Positions 1 to 64,000 of a stretch of 64,000 nt of DNA are shown here, piece by piece (position 1 is the first letter of the stretch; every line of letters begins with the position of its first letter). The DNA lies in NCBI RefSeq assembly GCF_022846655.1, contig NZ_AP025667.1:4501001-4565000 (forward strand), written 5' to 3'. Both the position numbers and the translations under genes were made by a program. This DNA is from Streptomyces seoulensis. Lineage in GTDB: Bacteria; Actinomycetota; Actinomycetes; Streptomycetales; Streptomycetaceae. The notes under the pieces are model-generated. The model searched no databases. It had not been told where the DNA came from and was given only the letters and a program-made list of their open reading frames with translations.

Positions 1-222
1 CACCCGCATCCGGGGACGCTCGCCGCCAACGACATCGGCCGGGTGAAGATCCGTACCGCCGAGCCGCTGCCGGTCGACTCCTACGCCGACTCGCGCCGCA
101 CCGGCTCCTTCATCCTGATCGACCCGAGCGACGGCACCACCCTCACCGCGGGCATGGTCGGCGAGTCCTTCGCCGCGCCCGAGCCGGTGACGGACGCCGA
201 CGACGACGGGTGGGACTTCTGA
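1..222 (+). CDS. cysN: Sulfate adenylyltransferase subunit 1 (CysN), C-terminal end
   Basis: Open from the first base of the window and ending in TGA, giving the last 73 residues of a protein that starts outside. The visible part contains NDIGRVKIRTAEPLPVDSY and RRTGSFILIDP, typical of the C-terminal beta-barrel of the CysN GTPase, followed by an acidic tail ending DDDGWDF. With CysD, CysN makes adenosine 5'-phosphosulfate from ATP and sulfate. The next genes form a sulfonate-type ABC transporter and a CbiX-like chelatase, which fits a sulfur assimilation operon. The assignment rests on the C-terminal fragment plus this context, since the P-loop GTPase domain is out of view. Confidence 0.85.
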   Translation, partial: HPHPGTLAANDIGRVKIRTAEPLPVDSYADSRRTGSFILIDPSDGTTLTAGMVGESFAAPEPVTDADDDGWDF

Positions 223-224
223 CC

Positions 225-329
225 ATGCAACGCACCGAGGTCTTCTCGACGTTCGCCAAGGAGGGCGGCCGCATCGGCAGCGGCGCGCTCGGCTCCGGGC
301 AGGGCGGGGTCGCGCGATGTGCGCGCTGA
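225..329 (+). CDS. Possible 34-aa peptide between cysN and the ABC transporter genes
   Basis: ATG lies two bases after the cysN stop and the frame runs 34 codons, Gly/Ser/Arg-rich, ending Arg-Cys-Ala-Arg-stop. The single cysteine codon falls next to the stop and inside a perfect hairpin (319-340). That arrangement could suit a cysteine-sensing leader peptide, but one cysteine codon is few for that role. There is no independent ribosome site; translation would depend on coupling to cysN. I do not recognise a family and this may be non-coding. Confidence 0.25.
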   Translation: MQRTEVFSTFAKEGGRIGSGALGSGQGGVARCAR

Positions 330-340
330 CGTACGCGCAC
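319..340 (+). promoter_or_regulatory. Perfect 7-bp hairpin before the sulfonate ABC operon
   Basis: Arms GTGCGCG (319-325) and CGCGCAC (334-340) flank an 8-nt loop containing the stop of the putative leader peptide. There is no T-run afterwards, so it is not a classical terminator. It lies about 140 nt before the lipoprotein start and could be a processing or attenuation element. Confidence 0.3.
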
Positions 341-478
341 CGCTCGCGCGCCCTGCTCCCCCACGTGACCCCCTCCTCCCACCCGACGACGTCCCGGTTG
401 CGACGACGAAGACCCATCGACCTCCCGGCCACGGCCTGACCGCCGTGACCGCCGGGCCGACGAGAGGAAACGCCTCCC

Positions 479-1591
479 GTGCCTGCCAACAGTTCGCCGC
501 TGCCGCGCCGCGGTCTCACCGTCCTCGCCGTACTCCCCCTGCTGGCTCTCGCGGCCTGCGGTTACGGGTCCGAGGCCAAGGACGACGCCGCCAACCAGAA
601 GGTCGCCGCCGGGGCGAAGAAGATCGACGGCCTGGACTCCGTCAAGATCGGCTACTTCGGCAACCTCACCCACGCCACCGCGCTGGTCGGCCGCCAGCAA
701 GGCCTCTTCCAGAAGGAACTGGGCGCCACCAAGGCCGACTACGCCACCTTCAACGCGGGCCCCTCCGAGATCGAGGCGCTCAACTCCGGCTCCATCGACA
801 TCGGCTGGATCGGCCCCTCCCCCGCGATCAACGGCTACACCAAGTCCGGCGGCCGCAGCCTGAAGATCATCGGCGGTTCGGCGTCCGGCGGGGTGAAGCT
901 GGTCGTGAACCCGAAGAAGATCAAGTCGGTCAAGGACGTCAAGGGCAAGCGGATCGCCACGCCACAGTTGGGCAACACCCAGGACGTCGCCTTCCTCAAC
1001 TGGGCGGCGGAGCAGGGCTGGAAGGTCGACGCGCAGTCCGGCAAGGGTGACGTCACCGTGGTCCGCAGCGACAACAAGGTGACCCCGGACGCCTTCAAGG
1101 CCGGTTCCGTGGACGGCGCGTGGGTGCCGGAGCCGACCGCGTCCAAGCTGGTCGCCGAGGGCGGCAAGGTGCTGCTGGACGAGTCCGACCTGTGGCCGGA
1201 CAAGAAGTTCGTGATCACCAACGTGATCGTGTCGCAGAAGTTCCTCAAGGAGCACCCGAAGGCCGTCGAGGCGGTCCTGCGGGCCTCGGTGCGCACCAAC
1301 AAGTGGATCAAGGCCAACCCGGACGCGGCCAAGGAGTCGGCGAACAAGCAGTTGGAGGCCGACTCCGGCAAGTCGCTGCCCCCGGCCGTGCTGGACCCGG
1401 CGTGGAAGTCGATCCAGACCACCGACGACCCGCTGGCCGCGACCCTGGACACCGAGGCCGACCACGCGGTCAAGGCGGGCCTGCTGGCCAAGCCCGACCT
1501 CAAGGGGATCTACGACCTGACCCTGCTCAACAAGGTCCTCGGCGCCGAGGGCGCCCCCAAGGTCGACGCCGCCGGGCTCGGCACGAACTGA
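479..1591 (+). CDS. Aliphatic-sulfonate/taurine-type ABC transporter substrate-binding lipoprotein
   Basis: The protein has 370 residues. The GTG start is chosen because GAGAGGA stands 10 nt upstream. A lipoprotein signal peptide ends at Leu-Ala-Ala-Cys (Cys27), so the mature protein is membrane-tethered. The body has the SsuA/TauA (NMT1-like) fold signature: KIGYFGNLTHATALVGRQQG near residue 56, a GPSEIEALNSGSIDIGWIGP segment that resembles the substrate-gating region of the family, and a later DGAWVPEP segment. It would deliver organosulfur compounds (alkanesulfonates, taurine or sulfate esters) to the ATPase and permease just downstream. Position after cysN supports a sulfur substrate; the exact ligand cannot be read from sequence. 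Confidence 0.88.
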   Translation: MPANSSPLPRRGLTVLAVLPLLALAACGYGSEAKDDAANQKVAAGAKKIDGLDSVKIGYFGNLTHATALVGRQQGLFQKELGATKADYATFNAGPSEIEALNSGSIDIGWIGPSPAINGYTKSGGRSLKIIGGSASGGVKLVVNPKKIKSVKDVKGKRIATPQLGNTQDVAFLNWAAEQGWKVDAQSGKGDVTVVRSDNKVTPDAFKAGSVDGAWVPEPTASKLVAEGGKVLLDESDLWPDKKFVITNVIVSQKFLKEHPKAVEAVLRASVRTNKWIKANPDAAKESANKQLEADSGKSLPPAVLDPAWKSIQTTDDPLAATLDTEADHAVKAGLLAKPDLKGIYDLTLLNKVLGAEGAPKVDAAGLGTN

Positions 1592-1628
1592 CCGCCGCCA
1601 ACCGATGAGTCCCCAGGAGGTGACGACC

Positions 1629-2408
1629 ATGGCCACCACTCTCACCGAGGCCGGCCCGGCGGTCGAGTACGCCGCCCGCCTCGACCACGTCTCGAAGGCG
1701 TTCCCGGCTCCGGGCGGGCAGCAGCTCGTGCTGGACGACATCAGCCTCGATGTCGCGCCCGGCGAGTTCGTCACCCTCCTGGGGGCCTCGGGCTGCGGCA
1801 AGTCGACCCTGCTGAACCTGGTGGCGGGGCTGGACCGGCCGAGCGCCGGGTCCATCGACACCGACGGCCGCCCGGCCCTGATGTTCCAGGAGCACGCCCT
1901 CTTCCCGTGGCTGACCGCGGGCAAGAACATCGAACTCGCCCTGCGCCTGCGCGGCGTGCCCAAGGCCGACCGCCGCGACAAGGCCGAGTCGCTGCTCGAA
2001 CTGGTCCGGCTGAAGGGCGCGTACGGCAAGCGGGTGCACGAACTGTCCGGCGGTATGCGGCAGCGCGTCGCACTCGCCCGCGCGCTGGCGCAGGAGAGCG
2101 GCCTGCTGCTGATGGACGAGCCGTTCGCGGCGCTGGACGCCATCACGCGGGACGTGCTGCACGACGAGCTGACCCGCGTCTGGGCGGAGACCGGGCTGTC
2201 CGTGCTCTTCGTGACGCACAACGTGCGCGAGGCGGTACGGCTGGCCCAGCGGGTCGTGCTGCTGTCCTCCCGGCCGGGCAAGGTGGCGCACGAGTGGACC
2301 GTGGACATCCCCCAGCCGCGCCGCATCGAGGACGCCCCCGTGGCGGAACTGTCCCTGGAGATCACCGAGGCGCTGCGAGGGGAGATCCGCCGCCATGGCC
2401 AGCACTGA
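1629..2408 (+). CDS. Sulfonate-type ABC transporter ATP-binding protein (SsuB-like)
   Basis: The 259-aa ATPase starts at the ATG preceded by a strong AGGAGGTGA six bases away; an in-frame ATG at 1605 has no such site. Walker A is GASGCGKST (residues 52-60), the ABC signature LSGGMRQ (139-145), Walker B LLLMDEP (159-165), followed by the D-loop Ala-Ala-Leu-Asp and the switch His in FVTHN. The short Q-loop region (MFQEHALFPWLT) is typical of nitrate/sulfonate/taurine importers. It lies between the binding lipoprotein and the permease, whose ATG overlaps its last 14 nt, so translation of the two is probably coupled. Confidence 0.92.
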   Translation: MATTLTEAGPAVEYAARLDHVSKAFPAPGGQQLVLDDISLDVAPGEFVTLLGASGCGKSTLLNLVAGLDRPSAGSIDTDGRPALMFQEHALFPWLTAGKNIELALRLRGVPKADRRDKAESLLELVRLKGAYGKRVHELSGGMRQRVALARALAQESGLLLMDEPFAALDAITRDVLHDELTRVWAETGLSVLFVTHNVREAVRLAQRVVLLSSRPGKVAHEWTVDIPQPRRIEDAPVAELSLEITEALRGEIRRHGQH

Positions 2409-3279
2409 CACGAAACCGGCCGCCGACACGGGGAGCGTGGAGGCGGGCCTCGACGCCCTGGAGACGCGGCACGGCACACGGGCGCCGCTGAAGCAGACCC
2501 TGGTCACGAAGGTCGTGCCGCCGCTCACCGCGGTCCTGGTGGTGCTGCTGGTCTGGCAGGCCCTGGTGTCCTTCGGGGTCGTCTCCGACCCCACCAAGCT
2601 GCCCGCGCCGAGGGCGGTGTGGGAGGCGGTCCAGCGGGACTGGCTGGAGGGCAAGCTCCTCGGTTACATCTGGACCAGCGTCTCGCGCGGTCTGCTCGGC
2701 TTCGGGCTCGCGCTGCTGATCGGCACCCCGCTGGGGTTGCTGGTGGCGCGGGTGAGGTTCGTCCGCGCGGCCATCGGTCCGATCCTCTCCGGGCTCCAGT
2801 CGCTGCCCTCGGTGGCGTGGGTGCCCCCGGCGGTGATCTGGCTGGGCCTGAACAACTCGATGATGTACGCGGTGATCCTGCTCGGCGCGGTGCCCTCCAT
2901 CGCCAACGGCCTGGTGTCCGGCATCGACCAGGTGCCCCCGCTGTACCTGCGGGCGGGCCGCACCATGGGCGCCGGCGGGCTGCGCGGGGTCTGGCACATC
3001 ACGCTGCCCGCCGCGCTGCCCGGCTACGTGGCCGGGATGAAGCAGGGCTGGGCGTTCGCCTGGCGCTCGCTGATGGCGGCGGAGATCATCGCGTCCTTCC
3101 CCGATCTGGGCGTCGGCCTCGGCCAGTTGCTGGAGAACGGCCGCAACGCGCTCGACATGGCGATGGTGTTCGAGGCCATCCTGCTGATCCTGTTCGTCGG
3201 CATCGCGGTCGACCTGCTGATCTTCAGTCCGCTGGAGCGGTGGGTGCTGCGCAGCCGGGGCCTGCTGGTGAAGAGCTGA
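2395..3279 (+). CDS. Sulfonate-type ABC transporter permease (SsuC-like)
   Basis: This is a 294-aa membrane protein with a cytoplasmic N-terminal extension of about 40 residues, then about six hydrophobic segments. The binding-protein-dependent transport (EAA) loop is visible around GAGGLRGVWHITLPAALPG, the coupling helix that docks on the ATPase. The family is the SsuC/TauC/NrtB type. The start overlaps the ATPase stop by 14 nt, and the CbiX-like gene follows after 6 nt, so the whole set looks like one transcript with cysN upstream. Confidence 0.92.
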   Translation: MASTDTKPAADTGSVEAGLDALETRHGTRAPLKQTLVTKVVPPLTAVLVVLLVWQALVSFGVVSDPTKLPAPRAVWEAVQRDWLEGKLLGYIWTSVSRGLLGFGLALLIGTPLGLLVARVRFVRAAIGPILSGLQSLPSVAWVPPAVIWLGLNNSMMYAVILLGAVPSIANGLVSGIDQVPPLYLRAGRTMGAGGLRGVWHITLPAALPGYVAGMKQGWAFAWRSLMAAEIIASFPDLGVGLGQLLENGRNALDMAMVFEAILLILFVGIAVDLLIFSPLERWVLRSRGLLVKS

Positions 3280-3285
3280 AATCCC

Positions 3286-4026
3286 ATGCACCACAAACCC
3301 GTTCTCCTCGTCGTCGCCCACGGCAGCCGGGATCCCCGGCATGCCGCGACCGTGCACGCCCTGGTGGCGCGGGTCCGGTCGATGCGGCCGGACCTCAGAG
3401 TGGTGACCGGCTTCCTCGACTTCAACGTGCCCTCGGTGCGCGGGGTGCTTCAGTCACTGGCGGCCGACGGGGTGCGGGAGGTGGTGGCGCAGCCGCTGCT
3501 GCTGACCCGCGCCTTCCACGCCAAGGCCGACATCCCGGCCGTGCTGCGGGAGGCCCCGCGCGGGATGCGCATCCGGCAGGCGGAGGTGCTCGGCCCCTCG
3601 CCGCTGCTGGTGTCGGCGCTGGAGCGGCGCCTGTACGAGGCGGGGCTCGACCCCGCCGACAAGTCCTCGACCGGGGTCGTGCTGGCCTCGGCGGGGTCCT
3701 CCGACCCGGAGGCGATCGCGGTGATCGCCGACATCGCGCGGGAGTGGTGGCGTACCGGTTGGTGCGCCGTGCGACCCGCGTTCGCCTCCGCCTCGCTCCC
3801 GCGCACCGAGGACGCCGTCCGGGAGCTGCGGGCGCGAGGATGCGAGCGGGTGGCCGTCGCGCCCTATGTGCTGGCGCCGGGCTTCCTGCCGGACCGGATC
3901 GCGCGGGGCGCGGCCGGCGCGGACGTCCTCGCCGGTGTGCTGGGCCCGGCGCCGGAGGTGGCGCGGGTGCTGCTCGACCGGTACTCCGAGGCGCTGCGGT
4001 CGGTCCCGGTGGCCGTGGGCGCCTGA
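3286..4026 (+). CDS. CbiX/SirB-like chelatase (sirohydrochlorin ferrochelatase family)
   Basis: The protein has 246 residues and two CbiX-like halves. The N-terminal hallmark VVAHGSRDPRHA supplies metal-binding His12; a second conserved histidine sits in LLTRAFHAKADIP. Family members insert Fe2+ or Co2+ into sirohydrochlorin. Beside sulfur assimilation genes the likely product is siroheme, the cofactor of sulfite reductase. It starts 6 nt after the permease stop, so it is the last gene of the cys/ABC operon. The metal used cannot be deduced from the sequence. Confidence 0.85.
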   Translation: MHHKPVLLVVAHGSRDPRHAATVHALVARVRSMRPDLRVVTGFLDFNVPSVRGVLQSLAADGVREVVAQPLLLTRAFHAKADIPAVLREAPRGMRIRQAEVLGPSPLLVSALERRLYEAGLDPADKSSTGVVLASAGSSDPEAIAVIADIAREWWRTGWCAVRPAFASASLPRTEDAVRELRARGCERVAVAPYVLAPGFLPDRIARGAAGADVLAGVLGPAPEVARVLLDRYSEALRSVPVAVGA

Positions 4027-4041
4027 GCGTCTGAGCGTGTT

Positions 4042-4344
4042 CTAGAGGTTGAGCGCGGTGGTCAGGCGCCGGGTGTATTCGAGGGTGCCGGTGCCCGCCG
4101 CGGCGCCGATGCAGAGGTCGTCGAGCTGGTGGCGGATGCGCCCGCGGTTGGGCGGGAAGCCGTCGTCGGCGGCGAGGGCCAGCTCGGCCTGGATGACCTC
4201 GCCGTGGGCGAGGAGCACCGGGTACTCCGCGTGCAGCGCGGCGACGAGCCCGTCGGCGAGCTGGATCAGGGTCTCCAGGTCGGTACCGTCGCCGCCGGGT
4301 ACCGGGCGGCCGGAGGTGCTGCCGGGGTGGTTGTACGCGTTCAC
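4042..4344 (-). CDS. Hypothetical protein, about 100 aa
   Basis: Coding character is supported by strong GC3 bias and conserved-looking hydrophobic spacing (DLETLIQLADGLVAALHAEY, LDDLCIGAAAGTGTLEYTRR), which suggests a small alpha-helical protein. The GTG at 4344 is preferred over the in-frame GTG at 4359 because GGAG/GAGG sits about 9-14 nt before 4344 but overlaps 4359. No signal peptide, membrane segment or catalytic motif is visible and I do not recognise the family. It is convergent with the chelatase gene, with 15 nt between stops. Confidence 0.6.
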   Translation of the reverse strand: MNAYNHPGSTSGRPVPGGDGTDLETLIQLADGLVAALHAEYPVLLAHGEVIQAELALAADDGFPPNRGRIRHQLDDLCIGAAAGTGTLEYTRRLTTALNL

Positions 4345-4520
4345 GTCGTGTGTCCTCACTCCTGATCCGGGGGCCTTACGGGGGCCGGGCTGCGGCGAGG
4401 GGAGCGTGCCGGGTCGGCTCGGACCGCGACGTTACCCACCGAGCGGCCGACGGCACCAGCAATCAACCCTTTGGAGTGAACGGGGGTTGACTTTCCCCGG
4501 TTGTCCGGTAGAGGGCGCCG

Positions 4521-5066
4521 TCAGCCGGTCAGCTCCACCAGTCTGCGCACGGTGTTCCAGTTGCGGGTGGTGGCGACCAGGCCCCCGGTGACGCGCGGGC
4601 GGGCCAGTTCCTCGCCGAGCTTGGAGCGGCCGAGCCCGTCGGGGGCGTACAGGTACAGACAGCGGTCGCCGAGGCGGAACTCCTCGGGGAGGCGGGCGGC
4701 GGTGTCGATCCCGGCGAAGCGCTCGGCGTCCACCGGGGCGGAGAAGTAGGTGACGTGCAACTGCTTCGCCTCCAGTTCGGCGGCGGGGAACGGGCAGGCG
4801 TCGGCGACCGCCGTCAGATAGGCGTGGTCGCGCACGATCACGTCGACCGGGAAGCCGAACCGCTTCTCGATGGCCGCGCTCAACTCCCCGGCGAGGATGC
4901 CCTCATCACCCTGGGAGGCCGTGAACACGGCCTGGCCGCTCTGGAGGTGGGTGCGCACGTCGTCATGTCCGAGGCCCGTCAGCAGGGTTCGCAGATCGGC
5001 CATCGGGAGCTTCTTGCTGCCGCCCACGTTGATCCCGCGCAGCAGCGCCGCGTACGTCGTCGTCAT
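4521..5066 (-). CDS. DUF1697 family protein
   Basis: This is a 181-aa protein with the full DUF1697 signature near the N terminus: YAALLRGINVGGSKKLPMADLR, then HDDVRTHLQSGQAVF. DUF1697 proteins are widespread, soluble and of unknown function. ATG 5066 is used; a GTG two codons earlier (5072) is equally possible because neither has a clear ribosome site. The 15-bp inverted repeat just upstream (5081-5119) separates it from the glycosyltransferase gene, so it is probably transcribed on its own. Confidence 0.85.
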   Translation of the reverse strand: MTTTYAALLRGINVGGSKKLPMADLRTLLTGLGHDDVRTHLQSGQAVFTASQGDEGILAGELSAAIEKRFGFPVDVIVRDHAYLTAVADACPFPAAELEAKQLHVTYFSAPVDAERFAGIDTAARLPEEFRLGDRCLYLYAPDGLGRSKLGEELARPRVTGGLVATTRNWNTVRRLVELTG

Positions 5067-5080
5067 CCGCACACGATAGA

Positions 5081-5119
5081 ACGGCCGTCGTGCCCCGTGG
5101 GGGCGGGCACGACGGCCGT
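5081..5119 (-). terminator. Perfect 15-bp inverted repeat, likely terminator of the glycosyltransferase gene
   Basis: Arms ACGGCCGTCGTGCCC (5081-5095) and GGGCACGACGGCCGT (5105-5119) flank a 9-nt loop. It lies 105 nt after the glycosyltransferase stop and 15 nt before the DUF1697 start. There is no T-tract, which is common for Streptomyces terminators. A role in the DUF1697 5' leader is possible. Confidence 0.6.
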
Positions 5120-5223
5120 ACTGGACGGTACGCCCGTCGCGGGAGACTCTTGCGGATCCAGCGGGTGCGGATCAACTCCTCCACGATCTTGTGACTGGTT
5201 CGACAACGTTTCTCCACCGGAGT

Positions 5224-6426
5224 TCAGCGTCCGGGCAGCTCCGCCTCGATCAGGTCGGCGGCGCGCGTCGTGCCCCCTTCCTCCGCCATCCCGGCCTGGA
5301 CCTCCTTCAGCCGGCGGGCCACCTCGGGGTCGTCGACCAGCGCGAGGGCGGTCTCGCGGAGGCGGTCGGCGGTGGCCTCCTCGGTGGCCAGGGTCCGGGC
5401 CACGCCGATCGCCCGGAGCATGTCGGCGTTGCCGAACTGGTCGACGGCCTGGGGGACGGCGATCATCGGGGTGGCGGTGGCCAGCCCCTCCTGGCTGCCG
5501 CCCGCACCCGCGTGGGTGACGAACAGGTCGGCCTGTCGCAGTACGGCCAACTGCGGTACCCAGGAATGGACTTCGACGTTGTCGGGCAGGTCGCCGAGTT
5601 CCGCCGGGTCCGTATGGCGCCCGATCTGGAGGACGAGGTGCCAGCCGGGCAGGTCACCGAAGGCGCGCACGCACTCGGCGTAGAAGGCGGGCTGCTTGGT
5701 GAAGGCCGAGCCGAGGGAGACGAGGACCACCTTCTCGGCGTCGTCCGGCCGCCGCCAGTCGCCCTGGTCGGCACGGTCGCCCTGGCAGGCGCCGACGAAG
5801 CTGTGGACGCGCTCGTCGACCCGGTCGGCGTTCGGCTGGAGCGCCTTGGGGATGAGGACCAGGGAGCGGGCGGGGCGGCCGGCGAACGGGTCCGGGTGCT
5901 GGGTGATGCCGTTCTCCGCGAGCCATCCCGCGAACCGGGCGTAATAGGCCCGGCCGCGCTCGGTCTTCAGGGGCTCCTCCCACATGGGCTCCCCCACCTC
6001 CTCCTCGTAGCCCTCCCAGGCGACCAGGTTCGGGGAGAGGGAGACGGCGGGCACGCCCCAGCGGTGGGCCAGGACGCGGGCGGGGTAGGAGGCGATGTCG
6101 TGCAGGACCAGGTCGGGTTCGTCGCCCTCGTACGCCTCGACGAGCTGGGGCAGCGCCTGGATCGCGTCGGCGAGGAAGGGCTCGACGTTGTCCAGCAGCG
6201 TGGTGCCCCAGGCCGAGGGATCGGCCTCGGGACCGGGCAGGGTGGAGGTGTAGGGCACGGGTACGGCGCCCGTGGCGGCGACCTTCTCGGCGAAGACCGG
6301 CGGGACGGCGTACGTGACCCGGTGGCCGCGTCGGACGAGTTCCCTGATCACCTCCAGGCTGGGGTTCACATGGCCGTGCTGGGCGATGGAGAACATGGCG
6401 ATGTGGGCGGGGCTCGGAGGTGTCAT
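5224..6426 (-). CDS. MGT-family (GT1) glycosyltransferase
   Basis: The protein has 400 residues, the usual length for macrolide-type GT-B glycosyltransferases (OleD, MgtA). The N terminus carries [19 protein letters not shown] with the catalytic His19. The C-terminal nucleotide-sugar site shows [27 protein letters not shown] and [12 protein letters not shown]. Such enzymes transfer glucose or other sugars from UDP-sugar to macrolides, flavonoids and other lipophilic acceptors and are often self-protection or detoxification enzymes. It follows the sugar transporter genes on the same strand, 58 nt after the binding-protein stop. Acceptor unknown. Confidence 0.9.
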
Positions 6427-6484
6427 GGTCCCGAGGCTAGGTGCTGCCGGGCGGCCCGCTCGAACGAATTTCTCCGGCGCCCGG

Positions 6485-7765
6485 TCAGCGCTGGTAGCGG
6501 GCCAGGACCAGGTTGCCGTCCTCCTCCAGCCGCTTGCGCAGTTCGCCGAGGCCGATGGCGCCGCTGTAGTACTCCTGGTAGGCCGGGGTGGCGATCTTGT
6601 CCTTCCATTCCGGGTAGCCGCGCACCGACTGGGCGGGCGCCGGGCGGAGGTGGCCGGCCAGGGCGGTGCCGGTGGCCCAGCCGTGCTCGGCGGTGTGCAG
6701 GGCCGGATCGGCGAGGGCCTGGGTGCCGGTGGGCAGCATCCAGTCGCCGAGGGCGAGGCGGACCATGTTCTTCGGCCGCAGCAGGAAGTCGATGAACGCG
6801 GCGGCCTCCTTCTTGTGCGTGCAGTCCTCGGCGATCGAGAGGGTCTGCGGGCTGACGCCCTGGGTGAGCCCGTCGGCGCCGGCCGGGGCGGGCAGCACCT
6901 GCCACTCGAAGCCCTTCGGGGCCTGCTGCTCGATCTGCTGGCGGTAGGAGAAGCCCAGCGGGACCATCGCGTACCGGCCGCCGAAGAAGCCGGGCAGCGT
7001 GTCCGAGCCGCCGCTGCCGAGCGTCGAGGCGGGCGCGCTGCGGTCGCGGGCGACCTGGTCGTGCACGGTGCGCGGTACGACGGCGTCACCGGCCCCGAAG
7101 CGTACGGTCACCTTGCCGTCGCTCCCCCGCTCGAAGAGCGTGCCGCCCGCCGAGAGCCCGAGGTTGAGGGTGACGGAGACGGGCTCCTTCAGCGGCCAGG
7201 CGACCCCGTACCTGCCCTCGCCGCTGAGCTGCGCGGTGATCCTGCGGAACTCGTCCCAGCTCCAGGGGTGCCCGGGCGTCGGGATGCGCACCCTGGCCTT
7301 GCGCAGCCAGGCGGAGTTGGCGACGAGCACGCGGGGTTCCTGGAGGAAGGGCACGCCGTAGACGCCCTTGCCGAAGGTGGTGGCCTGCCAACTGCGCTGC
7401 GGGATGTCGGACTTGAGCCGCTCCGGCAGCAGGCCGCTCAGGTCGGCGAGGTCACCGCCGTAGGCGAAGTCGGCGAGGTCGTCGGAGGCGTCGTGGATGA
7501 CGTCGGGCGCCTCGCCGCCCTCGAAGGAGGTGAGCAACTGGTCGTGCACACCGTCCCAGTTGCCCTGGACGTACTCGACCTTGACGTCCTCGTGGGCGGC
7601 GTTCCACTCCCGCACCAGTTCCTTGTTGGCCGCGACGGACTCCTGCTGCCAGGCGAGGGACTGGAAGCGCAGGGTGATCCGGCCGTCGTCACGGGTGCCG
7701 CCCGTGGAGCAGCCCGCGAGGAGCAGCAGCAGGGCGGCGACCGCCGTGGTGATCCGTGTCCGCAT
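6485..7765 (-). CDS. Sugar ABC transporter substrate-binding lipoprotein
   Basis: This is a 426-aa extracellular family-1 solute-binding protein. The signal peptide ends in the lipobox Leu-Leu-Ala-Gly-Cys (Cys19), so the protein is anchored outside the membrane. Body motifs include [18 protein letters not shown], the ligand-cleft region WSWDEFRRI, and [12 protein letters not shown] near the end. The stop of the preceding permease overlaps its ATG by one base (TGATG), giving tight coupling. It is the third gene of a permease-permease-binding protein operon. An oligosaccharide substrate is likely by family; nothing specifies which. Confidence 0.9.
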
Positions 7766-8598
7766 CAGCTCTTCACCGCTCCGGCGATCAGGCCCTGGGT
7801 GATCCGCCGCTGGAGAAGGGCGAACACCACGAGGGAGGGCAGGGTGGCGAGGAACGCGGCCGCGGCCAGCGGGCCGAGGTCGGCGACGCCCTCCGCGCCG
7901 ATGAAATGGGTGAGGACGACCGGCAGGGTCTGGTTGCCGGGGCTCTTGAGCAGCACGAGCGCGAAGAAGAACTCGTTCCACGCCGTGACGAACGCGAACA
8001 GCGCCGTCGCCGCGATGCCCGGCGCGAGCAGCGGCGCCGTCACCGACACGAGGGTCCGCACCCTGCCCGCCCCGTCGACGGCGGCCGCCTCCTCCAGCTC
8101 GGCCGGGACCGCCCGGACGTAGCCGACGAGCATCCACAGCGCGAACGGCAGCGACCACACCACGTAGACCAGGGTCAGCCCGGCCAGGGAGTCGATCAGC
8201 CGCAGCCGCTTCAGCACCAGGAACAGCGGGATGATGATCAGGACGAACGGGAACGCCTGGCTGACCACGACCCAGCCGCTCGCCGCCCGCGCGAGCCGGG
8301 TGCGGTGCCGGGCCATGACGTACGCCATCGGGGTGGCGACGAGTACGGCCACGACGGCCGCGCCGAGCGCCGCCAGCAGGGAGTTGAGGGCGGCGTGCAG
8401 CAGGGGCTGCTCCTCGAAGGCCTGCCGGAAGTTGGCGAGGGTGGGGTGGCGCGGTATCCAGGTGGGGTGGAGGCTGCCGAGTTCACGCGGGGGCTTGAAC
8501 GCGGTGGACAGCAGCCACAGGAACGGGAACGCCAGGAAGATCAGGTAGGCCAGCAGGGCGGCGTACTGCCCCGCGCGGGCCGCGGGCCGGGTCCTCAC
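7765..8598 (-). CDS. Sugar ABC transporter permease (MalG/CUT1 type)
   Basis: The protein has 277 residues and six hydrophobic segments. The GTG start overlaps the preceding permease stop as GTGA, which fixes it. The EAA loop reads ELEEAAAVDGAGRVRTLVSV, the docking site for the ATPase. It forms a heterodimer with the neighbouring permease. No ATP-binding gene is present in this operon; in Streptomyces such CUT1 systems commonly share the ATPase MsiK encoded elsewhere, which I infer here. Confidence 0.92.
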   Translation of the reverse strand: MRTRPAARAGQYAALLAYLIFLAFPFLWLLSTAFKPPRELGSLHPTWIPRHPTLANFRQAFEEQPLLHAALNSLLAALGAAVVAVLVATPMAYVMARHRTRLARAASGWVVVSQAFPFVLIIIPLFLVLKRLRLIDSLAGLTLVYVVWSLPFALWMLVGYVRAVPAELEEAAAVDGAGRVRTLVSVTAPLLAPGIAATALFAFVTAWNEFFFALVLLKSPGNQTLPVVLTHFIGAEGVADLGPLAAAAFLATLPSLVVFALLQRRITQGLIAGAVKS

Positions 8599-9533
8599 GC
8601 GTCCTCGCCTCCCTTCAGCCGTCCCGCGAGGAACACCGCGAGCACGATCGAGATCACCGCGACCATCACGCAGCCCATCGCGGCCGCGTAGCCGAACTGG
8701 CCGTAGCGGAAAGCCTCTTCGTAGGCGAACAGCATGGGCAGCCGGGTCTTTCCGCCGGGTCCGCCGCTGGTGAGCACGTACACCAGGGCGAAGGAGTTGA
8801 AGTTCCAGATCAGGTTGAGCGCGGTGATGGAGAGGGCCACGGGTCTGAGCGCCGGCCAGGTGACCGTGCGGAACCGCCGCCAGGCGCCGGCGCCGTCCAC
8901 GGCGGCCGCCTCGTGGAGTTCGCGCGGGGTGTTCTGGAGCCCGGCGAGCAGGGCGACCGTGGTCTGCGGCATCCCCGCCCAGACGCCGACGACGATGACG
9001 GCGGGCAGCGCGGTGGCCAGCCCGCTCAGCCAGTCCCGCCCGTCGCCGAGGCCGAGGTCGCGCAGCGTCTCGTTGAGGATGCCCGCGTCCGGGTTGTAGA
9101 CCAGGCGCCACATGATGCCGACGACGACCTCGGGCATGGCCCAGGGGACGATGGCGAGGGCGCGGGCGAGCCAGCGCAGCCTGAGGTCCTGATCGAGCAG
9201 CAGGGCCAGCCCGAGCGCCAGCAGGAACTGGGGCACGGTCACGCCGACCGCCCACACCAGGCCGATCCGGAACGACTCCCAGAACAGGGTGTCGTGCAGC
9301 AGGTCCTGGAAGTTCAGCGCGCCGATCCAGCGGGTCGGCGACGTGCGGCCGGACTGGGCGTCGGTGAACGACAGCAGGATGCCGTAGAGCAGCGGGCCCA
9401 CGCTGAGCACGAGGATGGGGATCAGGGCGGGCAGCACCAGGAACCAGACGGCGTGGTCGCGGCCGCCGGTGCGCCTGGGCGGACGCCGCGCCTCGACCGG
9501 TGAGGTCACCGGCGATCTCACCGGTGTTGTCAT
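8595..9533 (-). CDS. Sugar ABC transporter permease (MalF/CUT1 type)
   Basis: This is a 312-aa membrane protein and the first gene of the sugar-transport operon. The ATG at 9533 is preferred because AAAGGGG stands about 8 nt upstream; another ATG at 9572 has no good site. After a cytoplasmic N terminus, the segments HAVWFLVLPALIPILVLSV and following begin the membrane domain, and the EAA loop is ELHEAAAVDGAGAWRRFRTV. The region upstream holds a 9-bp tandem repeat and is divergent from the kinase gene, so the operon promoter lies between 9534 and 9697. Confidence 0.9.
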   Translation of the reverse strand: MTTPVRSPVTSPVEARRPPRRTGGRDHAVWFLVLPALIPILVLSVGPLLYGILLSFTDAQSGRTSPTRWIGALNFQDLLHDTLFWESFRIGLVWAVGVTVPQFLLALGLALLLDQDLRLRWLARALAIVPWAMPEVVVGIMWRLVYNPDAGILNETLRDLGLGDGRDWLSGLATALPAVIVVGVWAGMPQTTVALLAGLQNTPRELHEAAAVDGAGAWRRFRTVTWPALRPVALSITALNLIWNFNSFALVYVLTSGGPGGKTRLPMLFAYEEAFRYGQFGYAAAMGCVMVAVISIVLAVFLAGRLKGGEDA

Positions 9534-9604
9534 GGAATCAGCCCCTTTGCCTGGCTCGGTTGGCGTGTTCATGGTCGTGAACCCAGCGCGCCCCGTCAAG
9601 GGAC

Positions 9605-9622
9605 CGCACACACCGCACACAC
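9605..9622. repeat. Tandem 9-bp repeat CGCACACAC x2 in the divergent promoter region
   Basis: Two exact copies occur at 9605-9613 and 9614-9622, about 75 nt before the sugar permease start and a similar distance from the kinase start. It may be a binding site for a sugar-operon regulator or simple low-complexity sequence. Confidence 0.4.
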
Positions 9623-9697
9623 TGTCCAACCTGTGCGAATGCGAGACTGGCCCCTCGACACGGCAGGGATCACCGACACATGCCACGGAGGCGCACG

Positions 9698-10558
9698 ATG
9701 GACGAGGCACGGGCGAGGGCGGTACTGGCCGGGGCGAAGGTGCTGCCGCCGGCGGCGGACGCCCGCCTCCTCGCCCTCGGCGAGAACGCCGTGTTCGCCG
9801 CCGGGGACCTGGTGGTCAAGGTCGGCCGGGACGCCGAGCTGCTCGACCGGGCCCGCCGCGAGCTGGCCGTGGCCGGCTGGCTGGCCGAGTCCGGGGTGCC
9901 CGCCGTACGCGCGGCCGAGCCCGAACCGCTGCTGGTGGACGGCCACCCGGTGACCGTGTGGCACCGGCTGCCCGAGGCCGTACGCCCCGCCGAACCCCGC
10001 GACCTGGCCGAGCTGCTGCGGCTGGTGCACGCCCTGCCCGCTCCCCCGGTGCCGCTGCCGCCCCGCGAGCTGCTGGGCGGTGTGGAGCGCTGGCTGCGGC
10101 TCGCGGGCGAGGCGATCGACCCCGAGGACGCGGCCTATCTGCGCGCCCGCCGCGACGGCTTCGCCTCGGCGGCCGCCGCGCTGACGCCCCGTCTGACGCC
10201 GGGCCCGATCCACGGGGACGCGCTGCCCCGCAACGTGCACATCGGCCCGGACGGCCCGGTCCTGGTGGACCTGGAGACCTTCTCCGCCGACCTGCGCGAG
10301 CACGACCTCGTGGTGATGGTCCTCTCCCGCGACCGCTACGGACTGCCCGCCGAGGCGTACGACGCCTTCACCTCCGCCTACGGCTGGGACGTGCGCGAGT
10401 GGGAGGGCTGCTCGGTGCTGCGCGGCGCCCGTGAGACGGCCAGTTGCGCCTGGGTCGCCCAGCACGCGCCGGCCAACCCGAAGGCACGCGCCGAGTTCGA
10501 GCGACGGGTGGCGTCCCTGCGGGACGGGGACGAGTCGGTGCGCTGGTACCCGTTCTGA
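9698..10558 (+). CDS. Aminoglycoside phosphotransferase (APH)-family kinase
   Basis: The protein has 286 residues. ATG 9698 is used because CGGAGG ends six bases upstream; an in-frame ATG at 9680 lacks a site. The APH catalytic loop is intact: GPIHGDALPRNVHI gives the His-Gly-Asp base and the metal-binding Asn, and LVDLETF supplies the second Asp. The hydrophobic N-lobe has NAVFAAGDLVVKVGR with the ATP-contacting Lys. APH-fold kinases phosphorylate antibiotics, sugars, choline or homoserine; the substrate here is unknown. It is divergent from the sugar transporter operon and convergent with the exonuclease gene. Confidence 0.85.
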   Translation: MDEARARAVLAGAKVLPPAADARLLALGENAVFAAGDLVVKVGRDAELLDRARRELAVAGWLAESGVPAVRAAEPEPLLVDGHPVTVWHRLPEAVRPAEPRDLAELLRLVHALPAPPVPLPPRELLGGVERWLRLAGEAIDPEDAAYLRARRDGFASAAAALTPRLTPGPIHGDALPRNVHIGPDGPVLVDLETFSADLREHDLVVMVLSRDRYGLPAEAYDAFTSAYGWDVREWEGCSVLRGARETASCAWVAQHAPANPKARAEFERRVASLRDGDESVRWYPF

Positions 10559-10574
10559 CCCTGCCCGGTACCGG

Positions 10575-11300
10575 CTACGGCACGGGGACGTCCGTCAGCT
10601 CGCGCACCGGCCAGACCCGGTCGATCACCGCTTCCGCCTCACCCTTGCGGCGCAGGAACGCCTCGAAGTCGGCGGCCCATTCGGCGTACCACTCGATCTG
10701 GCAGCGGTGCAGCTCCGCCGTACCGAGCCCGGCTATCTTCGGGTACCGCTCGGCTATCGCGGTGGCGAGCCGGGCGGCGGCCAGGGCGTCGGCCGAGGCG
10801 TCGTGGGCCGCGCCGAGCACCACCCCGTACTCGGCGCAGACCGCCTCCAGGTTCCGCTTGCCACGGCGGTATCGGTCGACCCTGCGGTCGATGGTGTACG
10901 GGTCGATGACCGGCGCCGGGGCGCTCCCGCCCAGCCGCTCCGCCAGCGAGGGCAGGCCGTACCTGCGCAGCTCGGCGGAGAGCAGGGTGAGGTCGAAGGC
11001 GGCGTTGTAGGCGACGACCGGCATGCCCGAGTCCCAGGCGGAGACCAGTACGTCGGCGATGGCGTCGGCCACCTGGTCGGCCGGGCGGCCCTCGGCCGTG
11101 GCGCGCTCATTGCTGATGCCGTGCACGGCGACCGCCTCGGCGGGTATCTCCACGCCCGGATCGGCCAGCCACTCCCGGCGTCCCATGGGCTCGCCGGCCC
11201 TGACCTCTATCACGGCGCCCGTGACGATGCGCGACTGACGCGGATCGGTCCCGGTCGTCTCCAGGTCGAAGCCGATCAGCGGCTCCCGGTGCCAGCCCAT
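10575..11300 (-). CDS. DnaQ-like 3'-5' exonuclease (DEDDh)
   Basis: This 241-aa protein has all DEDDh catalytic residues in order: Asp12 and Glu14 in FDLETTG, Asp103 in YNAAFDL, His166 and Asp171 in HDASADA. The fold is that of the DNA polymerase III epsilon proofreading subunit, but the protein is a stand-alone exonuclease without a polymerase-interaction tail. ATG 11300 is selected for the AAGGGGGG site 7-8 nt upstream. A DNA repair or RNA-processing role is likely; the substrate cannot be set from sequence. It is transcribed alone. Confidence 0.9.
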   Translation of the reverse strand: MGWHREPLIGFDLETTGTDPRQSRIVTGAVIEVRAGEPMGRREWLADPGVEIPAEAVAVHGISNERATAEGRPADQVADAIADVLVSAWDSGMPVVAYNAAFDLTLLSAELRRYGLPSLAERLGGSAPAPVIDPYTIDRRVDRYRRGKRNLEAVCAEYGVVLGAAHDASADALAAARLATAIAERYPKIAGLGTAELHRCQIEWYAEWAADFEAFLRRKGEAEAVIDRVWPVRELTDVPVP

Positions 11301-11393
11301 GGGTGGCCCCCCTTCTTGGTGGTGCGTTCCCCCAGTGGCCTCCACCATGACACGGGGCACTGACAACGCCCCGGACCGCCCGCCGCCGCGACC

Positions 11394-12635
11394 TCAGGAC
11401 ACCGGTCGCGAGTCGAGCCACGCCAGCTCGAACTCCTCCCGGTAAGTGGGGAAGAGTCCCGATTCGCCCGCATGGTCCGTCTTGACCACCCGGCTGCCGC
11501 CCCGCAGCACCAGCACCGGCGACTCCATGCCGCGCGCCCCGCGCAGATAGGACTGCACCACGCCGATTCCGTCGGCGCCGTCGCCGTCCACCAGGTAGGC
11601 GGTGAAGCGCGGCGTCTCGTCGTACACCTGGATCTCGAAGGCGCCGGGGTCACGCAGCCGGGAGCGGACCCGGCGCATGTGCAGGATGTTCATCTCGACG
11701 GACCGGCTCAACTCGCCACGCTTCATGCCGAGTTCCCGCTCCCTGCGCTTGACCGCGCTGGAGGCGGGGTTGAGGAAGAGCAGCCGGACCCGGCAGCCGG
11801 ACTCCGCGAGGCGGACCAGGCGGCGGCCGGAGAAGTTCTGCACCAGCAGGTTGAGACCGATGCCGATGGCGTCCAGCCGGCGGGCCCCGCCGAACATGTC
11901 CTCGGCCGGGAACTGGCCCATGAGCCGCACCCGGTCGGAGTGCACGGCGACCACGTCCGCGTACCGGTCGCCGACCAGGTCCTCGACCGCGTCGACCGGG
12001 AGCCGGCCCGCCGAGGGCACGTCACCGGCCGCGCCCAGCAGCTCCAGCAGCCGGGCGGAGGCGCGCTCGGCCTGGTTCAGCACCGCCCCGGACAGGGCCC
12101 GGTTGCGGGAGACGACGTTACGGGTCACCTCCAGCTCGTCCAGGGCGAGTTCGAGGTCCCGGCGCTCGTCGAAGTACGGCTCGAAGCACGGCCAGTGCTG
12201 CACCATCAGCTCGCGGAGCTGGGGCAACGTGAGGAAACTGAGCACGTTGTCGTCGGCCAGGTCGAGCAAGTAACCCTTGCGGCGGCTGACTTCGCGCACC
12301 GCGACGGCCCGCTGCACCCACTCCTGCCCGGCCGGTCCGGCGGCCGCCACCACCCAGTCGTCACCGTGGACGGGTTCGTAGACGGGACGCAGCACGGCGG
12401 CCACGACCGCGCGCAGCCGCTGCTCGACGAGGTTGAGCCAGATGTAGGCACGGCCCGCCCGCTGGGCCCGGGTGCGCACCTCCTGCCAGGCGCCCGCGTC
12501 CCAGTCCAGTTCCGGTCCGATCGACCCCGCGCCCATCGGACGTGCCAGGGACACCGCGCCGGGCGGGACCTCCGTGGAACCGCTCCCCTCGTGACCCTCG
12601 CCACCAGGGGGCAACTCCAGCCCTCCCGAGCCCAC
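11394..12635 (-). CDS. SAV2148-family protein with a HEPN domain
   Basis: The 413-aa protein begins at GTG 12635 (GGAAGG about 9 nt upstream), giving the N terminus GSGGLELPPG typical of this conserved Streptomyces family as I recall it. Residues about 45-200 form an all-helical HEPN-like region. The usual HEPN active-site pattern Arg-Asn-x3-His appears as Arg172-Asn-Val-Val-Ser-Arg177, so the catalytic histidine is replaced; another R-x5-H pair (Arg141...His147) is present. The C-terminal part (about 250-410) is alpha/beta, with VRLLFLNP and YDETPRFTAYLVD, resembling sensor or phospholipase-D-like C-terminal domains of conflict proteins. Function unknown; it is transcribed alone. Confidence 0.85.
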   Translation of the reverse strand: MGSGGLELPPGGEGHEGSGSTEVPPGAVSLARPMGAGSIGPELDWDAGAWQEVRTRAQRAGRAYIWLNLVEQRLRAVVAAVLRPVYEPVHGDDWVVAAAGPAGQEWVQRAVAVREVSRRKGYLLDLADDNVLSFLTLPQLRELMVQHWPCFEPYFDERRDLELALDELEVTRNVVSRNRALSGAVLNQAERASARLLELLGAAGDVPSAGRLPVDAVEDLVGDRYADVVAVHSDRVRLMGQFPAEDMFGGARRLDAIGIGLNLLVQNFSGRRLVRLAESGCRVRLLFLNPASSAVKRRERELGMKRGELSRSVEMNILHMRRVRSRLRDPGAFEIQVYDETPRFTAYLVDGDGADGIGVVQSYLRGARGMESPVLVLRGGSRVVKTDHAGESGLFPTYREEFELAWLDSRPVS

Positions 12636-13066
12636 CCTGCACCGCCTTCCGTCCCCCGGACCTTCCCCGTCCCAACGATCAAGGAAGGGTACTCCGGGAG
12701 CGGTCGGCGGTGCAGCCGGATGGACAGGTCGGTTTCCCAACTTGCCTGCCTTCAGTGGCCGTTCCGGGCCACCGGGAGCGCGGTGAGTGAGCGGAGTCAT
12801 AGCGGCGCGGACCGCGCCCGGGACGCCACGCCGCTGGTGAGCGGCCCGCGCACCTGAGCCCGCCGCCCCACGCACCCCGGCGGGGCGGCGCCGGGTCCGG
12901 CTCGCCGGGGCCCGCGCGGCTTCCCTCCTTCGGGTGCGGGTAGAGGTGATCCGAGACCACGGGTCGGCCGGCAGCGCAGGGCGGAAGGCGTCAGTGCCCT
13001 CACTTTCGGGGAGACTCGCCGCCAACGCGCCCCCACCGGGGCCCCGCACCTGGAAGAGTCGAGCGC
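12636..13066. other. 431-bp gap between divergent genes
   Basis: This gap should hold promoters for the SAV2148-family gene (leftward) and glgX (rightward). I see a small perfect hairpin GTGGCC-GTTCCG-GGCCAC near 12757 and general GC-rich sequence, but no convincing ORF, tRNA or riboswitch. No clear -10/-35 pair could be placed. Confidence 0.5.
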
Positions 13067-15184
<2,118 letters not shown>

Positions 15185-15190
15185 GCCCCG

Positions 15191-15224
15191 GGCCGGGGAC
15201 ACGGGAGCCACCGTGTCCCCGGCC
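15191..15224 (+). terminator. 14-bp hairpin after glgX
   Basis: GGCCGGGGACACGG (15191-15204) pairs perfectly with 15211-15224 across a 6-nt loop, starting 7 nt after the glgX stop. There is no T-run. It should end or attenuate transcription before treY. Confidence 0.7.
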
Positions 15225-15308
15225 GGGCCTCCCGCGGTGTCCGGTTCGCGTGGGCCGGATGCCCCGGCGGATGACACGAAGACCGGCAGGCGGGGTACGT
15301 AGCTCTGC

Positions 15309-17669
15309 ATGACTTCAGTGCGACCCGGACCAGGGGTGCCCACGGCCACCTACCGCCTGCAGCTCCAGCCCTCCTTCCCCTTCGCCGCCGCCGAGGCGGC
15401 CGTGCCCTATCTGGCGTCGCTGGGCGTCTCGCACCTGCACCTGTCCCCCGTACTGGAGGCCGTCCCCGGCTCCACCCACGGCTACGACGTCGTGGACCAC
15501 GCGCGCGTGCGCGCGGAACTGGGCGGTGAGGACGGTCTCAGGGCGCTGTCGCGCACCGCGCGGGAGCACGGGCTCGGCCTGGTGGTGGACATCGTGCCGA
15601 ACCACATGGCCATGGCACCCCGGTACAACCGCGCCCTGTGGGAGGTGCTGCGCGAGGGCCCCGAGTCACCGTACGCGCGCTGGTTCGACATCGACTGGGC
15701 CTCGCGCGGCGGCCAACTGCTGCTGCCGGTGCTGGGCGGGCCCGTCGGCGCCGAGCGGGAGCACCTGGTCGCCGAGGGCGAGATGCTGCGCTACCACGAC
15801 CATCTCTTCCCGCTGCGCTCCGGCACCGAGGGCCTGCCGCTGCCCGAGCTGCTGGACGCCCAGTGGTACCGCCCGGTGTGGTGGCGGCTGGCCCGCACCG
15901 AACTGAACTACCGGCGCTTCTTCAGCATCTCGGAGCTGATCGGGGTGCGCGTGGAGGACCCCGAGGTCTTCGACGCCACCCACGGCAAGATCCTCCAGTT
16001 GCTGGCGGAGGACGTGATCGACGGCCTGCGCATCGACCACCCGGACGGCCTGGCCGACCCGGACGCCTACCTGGCCAGGCTGGACGAGGCGACGGGGGGA
16101 CGCTGGACGGTGGTGGAGAAGATCCTCGCCGACGACGAGCGGCTGCCCGACTCCTGGCCCGTCGCGGGCACCACCGGCTACGACGCCCTGCGCCGCATCG
16201 ACGGTGTGTTCACCGGTCCGGCCGGCGCCGCCGAACTCGACGCGCACTACCGGGCGTTCGCGGCCCCGCAGACCGACCGCGGCGGCGACTGGGACGCCAC
16301 CGTGCGCCGGGCCGCGTACAAGGTGCTCACCCATGAGCTGGCCGCCGAGGCCGACCGGCTCACCCGGTCCGCGATCCGGCTGTGCGCCGCCTCCCCGGAC
16401 CTGGCGCTGCGCGACCGGGCACCCTGGGCGCTGCGCACCGCCCTGGAGGAGCTGCTGGTCCGGATGCCCGTGTACCGGCCGTACACCTCGCAGGACGCCG
16501 CCACGGTCGTCACCGAGGCGGCCGTCGCCGAGGCACGCACCGTGTTCGCGGTGCCCGAGGAGGCCGAGGCGGTCGATCTGGTGCGCGGGCTCTTGATCGG
16601 CCCGGACGACGGAACACTGCCCGAACTCACGGAGTTCCGGGCGAGGTTCGCCCAGACCGCGTCCGCCCTGCGGGCCAAGTCGGTGGAGGACACGGCGTTC
16701 TACCGCTATGTGCCGCTGCTGTCGGCGACCGAGGTGGGCGGCGATCCGGGCAGGGTGGGGGTGTCCCCGGCGGAGTTCCACGCCTACTGCGCCCGGCTCG
16801 CCCGCGACTGGCCGGACACCGGCACGGTGGTCACCACGCACGACACCAAGCGCAGCGCGGACGTACGGGCGGCGCTGAACGTGCTCACCGAGTGCCCCGG
16901 CCGCTGGGCGAAGCTGCTCACCGAGCTGAGCCGGGCCGGGGACCTGGTCCCCGACGGACAACTGGCCTGGGCCGCCTGGCAGACGGTGTTCGGGCTCGGC
17001 CCGGCCGAGGAGGAGCGGGTCCGCGAGGCGCTGCTCAAGCACGTCCGCGAGGCGGGCATGTACACCAGTTGGACCGAGCAGGAGGCGCCGTACGAGGACG
17101 CGGTGGCCTCGTTCGTCGCCGCCGGGCCGTGCGGGCCGCCCGGTGAGCGGGTGGCCGCCTTCCGCAAGGCGCTGGAGCCGCACATCCGGGCCAATGTGCT
17201 GGGCGCGGCACTGGTCCATCTGACGATGCCGGGCGTGCCGGACGTGTACCAGGGCACCGAGAGCGAGTACCGGGCGCTGGTGGACCCCGACAACCGGCGT
17301 CCGGTCCCCTTCCCGCCGCCCGCACCGGGCGAGAAGGAGGCGCTGACCACCGCGGCGCTCCAGCTCCGGGCCCGCCGGCCGGAGTCGTTCGGCACGACGG
17401 CGACGTACGCCCCGCTCCTCGCCGAGGGTCCCTCCGCCGAGCATGTGCTGGCGTTCTCCCGCTCCGGTGAGGTGATCACGGCGGTGACCCGGCTCTCCGT
17501 CCACCTCGCCGAGGCGGGCGGCTGGCACGACACCCACCTCCCCCTGCCGCCGGGCCGCTGGCGCGACCTGCTGACGCCGGAGCGCGAGTTCACCGACGAG
17601 GTGCGCGCGGAGGATCTCTTCGCCTCGCTGCCGGTGGCGCTGCTGGAGCGGGTCGACGAGGAGGGGTGA
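15309..17669 (+). CDS. treY: Maltooligosyltrehalose synthase (TreY)
   Basis: This is a 786-aa GH13 intramolecular transglucosidase. The N-terminal block PTATYRLQLQPSFPFAAAEA and LASLGVSHLHLSPVLEA is specific for TreY. Catalytic elements are VVDIVPNHMA, DGLRIDHPDGL (nucleophile), VVEKIL (acid/base Glu) and THDTKRS. It converts the reducing-end alpha-1,4 bond of maltodextrins to alpha,alpha-1,1, giving maltooligosyltrehalose, the substrate of TreZ encoded at 18973. The gap from glgX is 124 nt and contains a terminator-like hairpin, so it may have its own promoter. The ribosome site is weak. Confidence 0.96.
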   Translation: MTSVRPGPGVPTATYRLQLQPSFPFAAAEAAVPYLASLGVSHLHLSPVLEAVPGSTHGYDVVDHARVRAELGGEDGLRALSRTAREHGLGLVVDIVPNHMAMAPRYNRALWEVLREGPESPYARWFDIDWASRGGQLLLPVLGGPVGAEREHLVAEGEMLRYHDHLFPLRSGTEGLPLPELLDAQWYRPVWWRLARTELNYRRFFSISELIGVRVEDPEVFDATHGKILQLLAEDVIDGLRIDHPDGLADPDAYLARLDEATGGRWTVVEKILADDERLPDSWPVAGTTGYDALRRIDGVFTGPAGAAELDAHYRAFAAPQTDRGGDWDATVRRAAYKVLTHELAAEADRLTRSAIRLCAASPDLALRDRAPWALRTALEELLVRMPVYRPYTSQDAATVVTEAAVAEARTVFAVPEEAEAVDLVRGLLIGPDDGTLPELTEFRARFAQTASALRAKSVEDTAFYRYVPLLSATEVGGDPGRVGVSPAEFHAYCARLARDWPDTGTVVTTHDTKRSADVRAALNVLTECPGRWAKLLTELSRAGDLVPDGQLAWAAWQTVFGLGPAEEERVREALLKHVREAGMYTSWTEQEAPYEDAVASFVAAGPCGPPGERVAAFRKALEPHIRANVLGAALVHLTMPGVPDVYQGTESEYRALVDPDNRRPVPFPPPAPGEKEALTTAALQLRARRPESFGTTATYAPLLAEGPSAEHVLAFSRSGEVITAVTRLSVHLAEAGGWHDTHLPLPPGRWRDLLTPEREFTDEVRAEDLFASLPVALLERVDEEG

Positions 17670-17684
17670 GCGGGGCCGTGCGCG

Positions 17685-17716
17685 GGGTGCGGGTGGCGGC
17701 CGGGCCACCCGCACCC
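17685..17716. terminator. 12-bp bidirectional terminator between treY and the inhibitor gene
   Basis: GGGTGCGGGTGG (17685-17696) and CCACCCGCACCC (17705-17716) are perfectly complementary with an 8-nt loop. It sits in the 58-bp gap between two convergent genes. Confidence 0.7.
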
Positions 17717-17727
17717 GACGGCCGGGG

Positions 17728-18141
17728 TCAGTCGTCCAGGGCGAACACCGCGCCCGTCTCCGCGCGGAGCACGCAGTCGTTGGCGTAGGTCTCGCGGTGC
17801 TCCACCCGGCGGCCGTTCCAGCGGCCCTCGGCCCGCGCGGTGACGGGGGCGTAGATCAGCGTGCAGAGGGTGTCGGAGGGCGTCAGACGGCTGATGTCAC
17901 CGTCCACGGCGGCGAGTTCGCCGCATGCCTCCTCGGCGTGGGCGTGGCCCTGGGGCGGGTCGCACAGGAGCAGGGCGCTTCGGGTGTCGCCCGACGCGGA
18001 GTCGCCGTGGGTGACGGTGAGGCGGAGCCAGTCGCCGGGGAAGGCGTCGCGGGACACGGCGTGGGCGGACGGGCCGGGGGCGAGGAGGCAGGTGGTCATC
18101 AGGGCGGCGGCGACCGCGGCCGTACGGGTCAGGTAGGTCAT
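17728..18141 (-). CDS. SSI-family subtilisin/protease inhibitor, secreted
   Basis: This 137-aa protein has a signal peptide, with likely cleavage after Ala-His-Ala28. The mature part aligns with Streptomyces subtilisin inhibitor: disulfide pairs Cys60-Cys73 and Cys93-Cys123, the conserved ELAAVDGDISRL helix and the reactive loop CTLIYAPV. In classical SSI the loop is Cys-Pro-Met-Val-Tyr; here P2 is Thr, P1 is Leu95 and P1' is Ile96, predicting preference for subtilisin/chymotrypsin-like enzymes rather than trypsin-like ones. It acts outside the cell on secreted serine proteases during development. The position between treY and treZ appears unrelated in function. Confidence 0.9.
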   Translation of the reverse strand: MTYLTRTAAVAAALMTTCLLAPGPSAHAVSRDAFPGDWLRLTVTHGDSASGDTRSALLLCDPPQGHAHAEEACGELAAVDGDISRLTPSDTLCTLIYAPVTARAEGRWNGRRVEHRETYANDCVLRAETGAVFALDD

Positions 18142-18247
18142 GCCCGTTGCATCGGCACGGCGGCGGGGCCGCGCCAGTCCGCCTCACCCGAACGGCAGCC
18201 GGCCGCCGCCGCGCACGTCAGTTCGAGTCCCGAGGGAGAGTGCGTGC

Positions 18248-18799
18248 TCAGTCGGCCGCGAGCCGGTAGGCGACCTTGCCGAAGCCGACGAGATCGCCCT
18301 CCCGCACCGCCACGGCGCCCAGCACACGGCGGCCGTTGACGGTGGTGCCGTTGGTGGAGCCGAGGTCCCGGAGCACCCACATGCCGCCCTGGTGGCGCAG
18401 TTCCGCGTGCACGCGGGAGACGGTGTCGTGGTTGAGCCGCAGCCCGTTGGCCGGGTCCCGGCCGATGCGCAGCGGGTGGCCGTGCGTGGGATGGGGCAGC
18501 AGCAGCTTGGGCAGCCGCTCGGCGTGCCAGGCCCGGCGCAGCCGGACGGTGAACCCCGACACGGCCTCCACGGTGCCGAACAGCGCGCGGCTGACCCGGT
18601 TGCCGTCCCGCAGGTCGGCGGTGAGCACGGCGAGCTCGCGGGGGCTGCGTGCCGCGAGCGCCAGCTCCATACGGTGCACGAACGTGTCGTGCGACAGCCT
18701 GCCCATGGCGGCGCCGTCCCGCAGTACCCGCAGCGCCTTGTCGCGTTCCGCGTCGGAGACCCGTACGGGATACACGGGGAATTCGAAGGACGACGTCAC
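18248..18799 (-). CDS. DUF1707 and FHA domain protein
   Basis: The 183-aa protein starts at GTG 18799 (MTSSFEFPVYPVRVSDAERD after fMet). Residues about 12-65 match DUF1707, including GRLSHDTFVHRMELALAAR. Residues about 100-180 form an FHA domain with the phosphothreonine-binding signature LRIGRDPANGLRL, VSRVHAEL and DLGSTNGTTVNG. FHA domains bind phosphothreonine on Ser/Thr kinase substrates, so a signalling adaptor role is expected. It is divergent from treZ (about 170 nt between starts) and convergent with nothing. There is no membrane segment, unlike many DUF1707 proteins. Confidence 0.9.
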   Translation of the reverse strand: MTSSFEFPVYPVRVSDAERDKALRVLRDGAAMGRLSHDTFVHRMELALAARSPRELAVLTADLRDGNRVSRALFGTVEAVSGFTVRLRRAWHAERLPKLLLPHPTHGHPLRIGRDPANGLRLNHDTVSRVHAELRHQGGMWVLRDLGSTNGTTVNGRRVLGAVAVREGDLVGFGKVAYRLAAD

Positions 18800-18972
18800 G
18801 TTCGTGATTGTCGGGCAGCGCACCCCGAGGTGTCCAGAAGCGGCAACCAGCGCCCCTGTGCGTCCACTTGCGCGACACCCGGCCGGAAAGCCCGGATTCG
18901 AAAGCGGATTGATCGAATTCGCGGCACGATGGAGCCACTGCATCACGGTGAGCAGACGAAGGGGTACCGTCC

Positions 18973-20718
18973 GTGAAGTTCGAGGTGTGGGCACCACAGG
19001 CAGACCGGGTAGCGCTCGAGTGCGAGGGCGCCACGCACCCGATGGAACGTGATCCGCTGCGAGCGGGCTGGTGGAGCGCGGAGGCGGACGCGGAGGACGG
19101 CGCGCGCTACGGCTTCGCGCTGGACGGCGGGCCCGTCCTGCCCGACCCGCGCTCGCGCAGGCTGCCGGACGGCCCGGACGGGCTGAGCGCGGTCGTGGAC
19201 CAGGACAGCTACGAGTGGCGTGCCGACTGGCCGGGGCGCGGGCTGCCGGGCGCGGTGCTGTACGAGCTGCACATCGGCACCTACACCCCCGAGGGCACGC
19301 TGGACGCGGCGGCCGACCGGCTCGGCCATCTCAAGGAACTGGGCATCACCCACGTCGAGTTGATGCCGCTGTGCTCGTTCCCGGGCCGACACGGCTGGGG
19401 TTACGACGGAGTCGCGCCGTGGGCGGTGCACGAGCCGTACGGCGGGCCGGAGGCGCTGAAGCGGTTCGTGGACCGGGCGCATGAACTGGGGCTCGGTGTC
19501 GTCCTGGACGTGGTGCACAACCACCTGGGCCCCTCGGGCAACCGACTCCCCTCTTTCGGGCCGTACTTCACGGACACGCACCAGACCCCGTGGGGCGCCG
19601 CGGTGAACCTGGACGCGCCGGGCTCGGACGAGGTGCGCGCCTACTTCCGGGACAGCGCGCTGGCCTGGCTGCGGGACTACCGGCTGGACGGACTCCGCCT
19701 GGACGCGGTGCACGCCCTGGTCGACACCCGCGCGCGGCACTTCCTCGAAGAGCTGTCGCAGGCCGTGGACGCCCTGGGCGAGGAGGTGGGCCGCCCGCTG
19801 TTCCTGATCGCGGAGTCCGACCTCAACGACCCCCGGATGATCACCCCGCGCGCGGAGCACGGCCTCGGCCTGCACGCCCAGTGGAACGACGACTTCCACC
19901 ACGCGCTGCACACCGCCCTGACCGGCGAGTCCCAGGGCTACTACGCCGACTTCGCCCGCGCCCCGCTGGCCGCGCTCGCCAAGACCCTGACCGGCGGCTA
20001 CTTCCACGACGGCACGTACTCCAGCTTCCGGGGCCGGGCCCACGGCCGCCCGCTGGACCGGGCCCGGCTGAGCGGGCACCGGCTGCTGGGTTACAGCCAG
20101 ACCCACGACCAGGTCGGCAACCGGGCCCAGGGCGACCGGCTCGCCGCCGACCTCTCCCCCGGCCTGCTGGCCTGCGCGGCCACGCTGACCCTGACCTCCC
20201 CGCTCACCCCGATGCTGTTCATGGGCGAGGAGTGGGCGGCGGGCACGCCCTGGCAGTACTTCACCGACCACACCGACCCCGAGCTTGCCGAGGCCGTACG
20301 GCGGGGCAGGCGCCGGGAGTTCGCGGCGCACGGCTGGGCCGAGGAGGACGTCCCCGACCCCCAGGACCCGGCCACCCGCGACCGCTCCTGCCTGGACTGG
20401 TCGGAACCGGAACGCGATCCCCACGCCCGTGTCCTCGCCTGGTACCGCCGCCTGATCGCCCTGCGCCACGAGCGGCCCGACCTCACCGTCCCCGACCTCG
20501 CCGACACCAAGGTCGCCTTCGACGAATCCGCGCGCTGGCTGGCCTTCCGCCGCGGTGACGTCCGGGTCGCGGTCAACTTCGGCAAGGAGCCGGCCGCGAT
20601 CCCCCTGGGCACCGGCCATCTGGAGATCCTGGCCGCGTGGGACCCGGTGGAGGCGCCGGGCCCGGACGGCCTGCTCCAGGTGCCGGGCGAGTCCTGCGTG
20701 GTGCTGTCGCAGCCGTGA
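18973..20718 (+). CDS. treZ: Malto-oligosyltrehalose trehalohydrolase (TreZ)
   Basis: The protein has 581 residues, starting at GTG with GAAGGGG about 9 nt upstream. N-terminal E-set domain (KFEVWAPQADRVALE), then a GH13 barrel: GAVLYELHIGTYTPEGT, GWGYDGVAPWAVHEPYGGP (TreZ hallmark), DGLRLDAVHAL with the nucleophile, LIAESDLND with the acid/base Glu, and QTHDQVGNR. It cleaves free trehalose from maltooligosyltrehalose made by TreY. Trehalose is the main storage and stress disaccharide of Streptomyces spores. The gene is separated from treY by two genes on the opposite strand. Confidence 0.96.
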   Translation: MKFEVWAPQADRVALECEGATHPMERDPLRAGWWSAEADAEDGARYGFALDGGPVLPDPRSRRLPDGPDGLSAVVDQDSYEWRADWPGRGLPGAVLYELHIGTYTPEGTLDAAADRLGHLKELGITHVELMPLCSFPGRHGWGYDGVAPWAVHEPYGGPEALKRFVDRAHELGLGVVLDVVHNHLGPSGNRLPSFGPYFTDTHQTPWGAAVNLDAPGSDEVRAYFRDSALAWLRDYRLDGLRLDAVHALVDTRARHFLEELSQAVDALGEEVGRPLFLIAESDLNDPRMITPRAEHGLGLHAQWNDDFHHALHTALTGESQGYYADFARAPLAALAKTLTGGYFHDGTYSSFRGRAHGRPLDRARLSGHRLLGYSQTHDQVGNRAQGDRLAADLSPGLLACAATLTLTSPLTPMLFMGEEWAAGTPWQYFTDHTDPELAEAVRRGRRREFAAHGWAEEDVPDPQDPATRDRSCLDWSEPERDPHARVLAWYRRLIALRHERPDLTVPDLADTKVAFDESARWLAFRRGDVRVAVNFGKEPAAIPLGTGHLEILAAWDPVEAPGPDGLLQVPGESCVVLSQP

Positions 20719-20731
20719 GAGGCGTCGGGCC

Positions 20732-20765
20732 GGGGCCTCCGTGAGGACCTGGGGCCTCCGTGAGG
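20732..20765. repeat. Direct repeat GGGGCCTCCGTGAGG x2, 4-nt spacer
   Basis: Exact 15-bp copies at 20732-20746 and 20751-20765 lie between the convergent treZ and APH-like genes. Each copy holds a small CCTC-CGT-GAGG stem. It probably arose by local duplication and may contribute to termination. Confidence 0.6.
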
Positions 20766-20772
20766 GGGCCCG

Positions 20773-21681
20773 CTACTCGTCGTCCTTCAGCTCCGTCACC
20801 CGCTCCAGCATGATCGGCTCCCACGCCCTGAGCAGTGCCGCCCGCAGAGCCGGGGTGGGGTCGTCGAGGTGCTCGGTCAGGGCGATGACCGTGTCGCAGC
20901 GGGCGAGCCAGAGGCCGCGCAGGCAGGGCCGGGGGCCGTAGCCGGCGAGGGTGGCGGCACGGACGGCCGCGGGGGCGCCGACCGAGGTGGCGAGCGCGGC
21001 GATGTCCTCGGCCGGGTCGCCCAGGGACGCGCCGGTCCAGTCCAGGACGGCGCGGACCCTGCCGTCGGTGCTGATCAGCACGTGGTCCTCGGTCAGCCGG
21101 TGGTGGGTGAGCACGGCGGTACCGGACTGCGCGGCGAGCTGCGCGGCCCCGGACGGGGTGAGCTGCCGTAGCCCGGTGGCATCGAACTCGTCGGCGGCGG
21201 CCAGCCGTTCGGCCGCGTGTGCGGCGATACGGCGCAGCGCCCCCAGGGACCGCGGCGGCACGCGCGGCACGCCGAGCGTCTCGGCCTGGCGGACCGGGAC
21301 CGCGCGGAGCCCGGTGAGCAGCCCGGCGAGGTCGGCCTCGCCCACCGCGGACACCTCGTGCCCGCCGCCGAGGTCGCCGGTCAGCCGCGCGTCGAGCGTG
21401 CAGGCGAGGCCGGGCGACCAGTCGCCGTACGCGACACCGGCCGGGACGGCGACGGGCAGGTGCTGCCGCACCAGGTCACGTACGCGCGCCTCCCGGCGCA
21501 GCCGCACGGACGCCTCGCGGTCGGGGGCGAGCCGCAGCACGTGCCGGGCCCCGACCCACCAGGTGTACGGCCGCCCCTCCACGACGGGCCGCACCTGGAC
21601 CCCTTCCGCCGTACCGCTCCTGAGCAGCGAGCGGACCAGCGCGCGCACGGTGTCCGGGGTGGGGGTCGGTGGCCGGGTCAT
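20773..21681 (-). CDS. APH-fold phosphotransferase-like protein with altered catalytic loop
   Basis: The 302-aa protein has the overall APH/macrolide phosphotransferase architecture: YTWWVGARHVLRLAPDREA (N-lobe), then a C-lobe with AVLDWTGASLGDPAEDIAAL, where Asp214 would bind metal. The catalytic loop, normally His-Gly-Asp-Leu-His-Pro-x-Asn, reads His193-His-Arg-Leu-Thr-Glu-Asp-His200. The catalytic base Asp is therefore Arg195; the Asn to His change alone occurs in macrolide kinases. This may be a pseudokinase or use another residue. Contrast the intact loop in the APH-family gene at 9698. It is transcribed with or just after the M24 peptidase gene (54 nt gap). Confidence 0.75.
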   Translation of the reverse strand: MTRPPTPTPDTVRALVRSLLRSGTAEGVQVRPVVEGRPYTWWVGARHVLRLAPDREASVRLRREARVRDLVRQHLPVAVPAGVAYGDWSPGLACTLDARLTGDLGGGHEVSAVGEADLAGLLTGLRAVPVRQAETLGVPRVPPRSLGALRRIAAHAAERLAAADEFDATGLRQLTPSGAAQLAAQSGTAVLTHHRLTEDHVLISTDGRVRAVLDWTGASLGDPAEDIAALATSVGAPAAVRAATLAGYGPRPCLRGLWLARCDTVIALTEHLDDPTPALRAALLRAWEPIMLERVTELKDDE

Positions 21682-21735
21682 GGTCGTGTCTCGCCGTTCC
21701 GGAGGGTCGTCGTGGAGGTCTCTGCGCGGGTCTCG

Positions 21736-22863
21736 TCAGTCCACCACGACCATCTCACGGGTGGTGTTGTTCAGACGGCGTCCGCCGTCCTCCGTCACCG
21801 TCACGATGTCCTCGATCCGCACCCCGAACCGGCCGGGCAGGTAGATGCCGGGCTCGATGGAGAAGCACATGCCGGGCACGAGCGGCTGCTCCTCGCCCTC
21901 GATCATGTACGGCGGCTCGTGCGTGGTGACGCCGATGCCGTGCCCGGTGCGGTGGATGAAGTACGGCCCGTACCCGGCGTCCTCGATCACCGCGCGGGCG
22001 GCGCGGTCGACGTCCTGGCAGGTGGCGCCCGGCCGCACGGCCCGGAACCCGGCCTCCTGCGCGGCCCGCACCACGTCGTGGACCCGGCGCTCCTCCTCGG
22101 TCGGCTCCCCCACGTGGACCGTGCGCGTGGTGTCGGAGCCGTAGCCGTCCTTGAGCCCGCCGAAGTCGAGGACGACCATGTCGCCCCGCTGGATGACCCG
22201 GTCCCCCACCTCATGGTGCGGGTCGGCCCCGTTGGGTCCGGAACCGACGATGGTGAAGTCGACCTGGGAGTGCCCGAAGCGGCGCAGCAGCTCGGCGAGG
22301 TCGCGGCCCACCTCGTGCTCGCGTCGGCCGGTGAAGAGCAGCCCGCGGATCTCCTCGAAGGCGGCGTCGGCCGCTGCTCCGGCGGCGGCCAGCAGTTCCA
22401 GCTCGGCCGGGTCCTTGACTGCGCGCAGCATGGGCAGGGCGTCGGTGAGCGCGGCGTAGGAGAGGTCCGGCAGGGCGCGCTGGAGGGCGAGCAGGTGCAG
22501 CGCCCACGCGTTGTCGCTGACGCCGAGGCCGCCCTTGGGGTCGAGGAGGCCGGCGGTGAGGGCGTAGGGGTCCGTGCCGTCCGTCCACTCCCGCAGGGTG
22601 AGCGCGGGCGCGCCCACCGCCCGCCCGGCGTCGGGGGCCTCCAGCGCGGGTACGACGAGCACGGGCTCGCGGCCGGGGACGAGGACGAGCAGGGTGAGCC
22701 GCTCGGTCACGGCCGGGGGTGTGTACCCGGTCAGCCACACCAGATCCGGCCCCGGCGCCACGAGCAGCCCGGCGAGCCCCGCGTCGGCGGCGGCCCCGGC
22801 CGCGCGCGCCATACGGGCGCGGTAGTCGTCGGCGGTGAAGATCGCGGGCGCGCTGCCGGTCAT
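21736..22863 (-). CDS. M24-family aminopeptidase P-like (Xaa-Pro) peptidase
   Basis: The protein has 375 residues. ATG 22863 has GGAGGA 6-7 nt upstream. The N-terminal creatinase-like domain (LLVAPGPDLVWLTGYTPPA) is followed by the pita-bread metallopeptidase domain. All five metal ligands are visible: Asp in MVVLDFGG, Asp in GSDTTRT, His in RTGHGIG, Glu in CFSIEPGIY and Glu in VRIEDIV. Such enzymes remove N-terminal residues before proline from short peptides in the cytoplasm. The APH-like gene follows on the same strand. Confidence 0.92.
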   Translation of the reverse strand: MTGSAPAIFTADDYRARMARAAGAAADAGLAGLLVAPGPDLVWLTGYTPPAVTERLTLLVLVPGREPVLVVPALEAPDAGRAVGAPALTLREWTDGTDPYALTAGLLDPKGGLGVSDNAWALHLLALQRALPDLSYAALTDALPMLRAVKDPAELELLAAAGAAADAAFEEIRGLLFTGRREHEVGRDLAELLRRFGHSQVDFTIVGSGPNGADPHHEVGDRVIQRGDMVVLDFGGLKDGYGSDTTRTVHVGEPTEEERRVHDVVRAAQEAGFRAVRPGATCQDVDRAARAVIEDAGYGPYFIHRTGHGIGVTTHEPPYMIEGEEQPLVPGMCFSIEPGIYLPGRFGVRIEDIVTVTEDGGRRLNNTTREMVVVD

Positions 22864-23076
22864 CCGGTCCTCCGGGGGTGCATGGGGTGGCGGGGCGTGG
22901 AACCGACCGGCTGCGATCCGCGCGGGACCGCCCGCGGGCACGGGTGGCGGGAGATCGGCATGGGCCCATCATGGCGCGCGGGCCATGCCGCGACCACCGG
23001 GTTTCCGGAGCCGACGGTGACTTCTGGGCCCGGGTCGACCGAGCGCCCTCCGCCATGCCCCGGACGAGTGAACCGT

Positions 23077-23967
23077 CTACCGCGCGGCGGAGGTCGGCTG
23101 ACGGGAGGCAGCCAGAAGGCACTGCACCATCTCCGCGGCCGCTCCGGTGGGCGTGCCGGTGTGCAGAAGTTCCGTGCGGTGCACGAGGCGGGGAGTGGTG
23201 AGCGGCACGGCGACAGTGCCGGGGATGCCGGTGGCGGTGGACAGGGGCAGCAGGGCGAGGCCGTGTCCGGCGGCGGTGAGCGCGGTGAGGGTGCGCAGGT
23301 CGGTGCCGGCGTAGTCGAGGGCGGGCCGGAAGGCGCCGCCGCCGTTGGCGGTGCGCAACTGGGCCAGCGGCAGGGCGGCGTCGGGGGCGTCGATCCAGCG
23401 CGCGTCGGCGAGGTCGCCCAGGCGCAGGCCGGTGCGGCGCGCGAGCGGGTGCCCGGTGGGCAGCAGGACGGCGACGGGTTCCTCGAAGATCCCGTGCGCC
23501 GTCAGCGGGGCCACGTCCGGCAGGCTCAGCGGATCGCTGGGCGCGGCCAGACCGTCGACCAGACCGAGGCCGGCGGTTCCGGTGGCGACGGCGGTGAGCA
23601 CTTCGTCCCGGCCCACGACGGACACGGCCGTCCCGGTGGCGGGGAGGGCGCCGAGGGTGCGCGGGCCGAGCGCGGTCGGTGTGGTGGCGAGGGTCAGGCC
23701 CGGCGTCGGGGCGGCGGCCAGGCGTGCCACGTCGGCGCGGGCCGCGTCCAGGCGCAGCAGCAGCGGGCCCGCGTGCTCCAGCAACCGGTCGCCCGCCAAG
23801 GTGGGCGCGACCGGGCGGCGGGTGAGCAGCGGGGCACCGAGATCCTGTTCGAGGGCCGCGATGTGCTGGGAGACCGCCGACTGCGTGTACCCCAACTCCC
23901 TTGCCGCGGCGGAGAAGGAGGCCAGTCGCGCCACGGTGACATACGTGCGCAGGAGATGCGGGTCCAT
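23077..23967 (-). CDS. LysR-family transcriptional regulator
   Basis: This 296-aa regulator has an N-terminal winged HTH (DPHLLRTYVTVARLASFSAA, ELGYTQSAVSQHIAALE) and a C-terminal periplasmic-binding-like effector domain. ATG 23967 is preferred; ATGs 12 and 24 nt upstream are possible. It is divergent from the glutamine-amidotransferase-like gene at 24063, 95 nt away, the standard arrangement for a LysR protein controlling its neighbour. The effector is unknown. Confidence 0.9.
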   Translation of the reverse strand: MDPHLLRTYVTVARLASFSAAARELGYTQSAVSQHIAALEQDLGAPLLTRRPVAPTLAGDRLLEHAGPLLLRLDAARADVARLAAAPTPGLTLATTPTALGPRTLGALPATGTAVSVVGRDEVLTAVATGTAGLGLVDGLAAPSDPLSLPDVAPLTAHGIFEEPVAVLLPTGHPLARRTGLRLGDLADARWIDAPDAALPLAQLRTANGGGAFRPALDYAGTDLRTLTALTAAGHGLALLPLSTATGIPGTVAVPLTTPRLVHRTELLHTGTPTGAAAEMVQCLLAASRQPTSAAR

Positions 23968-24062
23968 GGCGCACAGCATCCCACGGTCCATCAGAATTGC
24001 TTATCGACCATGCGTGAATCATCGTTGGACGTGAACACCGACGGGCGCCCAGGATGGCCGTC
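23968..24062. promoter_or_regulatory. Divergent LysR/target promoter region
   Basis: The interval is notably A/T-rich for this genome (around 23990-24035, e.g. CAGAATTGCTTATCGACCAT) and separates divergent starts by 95 nt. A LysR operator and both promoters should lie here. I could not fix a unique T-N11-A box. Confidence 0.5.
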
Positions 24063-24794
24063 ATGACCGATACCGCACTTCGCACCGCCACCGTCGCCCT
24101 GGTCGGCGACCGCTCCCCCAACGTCGTCTCGCACACCCGGATCCCGCGCCTCCTCGACGCCCTCGCCGAGCGGGACCGGCTGGTGCTGGACGCCTACTGG
24201 ATCCCCTCAGAGGACGCCGAGGCCGAGGGGGCCGTGCGGGGCTTCGACGCCGTGTGGGTGCTGCCGGGCAGCCCGTACCGCAGTGAGGCGGGTGTGCTCG
24301 CGGCCGTCCGCACCGCGCGGGAGGAGCGCATCCCGTTCCTCGGCACGTGCGGCGGTTTCCAGCACACCCTGCTGGAGTTCGCGCGCGACGTGTGCGGGCT
24401 GACCGGTGTCGCGCACGCCGAGAACGACCCCGACGCCGAGGACCTCCTGATCGAGCCGTTGGCATGCTCCCTGGTGGGGCACGAGGCGGCGGTGGTCCTG
24501 GAGCCGGGCTCCCTGGCCGAGTCGGTGTTCGGCTCGACGCGCACGGTCGAGCGGTACTTCTGCTCCTACGGCCCCTCCCGTCACCTGGACACGCTGCGCG
24601 CCCACGGCATGCGGTTCTCGGGACACGACACCGACGGGCAGGTCCGGGTCGCCGAACTCCCGGACCACCCCTTCTTCCTGGCCTCTCTGTTCCAGCCGGA
24701 GCTGTACGGCGACGGCTCCCGCCCCCACCCGGTGATCCGGGCGCTGGGCCGGGCCGCGGTCGAGCGTGCGGCGACCGCGGCGCGGCCCGCCTGA
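24063..24794 (+). CDS. CTP synthase C-terminal-like (class I glutamine amidotransferase-like) protein
   Basis: The protein has 243 residues and resembles only the GATase half of CTP synthase (PRK06186-type proteins). The nucleophile elbow is GTCGGFQH with Cys96. The site that in CTP synthase reads Phe-His-Pro-Glu-Phe is Phe-Gln211-Pro-Glu213-Leu, so the triad histidine is replaced by Gln. No synthetase domain is attached. It may bind glutamine or another ligand without normal glutaminase chemistry, or act in a different reaction. It is next to a divergent LysR gene. ATG 24063 is used; ATG 24054 is possible. Confidence 0.8.
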   Translation: MTDTALRTATVALVGDRSPNVVSHTRIPRLLDALAERDRLVLDAYWIPSEDAEAEGAVRGFDAVWVLPGSPYRSEAGVLAAVRTAREERIPFLGTCGGFQHTLLEFARDVCGLTGVAHAENDPDAEDLLIEPLACSLVGHEAAVVLEPGSLAESVFGSTRTVERYFCSYGPSRHLDTLRAHGMRFSGHDTDGQVRVAELPDHPFFLASLFQPELYGDGSRPHPVIRALGRAAVERAATAARPA

Positions 24795-24803
24795 TCTCGG
24801 GGC

Positions 24804-27193
<2,390 letters not shown>

Positions 27194-28300
27194 ATGGCCA
27201 TGATCCCCTCCCCGCCTCCCCGGCACCGATTACCGCACGTCCCCGGCCCCGTGTCCTGGCAGGACGAGCCCGGCACGGCGGACCGGCCGGCCGGTCCCGG
27301 ATTCTGGGCGGTGACCCGCCACGCCGACGCGCTCGAGGTGCTCCAGGACCCGGCGACGTACTCGTCCCACCGGGCGGGCGAACTCCCGCCGCTGAAGCGG
27401 ATGCTGGACCGACAGGACCCCCCGCAGCACACCCGTCTCAGAAGTCACGCGGCGCGCGCCCTCGCATCCGAGCGCGTCGAGCGGTTCACGGCGACCGCAC
27501 GCGACCGGGCCCGCACCCTGCTGGCACAGGCGTTGGAATCGGCCCGCTCGGCCGACGGCGTCCTCGATCTCGCCACCGCCGTGTCCGACCCGTACACCTC
27601 GCTCAACCTGGCCGACCTGCTGGGCGTCCCGCACGCGGACCGGCGCCGCCTGCCCCGGTGGACCCGGCCGCACACCCCGGCGGACATGACGGGTTACGCC
27701 CGCGGGCTCATCGTCCACCGCCGCCGCTACCCGGACGACGACCTCACGACGGCACTCGCCCACAACGCTCAACTCACGTCCACAGAGCTGGAGATGCTCG
27801 TCGAGCTGCTCCTGACCACCGGACTCGCCCCCATGCGGGACGCGGCGGCGGGCGGCCTGCTGGTCCTGGCCGAGCACCCCGAGGCGTACCGGAGGCTGCG
27901 CGACGGAGCGACGGAAATCGACCTGGCCGTGGAGGAGTTGCTGCGCAGGCACCCACCGCTGCTCGCCACCCGCCGCACCGCGGCCACGGACACCGAGCTG
28001 TCCGGCCGCCGCATCCGGCGCGGAGAGAAGGTCGTCGTCCTCCACGAGGCCGTCAACCACGACGAGCGGGTCTTCACCGCCCCCCACCTGCTGGACCCGG
28101 CCCGCACGCCCAACCCGCACCTGTCCCTCGGCGCGGGCCCGCACCTGTGCCTGGGCGCCGACTTCGCCCGGCTGCAACTGCGCGTCCTCTACGAAGAGGT
28201 CCTGCGCGCACTGCCCGCCCTGCGGCTCGCCGGGCCGGTGGTGCCGTCCCGCTCCGGCGTCACCAACGGGATCGCGTCACTGCCCGTCCGGGCCGTGTGA
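27194..28300 (+). CDS. Cytochrome P450, atypical I-helix
   Basis: The protein has 368 residues, somewhat shorter than the usual 400. The heme loop LSLGAGPHLCLG (Cys319) and the K-helix Glu248-Leu-Leu-Arg251 are present. The I-helix oxygen-activation motif, normally Ala-Gly-x-Glu-Thr-Thr, reads Thr-Thr-Gly-Leu-Ala-Pro-Met-Arg-Asp (208-216), so the acid-alcohol pair is lost and a proline introduced. The F-G region is short. This suggests a non-standard reaction (peroxygenase, isomerase-like or ligand-binding) or a decaying gene. It is divergent from geosmin synthase and overlaps the 3' end of the convergent ARMT1-like gene by 24 nt. Confidence 0.88.
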   Translation: MAMIPSPPPRHRLPHVPGPVSWQDEPGTADRPAGPGFWAVTRHADALEVLQDPATYSSHRAGELPPLKRMLDRQDPPQHTRLRSHAARALASERVERFTATARDRARTLLAQALESARSADGVLDLATAVSDPYTSLNLADLLGVPHADRRRLPRWTRPHTPADMTGYARGLIVHRRRYPDDDLTTALAHNAQLTSTELEMLVELLLTTGLAPMRDAAAGGLLVLAEHPEAYRRLRDGATEIDLAVEELLRRHPPLLATRRTAATDTELSGRRIRRGEKVVVLHEAVNHDERVFTAPHLLDPARTPNPHLSLGAGPHLCLGADFARLQLRVLYEEVLRALPALRLAGPVVPSRSGVTNGIASLPVRAV

Positions 28301-29479
28301 CGGGTTGACCTGGATCAGGGCGTGCGTGCCGTCGGTGCGCCACTTCTGCCCCTCCGCCCCGACCAGCGCGGCCTCGGTGGACGGGGAGAGACCGGTGACG
28401 ACCTCGGACTTGAGGATGCGCAGCGTGGCCACCGGGCCGGGGAAGTAGGCGGTCACCTCGTCGAAGGGCGTGGTGGGCGGCCAGTAGCGGTCGCCCACCA
28501 GACGGCGGTAGTTGAGGTCGCCCTTGAACACGGTGAGGGTGGCCGCCGCGAAGTCGGCGCGCAGGTCGTCCGACATGTCGGCGTAGGGCAGCGGGGAGCA
28601 GGAGAAGGGGTGGGCCCGGACGGTCAGGCGGCCGTCGCCCATGGCCGACCAGAGCGTGTCGCCGTACTCCCCCGCCAGGCCCGTGGCCGAGCGCAGCCGG
28701 TTCAGCGCGTCGATCACGTCGGCGGTGGTGGCGTCGGAGACGTAGTACGGGTCCGGCTTGACGTGCAGCACCACCCGGCCGACACGGCGCCCGGTGAGGA
28801 GCGCCGCGATGAGCAGCAGGTCGGGGACGAGTTCACGGCCGGCGTTGTCCGCGACCAGGCACAGGGTGCCGGTGCCGGTGGGCGGGAGCAGCGACCAGAG
28901 GAGGTCACTGTCGTCGGCGACCAGTCCGGGGGCCGGTTCGCGGTCCTGGCCGCCTTCCGAGGAGAGCCGGAAGCTGAGGTCGGCGCGGTTGCCCCAGAGC
29001 GAGCCGCTCAGCAGCGCCCGGTCGCGGTCCTCGGCGGGGCGGTTCTTCAGCTCGTCGAGCGCGGACAGTTCGCCGTCGGTCGCGGCGGAGTGGAGCTCGC
29101 CGGCCTTGGACGGGCGGAACGGGTCGATGCCCCGCCAGGCGCCGGGGCCGAAGTAGCCGACGGCGCCGAGCAGTCGGCGGTAGAAGTAGCTCTCGGACCA
29201 CAGCCACGGCACGTCGAACCAGGACTGCCCCACGTAGGTGTCCAGACCCCAGGCCCGCCAGCGCTCCCGGTCGGGCGCGTCGGCCGGGAGGGGCTCGACG
29301 GCGCCCTCGGTGCAGTTCTCCAGCAGGGCGTCCAGCGCGCGCCGCTGTGCGGGTTCGTAAGGGAGGCCGTCGCGGACCTGGCGGATGATCGCGGGGTGCC
29401 GTTCGGCAAGCGTGCTGTGCGGGAAGGAGCCCGGGTCGTCGGCACGGATGACGGGCGCGGTGGGGGCGGCGTCGGACAT
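28277..29479 (-). CDS. ARMT1/DUF89-like damage-control phosphatase
   Basis: This 400-aa protein has the DUF89 signatures: DNAGRELVPDLLLI (metal-binding Asp-Asn), HVKPDPYYVSDATTADV, and KGDLNYRRLVGDRYW. DUF89 enzymes are metal-dependent phosphatases that hydrolyse damaged or reactive phosphometabolites such as fructose-1-phosphate. The N-terminal helical domain contains the typical WFDVPWLWSESYFYRRLL. It lies 21 nt after the cprB stop on the same strand and could share a transcript with cprB. Confidence 0.88.
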   Translation of the reverse strand: MSDAAPTAPVIRADDPGSFPHSTLAERHPAIIRQVRDGLPYEPAQRRALDALLENCTEGAVEPLPADAPDRERWRAWGLDTYVGQSWFDVPWLWSESYFYRRLLGAVGYFGPGAWRGIDPFRPSKAGELHSAATDGELSALDELKNRPAEDRDRALLSGSLWGNRADLSFRLSSEGGQDREPAPGLVADDSDLLWSLLPPTGTGTLCLVADNAGRELVPDLLLIAALLTGRRVGRVVLHVKPDPYYVSDATTADVIDALNRLRSATGLAGEYGDTLWSAMGDGRLTVRAHPFSCSPLPYADMSDDLRADFAAATLTVFKGDLNYRRLVGDRYWPPTTPFDEVTAYFPGPVATLRILKSEVVTGLSPSTEAALVGAEGQKWRTDGTHALIQVNPSHGPDGQ

Positions 29480-29500
29480 GCGGTCACCGTACCCCGCAGG

Positions 29501-30148
29501 TCAGCCGATCCTGCTCTCCCGCTCCAGTTGTGCCGCGAGGGCCAGATAGCGGGGACGGCGGTGCACCGGGACCAGGCTGCGGAGCATGAGGTGCCACATC
29601 TCGGCGACCCTGCGGGGCAGCCGGGCGGGCGGTTCCAGGGTGCGTCCGGCGACACGGGTGCCGACGAAGAAGCAGACCAGGGAGTGGGCGACGATCCCGG
29701 CGTCCAGGTCGGCGTGCACATCGCAGTCCCGGACCGCGCCGTTGAGCTTGCGCGAGGCGAACTCCAGCCACTCGGTGAAGGGATGCCTGAGCGGTGGCCG
29801 TACCGACAGGTTGGTGGTGACCAGGCGGAGTCCGGCGCGGGGCACCGGGTCGTGCACGGCGAGGCGGGCGAGGGCGAACGTGGCGCGCATCAGCGCCTCC
29901 AGCGAGGAGCAGCCCCGGCTCTCGACCTCGGCGACCACCTGCCGGGCTGCCGCCGACTGGAGTTCGAGGATGGCGTGGGCCAGGTCCTCCTTGGCGGCGA
30001 AGTGGAAGTACAGGGCGCCCTTGGTGACGTTCGCGTGTCCGACGATGTCGCTCAGGCTGGTGGATTCATATCCCTGCCGGTCGAACAGGTCGGCCGCGGC
30101 CGTGATGATCGTCGTCCGGGTCTGTTCAGCGCGCAACTGCCTCGCCAT
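29501..30148 (-). CDS. cprB: CprB-like gamma-butyrolactone receptor homologue (TetR family)
   Basis: The 215-aa protein has an N-terminal TetR HTH: ARQLRAEQTRTTIITAAADL, SLSDIVGHANVTKGALYFHF. It is strongly similar along its length to my recollection of S. coelicolor CprB (AAKEDLAHAILE, SLEALMRATF, HPFTEW, TLEP, AEMW). CprB proteins belong to the ArpA/ScbR group that regulates antibiotic production and sporulation. No AfsA-type butyrolactone synthase is in the window, matching the isolated position of cprB in S. coelicolor. AGGAGAGGGG precedes ATG 30148. A palindrome just upstream probably mediates autoregulation. Confidence 0.9.
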   Translation of the reverse strand: MARQLRAEQTRTTIITAAADLFDRQGYESTSLSDIVGHANVTKGALYFHFAAKEDLAHAILELQSAAARQVVAEVESRGCSSLEALMRATFALARLAVHDPVPRAGLRLVTTNLSVRPPLRHPFTEWLEFASRKLNGAVRDCDVHADLDAGIVAHSLVCFFVGTRVAGRTLEPPARLPRRVAEMWHLMLRSLVPVHRRPRYLALAAQLERESRIG

Positions 30149-30167
30149 CGGCCGACCCCTCTCCTAC

Positions 30168-30189
30168 ACGAACGGGACACGCGGTTTGT
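30168..30189. promoter_or_regulatory. Putative CprB autoregulatory operator
   Basis: A 22-bp pseudo-palindrome with half-sites ACGAACGGGAC and ACGCGGTTTGT sits 20 nt before the cprB start. It resembles the CprB operator described for S. coelicolor (A/T-flanked CGGGAC...CCGTTT core, as I recall it). Binding here would block cprB transcription or clearance. Confidence 0.55.
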
Positions 30190-30515
30190 TTTGACCCCTC
30201 GCATACGATAACTCACCGCATGGCAACGGGAGTCATGTGGGATGCACCAAGATTCACGCCTGTTCCACACGCCCTCCCCTGCCCTTTCGGGGTGAAGTGG
30301 GCCTTCCGCTTTTATCCGCTTCCGAGGGTTCCGGGGGCGCTGCGTCGCTTACGCGAAGATTCCCGGGCGGCGAGGGACGGGTCAGAAACAGCCGATGCGG
30401 TCGGTGAATCGGCTCCACCGTCCCGTCGAGGAGGTGAACACCCCGGCGCCGGAGTCCGTATGGGGGTTCGCAGACCTCTTCACGCCACACCCGCCCCGCC
30501 GAGGAGACGTCCCGG
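30190..30515. other. 326-bp gap upstream of the LPMO gene
   Basis: The gap contains the cprB promoter at its left end, with an A/T-rich stretch at 30185-30240. Toward the right lies a perfect inverted repeat AGCCGAT (30390-30396) / ATCGGCT (30408-30414), 100 nt before the LPMO start, a candidate operator or leader hairpin. I see no convincing gene. Confidence 0.5.
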
Positions 30516-31469
30516 ATGACTCGGATGACCGCCCGCCTGAGCACTCTGGCGGCCGCAGCCGCGACCCCGCTCCTGCTGCTGCCGTGGACGGCGGGACCCG
30601 CCCAGGCGCACGGCGCCCCGACCGATCCGGTCAGCCGGGTCTACGCCTGCTCCCCCCAGGGCGGCAGCGCCGACGGAACGGCCGCCTGCCGGGCCGCGAT
30701 CTCGGCGAACGGCGCCCCCTTCACCGCGTGGGACAACCTGCGGGTGCCCGGCGTCAACGGCCGCGACCGGCAGGTGATCCCGGACGGCAAGCTGTGCAGC
30801 GGGAACCTGTCCGCCTACCGCGGCCTCGACCTGGCCCGCGCCGACTGGCCGTCCACGCGGCTGACCCCGGGCAGCCGGATGACGCTGACGTACGCCTCGA
30901 CGATCGCCCACGAGGGCACGTTCCGGCTGTACCTGACCAAGCCCGGCTACGACCCGGCGAAGCCGCTGAAGTGGTCCGACCTGCCCGACCGCCCCTTCGC
31001 CGAGATCAAGAACCCGCCGCTGAGCAACGGGGCCTACCACCTCGGGGCGACGCTGCCCTCGGACCGGACGGGCCGTCAGATGCTGTACACGATCTGGCAG
31101 AACACCAGCACGCCGGACACGTACTACTCCTGCTCCGACGTGGTCCTCACGAGCAAGAGCGCGACCTCGGCGGGCGGCGGAAGCGGCGCGCGGCCCGAGC
31201 CCACGAAGAAGCCGACCGCGAGGAAACCGACCGCGTCGCCCTCGGCGCACTCCTCGCACCAGGCGTCCGCGCACCCCTCGGCCGCGAGCGCGACTCCCGA
31301 ACCCCGCAAGGATTCCTCGTACGCCGCCGTGCCGGACGACGGCAGGCCGGTGGCCGAGGCGACCCGCGCGAAGTCGGGCCCCTCGGCTCCGTTGCTGGCG
31401 GGCGGTGCGGCCGCGGTGCTGGTGGTCACCGCGGCCGCCGCCCTCGTCCCGCGCCTGCGCCGGCGCTGA
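30516..31469 (+). CDS. AA10 lytic polysaccharide monooxygenase, membrane-anchored
   Basis: The protein has 317 residues. The signal peptide ends Ala-Gln-Ala31 and exposes His32 as the mature N terminus, which with His132 (IAHEGTFRLYLT) forms the copper histidine brace. The axial position, usually Phe in AA10 enzymes, appears to be Tyr203 (PDTYYSCSD). After residue about 212 come a Ser/Thr/Pro/Lys-rich linker, a hydrophobic segment (about 291-312) and an Arg-rich tail RLRRR, so the enzyme is probably held in the membrane facing the wall. AA10 enzymes oxidise chitin or cellulose; a role on the cell's own surface glycans is possible. GAGGAG precedes the ATG. Confidence 0.88.
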   Translation: MTRMTARLSTLAAAAATPLLLLPWTAGPAQAHGAPTDPVSRVYACSPQGGSADGTAACRAAISANGAPFTAWDNLRVPGVNGRDRQVIPDGKLCSGNLSAYRGLDLARADWPSTRLTPGSRMTLTYASTIAHEGTFRLYLTKPGYDPAKPLKWSDLPDRPFAEIKNPPLSNGAYHLGATLPSDRTGRQMLYTIWQNTSTPDTYYSCSDVVLTSKSATSAGGGSGARPEPTKKPTARKPTASPSAHSSHQASAHPSAASATPEPRKDSSYAAVPDDGRPVAEATRAKSGPSAPLLAGGAAAVLVVTAAAALVPRLRRR

Positions 31470-31487
31470 ACGAGACTTGGGAAACAG

Positions 31488-32316
<829 letters not shown>

Positions 32317-32387
32317 TATGGCGCAAGGGAGTTGTGGGTCAGCGGCAACCGTCTGCGCAGGGCCGACACCTACTTTTCACAACTCTC

Positions 32388-32417
32388 TTGACCCTTCAAT
32401 GTAACCGGCGGTAACTT
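32388..32417 (+). promoter_or_regulatory. Candidate promoter for the DUF6230-DUF6114 genes
   Basis: TTGACC (32388-32393) and TAACTT (32412-32417) are separated by 18 nt, close to the vegetative -35/-10 pattern. It lies about 140 nt before the DUF6230 start. Confidence 0.35.
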
Positions 32418-32559
32418 CCCAGCAGGCTACCGTCGCGTAACCGGCCGGTCCCTCGCTTCCCCCAGGGAGCCGCGAGGGGGCCCGCGCGGCCGCCCTTGTC
32501 CGCGCCAGGACAACGCGCCACCTGAAACCCGCATGGATCTACGCCCCATGGGAGCAGAC

Positions 32560-33216
32560 ATGGCCTCGTCCCCGGACCTCTCGTCCACCGACCACGACCC
32601 CGTGCCCGACCCGGCCGGCGGCGAACGGCGCGGACGGGTCCGCTACCGCCGGGCCGCCGTGCTCGCGGTGCCCGCCACCCTGGTCGCCGCAGGTCTGGCG
32701 ATCCTGACCGCCGAGGGCGCGCTGGGCGTGCAGTTCGCCATCTCCGGCATGCCGTTCACGGTCACCGCGACCGACCTGACCGGCACCGGATTCGAGCAGT
32801 TCGGCGGGCTGGACAACATGGCGGACGGCAGCCCGAACGCGGGCGACACCGGCGGCCAGGTACTCGTCGTCACCTCCGCGATCAAGAGCGCCACACTCAC
32901 CAAGCTGTGCCAGAGCGTCGACCTGGGCGGCACCAACCTGCTGATCAAGGCGGGCCAGGGCGAGAAGAAGGTGACCGCCACCGATCTGACCACCGACTCC
33001 ACCGAGCTGTCGGGTGACGCGGCGTTCGACAACATCGAGATCGGCAACGACGCCAGCACCCTGGACAAGGCCAACGCCAAGGGCCCGATCGGCGTCTTCT
33101 CCCAGCAGGCCGACACCGTGCACATCGCCAACCTGCGCCAGACCAACTACGCGACCACGGCTGCCGTGTTCAAGCTTCCCGGTCTGAAGCTGGGCTTCAG
33201 CGACTCGGGCTGCTGA
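32560..33216 (+). CDS. DUF6230 family protein
   Basis: The protein has 218 residues. ATG 32560 is chosen because GGAG lies five bases upstream; ATGs at 32533 and 32548 are in frame. After an Arg-rich cytoplasmic segment comes one hydrophobic helix (AAVLAVPATLVAAGLAILTA), then an extracellular beta-rich domain with GVQFAISGMPFTVTATDL and two cysteines. Older annotations call such proteins cholesterol esterase, for which I see no catalytic motif. The DUF6114 gene follows after 4 nt, and the two are normally paired in Streptomyces as far as I recall. Confidence 0.8.
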   Translation: MASSPDLSSTDHDPVPDPAGGERRGRVRYRRAAVLAVPATLVAAGLAILTAEGALGVQFAISGMPFTVTATDLTGTGFEQFGGLDNMADGSPNAGDTGGQVLVVTSAIKSATLTKLCQSVDLGGTNLLIKAGQGEKKVTATDLTTDSTELSGDAAFDNIEIGNDASTLDKANAKGPIGVFSQQADTVHIANLRQTNYATTAAVFKLPGLKLGFSDSGC

Positions 33217-33220
33217 GCCG

Positions 33221-33667
33221 GTGCCCGAGCGTGTGCGCGAAGGGGCGCGGGCGGCCTTCCGCGACTGGCGGGGGCGGCGGCCGTTCTGGGGCGGGCTGCT
33301 GCTCGCGCTGGGCGGGGCCGAGATCCTGCTCACCGAGAAGGCGTCGCTGAAGGTCGTGATGCACATCGGGATGCAGGGGCTCGCGGGCTATCTGCTGCCG
33401 ACCCTGATGGTGCTGCTCGGACTGCTCGTCCTCTTCAACCCGGCCCAGCGGCTGTTCTACTCGCTCACCGGCGTCCTGACCTCCCTGGGCACCTGGCTCA
33501 CGTCCAACCTGGGCGGCTTCTTCATCGGCCTGCTCCTCGGCGTCGTCGGCAGTTGCCTCGCCTTCGGCTGGCTCCCCGACCAGGAGGCTCGCGTGTCCCG
33601 GCGGCAGCGGCGCCGGGAGCGGGCTCGCGGCGCGAAGGCCGGCGAGAACGCGGGAACCCCAGCCTGA
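33221..33667 (+). CDS. DUF6114 family membrane protein
   Basis: This 148-aa protein starts at GTG four bases after the DUF6230 stop. It has RPFWGGLLLALGGAEIL and about four hydrophobic segments, then a basic cytoplasmic tail (SRRQRRRERARG). The family is an uncharacterised actinobacterial membrane protein encoded beside DUF6230, so the two probably form a complex in the envelope. A 10-bp hairpin followed by T/C-rich sequence ends the transcript. Confidence 0.82.
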   Translation: MPERVREGARAAFRDWRGRRPFWGGLLLALGGAEILLTEKASLKVVMHIGMQGLAGYLLPTLMVLLGLLVLFNPAQRLFYSLTGVLTSLGTWLTSNLGGFFIGLLLGVVGSCLAFGWLPDQEARVSRRQRRRERARGAKAGENAGTPA

Positions 33668-33673
33668 ACCCCG

Positions 33674-33697
33674 CCCGCACCCGCACCCGCACCCGCA
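33674..33697. repeat. Four tandem CCCGCA hexamers
   Basis: Four exact copies in a row lie directly before the terminator stem. Copy number may vary between strains through slippage. Confidence 0.7.
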
Positions 33698-33732
33698 CCC
33701 GGCGGCACCTTGCCGCCGGGTTCTCCCTCTTT
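33698..33732 (+). terminator. Terminator of the DUF6230-DUF6114 genes
   Basis: CCCGGCGGCA (33698-33707) and TGCCGCCGGG (33711-33720) form a 10-bp stem with a 3-nt loop, followed by TTCTCCCTCTTT. Confidence 0.8.
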
Positions 33733-33841
33733 CAGGTGATACGGGAACTTCCCTCCCGGCGTGCCGTGTTCACCGGACAACGGGCACCGAGGGAGCGCCC
33801 GCGTTCCCTCGGTGAGAGGGCGGGCGGAGGGAGGATCGAAG

Positions 33842-34030
33842 TCAGGGGGAGACGCGCGCGTCTGCGGGAGTGGCGCTCTCGTCCTTCATCGCTTTCGCCT
33901 CGCTCTTGAGGATGCGCAGGGACCTGCCCAGCGAACGGGCGGTGTCCGGCAGCTTCTTGGAGCCGAACAGCACGATGAAGACGATCGCCACGACCAGCAG
34001 ATGCCAGGGTTCCAGTCCGTTGCGGAGCAT
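33842..34030 (-). CDS. TatA-family twin-arginine translocase subunit (paralogue)
   Basis: The 62-aa protein starts at ATG 34030 with GGGAGGG upstream. One N-terminal membrane helix ([15 protein letters not shown]) is followed by the TatA hinge [15 protein letters not shown] and an amphipathic helix with an acidic/lysine tail. TatA oligomers form the translocation pore for folded, twin-arginine proteins. The main tatAC genes of Streptomyces lie elsewhere, so this is probably an additional TatA. It is divergent from the LCP gene; the start region between them is A/T-rich near 34095-34125. Confidence 0.85.
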
Positions 34031-34154
34031 GGCGGCCCTCCCTTTTCTCACGCGTTTCCTGACGGCCAGAGGCTCCCGCGCCTCGGGTCCACTCAGCGAT
34101 GATTGCTACATTGCGCAACTGTACAACCCAGGGAGAGGCACAAGAGGGCGGCCG

Positions 34155-35726
34155 ATGAGCATCACGAGCAGCCGGGGAACGGCACCGTCACGGCGACGCG
34201 GCGGCGGCCGGGGCACCCCGGAGGGCGAGGGCGGTCCGGGCGACGGGGACCGTGGGAACCGGTCCACCGCGCGGGACCGGCGGCGCCGCCGTGGGCGCAG
34301 AGCGCGGGTGGCGCTCCTCGTCTGTCTGTCGCTGGTGGTCCTCGGCGGTGCCGGTGTGGGCTGGGTGTATCTGAAGCTCAACGGCAACATCCAGACCTTC
34401 GACTCCGGCGGCCTCTCCGACAACCGCCCGGCGGGCTCGTCCAAGGGCGAGAACGTCCTGGTGATCGGTTCGGACGCGCGCACCGACGGCAACGCGGCGC
34501 TGGGCGGCGGCGACAAGGACGGCATCGGCCGCTCCGACACGACGCTCCTGCTGCACATATACGCCGACCACAAGCACGCCCTGGCCGTCTCGATACCGCG
34601 CGACACCCTGGTGACGATCCCGCCTTGCAAGCTGCCCACCGGCGGCTGGACCCAGGCCCGGCCGAACACCATGTTCAACGCGGCCTTCTCCGTCGGCGAG
34701 ACCGACAAGGGCAACCCGGCCTGCACCCAGAACACGGTGGAGCGGCTCACGGGGCTGCGGGTGGACCACACGGTGGTCGTGGACTTCAAGGGCTTCGCCG
34801 CGCTCACCGAGGTCGTCGGCGGCGTGAAGGTGTGCCTGCCCAACGACATCTACCAGAAGGACCTCAACCCCAACCGGGCCACCCAGGGCACGCTGCTGTT
34901 CCGGCAGGGCGAGCAGAACGTCTCCGGCCGGCGGGCGCTGGACTACGTCCGCCTGAGGCACGGCATCGGCGACGGCTCCGACATAGGGCGGATCAAGCGG
35001 CAGCAGGCGTTCGTGGGCAGCCTGCTGAAGGAGGTCAAGGACAAGGGGTTCACACCGACCAAGCTGCTGCCGCTGGCCGACGCGGCGACCGACTCGATGA
35101 CCGTCGACCCTGGACTCGGCAGCGCCGACAAGCTGCTGTCGTTCGCCATGTCGCTGAAGGACGTCGATCTGCACAACACCAAGTTCGTCACCGTGCCCTG
35201 GCGGTACGCGGGTTCGCGGGTGGCGGTCGTGGAGCCGGACGCCGGTGAGCTGTGGGCGGCGCTGAGGGCGGACCGGACGATCGACGGCGCCGACGCCAGC
35301 GGCGGGAAGGGGCACGCGAGGAAGAAGCCCGGCCCGGCCGCCCAGTCCCCCGCCCCGGTCTCCGGCGAGGGCATCTCCGTGGCGGTCTACAACGGCACCA
35401 CGGTGACCGGGCTCGCCGCGAAGGGCTCGGCCGCGCTCACCGCGTCCGGCTTCACCGTCACCGGCACGGCCACCGCGCTCTCCCAGAACCACCTGGCGAC
35501 GGTCGTGCAGTACGGCCCCGGCATGGCGGACCGCGCGCGGACCGTGGCCAAGGTGTTCCCCGGCGCCCAGTTGGAGCAGATCGGCGCCGCCCGGATCAAC
35601 GTGGTCCTGGGCCAGGCGTACGCCACGGACCCGACGCCCTCGACCTCGGCCTCGGTGCCCAGCGAGGTGGCCAACGGGGCGCGTTCGGCGGACGACAACC
35701 CCTGCGCGAACCTCACCTACGGCTGA
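34155..35726 (+). CDS. LytR-CpsA-Psr (LCP) family protein with LytR_C domain
   Basis: The protein has 523 residues. A basic N-terminal segment and one transmembrane helix (ARVALLVCLSLVVLGGAGVG) precede the extracellular LCP domain: ENVLVIGSDARTD, GIGRSDTTLLLHI, VSIPRDTLVTIP, DYVRLRHGIGDGSDIGRIKR. The arginines and aspartates in these motifs bind polyprenyl-pyrophosphate donors. A LytR_C domain follows (about 410-500, ISVAVYNGTTVTGLA). LCP enzymes attach wall teichoic acids or other glycopolymers to peptidoglycan. Its 3' end overlaps the convergent P-type ATPase by 10 nt. Confidence 0.93.
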   Translation: MSITSSRGTAPSRRRGGGRGTPEGEGGPGDGDRGNRSTARDRRRRRGRRARVALLVCLSLVVLGGAGVGWVYLKLNGNIQTFDSGGLSDNRPAGSSKGENVLVIGSDARTDGNAALGGGDKDGIGRSDTTLLLHIYADHKHALAVSIPRDTLVTIPPCKLPTGGWTQARPNTMFNAAFSVGETDKGNPACTQNTVERLTGLRVDHTVVVDFKGFAALTEVVGGVKVCLPNDIYQKDLNPNRATQGTLLFRQGEQNVSGRRALDYVRLRHGIGDGSDIGRIKRQQAFVGSLLKEVKDKGFTPTKLLPLADAATDSMTVDPGLGSADKLLSFAMSLKDVDLHNTKFVTVPWRYAGSRVAVVEPDAGELWAALRADRTIDGADASGGKGHARKKPGPAAQSPAPVSGEGISVAVYNGTTVTGLAAKGSAALTASGFTVTGTATALSQNHLATVVQYGPGMADRARTVAKVFPGAQLEQIGAARINVVLGQAYATDPTPSTSASVPSEVANGARSADDNPCANLTYG

Positions 35727-38218
35727 CGCCGGTCGTGGCGCACCCGCGCCACGGTCAGCGCGAGCGCGTACGGCACGAGGACGGCGGCCAGGAGCAGGTA
35801 GCGGCCGACGGGCAGCGCGGTCAGGCCGAGGGCCGCGCCGAGCGGGGTGGCGGGCAGCAGCAGTCCGGCACCGGCCAGCGCGGCCGAGGCCCGGCCGACC
35901 GGACCGGGCCGGTGGCCGGCGAAGCGGCGGCCCGAGCGCAGCAGCAGCATCGCCAGCGCCTGGGTGAGCAGGTTCTCGGTGAACCAGGCGGAGTGGAACA
36001 GCGCCCGGTCGTCCAGGGCGGCACCGCCGTGCGGGGCGAGCGTGAGCACGGCGAAGGTGGCGAGGTCCGCGACCGCGTTGAGCAGGCCGAAGCCGGTGAG
36101 GAAGCGCAGGAAGGCGGGCGGCCGCAGCCGGGTCGGGCGGCGCAGTGCCTCCGGGTCGGGGCGGTCGTCGGCGAAGGCGAGCTGGGAGGCGTCGAAGCAG
36201 AGGTTCTGCGCGAGGACCTGGGCGGGGAGCATCGGCAGGAACGGCAGCAGCAGTCCGGCGGCGAGCATGGCGAGGACGTTGCCGAGGTTGGAGGAGAGGG
36301 TGACGCGCAGGTAGGAGGCGATGTTGGCGCTGCTGTGCCGCCCGGCGAGGACGGCGTGTCCGAGGGCGCCGAGGTCCTTCTCGCCGAGCACCACGTCGGC
36401 GCTCTCGCGGGCCACGTCGACGGCTCCGCGCGGGGCGACGCCCACGTCCGCGGCGAGCATGGCGGGCACGTCGTTGACCCCGTCCCCGAGGAACCCGACG
36501 GTGTGCCCGGCCGCCCGCAGGTCGCTGACGACGCGTGCCTTGTCCTCGGCCGTGCACCGGGCCACGACGGTGACACCGCCCGGTGTCCCGGCCGTCTCCG
36601 GGGAGTGGCCCGAGCGCACCTCCCCCACCGTCAGCCCCAGGTCCCGGGACGCGCGTACGGCGGTGGCGGGGTGGTCGCCGGTCAGGACGCGGACCTCGAT
36701 GCCGAGTCCGGTGAGGGTCCGCAGGGCCTCGGCCGCGCCGGGGGCCAGGTCGTCGTGGAAGGTGAGCAGCCCCCGGAAGGTGAGGCCGCGGGCGTCTTCG
36801 GGCCGGTAGGGCCGGGTGCGGGCGGGGAGTTCGGCGGTGGCGACGGCCAGGACGCGCAGCCCGGACGCCGCCTGCAGCGCGGCGAGCTCCAGCAGGCCGT
36901 GGCGCTCGGCATCGGGCAGCTCGCACCGGCCGAGCACGTCCTCGGCGGCACCCTTGGTGATCAGCACATGCCGGCCGAGGGCACCGGCGACCACGGCGGT
37001 GGCCAGCCGGTGGGCGGCGTCGAAGGGGAGCGCGGCGACCCCGTCGTACTCCTCGCCGACCGGTCCGGCGGCGGTGAGCAGGGCCTCGTCCAGGGCGTCC
37101 GGGGCGGGGAGTTCCGAGAGGGTGAGGCCCCACCAGGCGGCGACGGCGGCCCAGCGCAGCACCTCGGGGTCGTCCCGGCCGTCCGGCCCGAGCGCGGCGG
37201 CGAGGACGGGCCGGTCCTGGGTGAGGGTGCCGGTCTTGTCCAGGCACAGCACGTCGACCGCGCCGAGGTCGTGCAGCGCGGGCAGCCGCCGTACGACGAC
37301 CCGGTGGGCCTCGGCCAGCCGGGACGCGCCGCGCGCGAGGCAGGTGGTGACGATCACCGGGAGCATCTCGGGGGTGAGCCCCACGGCCACCGCGACGGCG
37401 AACGGCAGCGTCTGCGTGCCCCGGCCGTGCAGGGCGGCGCCCGCCATGAGGACGAGCGGCGGGGTGAGCAGCATGAAGCGGACCAGCACCCAGGAGATGC
37501 CGTGCACGGACCGGTCGAAGGCGCTCGGGCCGCGCCGGAAGGGGGTCCGCTGGGCGGCGGCGAACCGGGTGCGCGGCCCGGTCGCCACCACCACGGCGGT
37601 GGCGCTGCCCGAGACGACGTGGCTGCCCTGGAAGCACAGGTGGGACTCGGTGAACCGCCCCGGCGCGTCGACGGGCTCCTTGGCCACCGGCGCGGACTCG
37701 CCGGTGAGCGTGTCCTGCCGGACGGTCAGCCCCTGGGCGCGCAGCAGGCGTACGTCCGCGGGGACGAGGTCGCCCGGGCCGAGCCGGACGATGTCGCCGG
37801 GTACGAGGTCGGCCACCGGGACCTCGCGGGCCGACGGCTCGTCCGCGCGGCCGGTGCGGCGCAGCACGGTGGCGGTGCCGGTGACCAGGCCGCGCAGCGC
37901 GGCGAGCGAGCGATCGGCGCGGCGTTCTCCGGTGGCGCGCAGTGCGCAACTGACGGCGACCAGGGCGAGGATCACGGCGGCGGTGCCCCAGGAGGCGACG
38001 GACGCGGAGACCAGGCCGAGGGTGAGGAGTACGGCGGTGAACGGGTCGCGCAGGGCCCGCGCGCAGCGGCGCGGCCAGGTGGGCGACGGGGGCACGGCGG
38101 CCGGGGTGTTCTCCCCGTGCTCGGCGAGCCGGGCGGCGGCCTCGGTGTCGGTCAGTCCGCGCGGGCCGGTGTCCAGGCGCCGCAGCAGTCGCAGCGAGGT
38201 GTCCGGCACTTCGGTCAC
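35717..38218 (-). CDS. P-type ATPase, Mg2+ (P3B) type
   Basis: This 833-aa pump has all P-type landmarks: LTGES (171-175), the phosphorylation loop DKTGTLT (Asp327), ITKGAAEDVL (nucleotide domain), VLTGDHPATA and FLGDGVNDVPAML. The membrane motif VGLTPEMLPVIVTTCLARGA is specific to MgtA/MgtB-like transporters. The GTG start overlaps the ArsR stop (GTGA), so expression is coupled to an ArsR sensor, unusual for a Mg2+ importer and hinting at metal- or stress-dependent control. The stop overlaps the end of the LCP gene. Confidence 0.9.
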   Translation of the reverse strand: MTEVPDTSLRLLRRLDTGPRGLTDTEAAARLAEHGENTPAAVPPSPTWPRRCARALRDPFTAVLLTLGLVSASVASWGTAAVILALVAVSCALRATGERRADRSLAALRGLVTGTATVLRRTGRADEPSAREVPVADLVPGDIVRLGPGDLVPADVRLLRAQGLTVRQDTLTGESAPVAKEPVDAPGRFTESHLCFQGSHVVSGSATAVVVATGPRTRFAAAQRTPFRRGPSAFDRSVHGISWVLVRFMLLTPPLVLMAGAALHGRGTQTLPFAVAVAVGLTPEMLPVIVTTCLARGASRLAEAHRVVVRRLPALHDLGAVDVLCLDKTGTLTQDRPVLAAALGPDGRDDPEVLRWAAVAAWWGLTLSELPAPDALDEALLTAAGPVGEEYDGVAALPFDAAHRLATAVVAGALGRHVLITKGAAEDVLGRCELPDAERHGLLELAALQAASGLRVLAVATAELPARTRPYRPEDARGLTFRGLLTFHDDLAPGAAEALRTLTGLGIEVRVLTGDHPATAVRASRDLGLTVGEVRSGHSPETAGTPGGVTVVARCTAEDKARVVSDLRAAGHTVGFLGDGVNDVPAMLAADVGVAPRGAVDVARESADVVLGEKDLGALGHAVLAGRHSSANIASYLRVTLSSNLGNVLAMLAAGLLLPFLPMLPAQVLAQNLCFDASQLAFADDRPDPEALRRPTRLRPPAFLRFLTGFGLLNAVADLATFAVLTLAPHGGAALDDRALFHSAWFTENLLTQALAMLLLRSGRRFAGHRPGPVGRASAALAGAGLLLPATPLGAALGLTALPVGRYLLLAAVLVPYALALTVARVRHDRRQP

Positions 38219-38580
38219 AGTCCGCGCAGGCGGCGGACCGGGGCGGTGGGGGCCGTCCGTTCGCTGAGCCGGCCGACGAGGAGGTGGACGACGTCCACCA
38301 GCGCGGCCTGTTCGTCGGCGTCGACGAAGTAGACCTGGCGGCGGCCCTCGCGGCGGGAGCGGACGAGTCCGGCGAGCTTCAGCTTGGTGAGGTGCTGGCT
38401 GACGGCGGGGAGCGCGCCGCCGACCCGTTCGGCGAGCCCGGTGACGTCGCTCTCGCCCTGGGCCAGTGCCCACACCAGGTGGAGCCGGGCCGGGGAGGCG
38501 AGCAGTCCGAAGGCGGCGGCCGCCTCGGTGAGGATCTGCGGGGAGGGGTCCTGGTGGCCGGTGCCGGGCGCTGTCGCCAC
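38215..38580 (-). CDS. ArsR-family transcriptional regulator
   Basis: The 121-aa protein starts at GTG 38580 with AGGAGGA upstream. It is a winged HTH: LLASPARLHLVWALAQGESD, VTGLAERVGGALPAVSQHLTKLKLAGLVRSRREGRRQVYFV. The C-terminal helix carries Asp/Glu/His (DADEQ...VVH), not a clear copy of the CzrA or NmtR alpha-5 metal site, so the inducer is unclear. It is the first gene of a two-gene operon with the P-type ATPase and presumably represses it. Confidence 0.9.
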   Translation of the reverse strand: MATAPGTGHQDPSPQILTEAAAAFGLLASPARLHLVWALAQGESDVTGLAERVGGALPAVSQHLTKLKLAGLVRSRREGRRQVYFVDADEQAALVDVVHLLVGRLSERTAPTAPVRRLRGL

Positions 38581-38659
38581 TGTCGTCCTCCTGGCCGGGT
38601 ACGGCCCCGTTCCGCGTCTGCTCTGGACCAGCCAGTCTAGGTGCCGTGGCCGGACACGC

Positions 38660-38697
38660 GGACCGCCCGGCGACGGGGTGCGTCGGCCGGGCGGTCC
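38660..38697 (-). terminator. Terminator of the osmoprotectant ABC operon
   Basis: GGACCGCCCGG (38660-38670) pairs with 38687-38697, and the inner CGACG/CGTCG extends the stem to 16 bp with a single bulged G. It lies 22 nt after the binding-protein stop in the direction of transcription. Confidence 0.75.
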
Positions 38698-38719
38698 GGG
38701 TGGCGGTGTGCGGGCTGGG

Positions 38720-39679
38720 TCAGCCGAGGCCGTTGGCCTTCAGCCAGGCCTTGGCCACGTCCAGCGGGTCCTTGTGCTGGACCTGCACCTGGGTGTCCAG
38801 GTCGAGCAGGGCCTTGGTGTCCAGCTTGGCGGAGACCGCGTCGAGCGCGTCCACGCCCTTCTGCGGCACCGCGTTCTTGCGCACGAGGGGCTGGACGTTC
38901 TGGAAGCCGAAGAGGTTCTTCGGGTCGCTCAGGACGACGAACTTCTCCTTGGCGATCACCGGGTCGGTGGTGAAGAGGTCCGCGGCCTGCACGGAGTCCT
39001 TCTTCAGCGCGGCCTGGGTGAGCGGGCCGCCCGCGTCCAGGGACTTGAAGGACTTGAACTCCAGCCCGTACAGCTCCTTCAGGCCGCTCAGGCCCTGGTG
39101 GCGGGTCTGGAACTCCGGGGAGCCGCCGATGACCAGGTCCTTGGCGATGCCCTTGAGGTCGCCGATCGAGGACGTGGCGGTCAGGTTGTACTTCTTGGCG
39201 GTGGCCGCGTTGACCGTGACCGAGTCCTTGTCCTCGGCCGGGGACGGCTTCAGCAGGGTCAGCTTGGAGTCCAGCTTGGCCTCGATGGCCTTGGTGGTCT
39301 CCTCGGTCGACTTCGGGGCCGCCTTCTGGTCGAGGTAGGCCAGCAGCGCGCCGTTGTACTCGGGCAGCAGCGTCACGGAGCCGTTCTTCAGCAGACCGTA
39401 GGTGGTCTCGCGGCTGCCGATGTTGGGCTGGTACTTGACCTTGACGCCCTTGGCCTTGAGGGCCTCGCCGTAGATGTCGGCGAGCAGGATGCTCTCGGCG
39501 AAGTTGTTGGAGCCGACGACGACGGTGTCGCCGCTCGCCTCGCCTCCGGTCAGGGGGTTGTCGGACTTGCCGTCGGAGGAGCCACAGCCCGCAAGCAGCG
39601 TCGTCGCCGCCGCGAGGGCGACCAGCGCCGCCCCTCGGTTCCCCCGGATGGACCTGCTGATGCGGTTGTCGTAAGTCAC
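38720..39679 (-). CDS. Glycine betaine/osmoprotectant ABC substrate-binding lipoprotein
   Basis: The protein has 319 residues. GTG 39679 gives a lipoprotein signal ending Leu-Leu-Ala-Gly-Cys (Cys32). The body is an OpuAC/ProX-type domain with VVVGSNNFAESILLADIY, GSRETTYGLLKNGSVTLLPE and KDSVQAADLFTTDP, which carry the cage residues for quaternary amines. Fourth gene of the operon, 109 nt after the last permease, enough for separate translation and perhaps internal processing. It would capture betaine, choline, carnitine or similar compatible solutes. Confidence 0.9.
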   Translation of the reverse strand: MTYDNRISRSIRGNRGAALVALAAATTLLAGCGSSDGKSDNPLTGGEASGDTVVVGSNNFAESILLADIYGEALKAKGVKVKYQPNIGSRETTYGLLKNGSVTLLPEYNGALLAYLDQKAAPKSTEETTKAIEAKLDSKLTLLKPSPAEDKDSVTVNAATAKKYNLTATSSIGDLKGIAKDLVIGGSPEFQTRHQGLSGLKELYGLEFKSFKSLDAGGPLTQAALKKDSVQAADLFTTDPVIAKEKFVVLSDPKNLFGFQNVQPLVRKNAVPQKGVDALDAVSAKLDTKALLDLDTQVQVQHKDPLDVAKAWLKANGLG

Positions 39680-39788
39680 CTGTAGATCCAAGCCAGCTCG
39701 TGATTTGTGAGTCAAGGGAGTCGAGGTCACCGATTGGCCTCGATACGCGCCCGTTTGTGTCAGCGGTATGAAACCGCCGGTGGAGCCG

Positions 39789-40457
39789 TCAGTCACCGCG
39801 CCGCACTCCCGGCGAGACGGTGAGCCGCGACAGCGCCCAGAACACCAGGAGCGTCACCAGGGCGAGTCCGGCGACCAGGGTGGCACCGCCGACCACCTTC
39901 TCGTAGTCCTTCTGGTAGAGCCCGTCGATGATGTACCGGCCGAGTCCGCCGAAGCTGACGTACGCGGCGATGGTCGCCGTGGAGACGATCTGGACGGCCG
40001 CGGTACGCAGTCCGCCGAGAATGACCGGCAGCGCGACCGGGAGCTCCACCTGGAACAGGATGCGCGGCTCGGTCATGCCCATCCCGCGCGCCGCGTCCAC
40101 CGGGGACGGGTCGACGGTCTGGATCGCCTCGTAGGTGGTGACGAGGATCGGCGGTACGGCGAGCACGACGAGCGGCACCATCACCGGCAGCGTGCCGAAG
40201 CCGAACCAGATGAACAGCAGCACCAGCAGACCGAAGCTGGGCAGTGCCCGGCCGGCCGTGGCGACCATCGACAGGGCGTTGCCGCCGCGCCGCAGATGCC
40301 CGGCGATCAGCCCGACGGGCAGCGCGATGAGAGCGGCGAGGGCGAGGGCCTCCAGGGAGTAACCCACGTGCTCCAGCAGGCGGGTGGGGATGCCGTCGTA
40401 GCCGTGCCAGCGGGCGGCGTCGGCGAAGAAGGAGTGCGCGAAGTCCAGGACGTTCAC
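39789..40457 (-). CDS. Osmoprotectant ABC transporter permease (OpuCD-like)
   Basis: The 222-aa membrane protein starts at GTG overlapping the upstream permease stop (GTGA). The EAA loop is VDAARGMGMTEPRILFQVEL. The segment AAYVSFGGLGRYIIDGLYQKD is typical of the OpuB/OpuC family. It pairs with the permease encoded just upstream. Confidence 0.92.
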   Translation of the reverse strand: MNVLDFAHSFFADAARWHGYDGIPTRLLEHVGYSLEALALAALIALPVGLIAGHLRRGGNALSMVATAGRALPSFGLLVLLFIWFGFGTLPVMVPLVVLAVPPILVTTYEAIQTVDPSPVDAARGMGMTEPRILFQVELPVALPVILGGLRTAAVQIVSTATIAAYVSFGGLGRYIIDGLYQKDYEKVVGGATLVAGLALVTLLVFWALSRLTVSPGVRRGD

Positions 40458-41107
40458 CGGGCGGCACCCTTCTTCGGCATCCACGGGGTCAGCAGGGTGC
40501 GGGCGAGCACCAGCGCCGCGTCGACGAGGATCGCCAACAGGGCCGTGGTGACCACGGAGTTCACCGCGAGTTCGGGCCGGTGGTACAGGTTGGCGTCGTT
40601 CAGCATGTTGCCGAGGGCGCCCTGGTTGCCGATGAGCATGCCGACGCTGACCAGCGAGATGCTGGACACCGTGGCGACGCGCAGGCCCGCGATGATGGCG
40701 GGGACGGCGATGGGCAACTGCACCTGGAGATAACGCCGTACGGCTCCGAGCCCCATCGCCTCGGCGGCGGCCAGGGTCTCGGGCGGTACCGAGCGGACGC
40801 CGTCCACGATGGCGGGGACGAGCACGACCAGGCTGTACACGGCGAGCGGGATCATCACCGTCATCTCGCTCTGGCCGGTGTAGTCGATGAGGATCACGAA
40901 GAACGCCAGCGACGGGACGGCGTACAGCACGGTCGTGACACCGAGGACCGGCGGGTACAGCCAGCGGAAGCGGGCGCAGAGCTGGGCGACGGGCAGCGAG
41001 AGCAGGAGGCCGGCCAGCACCGGCAGCAGCGCTTCGCGCAGGTGCAGGCCGATGAGGCCGAAGTAGCTGTGCTGGAGGTCGCTCGGGAGGTCGAAGAAGC
41101 CGTTCAT
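40454..41107 (-). CDS. Osmoprotectant ABC transporter permease (OpuCB-like)
   Basis: This 217-aa membrane protein has five or six hydrophobic segments, EAA loop TLAAAEAMGLGAVRRYLQVQL and VGMLIGNQGALGNMLNDANLY near the end. The ATG overlaps the ATPase stop (ATGA), and its own stop overlaps the next permease start. Heterodimeric membrane domain with the following gene product. Confidence 0.92.
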   Translation of the reverse strand: MNGFFDLPSDLQHSYFGLIGLHLREALLPVLAGLLLSLPVAQLCARFRWLYPPVLGVTTVLYAVPSLAFFVILIDYTGQSEMTVMIPLAVYSLVVLVPAIVDGVRSVPPETLAAAEAMGLGAVRRYLQVQLPIAVPAIIAGLRVATVSSISLVSVGMLIGNQGALGNMLNDANLYHRPELAVNSVVTTALLAILVDAALVLARTLLTPWMPKKGAAR

Positions 41108-42228
41108 CCGCCCGCCGTCACCTCCGGACGGTCCTCGGTGTGCGCGGCGCGTATCGCCTCGCCGATCGTCGCCTGCGAGACCACGCCGACCGCGCGTCCC
41201 TCGCCGTCGACGGCCACGGCCCAGCCGGTCGGCGAGAGCACGGCCCCGTCGAGGGCGGTGCGCAGCGAGTCCTTGCCCGGCCGGAACGGTCTGCCGAACG
41301 GCAGGAGACGGGCGGGGTCGATGGCGCCCGCGGTGAGCTCGGCCGGCTCGCCCCAGCCGAGGGGAAGGCCGTCGGCGTCGGTGACGAGCAGGTACGGGGC
41401 GTCGCCGCGCGCGGTGAGCCGGGTGGCGTCGGCGTCGACGGGGACGACCGGCTCGGTCGCCAGCTCCAGTTGGTCGGACGGGAAGAAGGACAGGCGCCTG
41501 ATGCCCCGGTCGGCGCCGAGGAAGTCCTCGACGAAGGGGTCGGCGGGGGCGGTGAGCAGTTCGGAGGGCGGCGCGAACTGGGCGAGCCGTCCGCCGGTGC
41601 GCAGCACGGCGACCATGGTGCCGAGCTTCACGGCCTCGTCGATGTCATGGGTGACGAAGACGATCGTCTTGCCCAGCTCCTCCTGGATGCGCAGGAGTTC
41701 GTCCTGGAGTCCCTTGCGGACCACCGGGTCGACGGCGGAGAAGGGCTCGTCCATGAGCAGGACCGGCGGGTCGGCGGCGAGCGCCCGTGCCACGCCGACG
41801 CGCTGCTGCTGGCCGCCGGAGAGCTGGTAGGGGTACCGCTTGGCGAGCGAGCTGTCGAGCCCGACCCGCTCCATCAGCTCGGCCGCGCGCTCGCGGGCCT
41901 TGCCCTTGCCCCAGCCGAGGAGCCTGGGCACGGTGGTGATGTTGTCCAGGATGGTGCGGTGCTGGAAGAGCCCCGCGTTCTGGATGACGTAACCCATCGA
42001 GCGGCGCAGGGAGTTGACGGGCTGCTGCCGGATGTCCGCGCCGTCGAGGAGGATGCTGCCCTCGCTGGGGTCCACCATCCGGTTGATCATCCGCAGGGTG
42101 GTCGTCTTGCCGCAGCCGGAGGGGCCGACGAGGACGGTGATCGCACGGTCCGGTATGTCGAGCGACAACCGGTCGACCGCGACCGTCCCGTCCGGGTATC
42201 GCTTGGTGACTGAATCTATCCGTATCAA
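41104..42228 (-). CDS. Osmoprotectant ABC transporter ATP-binding protein with CBS domains (OpuCA-like)
   Basis: The protein has 374 residues from a TTG start (42228); the only in-frame ATG upstream is far off and without a site, while GAAGGG stands about 11 nt before the TTG. Walker A GPSGCGKTT, Q-loop YVIQNAGLFQH, signature LSGGQQQRVGVARAL, Walker B VLLMDEPFSAVDP. Residues about 250-370 form a C-terminal CBS-like region (LTARGDAPYLLVTDADG, LSPTGWAVAVDGEGRAVGVV), which in OpuA-type importers senses ionic strength or c-di-AMP. First gene of the four-gene operon; the start codon choice is the main uncertainty. Confidence 0.88.
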   Translation of the reverse strand: MIRIDSVTKRYPDGTVAVDRLSLDIPDRAITVLVGPSGCGKTTTLRMINRMVDPSEGSILLDGADIRQQPVNSLRRSMGYVIQNAGLFQHRTILDNITTVPRLLGWGKGKARERAAELMERVGLDSSLAKRYPYQLSGGQQQRVGVARALAADPPVLLMDEPFSAVDPVVRKGLQDELLRIQEELGKTIVFVTHDIDEAVKLGTMVAVLRTGGRLAQFAPPSELLTAPADPFVEDFLGADRGIRRLSFFPSDQLELATEPVVPVDADATRLTARGDAPYLLVTDADGLPLGWGEPAELTAGAIDPARLLPFGRPFRPGKDSLRTALDGAVLSPTGWAVAVDGEGRAVGVVSQATIGEAIRAAHTEDRPEVTAGG

Positions 42229-42433
42229 AACGCCGCGCGCCCTTCGGTTGGCAGGAGAGCCTGGACCAGTGCCGGCCGAGTCTAGACGGCACGAGCCACG
42301 CCACCCGGAGAGCGCGAAAGGGCGACCGGACCGGGTGCGGGCGCGCGCACCCGTGGTCGTGCCACGGCCGGACGGTCCCATGAATCTGCTGGCTGCTACC
42401 CAGCCACAGCCGTCCCAATCCACCGATCATGTG

Positions 42434-42471
42434 ACGATTCCCACCCGCCGGACACGACGAGTGGGAATCGT
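42434..42471 (-). terminator. Terminator after msrB
   Basis: ACGATTCCCAC (42434-42444) and GTGGGAATCGT (42461-42471) form a perfect 11-bp stem with a 16-nt loop, 10 nt beyond the msrB stop. It lies between the msrB end and the promoter region of the osmoprotectant operon. Confidence 0.7.
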
Positions 42472-42481
42472 GGGGACCGCG

Positions 42482-42889
42482 TCAGCCCTCTTCGGGCGTC
42501 AGGCGCAGCGAGACGCTGTTGATGCAGTACCGCTGGTCGGTGGGCGTGGGGTAGCCCTCGCCCTCGAAGACGTGCCCCAGGTGGGAACCGCAGCGGGAGC
42601 AGCGGACCTCGGTGCGGACCATCCCGTGCGAACGGTCCTCGATCAGCTCGACCGCGTCGGAGTCCTTCGGGTCGAAGAAGGACGGCCAGCCGCAGTGCGA
42701 GGCGAACTTGGTGCCGGAGGTGAACAGGTCGGCACCGCAGGCCCGGCAGGAGTAGACACCCTCGGTCTTGGTGTCCGTGTACTCACCGGTGAAGGCCGGT
42801 TCGGTGCCCGCCTGGCGCAGCACCGTGTACTCGGCCGGGCTCAGCTCCGCCCGCCACTGCTCGTCCGGCTTCTCGACGTCGTACGCCAT
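42482..42889 (-). CDS. msrB: Peptide-methionine (R)-S-oxide reductase MsrB
   Basis: The protein has 135 residues, standard for stand-alone MsrB. Zinc is held by Cys48/Cys51 (YSCRACGADLF) and Cys97/Cys100 (RCSRCGSHLGHVF). The catalytic Cys122 is in DQRYCINSVSL, and Cys66 (ASHCGWPSFF) can serve as an additional thiol. It repairs methionine-R-sulfoxide in proteins using thioredoxin. It starts 13 nt after murC on the same strand, so both are likely co-transcribed. Confidence 0.96.
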   Translation of the reverse strand: MAYDVEKPDEQWRAELSPAEYTVLRQAGTEPAFTGEYTDTKTEGVYSCRACGADLFTSGTKFASHCGWPSFFDPKDSDAVELIEDRSHGMVRTEVRCSRCGSHLGHVFEGEGYPTPTDQRYCINSVSLRLTPEEG

Positions 42890-42902
42890 GAAGATCAGCC
42901 CC

Positions 42903-44294
42903 TTACTTCTGCGACAGGCGGTCCAGGATCAGCGGGCCCAGGTCGGTGACGTCACCCGCGCCCATGGTGAGAACGAGATCACCGGGCTTCGCCATTCCCG
43001 CGACGACCTCGGGGATCTCCGTCTTGTCGTGCACGGCGGTGACGTCGGCGCCGGCCACGCGGGCGGCCTCGATGATCAGCGCGCTGGTGATGCCGGGGAT
43101 CGGGTCCTCGCGGGCCGGGTAGATGTCGAGCACCACGGAGGCGTCGGCGAGGGCGAGGGCCTGGCCCATCTCCTTGCCCAGCTCCTGGGTGCGGGAGAAC
43201 AGGTGCGGCTGGAAGACGACGAGGATGCGGCGGCTGTCCCCGGCCGCGCCGCGCATGGCCTCCAGGTCGGCGGTCATCTCGGTGGGGTGGTGGGCGTAGG
43301 AGTCGATCACCTGGACGCCCGCCTCCTCGCCCTTGAGCTGGAGGCGCCGCTTGACGCCGGTGTACACGGCGAGGGCGGGGGCCAGCTCGTCGGCGGGGAT
43401 GCCGAGGGCGGCACCGGCGGCGAGCGCGGCGACGGCGTTGAGCGCGTAGTGGCGGCCGGGGACGGAGACGGCGAAGGTCAGCTCGCGGCCGTCCATGACC
43501 ACGGTGACCTGGCTCTTGAGGCCCTGGGGCACGATCTCCAGGACCCGGACGTCGGCGTCCTCGGCCTCGCCGTAGGTCACGGTCTTCACACCGGTCACCC
43601 GGCGGGTCAGCTCGCGGGCGCCCTCGTGGTCGGCGGAGATCACCAGGGTGCCGCCGGGGACGATCTTGCCCGCGAAGGTCTCGAAGGACTCGTAGATCTC
43701 GTCCATCGAGGCGTAGTTGGCGTGGTGGTCCAGCTCGACGTTGAGGACGATGGCGACCTCGGGGGCGTACTTGTGGAAGCTGCGGTCGCTTTCGTCCGCC
43801 TCGGCCACGAAGATCTCGCCCTCGCCGTGCAGGGCGTTGGAACCGGGCGCGTCCAGGTCGCCGCCGATGGCGTACGAGGGGCGGGCGCCCAGCTCGGTCA
43901 GGGAGACGGCGAGCATGGAGGTGGTGGTGGTCTTGCCGTGCGTACCCGCCACCGCGATCGGCCGCAGGCCCGTCATCAGGGCGGCGAGCGCGTCGGAGCG
44001 GTGCACCACCGGGATGCCCAGCTCGGCGGCGCGGGCCAGCTCGGGGTTGTCCTGCCGGATCGCGGAGGACACGACGACACAGGTGGCGTCGTCGGCGAGG
44101 TGCCCGGCGGCGTGCCCGATGTGCACGGTGGCACCGTGCGCCCGCAGCGCCTCGGCGGTCGCGGACTCCTTGGCGTCACTGCCCGCCACCCGGGCGCCGC
44201 GCTGGGCGAGGATCTTGGCGATCCCCGACATCCCGGCGCCGCCGATGCCGATGAAGTGCGGTCGGTCCATGGCGGTAGGAAGGCCGGGTGCCAT
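42903..44294 (-). CDS. murC: UDP-N-acetylmuramate--L-alanine ligase (MurC)
   Basis: This is a 463-aa cytoplasmic Mur ligase. The N-terminal UDP-binding motif is FIGIGGAGMSGIAKIL; the ATP P-loop is GTHGKTTTT (117-125); the central domain has EADESDRSF and LNVELDHHANY; the C-terminal domain has YAHHPTEM and VFQPHLFSRT. It adds L-alanine to UDP-MurNAc, the first amino-acid step of the peptidoglycan stem. As in other Streptomyces it is away from the dcw cluster. GGGAG lies 8 nt before the ATG. Confidence 0.97.
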   Translation of the reverse strand: MAPGLPTAMDRPHFIGIGGAGMSGIAKILAQRGARVAGSDAKESATAEALRAHGATVHIGHAAGHLADDATCVVVSSAIRQDNPELARAAELGIPVVHRSDALAALMTGLRPIAVAGTHGKTTTTSMLAVSLTELGARPSYAIGGDLDAPGSNALHGEGEIFVAEADESDRSFHKYAPEVAIVLNVELDHHANYASMDEIYESFETFAGKIVPGGTLVISADHEGARELTRRVTGVKTVTYGEAEDADVRVLEIVPQGLKSQVTVVMDGRELTFAVSVPGRHYALNAVAALAAGAALGIPADELAPALAVYTGVKRRLQLKGEEAGVQVIDSYAHHPTEMTADLEAMRGAAGDSRRILVVFQPHLFSRTQELGKEMGQALALADASVVLDIYPAREDPIPGITSALIIEAARVAGADVTAVHDKTEIPEVVAGMAKPGDLVLTMGAGDVTDLGPLILDRLSQK

Positions 44295-44424
44295 GCGATG
44301 TTCTCCCAGATACGAGCGAGCCAGAGAAGGCCCACCCTATGCGCTGGCCCCCCGCCGCCCGCACCCCGGCCAGGAGGCGCGCCGCGCGGGTGCCGGTCGT
44401 ACGCGGTTCCCACGCGCTGCGGCC

Positions 44425-44454
44425 GCACCGGGTACCCGATCGCGTACCCGGTGC
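44425..44454 (-). terminator. Terminator between the 157-aa gene and murC
   Basis: GCACCGGGTAC (44425-44435) and GTACCCGGTGC (44444-44454) are perfect 11-bp arms around an 8-nt loop, 29 nt after the upstream gene's stop. Confidence 0.65.
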
Positions 44455-44482
44455 CGGACGAGCCGCCCGGAGCCCCGCGGGC

Positions 44483-44956
44483 TCACGCCTTGCTGTGGGA
44501 GAACAGCTTCAGCACCGGTACGCCGACCTTGTGGCGGGCGCGGGAGGCCCAGTCCCGGTGGAAGAACTCCTCCACGTAGTGGGGGTCGGTCAGGACGATG
44601 ACCTCGTCGGCGTGGACCTCGCCGACCAGTGCCTTGAGCGCCTCCAGCGGGTGGTTCTCCACGAGTCTCCCCTCCGCCCGGCTCCCGGCGGCACGCAGCG
44701 CGTGCAGGGACACCTCCAGGGCCTTCTCCCCCACGCTCCGGGCGTTCGTGCCCTCGGGCGTCTCGCCCTCGTGGACGGCCTCGTCCAGCTCGCCGAGCGC
44801 GATGTCGTCGATGGCCCGCAGCAGTCGGTCCGCCTGGTCACCGCGCGGCTGGAGCAGCACGTGGAAGAAGACCGGCTCGTCGCCGTGCAAGGTCGTCACG
44901 AACTCCACGTCGGCCGACGTCAGGGCTTTCTCGATCATCAGAACGCTTGTGAACAC
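44483..44956 (-). CDS. Universal-stress-like protein (often mis-annotated indole-3-glycerol phosphate synthase)
   Basis: The 157-aa protein starts at GTG 44956 with GAGG six bases upstream; ATG 44938 is an alternative. The sequence is alpha/beta: SADVEFVTTLHGDEPVFFHV, then LVENHPLEALKALVGEVHAD and EVIVLTDPHYVEEFFHRDWA. I recall that database entries for this family carry the name indole-3-glycerol phosphate synthase, but the length and motifs do not match a TrpC barrel. Function unknown; nucleotide binding is possible from the Rossmann-like pattern. Confidence 0.7.
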   Translation of the reverse strand: MFTSVLMIEKALTSADVEFVTTLHGDEPVFFHVLLQPRGDQADRLLRAIDDIALGELDEAVHEGETPEGTNARSVGEKALEVSLHALRAAGSRAEGRLVENHPLEALKALVGEVHADEVIVLTDPHYVEEFFHRDWASRARHKVGVPVLKLFSHSKA

Positions 44957-45112
44957 CAGCCGCCTCTTCTCCCTCGAGGGCCCTCGTGACCCTCTGTTCT
45001 CCGTTGGCCCGAACAGGCCCTGCGGAAACCATCCTGCCCCGTTACCGCACGGGGAGTACCGGGAGTAAGTGTGCCCCCCGGAAGCTAAACGGAACGGTAG
45101 ATTCCGCTGTTT

Positions 45113-45919
45113 TCAGGGACGGCTGTACCGCCCGAACAGAAATCCGTCCTCCTCCAGCAGGGACGCGAGCGCGAAGCGGCGCGGCACCGGTACGCCGGGA
45201 CCGCCCGCGATGCGCTGCGCGTCCCCCGCGGTGAGCATGGGCGACAGCGTCAGACACAGCTCGTCCAGCACGTCGGCGGCGACCAGTTGCCCCAGCAACC
45301 GCGGCCCGCCCTCGGTGAGCTGGCGGGTGTGACCCAGCCCGGCCAGGGCCCGCACGGCACGTACGGGATCGACCCGGCGCCCCTCCCCCGCGACGATCAC
45401 CCGCACCCCGGCCCGCTCGGCGGCGGACACCCGGTCGGCGGGGGCGTCCGTACCGGTGAGGACGATGGTCGGGACCAGCGGCGAGGTGTACAGCGGAAGC
45501 GAGAAGTCCAGGTCGAGTCCGCCGGAGACGACGGCGACGGCCGCGGCCGGCCCCTGCCCGGCCGCCTCCCGCGCCCGCGCGAACTCGGCCCGGGCGCGAG
45601 CGGGCCGGTACCCCTCCTGCCGAACCGTTTCCGCACCGACGAGGACGACATCCGCGAGGGCCCGCAGCGTGCCGAAGATCCGCATGTCGGCCGGGCAGGA
45701 GATGGGCTGGGAGCGGCCGTCGTGCTGGGCGGCGCCGTCGAGGGTCGAGACCATGTTGGCCCGCAGCCAGGTGCGGGGTCCGCCGTCGCCCGCGGTGGGA
45801 TAGGCGTAGGCGGCGGCCAGTTCGGCGAGACTCCACTCACCGCTCCCGTCCGGCTCCTCATGCCCTCCGGCAGGGGCCCGAGCTGCTGTTTCGTCGGTCA
45901 CAGGGAACAGGCGTCGCAT
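45113..45919 (-). CDS. RibD C-terminal-domain reductase family protein
   Basis: This 268-aa protein has the RibD_C/dihydrofolate-reductase-like fold: WLRANMVSTLDGAAQHDGRS, ADVVLVGAETVRQEGYRPAR and the NADPH-binding QLTEGGPRLLGQLVAADVLDE. Members reduce 5-amino-6-ribosylamino-uracil 5'-phosphate or similar pyrimidines; stand-alone copies may make unusual flavin or deazaflavin precursors or act in unknown reductions. It is divergent from zapE with only 36 bp between starts, so the promoters overlap. Confidence 0.88.
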   Translation of the reverse strand: MRRLFPVTDETAARAPAGGHEEPDGSGEWSLAELAAAYAYPTAGDGGPRTWLRANMVSTLDGAAQHDGRSQPISCPADMRIFGTLRALADVVLVGAETVRQEGYRPARARAEFARAREAAGQGPAAAVAVVSGGLDLDFSLPLYTSPLVPTIVLTGTDAPADRVSAAERAGVRVIVAGEGRRVDPVRAVRALAGLGHTRQLTEGGPRLLGQLVAADVLDELCLTLSPMLTAGDAQRIAGGPGVPVPRRFALASLLEEDGFLFGRYSRP

Positions 45920-45955
45920 TCGTGCAGTGTGACATGGCGATTAGCATGGGTAACC

Positions 45956-47047
45956 GTGTCCTCCACCGCAGCCTCCGGCTCCAGCCCGCTGACCGAAGCG
46001 GGTCCGCTGTCCCTGTGCGCGCGCGAGCCGCATGTCCCGGCCGACCGTCTGGTCGCCGAGATGGTGCCGCCGCCCCGCTTCGACTCGGTGCGCTTCGCCA
46101 CCTACATCCCGGACCCGAACCAGCCCAGCCAGACCGACGCCGTGGGCGTGCTGGAGGGCTTCGCGGCAGGACTCGGCGCGGCGCCCGACACCGGCAGGCG
46201 GGGCCTGTTCGGCTTCGGCCGGGCGAAGGCCAAGGCCCCGGCCGGCCCGCGCGGCGTCTACCTGGACGGCGGCTACGGCGTCGGCAAGACCCACCTGCTC
46301 GCCTCGCTCTGGCACGCCACCCCCGCCGAGCCCGCCCGCAAGGCGTTCGGCACCTTCGTCGAGCTGACCAACCTGGTGGGCGCCCTCGGCTTCCAGCAGA
46401 CGGTGCGGACGCTGTCCGGCCACGCCCTGCTGTGCATCGACGAGTTCGAGCTGGACGACCCGGGCGACACGGTGCTGGTCTCCAGCCTGCTCGGCAGGCT
46501 GGTCGAGGCGGGTGTGGCGCTGGCCGCCACCTCCAACACGCTGCCCGGCAAGCTGGGCGAGGGACGGTTCGCCTCGGCCGACTTCCTGCGCGAGATCCAG
46601 GGCCTGTCCGCCCACTTCCGCGCCCTGCGCATCGACGGCGAGGACTACCGCCACCGCGGTCTGCCCGAGGCTCCGGCGCCGTACTCCGACGAGCAGGTGA
46701 CCAAGGCGGCGTACCGCGCCGAGGGCGCCTCGCTGGACGCCTTCCCGCAGCTCCTGGAGCACCTGGCGAGGGTGCACCCGAGCCGGTACGGCGCGCTGAC
46801 CGACGAGGTGCGGGCGGTGTGCCTCACCGATGTCCGGCCGGTGCCGGACCAGTCGACGGCGCTGCGGCTGGTGGTGCTGGCGGACCGGCTCTACGACCGC
46901 GAGGTCCCGGTGCTGGCCTCGGGGCTGCCCTTCGACCAGTTGTTCAGCGAGGAGATGCTGAACGGCGGTTACCGCAAGAAGTACTTCCGCGCGATCTCCC
47001 GGCTCACCGCGCTGGCGCGCGACGCGAAGGGACTGGTGGCCGAGTAA
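45956..47047 (+). CDS. zapE: ZapE/AFG1-like ATPase
   Basis: The protein has 363 residues from a GTG start (SSTAASGSSPLTEAGPLSLC follows fMet). Walker A is GGYGVGKTH (105-113), Walker B LLCIDEFELDDPGD, then ATSNTLPGKLGEGRF (sensor region) and ADFLREIQGLSAHF. AFG1-type P-loop ATPases include E. coli ZapE, which binds FtsZ and is needed for division under stress; in Streptomyces the role is unproven. No ribosome site is visible and TAGCAT lies about 12 nt upstream, so the mRNA may be leaderless. A strong terminator follows. Confidence 0.9.
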   Translation: MSSTAASGSSPLTEAGPLSLCAREPHVPADRLVAEMVPPPRFDSVRFATYIPDPNQPSQTDAVGVLEGFAAGLGAAPDTGRRGLFGFGRAKAKAPAGPRGVYLDGGYGVGKTHLLASLWHATPAEPARKAFGTFVELTNLVGALGFQQTVRTLSGHALLCIDEFELDDPGDTVLVSSLLGRLVEAGVALAATSNTLPGKLGEGRFASADFLREIQGLSAHFRALRIDGEDYRHRGLPEAPAPYSDEQVTKAAYRAEGASLDAFPQLLEHLARVHPSRYGALTDEVRAVCLTDVRPVPDQSTALRLVVLADRLYDREVPVLASGLPFDQLFSEEMLNGGYRKKYFRAISRLTALARDAKGLVAE

Positions 47048-47086
47048 CCGACCGGCCACCCTGTTTCTAATATCTCATCAACTTAT

Positions 47087-47127
47087 GCGGGTCAAGGGCT
47101 GATTTCAGTCACTTGACCCGCTTTTTT
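47087..47127 (+). terminator. Strong intrinsic terminator after zapE
   Basis: GCGGGTCAAG (47087-47096) and CTTGACCCGC (47112-47121) form a 10-bp stem followed at once by six T residues (47122-47127). This is the most canonical terminator in the window. Confidence 0.93.
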
Positions 47128-47146
47128 CACGCTTCCTGCGGCACGT

Positions 47147-47187
47147 AACCCGCCGTTAACCCTGCAAAGCATCTCGGCGGGTTAACG
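47147..47187 (+). promoter_or_regulatory. Overlapping, mutually exclusive inverted repeats upstream of the carbonic anhydrase region
   Basis: AACCCGCCG (47147-47155) pairs with CGGCGGGTT (47175-47183). Alternatively CGTTAACCC (47154-47162) pairs with GGGTTAACG (47179-47187). Both are perfect 9-bp stems and their arms overlap, so only one can form at a time. As DNA the region carries two GTTAAC palindromes 26 bp apart. It lies 71 nt before the small secreted-protein gene and may be an operator or a switch in the leader. Confidence 0.5.
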
Positions 47188-47257
47188 TGTTTCTTGACCA
47201 TCCATTGACCAATGCTTGGTGCGTACAAGAGACGCTGGTTTCCGCAGGGGGGTGCGC

Positions 47258-47656
47258 ATGTCCCGAGGCAGGACGCCTGGTGCGGTGCTCGCCCTGTTCG
47301 CGGTCGCGCTGCTCGCCCTCCAGCTCTTCGCACCCTCCGGATCCTTCGCCACCGCACATACACTCGGTGAGGCGGGGGCCAACGACACGCCGGGGATCGT
47401 CCTCGTCGCCCAGCCGGCGGGCGAGGGAGCGGACACCGTCCGCGAGCCCCGCGGCCCCAAGGCACCACCCGTCGCCACCCATGCCGACCGGCACCGCCAG
47501 CGCGGCACCGCGCCGACACCGGCGCTGGAGCGCCCGCCGATATCCCGGCGCCCGGCCGAGCCCGCGCCGCTCTGGCGGCCCGGTGCCCCGGACGCCCACG
47601 TCACGAGATCCTCCGGAGCCCACACCCCGGCAGTCCTTCAGGTCTTCCGCTGCTGA
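47258..47656 (+). CDS. Small secreted or membrane-anchored protein of unknown function
   Basis: The 132-aa protein starts at ATG 47258 with AGGGGGG five bases upstream. Its N-terminal hydrophobic segment (AVLALFAVALLALQLFA) is a signal peptide or anchor. The rest is Pro/Arg/Ala-rich and disordered-looking, ending in Phe-Arg-Cys. No domain recognised. It lies 78 nt before the carbonic anhydrase gene on the same strand and downstream of an unusual double inverted repeat. Confidence 0.6.
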   Translation: MSRGRTPGAVLALFAVALLALQLFAPSGSFATAHTLGEAGANDTPGIVLVAQPAGEGADTVREPRGPKAPPVATHADRHRQRGTAPTPALERPPISRRPAEPAPLWRPGAPDAHVTRSSGAHTPAVLQVFRC

Positions 47657-47734
47657 GGGGCGGGCTCGCTCCCCCCACCACAGTCGTGCAAGCCCGACGC
47701 GCCATCGAGGCGCGCCAGGAGGAGTCCAGACATC

Positions 47735-48313
47735 ATGCAGCCCCTCATCGACAACGCGCGTACGTTCGGACAGCGCCCTGAGGAGTTCGCCAAGCTCGCC
47801 GAAGGCCAGTCTCCGCAGGTCCTGTTCATCACCTGCTCCGACTCACGGGTCGTCCCGGCCCTGATCACGGGCGCCCGCCCCGGCGAGCTCTTCGAGCTGC
47901 GCACCGCGGGAAACATCGTCCCGCCCCACAGCTCGCAGCACCCCACCAGCGAGGCCGCCACCATCGAGTACGCCGTCGAGGTGCTCGGCGTCCGCGACAT
48001 CGTCGTCTGCGGTCACTCGCACTGCGGCGCGGTCGGCGCGCTGGTGCGCGGCGACGACCTGACCGCCGTGCCCGCCGTGCGCGACTGGCTGGCGCACGCC
48101 ACCCCGCGCCCGGCCGGGGCCGCCGAGGACCCGGAGGTCGCCGAGGGCGTGCAGTGCCACGCGCTGACCCAGGTGCTGCGCCTGCGCTCGTACCCCTGTG
48201 TCGAGCGCCGGACGGCGGAGGGCACGCTCGCCCTGCACGCCTGGTACTACGAGGTGCACACCGGTGCCGTGCGCACGCACCGTCCCGACACCGACACCTT
48301 CGAAGCCCTGTGA
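47735..48313 (+). CDS. Beta-class carbonic anhydrase
   Basis: This 192-aa enzyme has the beta-CA zinc ligands Cys34 (TCSDSRV, with the Asp36-Arg38 dyad), His94 and Cys97 (CGHSHCGAV). It interconverts CO2 and bicarbonate in the cytoplasm. AGGAGGAG precedes the ATG by about 10 nt. The SulP transporter gene begins within its stop codon (GTGA), so the two are translationally coupled, implying a bicarbonate transport/hydration unit, as with the SulP-CA fusions known in other bacteria. Confidence 0.95.
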   Translation: MQPLIDNARTFGQRPEEFAKLAEGQSPQVLFITCSDSRVVPALITGARPGELFELRTAGNIVPPHSSQHPTSEAATIEYAVEVLGVRDIVVCGHSHCGAVGALVRGDDLTAVPAVRDWLAHATPRPAGAAEDPEVAEGVQCHALTQVLRLRSYPCVERRTAEGTLALHAWYYEVHTGAVRTHRPDTDTFEAL

Positions 48314-49818
48314 ACGCGCCGACGACCGGGCGCGGTCTCATATCCCGCCTCCCGTACGCGCGGCAGGACTTCGCCGCCTCCCTCGTCGTCTTCCTGGTCG
48401 CGCTCCCGCTGTGCGTGGGCGTGGCCGTCGCCTCCGGGGTCCCGGCCGAACTGGGGCTCGTCACCGGCATCGTGGGCGGTCTCGTCACCGGGGTGATGCG
48501 CGGCAGCAGCCTCCAGGTGTCCGGTCCCGCGGCCGGGCTGACCGTGCTCGTCTTCGAGGCGGTCAAGGAGTTCGGGCTGCCGGTGCTGGGCGCGATCGTG
48601 CTCGCCAGCGGTCTGCTCCAGATCGTGATGGGCGTGCTGCGGCTCGGGCGGTACTTCCGGGCCATATCGCTGGCGGTCGTGGAGGGCATGCTGGCCGGAA
48701 TCGGTCTGGTCCTGGTGGCCGGCCAGTTGTATCCCGCCATGGCGGCCAAGGCTCCGGACGCCGGGCTGGACAAGATGCTCGGTCTGCCACGGGGCCTGGC
48801 GGGAGCGTTCGGTGACGGCAGGGCGATCGCCTCGCTGGCGCTGTGCGCGGGCACCGTCGTCGTCATGGTGGTGTGGAAGCACCTTCCGGCGAAGGTGCGT
48901 ACGGTGCCCGGACCGCTGGCCGCGGTAGGGCTCGCCACGCTGGCCGCGCTGGTGTTCGGCCTGCCGGTGGCGATGGTGGAGGTGCAGGGCCTCTTCGCCT
49001 CCGTCCAGCCGCCCCCGCTGAGCGCCTTCGCCGAGTTCGCCGACCTCGCGGTGCTCGGCACGATCGTCGCGTTCACCCTGATCGCGTCCGCCGAGTCGCT
49101 GTTCAGCGCGGCGGCCGTGGACCGGCTGCACGACGGGCCGCGTACCGAGTACGACCGCGAGCTGACCGCCCAGGGCGTCGGCAACACGGTGTGCGGGCTG
49201 CTCGGCGCGCTGCCGCTGACCGCGGTGATCGTGCGCAGCGCGGCCAATGTGCAGGCGGGCGCGCGGACCAAGGCGTCCCGTGTGCTGCACAGCGTCTGGC
49301 TGCTGCTGTTCGCGGCCCTGCTGCCGGGCGCCCTCGCCCACATCCCGCTCCCGTCACTGGCGGGCATCCTGATCTACTCGGGGGCCAAGCTGGTGCCGGT
49401 CAAGGCGCTCGCGGGGCTGTGGCGTGAGCAGCGCGGCGAGGCGTTGGTACTGGCCGTGACGGCGGTGTCCATCGTGGCGGTCGGGATGTTCGAGGGCGTG
49501 CTCCTCGGACTGGCCCTGGCGATCGTGAAGACCGCATGGGAGGCGTCGCACATCAAGGTCACCGTCATGGACAAGGGCGCGGGGCCGGTCGACGCCCATC
49601 TGTCGGGCAACGCGACCTTCCTTCGGCTGCCGAAAATACTGGACAGCCTGGAGGCGCTGCCCAAGGACCGCCCGGTGCGGCTGGACCTCTCGGGCCTGCT
49701 GCACCTGGACCACGCCTGCCGCACCGCCCTGGAGAACTGGGCCGAGCGGCACAGCGCGGACGGTACGGAGCCGGTGCGGCTGACCTCGTCGGACAAGGTC
49801 GGCGTACGGGCCGGCTGA
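48310..49818 (+). CDS. SulP-family anion transporter with STAS domain
   Basis: The protein has 502 residues starting at GTG overlapping the carbonic anhydrase stop by 4 nt. About a dozen hydrophobic segments include the SulP signature ASGVPAELGLVTGIVGGLVT and VSGPAAGLTVLVFE, and ALPLTAVIVRSAANVQAGAR. Residues about 415-490 form a cytoplasmic STAS domain (HLSGNATFLRLPKILDSLEA). SulP proteins carry sulfate, bicarbonate or other anions; coupling to a carbonic anhydrase favours bicarbonate. A 13-bp terminator hairpin follows the stop. Confidence 0.93.
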   Translation: MNAPTTGRGLISRLPYARQDFAASLVVFLVALPLCVGVAVASGVPAELGLVTGIVGGLVTGVMRGSSLQVSGPAAGLTVLVFEAVKEFGLPVLGAIVLASGLLQIVMGVLRLGRYFRAISLAVVEGMLAGIGLVLVAGQLYPAMAAKAPDAGLDKMLGLPRGLAGAFGDGRAIASLALCAGTVVVMVVWKHLPAKVRTVPGPLAAVGLATLAALVFGLPVAMVEVQGLFASVQPPPLSAFAEFADLAVLGTIVAFTLIASAESLFSAAAVDRLHDGPRTEYDRELTAQGVGNTVCGLLGALPLTAVIVRSAANVQAGARTKASRVLHSVWLLLFAALLPGALAHIPLPSLAGILIYSGAKLVPVKALAGLWREQRGEALVLAVTAVSIVAVGMFEGVLLGLALAIVKTAWEASHIKVTVMDKGAGPVDAHLSGNATFLRLPKILDSLEALPKDRPVRLDLSGLLHLDHACRTALENWAERHSADGTEPVRLTSSDKVGVRAG

Positions 49819-49834
49819 CGCACCGAGGCCGCTG

Positions 49835-49880
49835 ACGGGGCCGGGGCGAAGGGAGCGATCCCGCGGCCCCGGCCCCGTTC
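49835..49880 (+). terminator. Terminator of the carbonic anhydrase-SulP genes
   Basis: Arms at 49835-49847 and 49866-49878 form a perfect 13-bp GC stem; the loop contains a small GGGA/TCCC stem. TTCTC follows. It begins 17 nt after the SulP stop. Confidence 0.8.
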
Positions 49881-49976
49881 TCACGTACGGGCAAGCACAG
49901 GCCATGGATTCCGCCCACATACCGGACGTACTGTTGAGTAAGGGATTAAACAGACCTCTCGGTGAGGGGGGCGACC

Positions 49977-50990
49977 ATGTTGGAAATCGTGATCACGCTG
50001 ATAGCGGTGTTCGGCGCACTCGGGCTCATCTGTCTGGCCGCGGCCATGCGCGTCGTCAAGCAGTACGAACGGGGAGTCCTGTTCCGGCTCGGGCGGATCA
50101 CGGGGGAACCGAGGCAGCCCGGACTGACGCTGATCATCCCGTTCGTGGACCGGCTGCACAAAATGAACATGCAGATCGTCACGCTGCCGATCCCCGCGCA
50201 GGAGGGCATCACGCGGGACAACGTCACCGTGCGGGTCGACGCGGTGGTGTACTTCCGGGTGGTCGAGCCGACGGACGCGCTGGTGCGGGTGGAGGACTAC
50301 CGGTTCGCCGTCTCCCAGATGGCGCAGACCTCACTCAGGTCGATCATCGGAAAGAGCGATCTTGACGACCTGCTGTCCAACCGGGAGAAGCTGAACGAGG
50401 GCCTGGAGCTGATGATCGACAGCCCGGCCGTGGGGTGGGGCGTGCAGATCGACCGGGTGGAGATCAAGGACGTCTCCCTGCCGGACACCATGAAGCGGTC
50501 GATGGCCCGCCAGGCCGAGGCCGACCGGGAGCGCCGGGCCCGGATCATCAACGCGGACGCCGAGTACCAGGCGTCGAAGAAGCTCGCCCAGGCCGCGCAG
50601 CAGATGGCGGACACCCCGACGGCACTCCAACTTCGCCTGCTCCAGACCGTGATGGCGGTGTCGGCCGAGAAGAACTCGACCCTGGTCCTGCCCATCCCGG
50701 TGGAGCTGCTGCACTTCCTGGAACGGGGCGCACGGGACGGCCGGCCCACGGACCACGAGCCCGAGAGGCCCGCGGAGCCCGTCACCCCCGAGGAGCCTGC
50801 CACCCCCGAGGAGCCCGTGACGCTGGAGAAGCCCGTACCGCCCGAGGAGCCGGCACCGCAGATCCCGCCGACCCAGGTGCCCGCATCCCCCTACCTGGAC
50901 GCCCTGACCGGCCCACCGGAACTGGGCGCCGTCCTCGACCAGCCGCAGGAGCGGGTCACCCACGGGGAGGGGCGGCCCGAGCAACCGTGA
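49977..50990 (+). CDS. Slipin (SPFH/band 7) family membrane protein
   Basis: The protein has 337 residues starting at ATG 49977 with GAGGGGGG upstream. An N-terminal membrane helix (MLEIVITLIAVFGALGLICL) is followed by the SPFH domain: KQYERGVLFRLGRITGEPRQ, PGLTLIIPFVDRLHKMNMQI, VTVRVDAVVYFRVVEP and RQAEADRERRARIINADAEY. Such proteins oligomerise into membrane microdomain scaffolds. The C-terminal 75 residues are a Pro/Glu-rich repeat region (units like PEEPATPEEPVT). It is transcribed alone. Confidence 0.92.
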   Translation: MLEIVITLIAVFGALGLICLAAAMRVVKQYERGVLFRLGRITGEPRQPGLTLIIPFVDRLHKMNMQIVTLPIPAQEGITRDNVTVRVDAVVYFRVVEPTDALVRVEDYRFAVSQMAQTSLRSIIGKSDLDDLLSNREKLNEGLELMIDSPAVGWGVQIDRVEIKDVSLPDTMKRSMARQAEADRERRARIINADAEYQASKKLAQAAQQMADTPTALQLRLLQTVMAVSAEKNSTLVLPIPVELLHFLERGARDGRPTDHEPERPAEPVTPEEPATPEEPVTLEKPVPPEEPAPQIPPTQVPASPYLDALTGPPELGAVLDQPQERVTHGEGRPEQP

Positions 50991-51031
50991 AGACCCGAGC
51001 AACCGTGAAGACCCGCGCGACCGTAAAGAGC
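50978..51031 (+). repeat. 18-bp tandem repeat across the slipin stop codon
   Basis: CGAGCAACCGTGAAGACC occurs twice in tandem (50978-50995, 50996-51013) with a degenerate third unit to 51031. The stop TGA lies inside the first copy. The period is a multiple of three, but the slipin frame is already closed in the first unit. Confidence 0.75.
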
Positions 51032-51133
51032 GGCAAAAGCGGCGTCCGGAGCGGACCGCCGCGCGGGTGACCATGGCGCCGCGTCGCCCGGCCGGTGAGC
51101 CGATGACCAGTCAGGCAGTCTTATTTTCATACG

Positions 51134-51988
51134 GTGATTGCACTCGCACGCCGTATCACCGCCGTCTGCGTCCTCGGCGCGGCCCTCGCCGCCTGCGGTA
51201 CCGCGGACCCCGCCAAGCCCGCGCGGCCGGCCCACGCCGAGCCGCATGCCTCCGTCTCCCCGTCCCCGGCCGGTACGCCCACCATGGCGGCGGGTCCGGG
51301 CGGCCTCACCCCCGTGTTCGAGCACGGCCCGCGCGACAGGGGCAAGACCGTCGCGCTGACCTTCGACGCCGACATGACCGCCGACGAGGGGCCCCGCGCC
51401 GCCGCCGGTGAGCGCTTCGACAACCCCGGCCTGATCAGCGCCCTGCGCACGCTGAAGGTCCCGGCGACCGTCTTCATGACCGGCCGCTGGGCCGAGGAGT
51501 ACCCGGACCAGGCCCGCGCCCTCGGGCACGACGCCCAGTTCGACGTGGCCAACCACTCCTACAGCCACTACGCGTTCACCGGGGACTGCTACGGCCTGCC
51601 GACCGTCGCCCCGGACGCCAAGCTGGGGGAGGTCCAGCGCACCTACGCAGCCCTGCGCAAGGCGGGCGTGCCGCACCCGATGCCGTACTTCCGCTTCCCC
51701 GGCGGCTGCTACGACCGGGACGCGCTGCGCGCGGTCAGCGGCGCCGGTGTCACCGCCGTGCAGTGGGACGTGATCAGCGGCGACGCCTTCGCCACGGACG
51801 CCGACGCGGTCGTACGCCAGGTGCTGGACGGGGTGAAGCCCGGTTCGGTGGTCGTCATGCACTGCACCCGAAGCGCCGCCCCGACGACCGAGAAGGTCGT
51901 CCGCGCGGTGGTGCCGGAGCTGCGCAGGCAGGGCTACCGGTTCGTGAAGGTCTCGGAGCTGATCCGGGAGTCCGGCACCCGGCGCTGA
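51134..51988 (+). CDS. Polysaccharide deacetylase (NodB) lipoprotein
   Basis: The 284-aa protein starts at GTG. A lipoprotein signal ends Leu-Ala-Ala-Cys (Cys21). The NodB domain has motif 1 as TFDADMT (usually TFDDG), the metal pair in NHSYSHYAF, FRFPGGCYDRDAL, VQWDVISGD and VVVMHCT. These enzymes remove acetyl groups from peptidoglycan, chitin oligomers or other glycans at the cell surface. No ribosome site is seen and ATACG lies directly before the GTG, so it may be leaderless. Confidence 0.9.
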   Translation: MIALARRITAVCVLGAALAACGTADPAKPARPAHAEPHASVSPSPAGTPTMAAGPGGLTPVFEHGPRDRGKTVALTFDADMTADEGPRAAAGERFDNPGLISALRTLKVPATVFMTGRWAEEYPDQARALGHDAQFDVANHSYSHYAFTGDCYGLPTVAPDAKLGEVQRTYAALRKAGVPHPMPYFRFPGGCYDRDALRAVSGAGVTAVQWDVISGDAFATDADAVVRQVLDGVKPGSVVVMHCTRSAAPTTEKVVRAVVPELRRQGYRFVKVSELIRESGTRR

Positions 51989-52020
51989 GCGGGGCAGGGC
52001 TGCTCGTAGGGTTGGCTGAT

Positions 52021-52737
52021 GTGAGCCATGTTTCAGCCGCCCCCGGCGACAGCCCCTTCCAGACCGAGCCCACCCCGCGTGACGAGGCCCCGCAGTTCGT
52101 GCTGCCCCTCGTCGTACGGATCGAGAAGAGCGCGCCGCCCGCCCGTACCGACGCGCTGGAGACCGCCGCACGCGCCGTGCTCGTCCTGCTCGGGGACGAG
52201 CGGGCGCGCGGCGACGGTGAGTGGGCCGAGGCGGTACGGGACTGGGAGGACGCCCGCATCCGCAAGGTGGTGCGGCGGGCGCGGGGCTCGGAGTGGCGCC
52301 GTGCGGAGGAGCTGCCCGGCATCACGGTGACGGGTGCCGCCGCCGAGGTGCGGGTCTTCCCGCCGATCCCGCTGGACGGCTGGCCCAAGGAGCTGGCCAA
52401 GCTCCAGGTCTCCGGCACCGAACTGGACGACCCCGAGCCGCCTGCCGACCCCGCCCTGACCGCTCCCGTGCTGTGGCTGAACCCGGAGTTGGAGATGTCG
52501 GCCGGCAAGGAGATGGCCCAGGTCGGCCACGGCGCCCAGCTCGCCTGGTGGGCCCTGTCCGACGCGGCCCGCGAAGCCTGGCGCACCACCGGCTACGCCC
52601 TGACGGTGCGCACCGCCACCCCCGCCCACTGGCGCGAACTCACCACCAGCGGGCTGCCGTTGGTCCGCGACGCGGGGTTCACGGAGATCGCGCCGGGCTC
52701 CGCGACGGTGGTCGCCGACCACCCGGCGCTGCGCTGA
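52021..52737 (+). CDS. Peptidyl-tRNA hydrolase 2 (PTH2)-like protein
   Basis: This 238-aa protein starts at GTG 52021. The C-terminal half carries the PTH2 core: VLWLNPELEMSAGKEMAQVG, HGAQLAWWAL and the closing FTEIAPGSATVVADHP. The Lys of SAGK and the following Gln/His positions match the PTH2 active site. The N-terminal half (about 20-120) is an extra alpha/beta region of unknown role with FVLPLVVRIEKSAPP. Whether it hydrolyses peptidyl-tRNA is uncertain because Streptomyces also has a standard Pth. It lies 96 nt before the DUF692 gene. Confidence 0.8.
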   Translation: MSHVSAAPGDSPFQTEPTPRDEAPQFVLPLVVRIEKSAPPARTDALETAARAVLVLLGDERARGDGEWAEAVRDWEDARIRKVVRRARGSEWRRAEELPGITVTGAAAEVRVFPPIPLDGWPKELAKLQVSGTELDDPEPPADPALTAPVLWLNPELEMSAGKEMAQVGHGAQLAWWALSDAAREAWRTTGYALTVRTATPAHWRELTTSGLPLVRDAGFTEIAPGSATVVADHPALR

Positions 52738-52760
52738 CACCCGAACCTCAAATATTGCTC

Positions 52761-52811
52761 TGAACCCGGTCCCGCCGCGGTTCACGCCCGCCCGCCGGGG
52801 CCATACCCCGG
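52761..52811 (+). promoter_or_regulatory. Two inverted repeats before the DUF692 gene
   Basis: TGAACC (52761-52766) / GGTTCA (52779-52784) with a 12-nt centre, and CCGGGG (52795-52800) / CCCCGG (52806-52811) with a 5-nt loop. The second sits 7 nt before the strong ribosome site. The first is in a locally A/T-richer stretch and could be an operator; the second could affect translation. Confidence 0.4.
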
Positions 52812-52833
52812 GCAACGAAGGAGGGGGACGGGG

Positions 52834-54120
52834 ATGCGACTGGGGACGGGGATCGGGTGGCGGCCGGAGATCGCGGAGGCCGTGGCGGGCATGCCGGGGA
52901 TCGACTGGGTGGAGGTCGTCGCGGAGAACGTCTGCCCCGGCCATCTCCCGGAGCCCTTGCTGCGGCTGCGTGAGCGCGGGGTGACGGTGATCCCGCACGG
53001 CGTCTCCCTCGGCCTCGGCGGCGCGGACCGGCCGGACGAGGCCCGGCTGCGGGCGCTGGCCGAGCGGGCCGAGGCGCTGGGGGCGCCGCTGGTCACCGAG
53101 CACATCGCGTTCGTCCGCGCGGGCGGACCGCTCACCGCGTCACCGCCGCTGGAGGCCGGCCATCTGCTGCCCGTGCCCCGCACGCGGGACGCGCTCGACG
53201 TGCTGTGCGAGAACGTGCGGATCGCGCAGGAGGCGCTGCCGGTGCCGCTGGCGCTGGAGAACATCGCCGCGCTGTTCTCCTGGCCCGGCGAGGAGATGAG
53301 CGAGGGCGAGTTCCTGGCCGAGCTGGTCGAGCGGACCGGGGTACGGCTGCTCATCGACGTGGCCAACCTGCACACCAACCACGTCAACCGGGGCGAGGAC
53401 CCCGCCGAGGCGCTGAACCGGCTGCCGCTGGAGTCGCTGGCCTACGTGCACGTCGCGGGCGGCTTCGAGCGGGACGGGGTCTGGCACGACAGCCACGCGC
53501 ACCCCGTACCGCCACCGGTGCTGGACATCCTGGCCGACCTGGCGTCCCGCGTCGCACCGCCCGGCGTACTGCTGGAGCGGGACGAGAACTTCCCCGGACC
53601 GGCCGAGCTGGAGCGGGAGTTGGCGGCCATCGGGGAGGCGGTGAAGAAGGGCGGCGGGGCGGGGCGGGCCACAGCCGGCACGGCCGCCCCCACCCCGCCG
53701 GACGCCTCCGCCGGGGCCCGGCAGCGGGTGGCCGTCGCGCAGACCGCCGTACTGTCGGCGCTGGTGGCGCGGACACCCCTGCCCGAGGGGTTCGACCGGG
53801 GGCGGATGGGGGTGCAGGCGCGGGCGCTCGCGGCGAAGCGGGCGGACGTGGTGGCCAAGGTGGCACCGGAACTGCCGCTGATCCTCGGCGCCGGGTACCG
53901 GGAGGCGTTCCTCGGCTACGCGCGCACCCGGCCGATGCGCGGCGGATACCGGCAGGACGCGCTGGAGTTCGTCACCCAGTTGCTCAAGACGGGCCACCCC
54001 GTGGACGCGCGGGCGCGCAGGGCGCTGCGGGAATGGTGGCTCGATCGCGCGGGCCCGGCACCCCGGACGCCCGGCCCGGCCGCCCAGCTGGCCAGGCGGG
54101 TACTGCCGGGAAGGCGCTGA
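52834..54120 (+). CDS. DUF692 (MNIO, MbnB/TglH-like) enzyme with fused C-terminal domain
   Basis: The protein has 428 residues; AAGGAGGGGGA just upstream fixes ATG 52834. Residues 1-270 are a DUF692 TIM barrel with the expected iron ligands: His55 ([10 protein letters not shown]), His90 (TEHIAF), Glu142 (LENI), Asp175 and His180 (IDVANLHTN), His206 (VHVAGG), His221/His223 (DSHAHPV) and Glu248 (LERDENFPG). MNIO enzymes use two or three irons and O2 to modify cysteine or aspartate in peptides. After a Gly/Ala/Pro linker (272-292), residues 295-428 form a helical domain ([34 protein letters not shown]) that resembles the DUF2063/TglI-like partner usually encoded separately; this similarity is my inference. 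No precursor peptide gene is seen nearby. Confidence 0.88.
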
Positions 54121-54229
54121 CCGCGCTCCCCGGCCCGAGGTGAAAACGGAACGCAACGTACCGGCAACGCTCTGTCCGGATACTGAACAAGCCATGGTTT
54201 TTCAGGGGCCGTTGACATAGAAACACCTC

Positions 54230-55024
54230 ATGTTCTGGGTCATCCTCCTGCTTCCGGCCTGGGCTTTCGCCGCCATCGCCTGCACCCGGCTGTGCCTGGC
54301 CGCCGTCCGCGCGGCCGCCGCGGACGGCTCGGCGCGGGCGAGCGGCCAGGTCCGTGATCTGACGCTGTACGAGACGGCGTTCCTGTCCGGCGGCCCCTCC
54401 CGCGTCGCCGACCTGGCCATGGTCCGGATGGCCCGGCAGCGCAGGCTGCTGCTCGCCCACACCGGCTGGGCCACCGTGGTCGACCCGCGCGGGCGGGACG
54501 AGATGGAGCGGTCCGTCCTCGGCGCGATCGGCCCGCAGGGGCAGTCCCGGATCGCCCCCGTACGGGCGGCCGCGGCCGGTGCGGAGGCCGTGCAGCGGCT
54601 CGCCGACCGGCTGGTGGGCGCCGGACTCGCGGTCCCCTTCGACACCGGCACGACCGTGGCCGCCGGGGTGCGCCAGGTGCGCGCAGCCGCCGTGGCCGTG
54701 CTCGCGCTGGGCGTGACGGCGCTGCTCATGCCGGTCCCGGTGGATCTGCCGCGCTTCCAGATCGCCATGTGGTTCGCGCTGCCGCTCGTCGTCACCCTGA
54801 GCTGTCTGGCCATCGCCCGCGTCGAGGTGCACCCCTACCCGCGCTGGGCCTCCCCCGCCGGGCAGCGGCTCCTCGGCGAGCTGGCCCGGCGCCCGGCCGG
54901 GGACGGCGACGAGGGCTCCTTCCTCACCCGGCTCGCCATGCGCGGCGTGCGCGCCCTGAACGAACCCGAGCTGCGGGCCGCGTTCACCCACCGCGATGCG
55001 CCGGGGGCGCACAGGGAGCACTGA
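54230..55024 (+). CDS. TIGR04222-like membrane protein
   Basis: This 264-aa protein has an N-terminal helix (MFWVILLLPAWAFAAIACTR), a cytoplasmic or surface region with DLTLYETAFLSGGPSRVADLA and MVRMARQRRLLL (hallmark of TIGR04222 proteins), a pair of helices (about 155-195) and a polar tail. Many relatives, as I recall, end in long Gly/Cys repeats; this one ends in AAFTHRDAPGAHREH with no cysteine after Cys185. It follows the DUF692 gene by 109 nt. No ribosome site is visible; TAGAAA six bases before the ATG suggests a leaderless transcript. Function unknown. Confidence 0.75.
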   Translation: MFWVILLLPAWAFAAIACTRLCLAAVRAAAADGSARASGQVRDLTLYETAFLSGGPSRVADLAMVRMARQRRLLLAHTGWATVVDPRGRDEMERSVLGAIGPQGQSRIAPVRAAAAGAEAVQRLADRLVGAGLAVPFDTGTTVAAGVRQVRAAAVAVLALGVTALLMPVPVDLPRFQIAMWFALPLVVTLSCLAIARVEVHPYPRWASPAGQRLLGELARRPAGDGDEGSFLTRLAMRGVRALNEPELRAAFTHRDAPGAHREH

Positions 55025-55141
55025 CGCCGACACCCGCGTGCCGGTGCTTGCCTTCCCCGACTCCCCTTCCGAAACATCCCTTCTGTCGCCGCCGGGCCAT
55101 GGCAGCCGTGCCATCGCCGCCGCGCACCGAAGGGATACCCG

Positions 55142-56791
55142 ATGAGAGCTGCCGCCCTGTACTCGGCCGCAGGTTCCTTGCTGCTGACCGGGCTCGCCGT
55201 GACCCCGGCGGGCGGCACCCCGGGCACCCCCGGCAGCCCCGGCACCTCCGGCGCACCGGGCGCGGCCGAGCTGCGCGGCACCGCCGTCGCCGCCGCCCGG
55301 GCGCACGAGGCCGGCCTCGACTTCGGGGCCTGCCCCGGCGAGACCCCGGCCGGGATGCGCTGCGCCACCGTACGCGTCCCGCTCGACTACGCCCGCCCCT
55401 CCGGCAAGCACATCGAGCTGACCGTCAGCCGGATGCCGGCGACCCAGCGCGACCCGGCCAACAGCAAGCGGAAGGTGCCCCGGCAGGGCGCCCTCGTCTA
55501 CAACCCCGGCGGTCCCGGCGCCTCCAGCCTGAACTTCCCGGTGATCGGCGTGGTCCCCGAGTGGAAGCGGATCGCGTCCGCCTACGACCTCGTCGGGTAC
55601 GCCCCGCGCGGAGTGGCGCCCTCGGGCCCGCTGTCCTGCGAGAAGCCGGAGGAGTTCTTCAAGGCGCCCTCACTCGCCCCGGTCCACCCGACGGAGGCGT
55701 ACAAGCGGGAGCGGATCGCGCGGGCGAAGGCGTACGCGCGCGGCTGCGCCGAACGGTCGGGCGGCGGGCTGGAGTTCTACAACTCCCTCAACAACGCCCG
55801 CGACCTGGACGTCCTGCGGGCCGCGCTCGGCGAGTCCCGGCTGACCTTCATGGGCGCCTCGTACGGCACCTACGTCGGCGCCCTGTACGCCACCCTCTTC
55901 CCCGGCCATGTGCGGCGGATGGTGCTGGACTCGGCGGTGGACCCGGACCCGGCGAAGGTCTGGTACCGCGCCAACCTGGACCAGTCGGCGGCCTTCGAGT
56001 ACCGCTGGGCGGACTTCCGCGACTGGGTCGCCCGCCACGACGACACGTACGGCCTCGGCACCACGGCGGCCGCCGTCCAGCGCTCCTACGACACCGCGAG
56101 CGACAGGCTGGAGGACCGGCCCGCGGACGGCAGGGTGGGTCCGGGCCAGCTCCAGAACACGTTCCTGATGGCCGGGTACTACGACGACTACTGGCCGAGC
56201 CGGGCCGCCGCCCTCGCCGCCTATCTGAAGGGCGACGCCAAGCCTTTGGTCCGGCTGGCCGCGCCCAGCCCGGAGACGGCCGCCGAGGCGGAGAACGGCA
56301 GCGCGGTGTACGCGGCCGTCGAGTGCAACGACGCCCCCTGGCCGACCGACTTCCGGGTGTGGGACCGCGACAACACCCGCCTCGCCCGCACCGCGCCCTT
56401 CGAGACCTGGGACAACGCCTGGATGAACCTGCCGTGTGCCTACTGGTCCGCGCCCAGGCAGCGTCCGCTGGACGTGCGCACCGGTCCCGGTGAGACCCCG
56501 CCGGTGCTGATCCTCGCCGCCGAGCGGGACGCCGCCACCCCGTACGACGGGGCGCTGGAGCTGAACCGGCGGCTGGCCGGCTCCACGCTGGTCACGGAGC
56601 GGGACGCCGGCACGCACGGCATCGGCGGCGGCCCCAACGCCTGCGTCAACGCCCACCTGGACGCCTACCTGCTCGAAGGCCGCCTGCCGGGCCGCCGCGC
56701 CGCGTGCGCCCCGCGCCCGGAGCCGCGCCCCACCGAGCCGGCCGGACGCGGCACCCCGGAGCGGGACGCACTCAAGGGCAAGGGCGCCTAG
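55142..56791 (+). CDS. Secreted tripeptidyl-aminopeptidase-type alpha/beta hydrolase
   Basis: The protein has 549 residues. A signal peptide is followed by a short collagen-like Gly-Thr-Pro/Gly-Ser-Pro stretch (25-41). The hydrolase domain carries [16 protein letters not shown] (oxyanion), [10 protein letters not shown] with Ser240, [13 protein letters not shown] with the Asp and DAGTHGIGG with the His. The C-terminal TAP-like domain has the paired cysteines typical of SlpD/SlpE/Tap enzymes. These exopeptidases remove tripeptides from secreted proteins. The stop is shared in a CTAG with the convergent hemQ gene. Confidence 0.92.
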
Positions 56792-57519
56792 GCGAGCCCG
56801 GCGACCAGTTCGGCCACCGACTTGCGGCGGCCGGTGTAGAACGGCACCTCTTCGCGGACGTGCATGCGGGCCTCGGAGGCGCGCAGGTGACGCATGAGGT
56901 CGACGATGCGGTACAGCTCGTCGGCCTCGAAGGCGAGCAGCCACTCGTAGTCGCCCAGCGAGAAGGAGGCGACCGTGTTGGCACGCACGTCCGGGTAGCC
57001 GCGGGCCATCTTGCCGTGGTCGGCGAGCATGCGGCGGCGGTCCTCGTCGGGCAGCAGGTACCAGTCGTAGGAGCGCACGAAGGGGTAGACGCTCACGTAG
57101 TTGCGGGGCGTCTCGTCGGCGAGGAACGCCGGGATGTGCGAGCGGTTGAACTCGGCCGGGCGGTGCAGCGCCATGTTCGACCACACCGGCTCCAGCGCGC
57201 GCCCGAGCCGGGTGCGGCGGAAGAGGTTGTACGCCTCCTGGAGCTGGTCGGCGGTCTCGGCGTGCCACCAGATCATGACGTCGGCGTCGGCGCGCAGGCC
57301 GGAGACGTCGTAGGTGCCGCGGACCGTGACGTCCTTCGCGGCGAGCTGGTCGAACAGCTCCTGGACCTCGTCGGCGTAGCCCGCGCGGTCCTCCGGCAGC
57401 ACGTCCTTCAGCTTGAAGACGGACCACAGGGTGTAGCGGATGACCTCGTTGAGGTCCTTGGCCAGCTTGCCCTTGTTCGGGATGCGGCCGGGCTCGGTGG
57501 TGGGGGCGTCGTCACTCAT
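56788..57519 (-). CDS. hemQ: Coproheme decarboxylase HemQ (ChdC), actinobacterial type
   Basis: This 243-aa protein belongs to the chlorite-dismutase-like family but is the heme synthesis enzyme HemQ. It has [35 protein letters not shown], the conserved [17 protein letters not shown] block, [11 protein letters not shown] and [20 protein letters not shown]. It decarboxylates coproheme to heme b with peroxide, the last step of the coproporphyrin-dependent pathway. Its ATG is 5 nt after the hemY stop, so they form an operon. Confidence 0.95.
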
Positions 57520-57524
57520 GCCCC

Positions 57525-58976
57525 CTATTCTCCCGCTCCGCCGTGCAGGCTCTGCACCGGGTTGGCCGTCAGCTCGCGCACACCGGCGAGGTCGCCGCCG
57601 AGCTGGTCGACGGCCGCGTGGGCGCTGGCGATGCAGGCCGGGATGCCCACGCCGTCGTACTGGGCGCCGCACACGGCGAGTCCGGGGAGCTTGGCGATGT
57701 GCTCGCGGACGCGGGCCACGCGCGCGTGGTGGCCGACCGGGTACTGGGGCAGGCCGTCGGTCCAGCGGGTGACGCGGGTGGCGACGGGCTGGGCGTCCAG
57801 GCCGGTCGCGGCGCGCAGATCGTGCCGGGCGACCTGGACGAGGTCGGCGTCGTCGCGCTGGAGGATCTCGGTCTCGTGGTGGCGGCCGACCGAGGTGCGC
57901 ACCACCAGGAGGTCCGGGTCCTCGCCGCCGATCCAGCCCCACTTCTGCGAGGCGAAGGTCGCTGCCTTGATGGTGCGGCCGTCCACCGGCGGCACCAGGA
58001 AGCCGCTGCCCTCGGGCAGGGCGGCGTCGGCGCGGCGGAAGGCGAGGGTGATCAGGGCCATGGAGGCGTACTCCACGGCGGCCAGCTCGGCGGCGGCCGC
58101 CGGGGCCTCGGCGCGCAGCAGACCGGCCGCGGCGGGCGCGGGTACGGCGACCACGACGGCGTCGGCGTGCAGCACGCGGTCCCCGGCCGTGACGCGCCAC
58201 CCGGTGCCGTCCCGGCGCAGCTCGCCGACCGGCGTGCCGGTGAGGATCTCGCCGCCGCGCGCCCGTACCGACTCGGCCACGGCGAGCGGGAGCGTGCCGA
58301 CGCCCCCCTCGATGCCGAGGAAGACCGGGCCGGTCTGCCCGGCCTCGGCGGCCTTGGCCTGGAGGGCCCGGACGGCGGCGGTGAGTGTGTCGTGGGTGCG
58401 GGCGGCCTGGTAGAGCTGGGGGACGGCCGAGCGCAGCGAGAGGCGGTAGGCGTCGCCCGCGTACACCCCGCCGAGCAGGGGTTCCACCAGCCGGTCGACG
58501 ACCTCGCGGCCCATGCGGGCGGCGACGTACTCGCCCACCGCCACGTCGTCGCCTACCTCGGTGGGCGGCAGTTCGGCGTCCCGCTCGATGCGGGCCAGGC
58601 CCTCGGCGGTGAGCAGCCCGGACAGGGCCTCGGCGGTGCCGGGTACGCCCATGACATGGCCCTTGGGCATGGGGCGCAGGGCGTCGCGGGTCCAGATCGA
58701 GGCGGTCGCGGTGGCCGGGGGCTGGAGGCGGTCGCCGAGGCCCACCTCGCGGGCCAGGCCCACCGCCTCGGGGCGGCGGGCGAGCATGGACTCGGCGCCG
58801 AGGTCGACCCGGACGCCCGCGATCTCGCCGGGCAGCAGCTTGCCGCCGACCCGGTCGGTGGCCTCCAGCACCGTCACCCGCGCGCCGCGTGCCAGCGCCC
58901 GGTGGGCGGCGGCCAGTCCGGCGACACCGGCTCCGATGACGACGACATGGCCCGTGCCCGTACCCGTTGCGCTCAT
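57525..58976 (-). CDS. hemY: Coproporphyrinogen III oxidase, FAD-dependent (CgoX; HemY/HemG-type)
   Basis: The protein has 483 residues. It starts with the FAD Rossmann motif [14 protein letters not shown] followed by [12 protein letters not shown] and DLGAESML; the C-terminal FAD/active-site block is ASQKWGW and the closing [20 protein letters not shown]. Because HemQ is encoded next to it, the substrate is probably coproporphyrinogen III rather than protoporphyrinogen. GGAGG lies directly before the ATG. It is divergent from the DUF4349 gene. Confidence 0.95.
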
Positions 58977-59123
58977 GCCTCCACTCTCTCAGACCGGACG
59001 GGGCGTCCCGGTGCCCGGTACGTCACCTGACCGTGACCGCATCGGGACCGGAAACCGCGGCCGTATCCGCAGGCCGGGGCGTCTAAGGAGCGACGGCATC
59101 GCGACTCATCGGGGGTAACGGTC

Positions 59124-60068
59124 ATGCGTACGACGCGTCAGTTCCGAGTTCTGGCGGGGGTCCTGCTCGCCGCCTCGCTCGCGCTCGCCGGGTGCGGTGC
59201 ACCGGGCGGCGGCGATTCCAAGGCGTCGAGCGCCGACGCCCCGACGGCCGCTCCGGGCGCGGGCGGCTCCGCGGCCGAGGACGCGGGGTCGGCCCGCCGC
59301 TCGCCCCGGCTCGCGCCGAGCGTCATCCGCACCGCCTCGCTGGAGGTCGAGGTGCGGGACGTGCCCGGCGCGCTGGCGAAGGCCCGCCGGGTCACCGAGG
59401 ACGCGGGCGGTTACGTCGGCGAGGAGAGCACCGAGCGGGACGACGACTCCGGCGAGCGGACCCGTGTCGTCCTGCGGGTTCCGGCGGAGCGGTACGAGGA
59501 GGTCCTCGGCTCGCTCCAGGGCACCGGCAAGCTGCTGCGGCGCACCGCGCGGGCCCAGGACGTCACCGACCAGGTGGTGGACGTGGACAGCCGGATCAAG
59601 TCGCAGCGGGCCAGCGTCGCCCGGGTCCGGGAGCTGATGGACCGGGCGGAGAAGCTGACCGACGTCGTCGCGCTGGAGGGCGAGCTGAGCGGCCGCGAGG
59701 CCGACCTGGAGGCGCTGCTGGCCCGGCAGGCGTCGCTGAAGGACCGCACCGGCCTCGCGACCATCACCCTGTCGCTGTCCGGGAAGGGCGCGCACGCGGA
59801 CGCCGGCGACGACACGCCCGGCCTCCTGGACGCGCTGTCGGGCGGCTGGCACGCGTTCTGGACGATGCTGCGCTGGATCGCGCTGGCCGTGGGCGCGGTG
59901 CTGCCGTTCGCGGTGCTGCTCGCGCTGCTGGTGTTCCTGTGGCGCCGGGTGGTCCGCCCCCGGTTCGCGCGCGACCCGCGCCCGGCACCGACGGCGCCCT
60001 CCGGTTCGCTGCCGCAGGCGCGTCCGGTGTCCGAGAGCGGCGCGCCGGTCTCCGGCGACGAGAGCTGA
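59124..60068 (+). CDS. DUF4349 lipoprotein
   Basis: This 314-aa protein has a signal peptide ending Leu-Ala-Gly-Cys (Cys24). DUF4349 follows: PSVIRTASLEVEVRDVPGAL, RRTARAQDVTDQVVDVDSRI and a coiled-coil-like helix (QRASVARVRELMDRAEKL). A membrane helix (about 252-275, AVGAVLPFAVLLALLVFLW) and a basic/Pro-rich cytoplasmic tail end the protein, so it is anchored at both ends. Function unknown; envelope stress sensing has been proposed for similar proteins. CGTCTAA about 35 nt upstream resembles an ECF-sigma -10 element but no -35 match was found. Confidence 0.88.
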   Translation: MRTTRQFRVLAGVLLAASLALAGCGAPGGGDSKASSADAPTAAPGAGGSAAEDAGSARRSPRLAPSVIRTASLEVEVRDVPGALAKARRVTEDAGGYVGEESTERDDDSGERTRVVLRVPAERYEEVLGSLQGTGKLLRRTARAQDVTDQVVDVDSRIKSQRASVARVRELMDRAEKLTDVVALEGELSGREADLEALLARQASLKDRTGLATITLSLSGKGAHADAGDDTPGLLDALSGGWHAFWTMLRWIALAVGAVLPFAVLLALLVFLWRRVVRPRFARDPRPAPTAPSGSLPQARPVSESGAPVSGDES

Positions 60069-60079
60069 CGCAGCGTCAG
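60065..60079. promoter_or_regulatory. Palindrome CTGACGC-A-GCGTCAG before the flavoprotein gene
   Basis: Perfect 7-bp arms around one base overlap the DUF4349 stop codon and end 26 nt before the next ATG. A compact DNA palindrome of this kind suggests an operator; as RNA it cannot fold with a 1-nt loop. Confidence 0.4.
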
Positions 60080-60105
60080 TGTGATGCGCCCCGTAGCGTG
60101 TTCGC

Positions 60106-61503
60106 ATGGACAAGCGTGAGGCACGGGGCGGGACGGAACGGCTGGTCGTGATCGGGGGCGACGCCGCGGGGATGTCCGCGGCGTCGCAGGCGCGCCGGCT
60201 GCGCAAGCCGGACGAGCTGGAGATCGTGGCGTTCGAGCGCGGCCACTTCACCTCGTACTCGGCGTGCGGGATCCCCTACTGGGTCGGCGGCGACGTCGAC
60301 GACCGCGATCAGTTGATCGCGCGTACCCCCGAGGAGCACCGGGAACGGGACATCGACCTCCGGCTGCGCACCGAGGTGACGGAGATCGACGTGGCGGGGC
60401 GCCGGGTGCGGGCCCGTGACGTGGAGTCGGGCGACACGTACTGGACTTCGTACGACAAGCTGGTCATCGCCACGGGGGCGCGGCCGATCCGGCCGGAGAT
60501 GCCGGGGGCGGACGCGGCGGGGGTGCACGGGGTGCAGACCCTGGACGACGGCCAGGCGCTGATCGACACGCTGGCCCGCACGGAGGGCCGGCGCGCGGTG
60601 GTCGTCGGCGCGGGGTACATCGGCGTGGAGATGGCGGAGGCGCTGATCCGCCGGGGCTTCGAGGTGACGGTGGTCAACCGGGGCGCGGAACCCATGGCGA
60701 CGCTCGATCCGGACATGGGCCGGCTGGTGCGCCGGGCCATGGAGGGCATGGGCATCACCATGGTGGGCGACGCCGAGGTGACCGGCCTGCGGACCGGTGA
60801 GGACGGCCGGGTCCGCGCGGTGACCACGCGGGACGCGGAGTACCCGGCCGACGTGGTCGTCATGGGCATCGGCGTGGAGCCCGTCACCGGCCTCGCCCGC
60901 GCGGCGGGCCTGCCGCTGGGCACCCGGGGCGGACTCCTCACCGACCTCGCCATGCGGGTGCGCGGGTACGAGGACATCTGGGCGGGCGGTGACTGCGTGG
61001 AGGTGCTGAACCTGGTCTCCGGGCAGGAGCAGTACATCCCGCTCGGCACCCACGCCAACAAGCACGGCCAGGTGATCGGCACCGACGTGGGCGGCGGTTA
61101 CGCCACCTTCCCCGGTGTCGTCGGCACGGCGGTCAGCAAGGTCTGTGACCTGGAGATCGCCCGCACCGGACTGCGCGAGAAGGACGCCCGCCGGGCCGGC
61201 CTCCAGTACGAGTCGGTCGTCATCGAGTCGACCAGCCGGGCCGGCTACTACCCCGGCGCCTCCCCGATGACGGTCAAGATGATCGCCGAACGCAACACCG
61301 GCCGGCTCCTCGGCGTCCAGATCGTGGGCGGCGAGGGCGCGGGCAAGCGGGTCGACATCGCGGCCGTGGCCCTGACGGCCGGCATGACGGTGGAACAGAT
61401 GACCGCCCTGGACCTCGGCTACGCCCCGCCGTTCTCCCCGGTCTGGGACCCGGTCCTGGTGGCGGCGCGCAAGGCGGTGACGAAGGTGCGCGCGAGCCGG
61501 TAG
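60106..61503 (+). CDS. CoA-disulfide reductase/NADH oxidase-type flavoprotein
   Basis: The 465-aa protein has FAD motif VVIGGDAAGMSAASQARRL, the single redox cysteine Cys54 in SYSACGIPYWVGG (CoADR type), the NAD motif VVVGAGYIGVEMAEALIRRG, the FAD-closing DIWAGGDCVEV, and a C-terminal dimerisation domain (LLGVQIVGGEGAGKRVD). It reduces CoA-disulfide, persulfides or O2 with NAD(P)H. No rhodanese domain is attached. A palindrome precedes it, 37 nt after the DUF4349 gene. Confidence 0.92.
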   Translation: MDKREARGGTERLVVIGGDAAGMSAASQARRLRKPDELEIVAFERGHFTSYSACGIPYWVGGDVDDRDQLIARTPEEHRERDIDLRLRTEVTEIDVAGRRVRARDVESGDTYWTSYDKLVIATGARPIRPEMPGADAAGVHGVQTLDDGQALIDTLARTEGRRAVVVGAGYIGVEMAEALIRRGFEVTVVNRGAEPMATLDPDMGRLVRRAMEGMGITMVGDAEVTGLRTGEDGRVRAVTTRDAEYPADVVVMGIGVEPVTGLARAAGLPLGTRGGLLTDLAMRVRGYEDIWAGGDCVEVLNLVSGQEQYIPLGTHANKHGQVIGTDVGGGYATFPGVVGTAVSKVCDLEIARTGLREKDARRAGLQYESVVIESTSRAGYYPGASPMTVKMIAERNTGRLLGVQIVGGEGAGKRVDIAAVALTAGMTVEQMTALDLGYAPPFSPVWDPVLVAARKAVTKVRASR

Positions 61504-61553
61504 CGGCGGCCCAGCGCGGGACTGGCGGGCGCGAACGCGGGCACTGTTCCTGT

Positions 61554-62378
61554 GTGGTCATACCCGTCCATGACGTCAATCCCGCGCGCCGCACCCCGTA
61601 TGTGACGTACGCGCTCATCGCCGCCAACGTGCTCGCCTTCCTGATCACGCCCGGCGCGGCCGGCGCGGTCGGGGAGAGTCATCTGGCGCAGCTCTGCCAT
61701 CTGCACGCCTTCATGGATCAGTACGCGGCGATCCCGAAGGAGATGATCCACGACTCGCTGCCCCGGCTGGTGCCGACCGGGGACGTGGGGACGGGGCCGG
61801 GCGGGCCGGGGTGCGTGATGGGGCCGCCGGGTTACGACAAGTCGCCGGTGCTGTCGGTGTTCACGTCGATGTTCCTGCACGGCGGCTGGCTGCATCTGCT
61901 GGGCAACCTGCTGTTCCTGCTGATCTTCGGCAACAACGTCGAGGACCGCATGGGCCACGTCCGCTTCGCGCTCTTCTACGTCGTCTGCGGCTACGCGGCG
62001 AGCTACGGCTTCGCCCTGCTGAACGCCGGCTCGGGCGATCCGCTGATCGGCGCCTCGGGGGCGATCGCGGGGGTGTTGGGCGCCTATCTGGTGCTGTATC
62101 CGAAGGCCAGGGTGTGGGTGCTGGTCCCGTTCCTGGTCTTCCTGCCGCTGCGGCTGCCCGCCTGGGTGGTGCTGGGCTTCTGGTTCGGCCTCCAGGCCGT
62201 GTACTCCTCCGGCCGGGGCGTCGAGGCCGGCACCGGGACGGTGGCCTACGCGGCGCACGTCGTCGGCTTCGTGGCCGGGATGCTGCTGGCCTGGCCCCTG
62301 AAGCCGGGCACCCCGCCCCCGCCGGAGCCGGGCCGCCTGCTGTTCGGCAGGCGGGCGCGGCACCGTCAGGCGTGGTGA
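61554..62378 (+). CDS. Rhomboid-family intramembrane serine protease
   Basis: This 274-aa protein starts at GTG 61554. The catalytic dyad is Ser168 (IGASGAIAG) and His235 (AAHVVGF); the conserved loop FLHGGWLHLLGNLLFL and six hydrophobic segments match the rhomboid core. Between helix 1 and the L1 loop is a 60-residue soluble insert (42-98) with HLAQLCHLHAF, Cys/His residues that could bind metal. No ribosome site is visible. It ends 10 nt from the convergent hemE. Confidence 0.92.
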   Translation: MVIPVHDVNPARRTPYVTYALIAANVLAFLITPGAAGAVGESHLAQLCHLHAFMDQYAAIPKEMIHDSLPRLVPTGDVGTGPGGPGCVMGPPGYDKSPVLSVFTSMFLHGGWLHLLGNLLFLLIFGNNVEDRMGHVRFALFYVVCGYAASYGFALLNAGSGDPLIGASGAIAGVLGAYLVLYPKARVWVLVPFLVFLPLRLPAWVVLGFWFGLQAVYSSGRGVEAGTGTVAYAAHVVGFVAGMLLAWPLKPGTPPPPEPGRLLFGRRARHRQAW

Positions 62379-62388
62379 GCGGCCCCGG

Positions 62389-63456
62389 TCAGCGGGTGCT
62401 GCTGGTGTGGACGTAGTCGACCAGGTGGGTCAGGGCGTCCGGGTCGGTGCTGGGCATGACGCCGTGGCCGAGGTTGAAGACGTGGCCCTCCAGACCGGCG
62501 GCCGCGTCCAGCACCTCCTGCGCCTTGGCCTCGATCGTCTTCCGGTCGGTGAAGAGGACCGTGGGGTCGAGGTTGCCCTGGAGCGCCTTGCCGGGGCCGA
62601 CACGGTGCACGGCCTCGTCCAGCGGGACCCGCCAGTCGACGCCGACGACGTCCGCACCCGCGTCGCCCATGAGCTTGAGCAGTTCGCCGGTGCCGACGCC
62701 GAAGTGGATGCGCGGGACGCCGTAGCCCGCGACGGCCTCGAAGACCTTCGCGGAGGCGGGCATCACCGAGGCGCGGTAGTCGGCGGGGGCCAGCGCGCCC
62801 GCCCAGGAGTCGAAGAGCTGCACCGCCGAGGCACCGGCCTCGATCTGCACCTTCAGGAAGCCGGCCGTGATGTCCGCGAGGCGGTCGAGCAGGTCGGCCC
62901 ACAGCTCGGGGTCGCCGTACATCATCGCCTTGGCGTTCTCGTACGTGCGCGAGGGGCCGCCCTCGACCAGGTAGCTGGCGAGGGTGAAGGGGGCGCCCGC
63001 GAAGCCGATCAGCGGGGTGGAACCCAGCTCACGGGTGAGCATGCCGATCGCCTCGGTGACGTAGGACACGTCCTCGGGGGTGAGGTCGCGCAGCCGGGCG
63101 AGGTCGGCGCGGGTGCGCACGGGCTCGGCGACGACCGGGCCGACGCCGGGCTTGATGTCGAGGTCGATGCCGATCGCCTTGAGCGGGACCACGATGTCGC
63201 TGAAGAAGATCGCCGCGTCCACGTCGTGGCGGCGCACCGGCTGGAGCGTGATCTCGGTGACCAGCTCGGGCCGCGTGCAGGACTCCAGCATCGGGATGCC
63301 CTCGCGCACCTTGCGGTACTCCGGCAGGGAGCGGCCGGCCTGGCGCATGAACCACACCGGGGTGTGCGGCACGGGCTCACGCCTGCACGCCTTGAGGAAG
63401 GCGCTGTCGTACGTCGCTGTGGGCTGCTGGCCCGAGGGGATCGCGTTGGCACTCAC
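62389..63456 (-). CDS. hemE: Uroporphyrinogen III decarboxylase (HemE)
   Basis: The protein has 355 residues and starts at GTG 63456. Signature blocks are [66 protein letters not shown] and [13 protein letters not shown]. It removes four acetate carboxyls from uroporphyrinogen III to give coproporphyrinogen III, the substrate for the HemY-type oxidase encoded 3.4 kb away. It is divergent from the DUF3000 gene. Confidence 0.97.
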
Positions 63457-63554
63457 GTCGGCAAGTCTCGCACGGCCCGCCGGAGAGAAGTGCCGCCGCC
63501 CTCGGGGGGTGTCATGCCCTGCGCGAAGGCCCGCTTCCCCTTACTCTTCCCCGC

Positions 63555-64000
63555 ATGGCTGCGGCTCAGGGACGATCGTCAAACGGCGCCGGCGGAATGG
63601 ACGACGTGAAGGACACGCAGGCGGAGAACAGAGAGGGGGCCGGGGTGCCAGGGGCGCCCCCTGCCTTCAGCAGCGCGGTGGAGGCGCTGCGCAACGCGCG
63701 GCTGCGGCCGCAGGTGGAGGTGGAGCCGACACCCGCCCCGCAGCGGCTGGCACCGTACGCGCACGCGCTGGAGGCGGTGGTGGCCGACGGCGAGCAGGAG
63801 CTCGCCGACGGCCGGCTGGTGCTGCTGCACGACCCGGCCGGGCACGACGCCTGGCGCGGGACGTTCCGGCTGGTGACGCTGGTGCGGGCGGAGCTGGAGG
63901 CCGAGATGGCCGCCGATCCGCTGCTGCCCGAGGTGTGCTGGTCCTGGCTGACCGGGGCGCTCCAGTCCCGCGGGCTCACCTACGGGGAGCCGAGCGGCAC
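63555..64000 (+). CDS. DUF3000 family protein, N-terminal part
   Basis: ATG 63555 opens a frame that runs off the window end (149 codons seen); a second in-frame ATG lies 14 codons in. AFSSAVEALRNARLRPQVEV, PQRLAPYAHALEAVV, ELADGRLVLLHDPAGHDAWR and VTLVRAELEAEMAADPLLPE match DUF3000, a conserved actinobacterial protein of unknown function usually beside hemE and rnd-like ribonuclease D. Confidence 0.88.
   Translation, partial: MAAAQGRSSNGAGGMDDVKDTQAENREGAGVPGAPPAFSSAVEALRNARLRPQVEVEPTPAPQRLAPYAHALEAVVADGEQELADGRLVLLHDPAGHDAWRGTFRLVTLVRAELEAEMAADPLLPEVCWSWLTGALQSRGLTYGEPSG

Follow-up and report, generated by a model that had tools for sequence, protein, structure and literature searches.

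TIGR04222 proteins are described as occurring mostly in Actinomycetota, often beside genes for MNIO (DUF692) enzymes and in some cases with Cys-rich tails, and those with Ser/Gly/Cys tails have been put forward as MNIO substrates (Antoine et al., 2025, PMC12452194). The available text of that paper also defines PME-type 2 partners, describes many TIGR04222-MNIO loci as apparently having no partner gene, and lists, among MNIO-TIGR04222 loci that include adjamnio-II, MNIO, TIGR04222, the order peptidyl-tRNA hydrolase, MNIO, TIGR04222 for 13 sequences. The same gene order is found in the window studied here, that is, the whole 64-kb stretch of DNA that was analyzed (G000:C1:4501001-4565000, G000 being the window's genome of 6.54 Mb in a single contig). 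The MNIO-TIGR04222 pair is thus not new, because it is already in print, although the hydrolase differs, being printed with PF01195 and one Cys in PMC12452194 and having PF01981 and no Cys in the window. The fusion of MNIO and partner, the split of the neighboring membrane proteins into two paralogues (TIG-A and TIG-B), and the unlinked tail peptides come from the study of the window and are not reported in the available text of PMC12452194; in the present reading the natural partner fusion, the TIG-A/TIG-B split and the unlinked candidate substrates are what is new here.

Two further groups of described enzymes bear on the architecture of the window protein. The engineered HvfB-HvfC fusion is reported, in the available text of PMC13419390, to be more active than the co-expressed pair, HvfC being required for the mixed-valent iron state. 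As in the window, the MNIO comes first and the partner second in a single chain, but the engineered protein is man-made and carries full HvfC, whereas the window fusion is natural. ChrH/DybH and MovX resemble the window protein in having an extra C-terminal domain on the MNIO, and in Cyanobacteriota the domain of the ChrH type occurs as a polypeptide of its own (PMC12636315 and PMC13419390, available text). The MovX domain is described there as an RRE or winged-helix domain and the ChrH domain as having unknown function, whereas the window domain is DUF2063-like, sharing a domain of ∼90 residues with the PME-type 1 and 2 partners HvfC, TglI and NGO1945.

All features of the locus lie on the forward strand. 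A PTH2-domain gene (52021..52737, 238 aa, no Cys; PF01981 at 36 bits, cut-off 23), which has a PTH2-like counterpart among the called genes of 47 of the 61 Streptomyces regions, precedes the fused MNIO-partner protein, which is a single ORF of 428 aa (52834..54120) containing the MNIO catalytic domain at residues 5–269 (52846..53640) and the DUF2063-like partner domain at about residues 297–386 (53722..53991). After a gap of 109 nt, within which a promoter-like block is located (54184..54229), follows the TIGR04222 ORF of 264 aa (54230..55024), and then the gene for a TAP-like secreted alpha/beta hydrolase (55142..56791; PF08386, 2.4e-25). ORFs and profile scores thus reproduce the layout of the initial annotation, which had placed a TIGR04222-like protein 109 nt beyond the MNIO and a secreted tripeptidyl-peptidase-type enzyme after it. 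The hydrolase gene is found 3′ of TIG or MNIO in the majority of Streptomyces maps and is regarded here as a neighbor gene whose part in the MNIO system is putative. At 56788–58976 are two genes, one chlorite dismutase-like (PF06778) and one amine oxidoreductase-like (PF01593), which we take to be the haem genes hemQ and hemY; they too are found downstream of the locus in most Streptomyces maps. A six-frame scan of the 64-kb window detected no stretch rich in Gly, Ser and Cys that had three or more Cys in 30 residues, and family searches detected no second MNIO and no second TIGR04222 protein in the window's genome. Named relatives place this genome in Streptomyces; among the 80 listed the closest is S. 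griseoluteus (L147), with 91% protein identity and identical gene order.

Assignment of the catalytic domain to the MNIO (DUF692) family, already made from the sequence in the initial annotation, is confirmed by PF05114 (259.9 bits against a cut-off of 25, 3e-77), and the full set of nine ligand residues claimed there (H55, H90, E142, D175, H180, H206, H221, H223 and E248) is present. None of these residues varies among the 61 Streptomyces MNIOs compared, a set made up of the window and 60 loci from the matches listed, mostly in low-contig assemblies. Among 20 other actinomycetes, 14 have Y or W in place of H180 and 11 differ at H223, indicating that these two are not universal ligands. MNIOs are iron enzymes of a kind that alters cysteines of small proteins, and an MNIO gene of some kind is present in 187 of 199 Streptomyces genomes. 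The best-scoring named model for the window MNIO is the bufferin maturase BufB (NF050167), at 176.9 bits well under the cut-off of 310, so that the enzyme does not qualify as a BufB equivalog; none of its immediate neighbors is a bufferin precursor gene, a DUF2063 gene or a DoxX gene. In some Streptomyces (L003–L007) there is an additional MNIO, of the bufferin type, together with a DUF2063 partner, and upstream lies a Cys-rich protein of 173–199 aa with the motifs HVCMGLNxC and NGSCASPIN.

The MNIO and its C-terminal domain form one ORF in 57 of the 61 Streptomyces loci and two genes in four (L035, L038, L057 and L061); an additional Streptomyces locus, L031, has the unfused order and a TIGR04222 protein with a Cys tail. 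In 14 of 20 non-Streptomyces actinomycete loci, a separate gene of 108–202 aa directly after the MNIO matches the C-terminal part of the window protein, such that the DUF2063-like partner that follows the MNIO in those organisms is fused to it in the window, with no room for an RRE. A TIGR04222 gene lies just 5′ of the MNIO in 18 of these 20 loci, and one of them, L110, encodes a long MNIO of 491 aa. The stand-alone partners (n = 18) are 28–62% identical to the window domain and have eleven invariant residues. In one draw of 296 actinomycete genomes the MNIO is present in 66, and the partner domain is found in 60 of those 66, with nine candidates scored per genome in a second draw in which some of the other six may not have recurred. 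No genome of the first draw was found with the partner domain but without the MNIO, a count confined to that draw and apart from 28 newly drawn genomes that have the domain.

Comparison of residues 290–428 with MNIO partners, which the initial annotation had proposed, was carried out with sequence profiles. Aligned with hhalign to 15 DUF2063 domains, the domain profile matches over 90 columns with a score of 34.2 (P 5.8e-5, probability 66%), whereas the highest score is 19.4 among 200 column-shuffled profiles and 15.7 among nine unrelated families. Use of a larger set, 110 partner sequences, gives a score of 31.9 (P 1.8e-4, probability 49%). The DUF2063 set derives from four sources, comprising the bufferin-type Streptomyces loci L003–L007 and proteobacterial plasmids, and uses annotated starts, with five members confirmed by Pfam. 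A Pfam search detects DUF2063 in one of 19 domain members (E 0.034, below Pfam's own threshold), searches of PDB and NCBIfam with the partner domain return nothing significant, and a search of the window's genome found no DUF2063 gene. The RRE domain that follows DUF2063 in PME-type 1 partners is missing from the window protein; the ∼40 residues that remain after the DUF2063-like part (387–428) are basic and too few for an RRE, and the domain is therefore at most of PME-type 2 without RRE. In the available text of the papers searched, no report of a natural MNIO-DUF2063 fusion was found.

A different reading of the C-terminal domain is that it is a structural or regulatory add-on to an enzyme that is partner-free like MovX and DybH. 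The hhalign probability of the DUF2063 match is only 66%, and the available text of PMC12636315 describes DybH as active without a partner and ChrH-family MNIOs as carrying another C-terminal domain. Nevertheless, the stand-alone homologues occupy partner gene positions, and the profile match spans the entire DUF2063 domain with clean controls, making an add-on very unlikely. The assignment of the C-terminal extension as a partner domain of the MNIO, first suggested in the initial annotation, is supported by the stand-alone homologues that follow MNIO genes, by co-occurrence and by the DUF2063 profile match, and a partner function is predicted for it on these comparisons.

The window's TIGR04222 protein scores as a member of its family (TIGR04222.1, 138.8 bits against a cut-off of 43), and the DUF692-TIGR04222 pair co-occurs across genomes, a point that the initial annotation had singled out for checking. 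The Streptomyces set that was compared comprises 42 TIG-A proteins, which have a Ser/Gly/Cys tail, and 112 TIG-B proteins of about 260 aa in which the tail is absent. A quick tree built from 61 rows separates TIG-A from TIG-B (SH-aLRT 99 and 100, respectively) and places in TIG-B the window protein, which lacks the C-terminal Cys-rich tail of the putative TIGR04222 substrates. TIG-A begins −4 to +7 nt from the MNIO or split partner in 42 of 42 loci. TIG-B is the next gene in 32 of 141 Streptomyces loci, at distances of 5–404 nt. The promoter-like block upstream of the window TIG-B consists of TGAACA (54184–54189), CATGG (54193–54197) and CATAGAA (54216–54222), followed by 7 nt and the ATG at 54230; the motif is conserved in 92 of 108 TIG-B upstream regions, and in 87 of these the distance between ATAGAA and ATG is 13 nt. 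The block is probably a promoter giving a leaderless mRNA, judging from this conservation. In G000 the motif matched three sites, one of which is TIG-B, and no regulon was seen.

The initial annotation had offered the adjoining membrane protein as a possible substrate, and a TIG-B that is modified at its three conserved Cys or at other residues would form an enzyme-substrate unit with the MNIO. Consistent with such a unit are the 32 loci in which TIG-B adjoins the MNIO, the conservation of Cys 18, 22 and 192 (kept in 105, 106 and 105 of 112 TIG-B proteins, respectively) and the ability of MNIOs to act on non-Cys residues, as described in the available text of PMC12636315. The conserved Cys, however, are not in a tail but in hydrophobic stretches, two in the first and one in the last; TIG-B genes also adjoin TIG-A; and the MNIO persists without any TIGR04222 gene, for example in L175 and L218. 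As a paralogue that has no tail and is preceded by a promoter-like block of its own, TIG-B is an unlikely substrate; for the window the earlier suggestion is left unsupported, the neighbor is probably not acted on by the MNIO, and we rate the enzyme-substrate unit as quite unlikely.

TIG-A is present at 36 of the 61 Streptomyces loci and absent at 25, including the window and most of its clade. Twenty of the 25 loci without TIG-A group with the TIG-A-bearing L067 (SH-aLRT 92, quick tree) and the others are found elsewhere in the tree, indicating several losses of TIG-A. The order MNIO, TIG-A, DUF4142, TIG-B, TAP is kept in L067, L185 and L198, and in L056 only a tail-like remnant lies between MNIO and TIG-B. 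Each of the 25 loci lacking TIG-A retains the full set of nine ligands. For close, hand-picked pairs, dN/dS of the MNIO core is 0.089–0.176 without TIG-A (8 pairs) and 0.088–0.207 with TIG-A (9 pairs). The C-terminal part has higher values than the core, 0.065–0.632 without and 0.11–1.115 with TIG-A, calculated over fixed positions that partly include the linker in longer proteins. In L175 and L218 the MNIO is followed directly by the chlorite dismutase-like gene, and the region contains no TIGR04222 gene. The absence of TIG-A from the window and the remnant in L056 might be taken as signs that the MNIO is a relic that has outlived its substrate, but the intact ligands, a core dN/dS as low as where TIG-A is present, and the 91% identity and same gene order of the S. 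griseoluteus orthologue make a relic hardly credible. Since the MNIO core remains under selection where TIG-A is absent, and the gene persists even at loci with no TIGR04222 gene, a substrate elsewhere is expected.

Two other conserved neighbors were considered as substrates and rejected. A zinc-ribbon-like protein of ∼60 aa that ends in ACSG is encoded near the PTH2 gene in L048, L071, L076, L084 and other Streptomyces loci; it was dropped because it resembles a CxxC metal-binding protein and is present in both groups of loci. A DUF4142 gene (PF13628, 77 bits in the one copy tested) comes immediately after the MNIO in 51 of 141 Streptomyces loci, for example L048, L051, L059, L076 and L084, with further copies upstream of the MNIO; it was dropped because 85 of 95 copies are without Cys and the gene lies 76–949 nt from the MNIO.

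Two unlinked genes in the window's genome encode peptides with a tail of the same kind, lending support to the other substrate proposed in the initial annotation, an unlinked peptide. The first (G000:C1:3318566-3318892, plus strand) encodes 108 aa from the likeliest start, with one membrane span, a WWVV motif and the tail PSCGSGHSCGSSSCGSSCGGGGCGSS. The second (G000:C1:6461887-6462222, minus strand) encodes 111 aa with GSSWWVWGG and HHGGHHGGHSSCGGGHSSCGGGSSCGGGGGCGGGS, and lies between aminotransferase and DUF2617 genes. Their distances to the MNIO gene are 1.24 and 1.91 Mb, respectively. Tail peptides were seen in four genomes only (G000, G108, G166 and G100). G108 has four in tandem (L338:7732-9434), every copy having a membrane span and an SWW motif, a local expansion of the peptide family; G166 and G100 have one each by in-frame reading of pattern matches. 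In the last three genomes they share a locus with the order clpB, YbjN gene, aminotransferase (other strand), peptide or peptides, DUF2617, followed by a spermidine synthase-like gene, two more genes, a phosphoribosyltransferase (presumably pyrE) and an aldolase, by Pfam names. From these three genomes a peptide was predicted beforehand at the clpB-DUF2617 locus of G000, and one was found there; the locus thus holds a peptide in four of four genomes read, three found via the tail and one as an advance test. A W[WC] motif is present in 40 of 42 Streptomyces TIG-A tails, in two of 16 tails of other genera and in eight of eight peptides, and its occurrence in both TIG-A tails and peptides ties the peptides to TIG-A. 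For three peptides, no NCBIfam model reached its cut-off. In another genus, L111 has an 88-aa tail peptide directly 3′ of the MNIO, without WW.

Composition of the tail selects two ORFs in 991,004 bases of G000 and six in the reversed sequence, and is therefore not above chance there, whereas in 160 MNIO regions (2,392,438 bases) it selects 63 ORFs against 12 in reverse. When an N-terminal membrane span is added the numbers are two against zero in G000 and 58 against zero in all 4,041,091 bases fetched, the 58 counting some ORFs twice where loci overlap. The case for the peptides rests on the membrane span, the common motif and synteny. Used as a protein query, the tail matched one of six TIG-A-bearing control genomes, and a TGCGGC pattern missed the known TIG-A tails of the controls G166, G100 and G127, so that negatives from either search are uninformative. 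A wider tail pattern covers 35 of 58 known tails and gave 117 matches in G000 against 125 for a control pattern; in-frame reading singled out the peptide at 3.3185 Mb among the matches listed. Matches in L113, L127, L331, L332, L335–L337 and L340 were rejected, as was L116/L339, where no tail was found. Separately, L112 (G425) has a 67-aa peptide ending in SSCGGCNGCMGCSM three called genes upstream of the MNIO, possibly another precursor, and a Cys-rich in-frame stretch, CGxGCxCGCQSGxPCQCG, was seen in three Streptomyces (G040:C1:4949101, G127:C11:150696 and G100:C1:3619613).

The peptides might instead do other work, for example at a polyamine or envelope locus, with the substrate of the MNIO being an unrelated, unseen peptide or protein. 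The conserved peptide does adjoin DUF2617 and the spermidine synthase-like gene, and the available text of PMC11237479 takes up envelope stress in its discussion of operons that contain spermidine synthase-like, DUF350, DUF4247 and DUF2617 genes. However, the tail and W motif are common to the peptides and TIG-A, and in L111 a tail peptide of like build directly follows the MNIO; an unseen substrate is accordingly considered unlikely. The explanation that we favor, with moderate confidence, is a self-partnered MNIO that is likely to act on single-span peptides encoded at unlinked loci, which carry a WW(A/V) motif and a tail of the SCGGGSSCGGGG type, rather than on the adjoining membrane protein.

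In the favored explanation, an iron oxidase is fused at its C-terminus to a DUF2063-like partner that is a separate subunit elsewhere, and the partner domain probably has the role that HvfC plays for HvfB, maintaining an active multinuclear iron site. Substrates would dock through the W-W or W-C motif, and the Cys of Gly/Ser/Cys tails on membrane-anchored proteins would most likely then be oxidized in turn; a Cys-derived heterocycle is the best guess for the product, because the closest named MNIO model is a bufferin maturase. In most Streptomyces, the translationally coupled TIG-A would be one substrate, and in the window's clade, from which TIG-A is mostly gone, the small unlinked single-span WW(A/V) peptides would be the likely ones. 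The presence of both His and Cys in the tail suggests metal binding near the membrane. Under the positive-inside rule, the Arg-rich stretch that follows the span would be cytoplasmic and so would the peptide tail; for TIG-A, the available text of PMC12452194 predicts tails that lie outside. A broader proposal, on which our judgment is evenly balanced, is that nearly all Streptomyces have a core, self-partnered, RRE-free MNIO that acts in trans on a dispersed family of membrane peptides, each having a single span, the WW(A/V) motif and the SCGGGSSCGGGG tail and one being encoded at the conserved clpB-DUF2617-spermidine synthase locus, and that TIG-A is an optional linked substrate lost in some lineages.

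The natural fusion offers an answer to the apparent absence of partner genes beside many TIGR04222-MNIO pairs in PMC12452194, as far as its available text describes them, and an RRE-free enzyme provides a means to ask which half of the partner is responsible for tuning the iron cluster. Mining of gene neighborhoods would miss candidate substrates such as the unlinked peptides. Since 187 of the 199 Streptomyces genomes have an MNIO of some kind, the modification system may be close to core in this much-studied genus.
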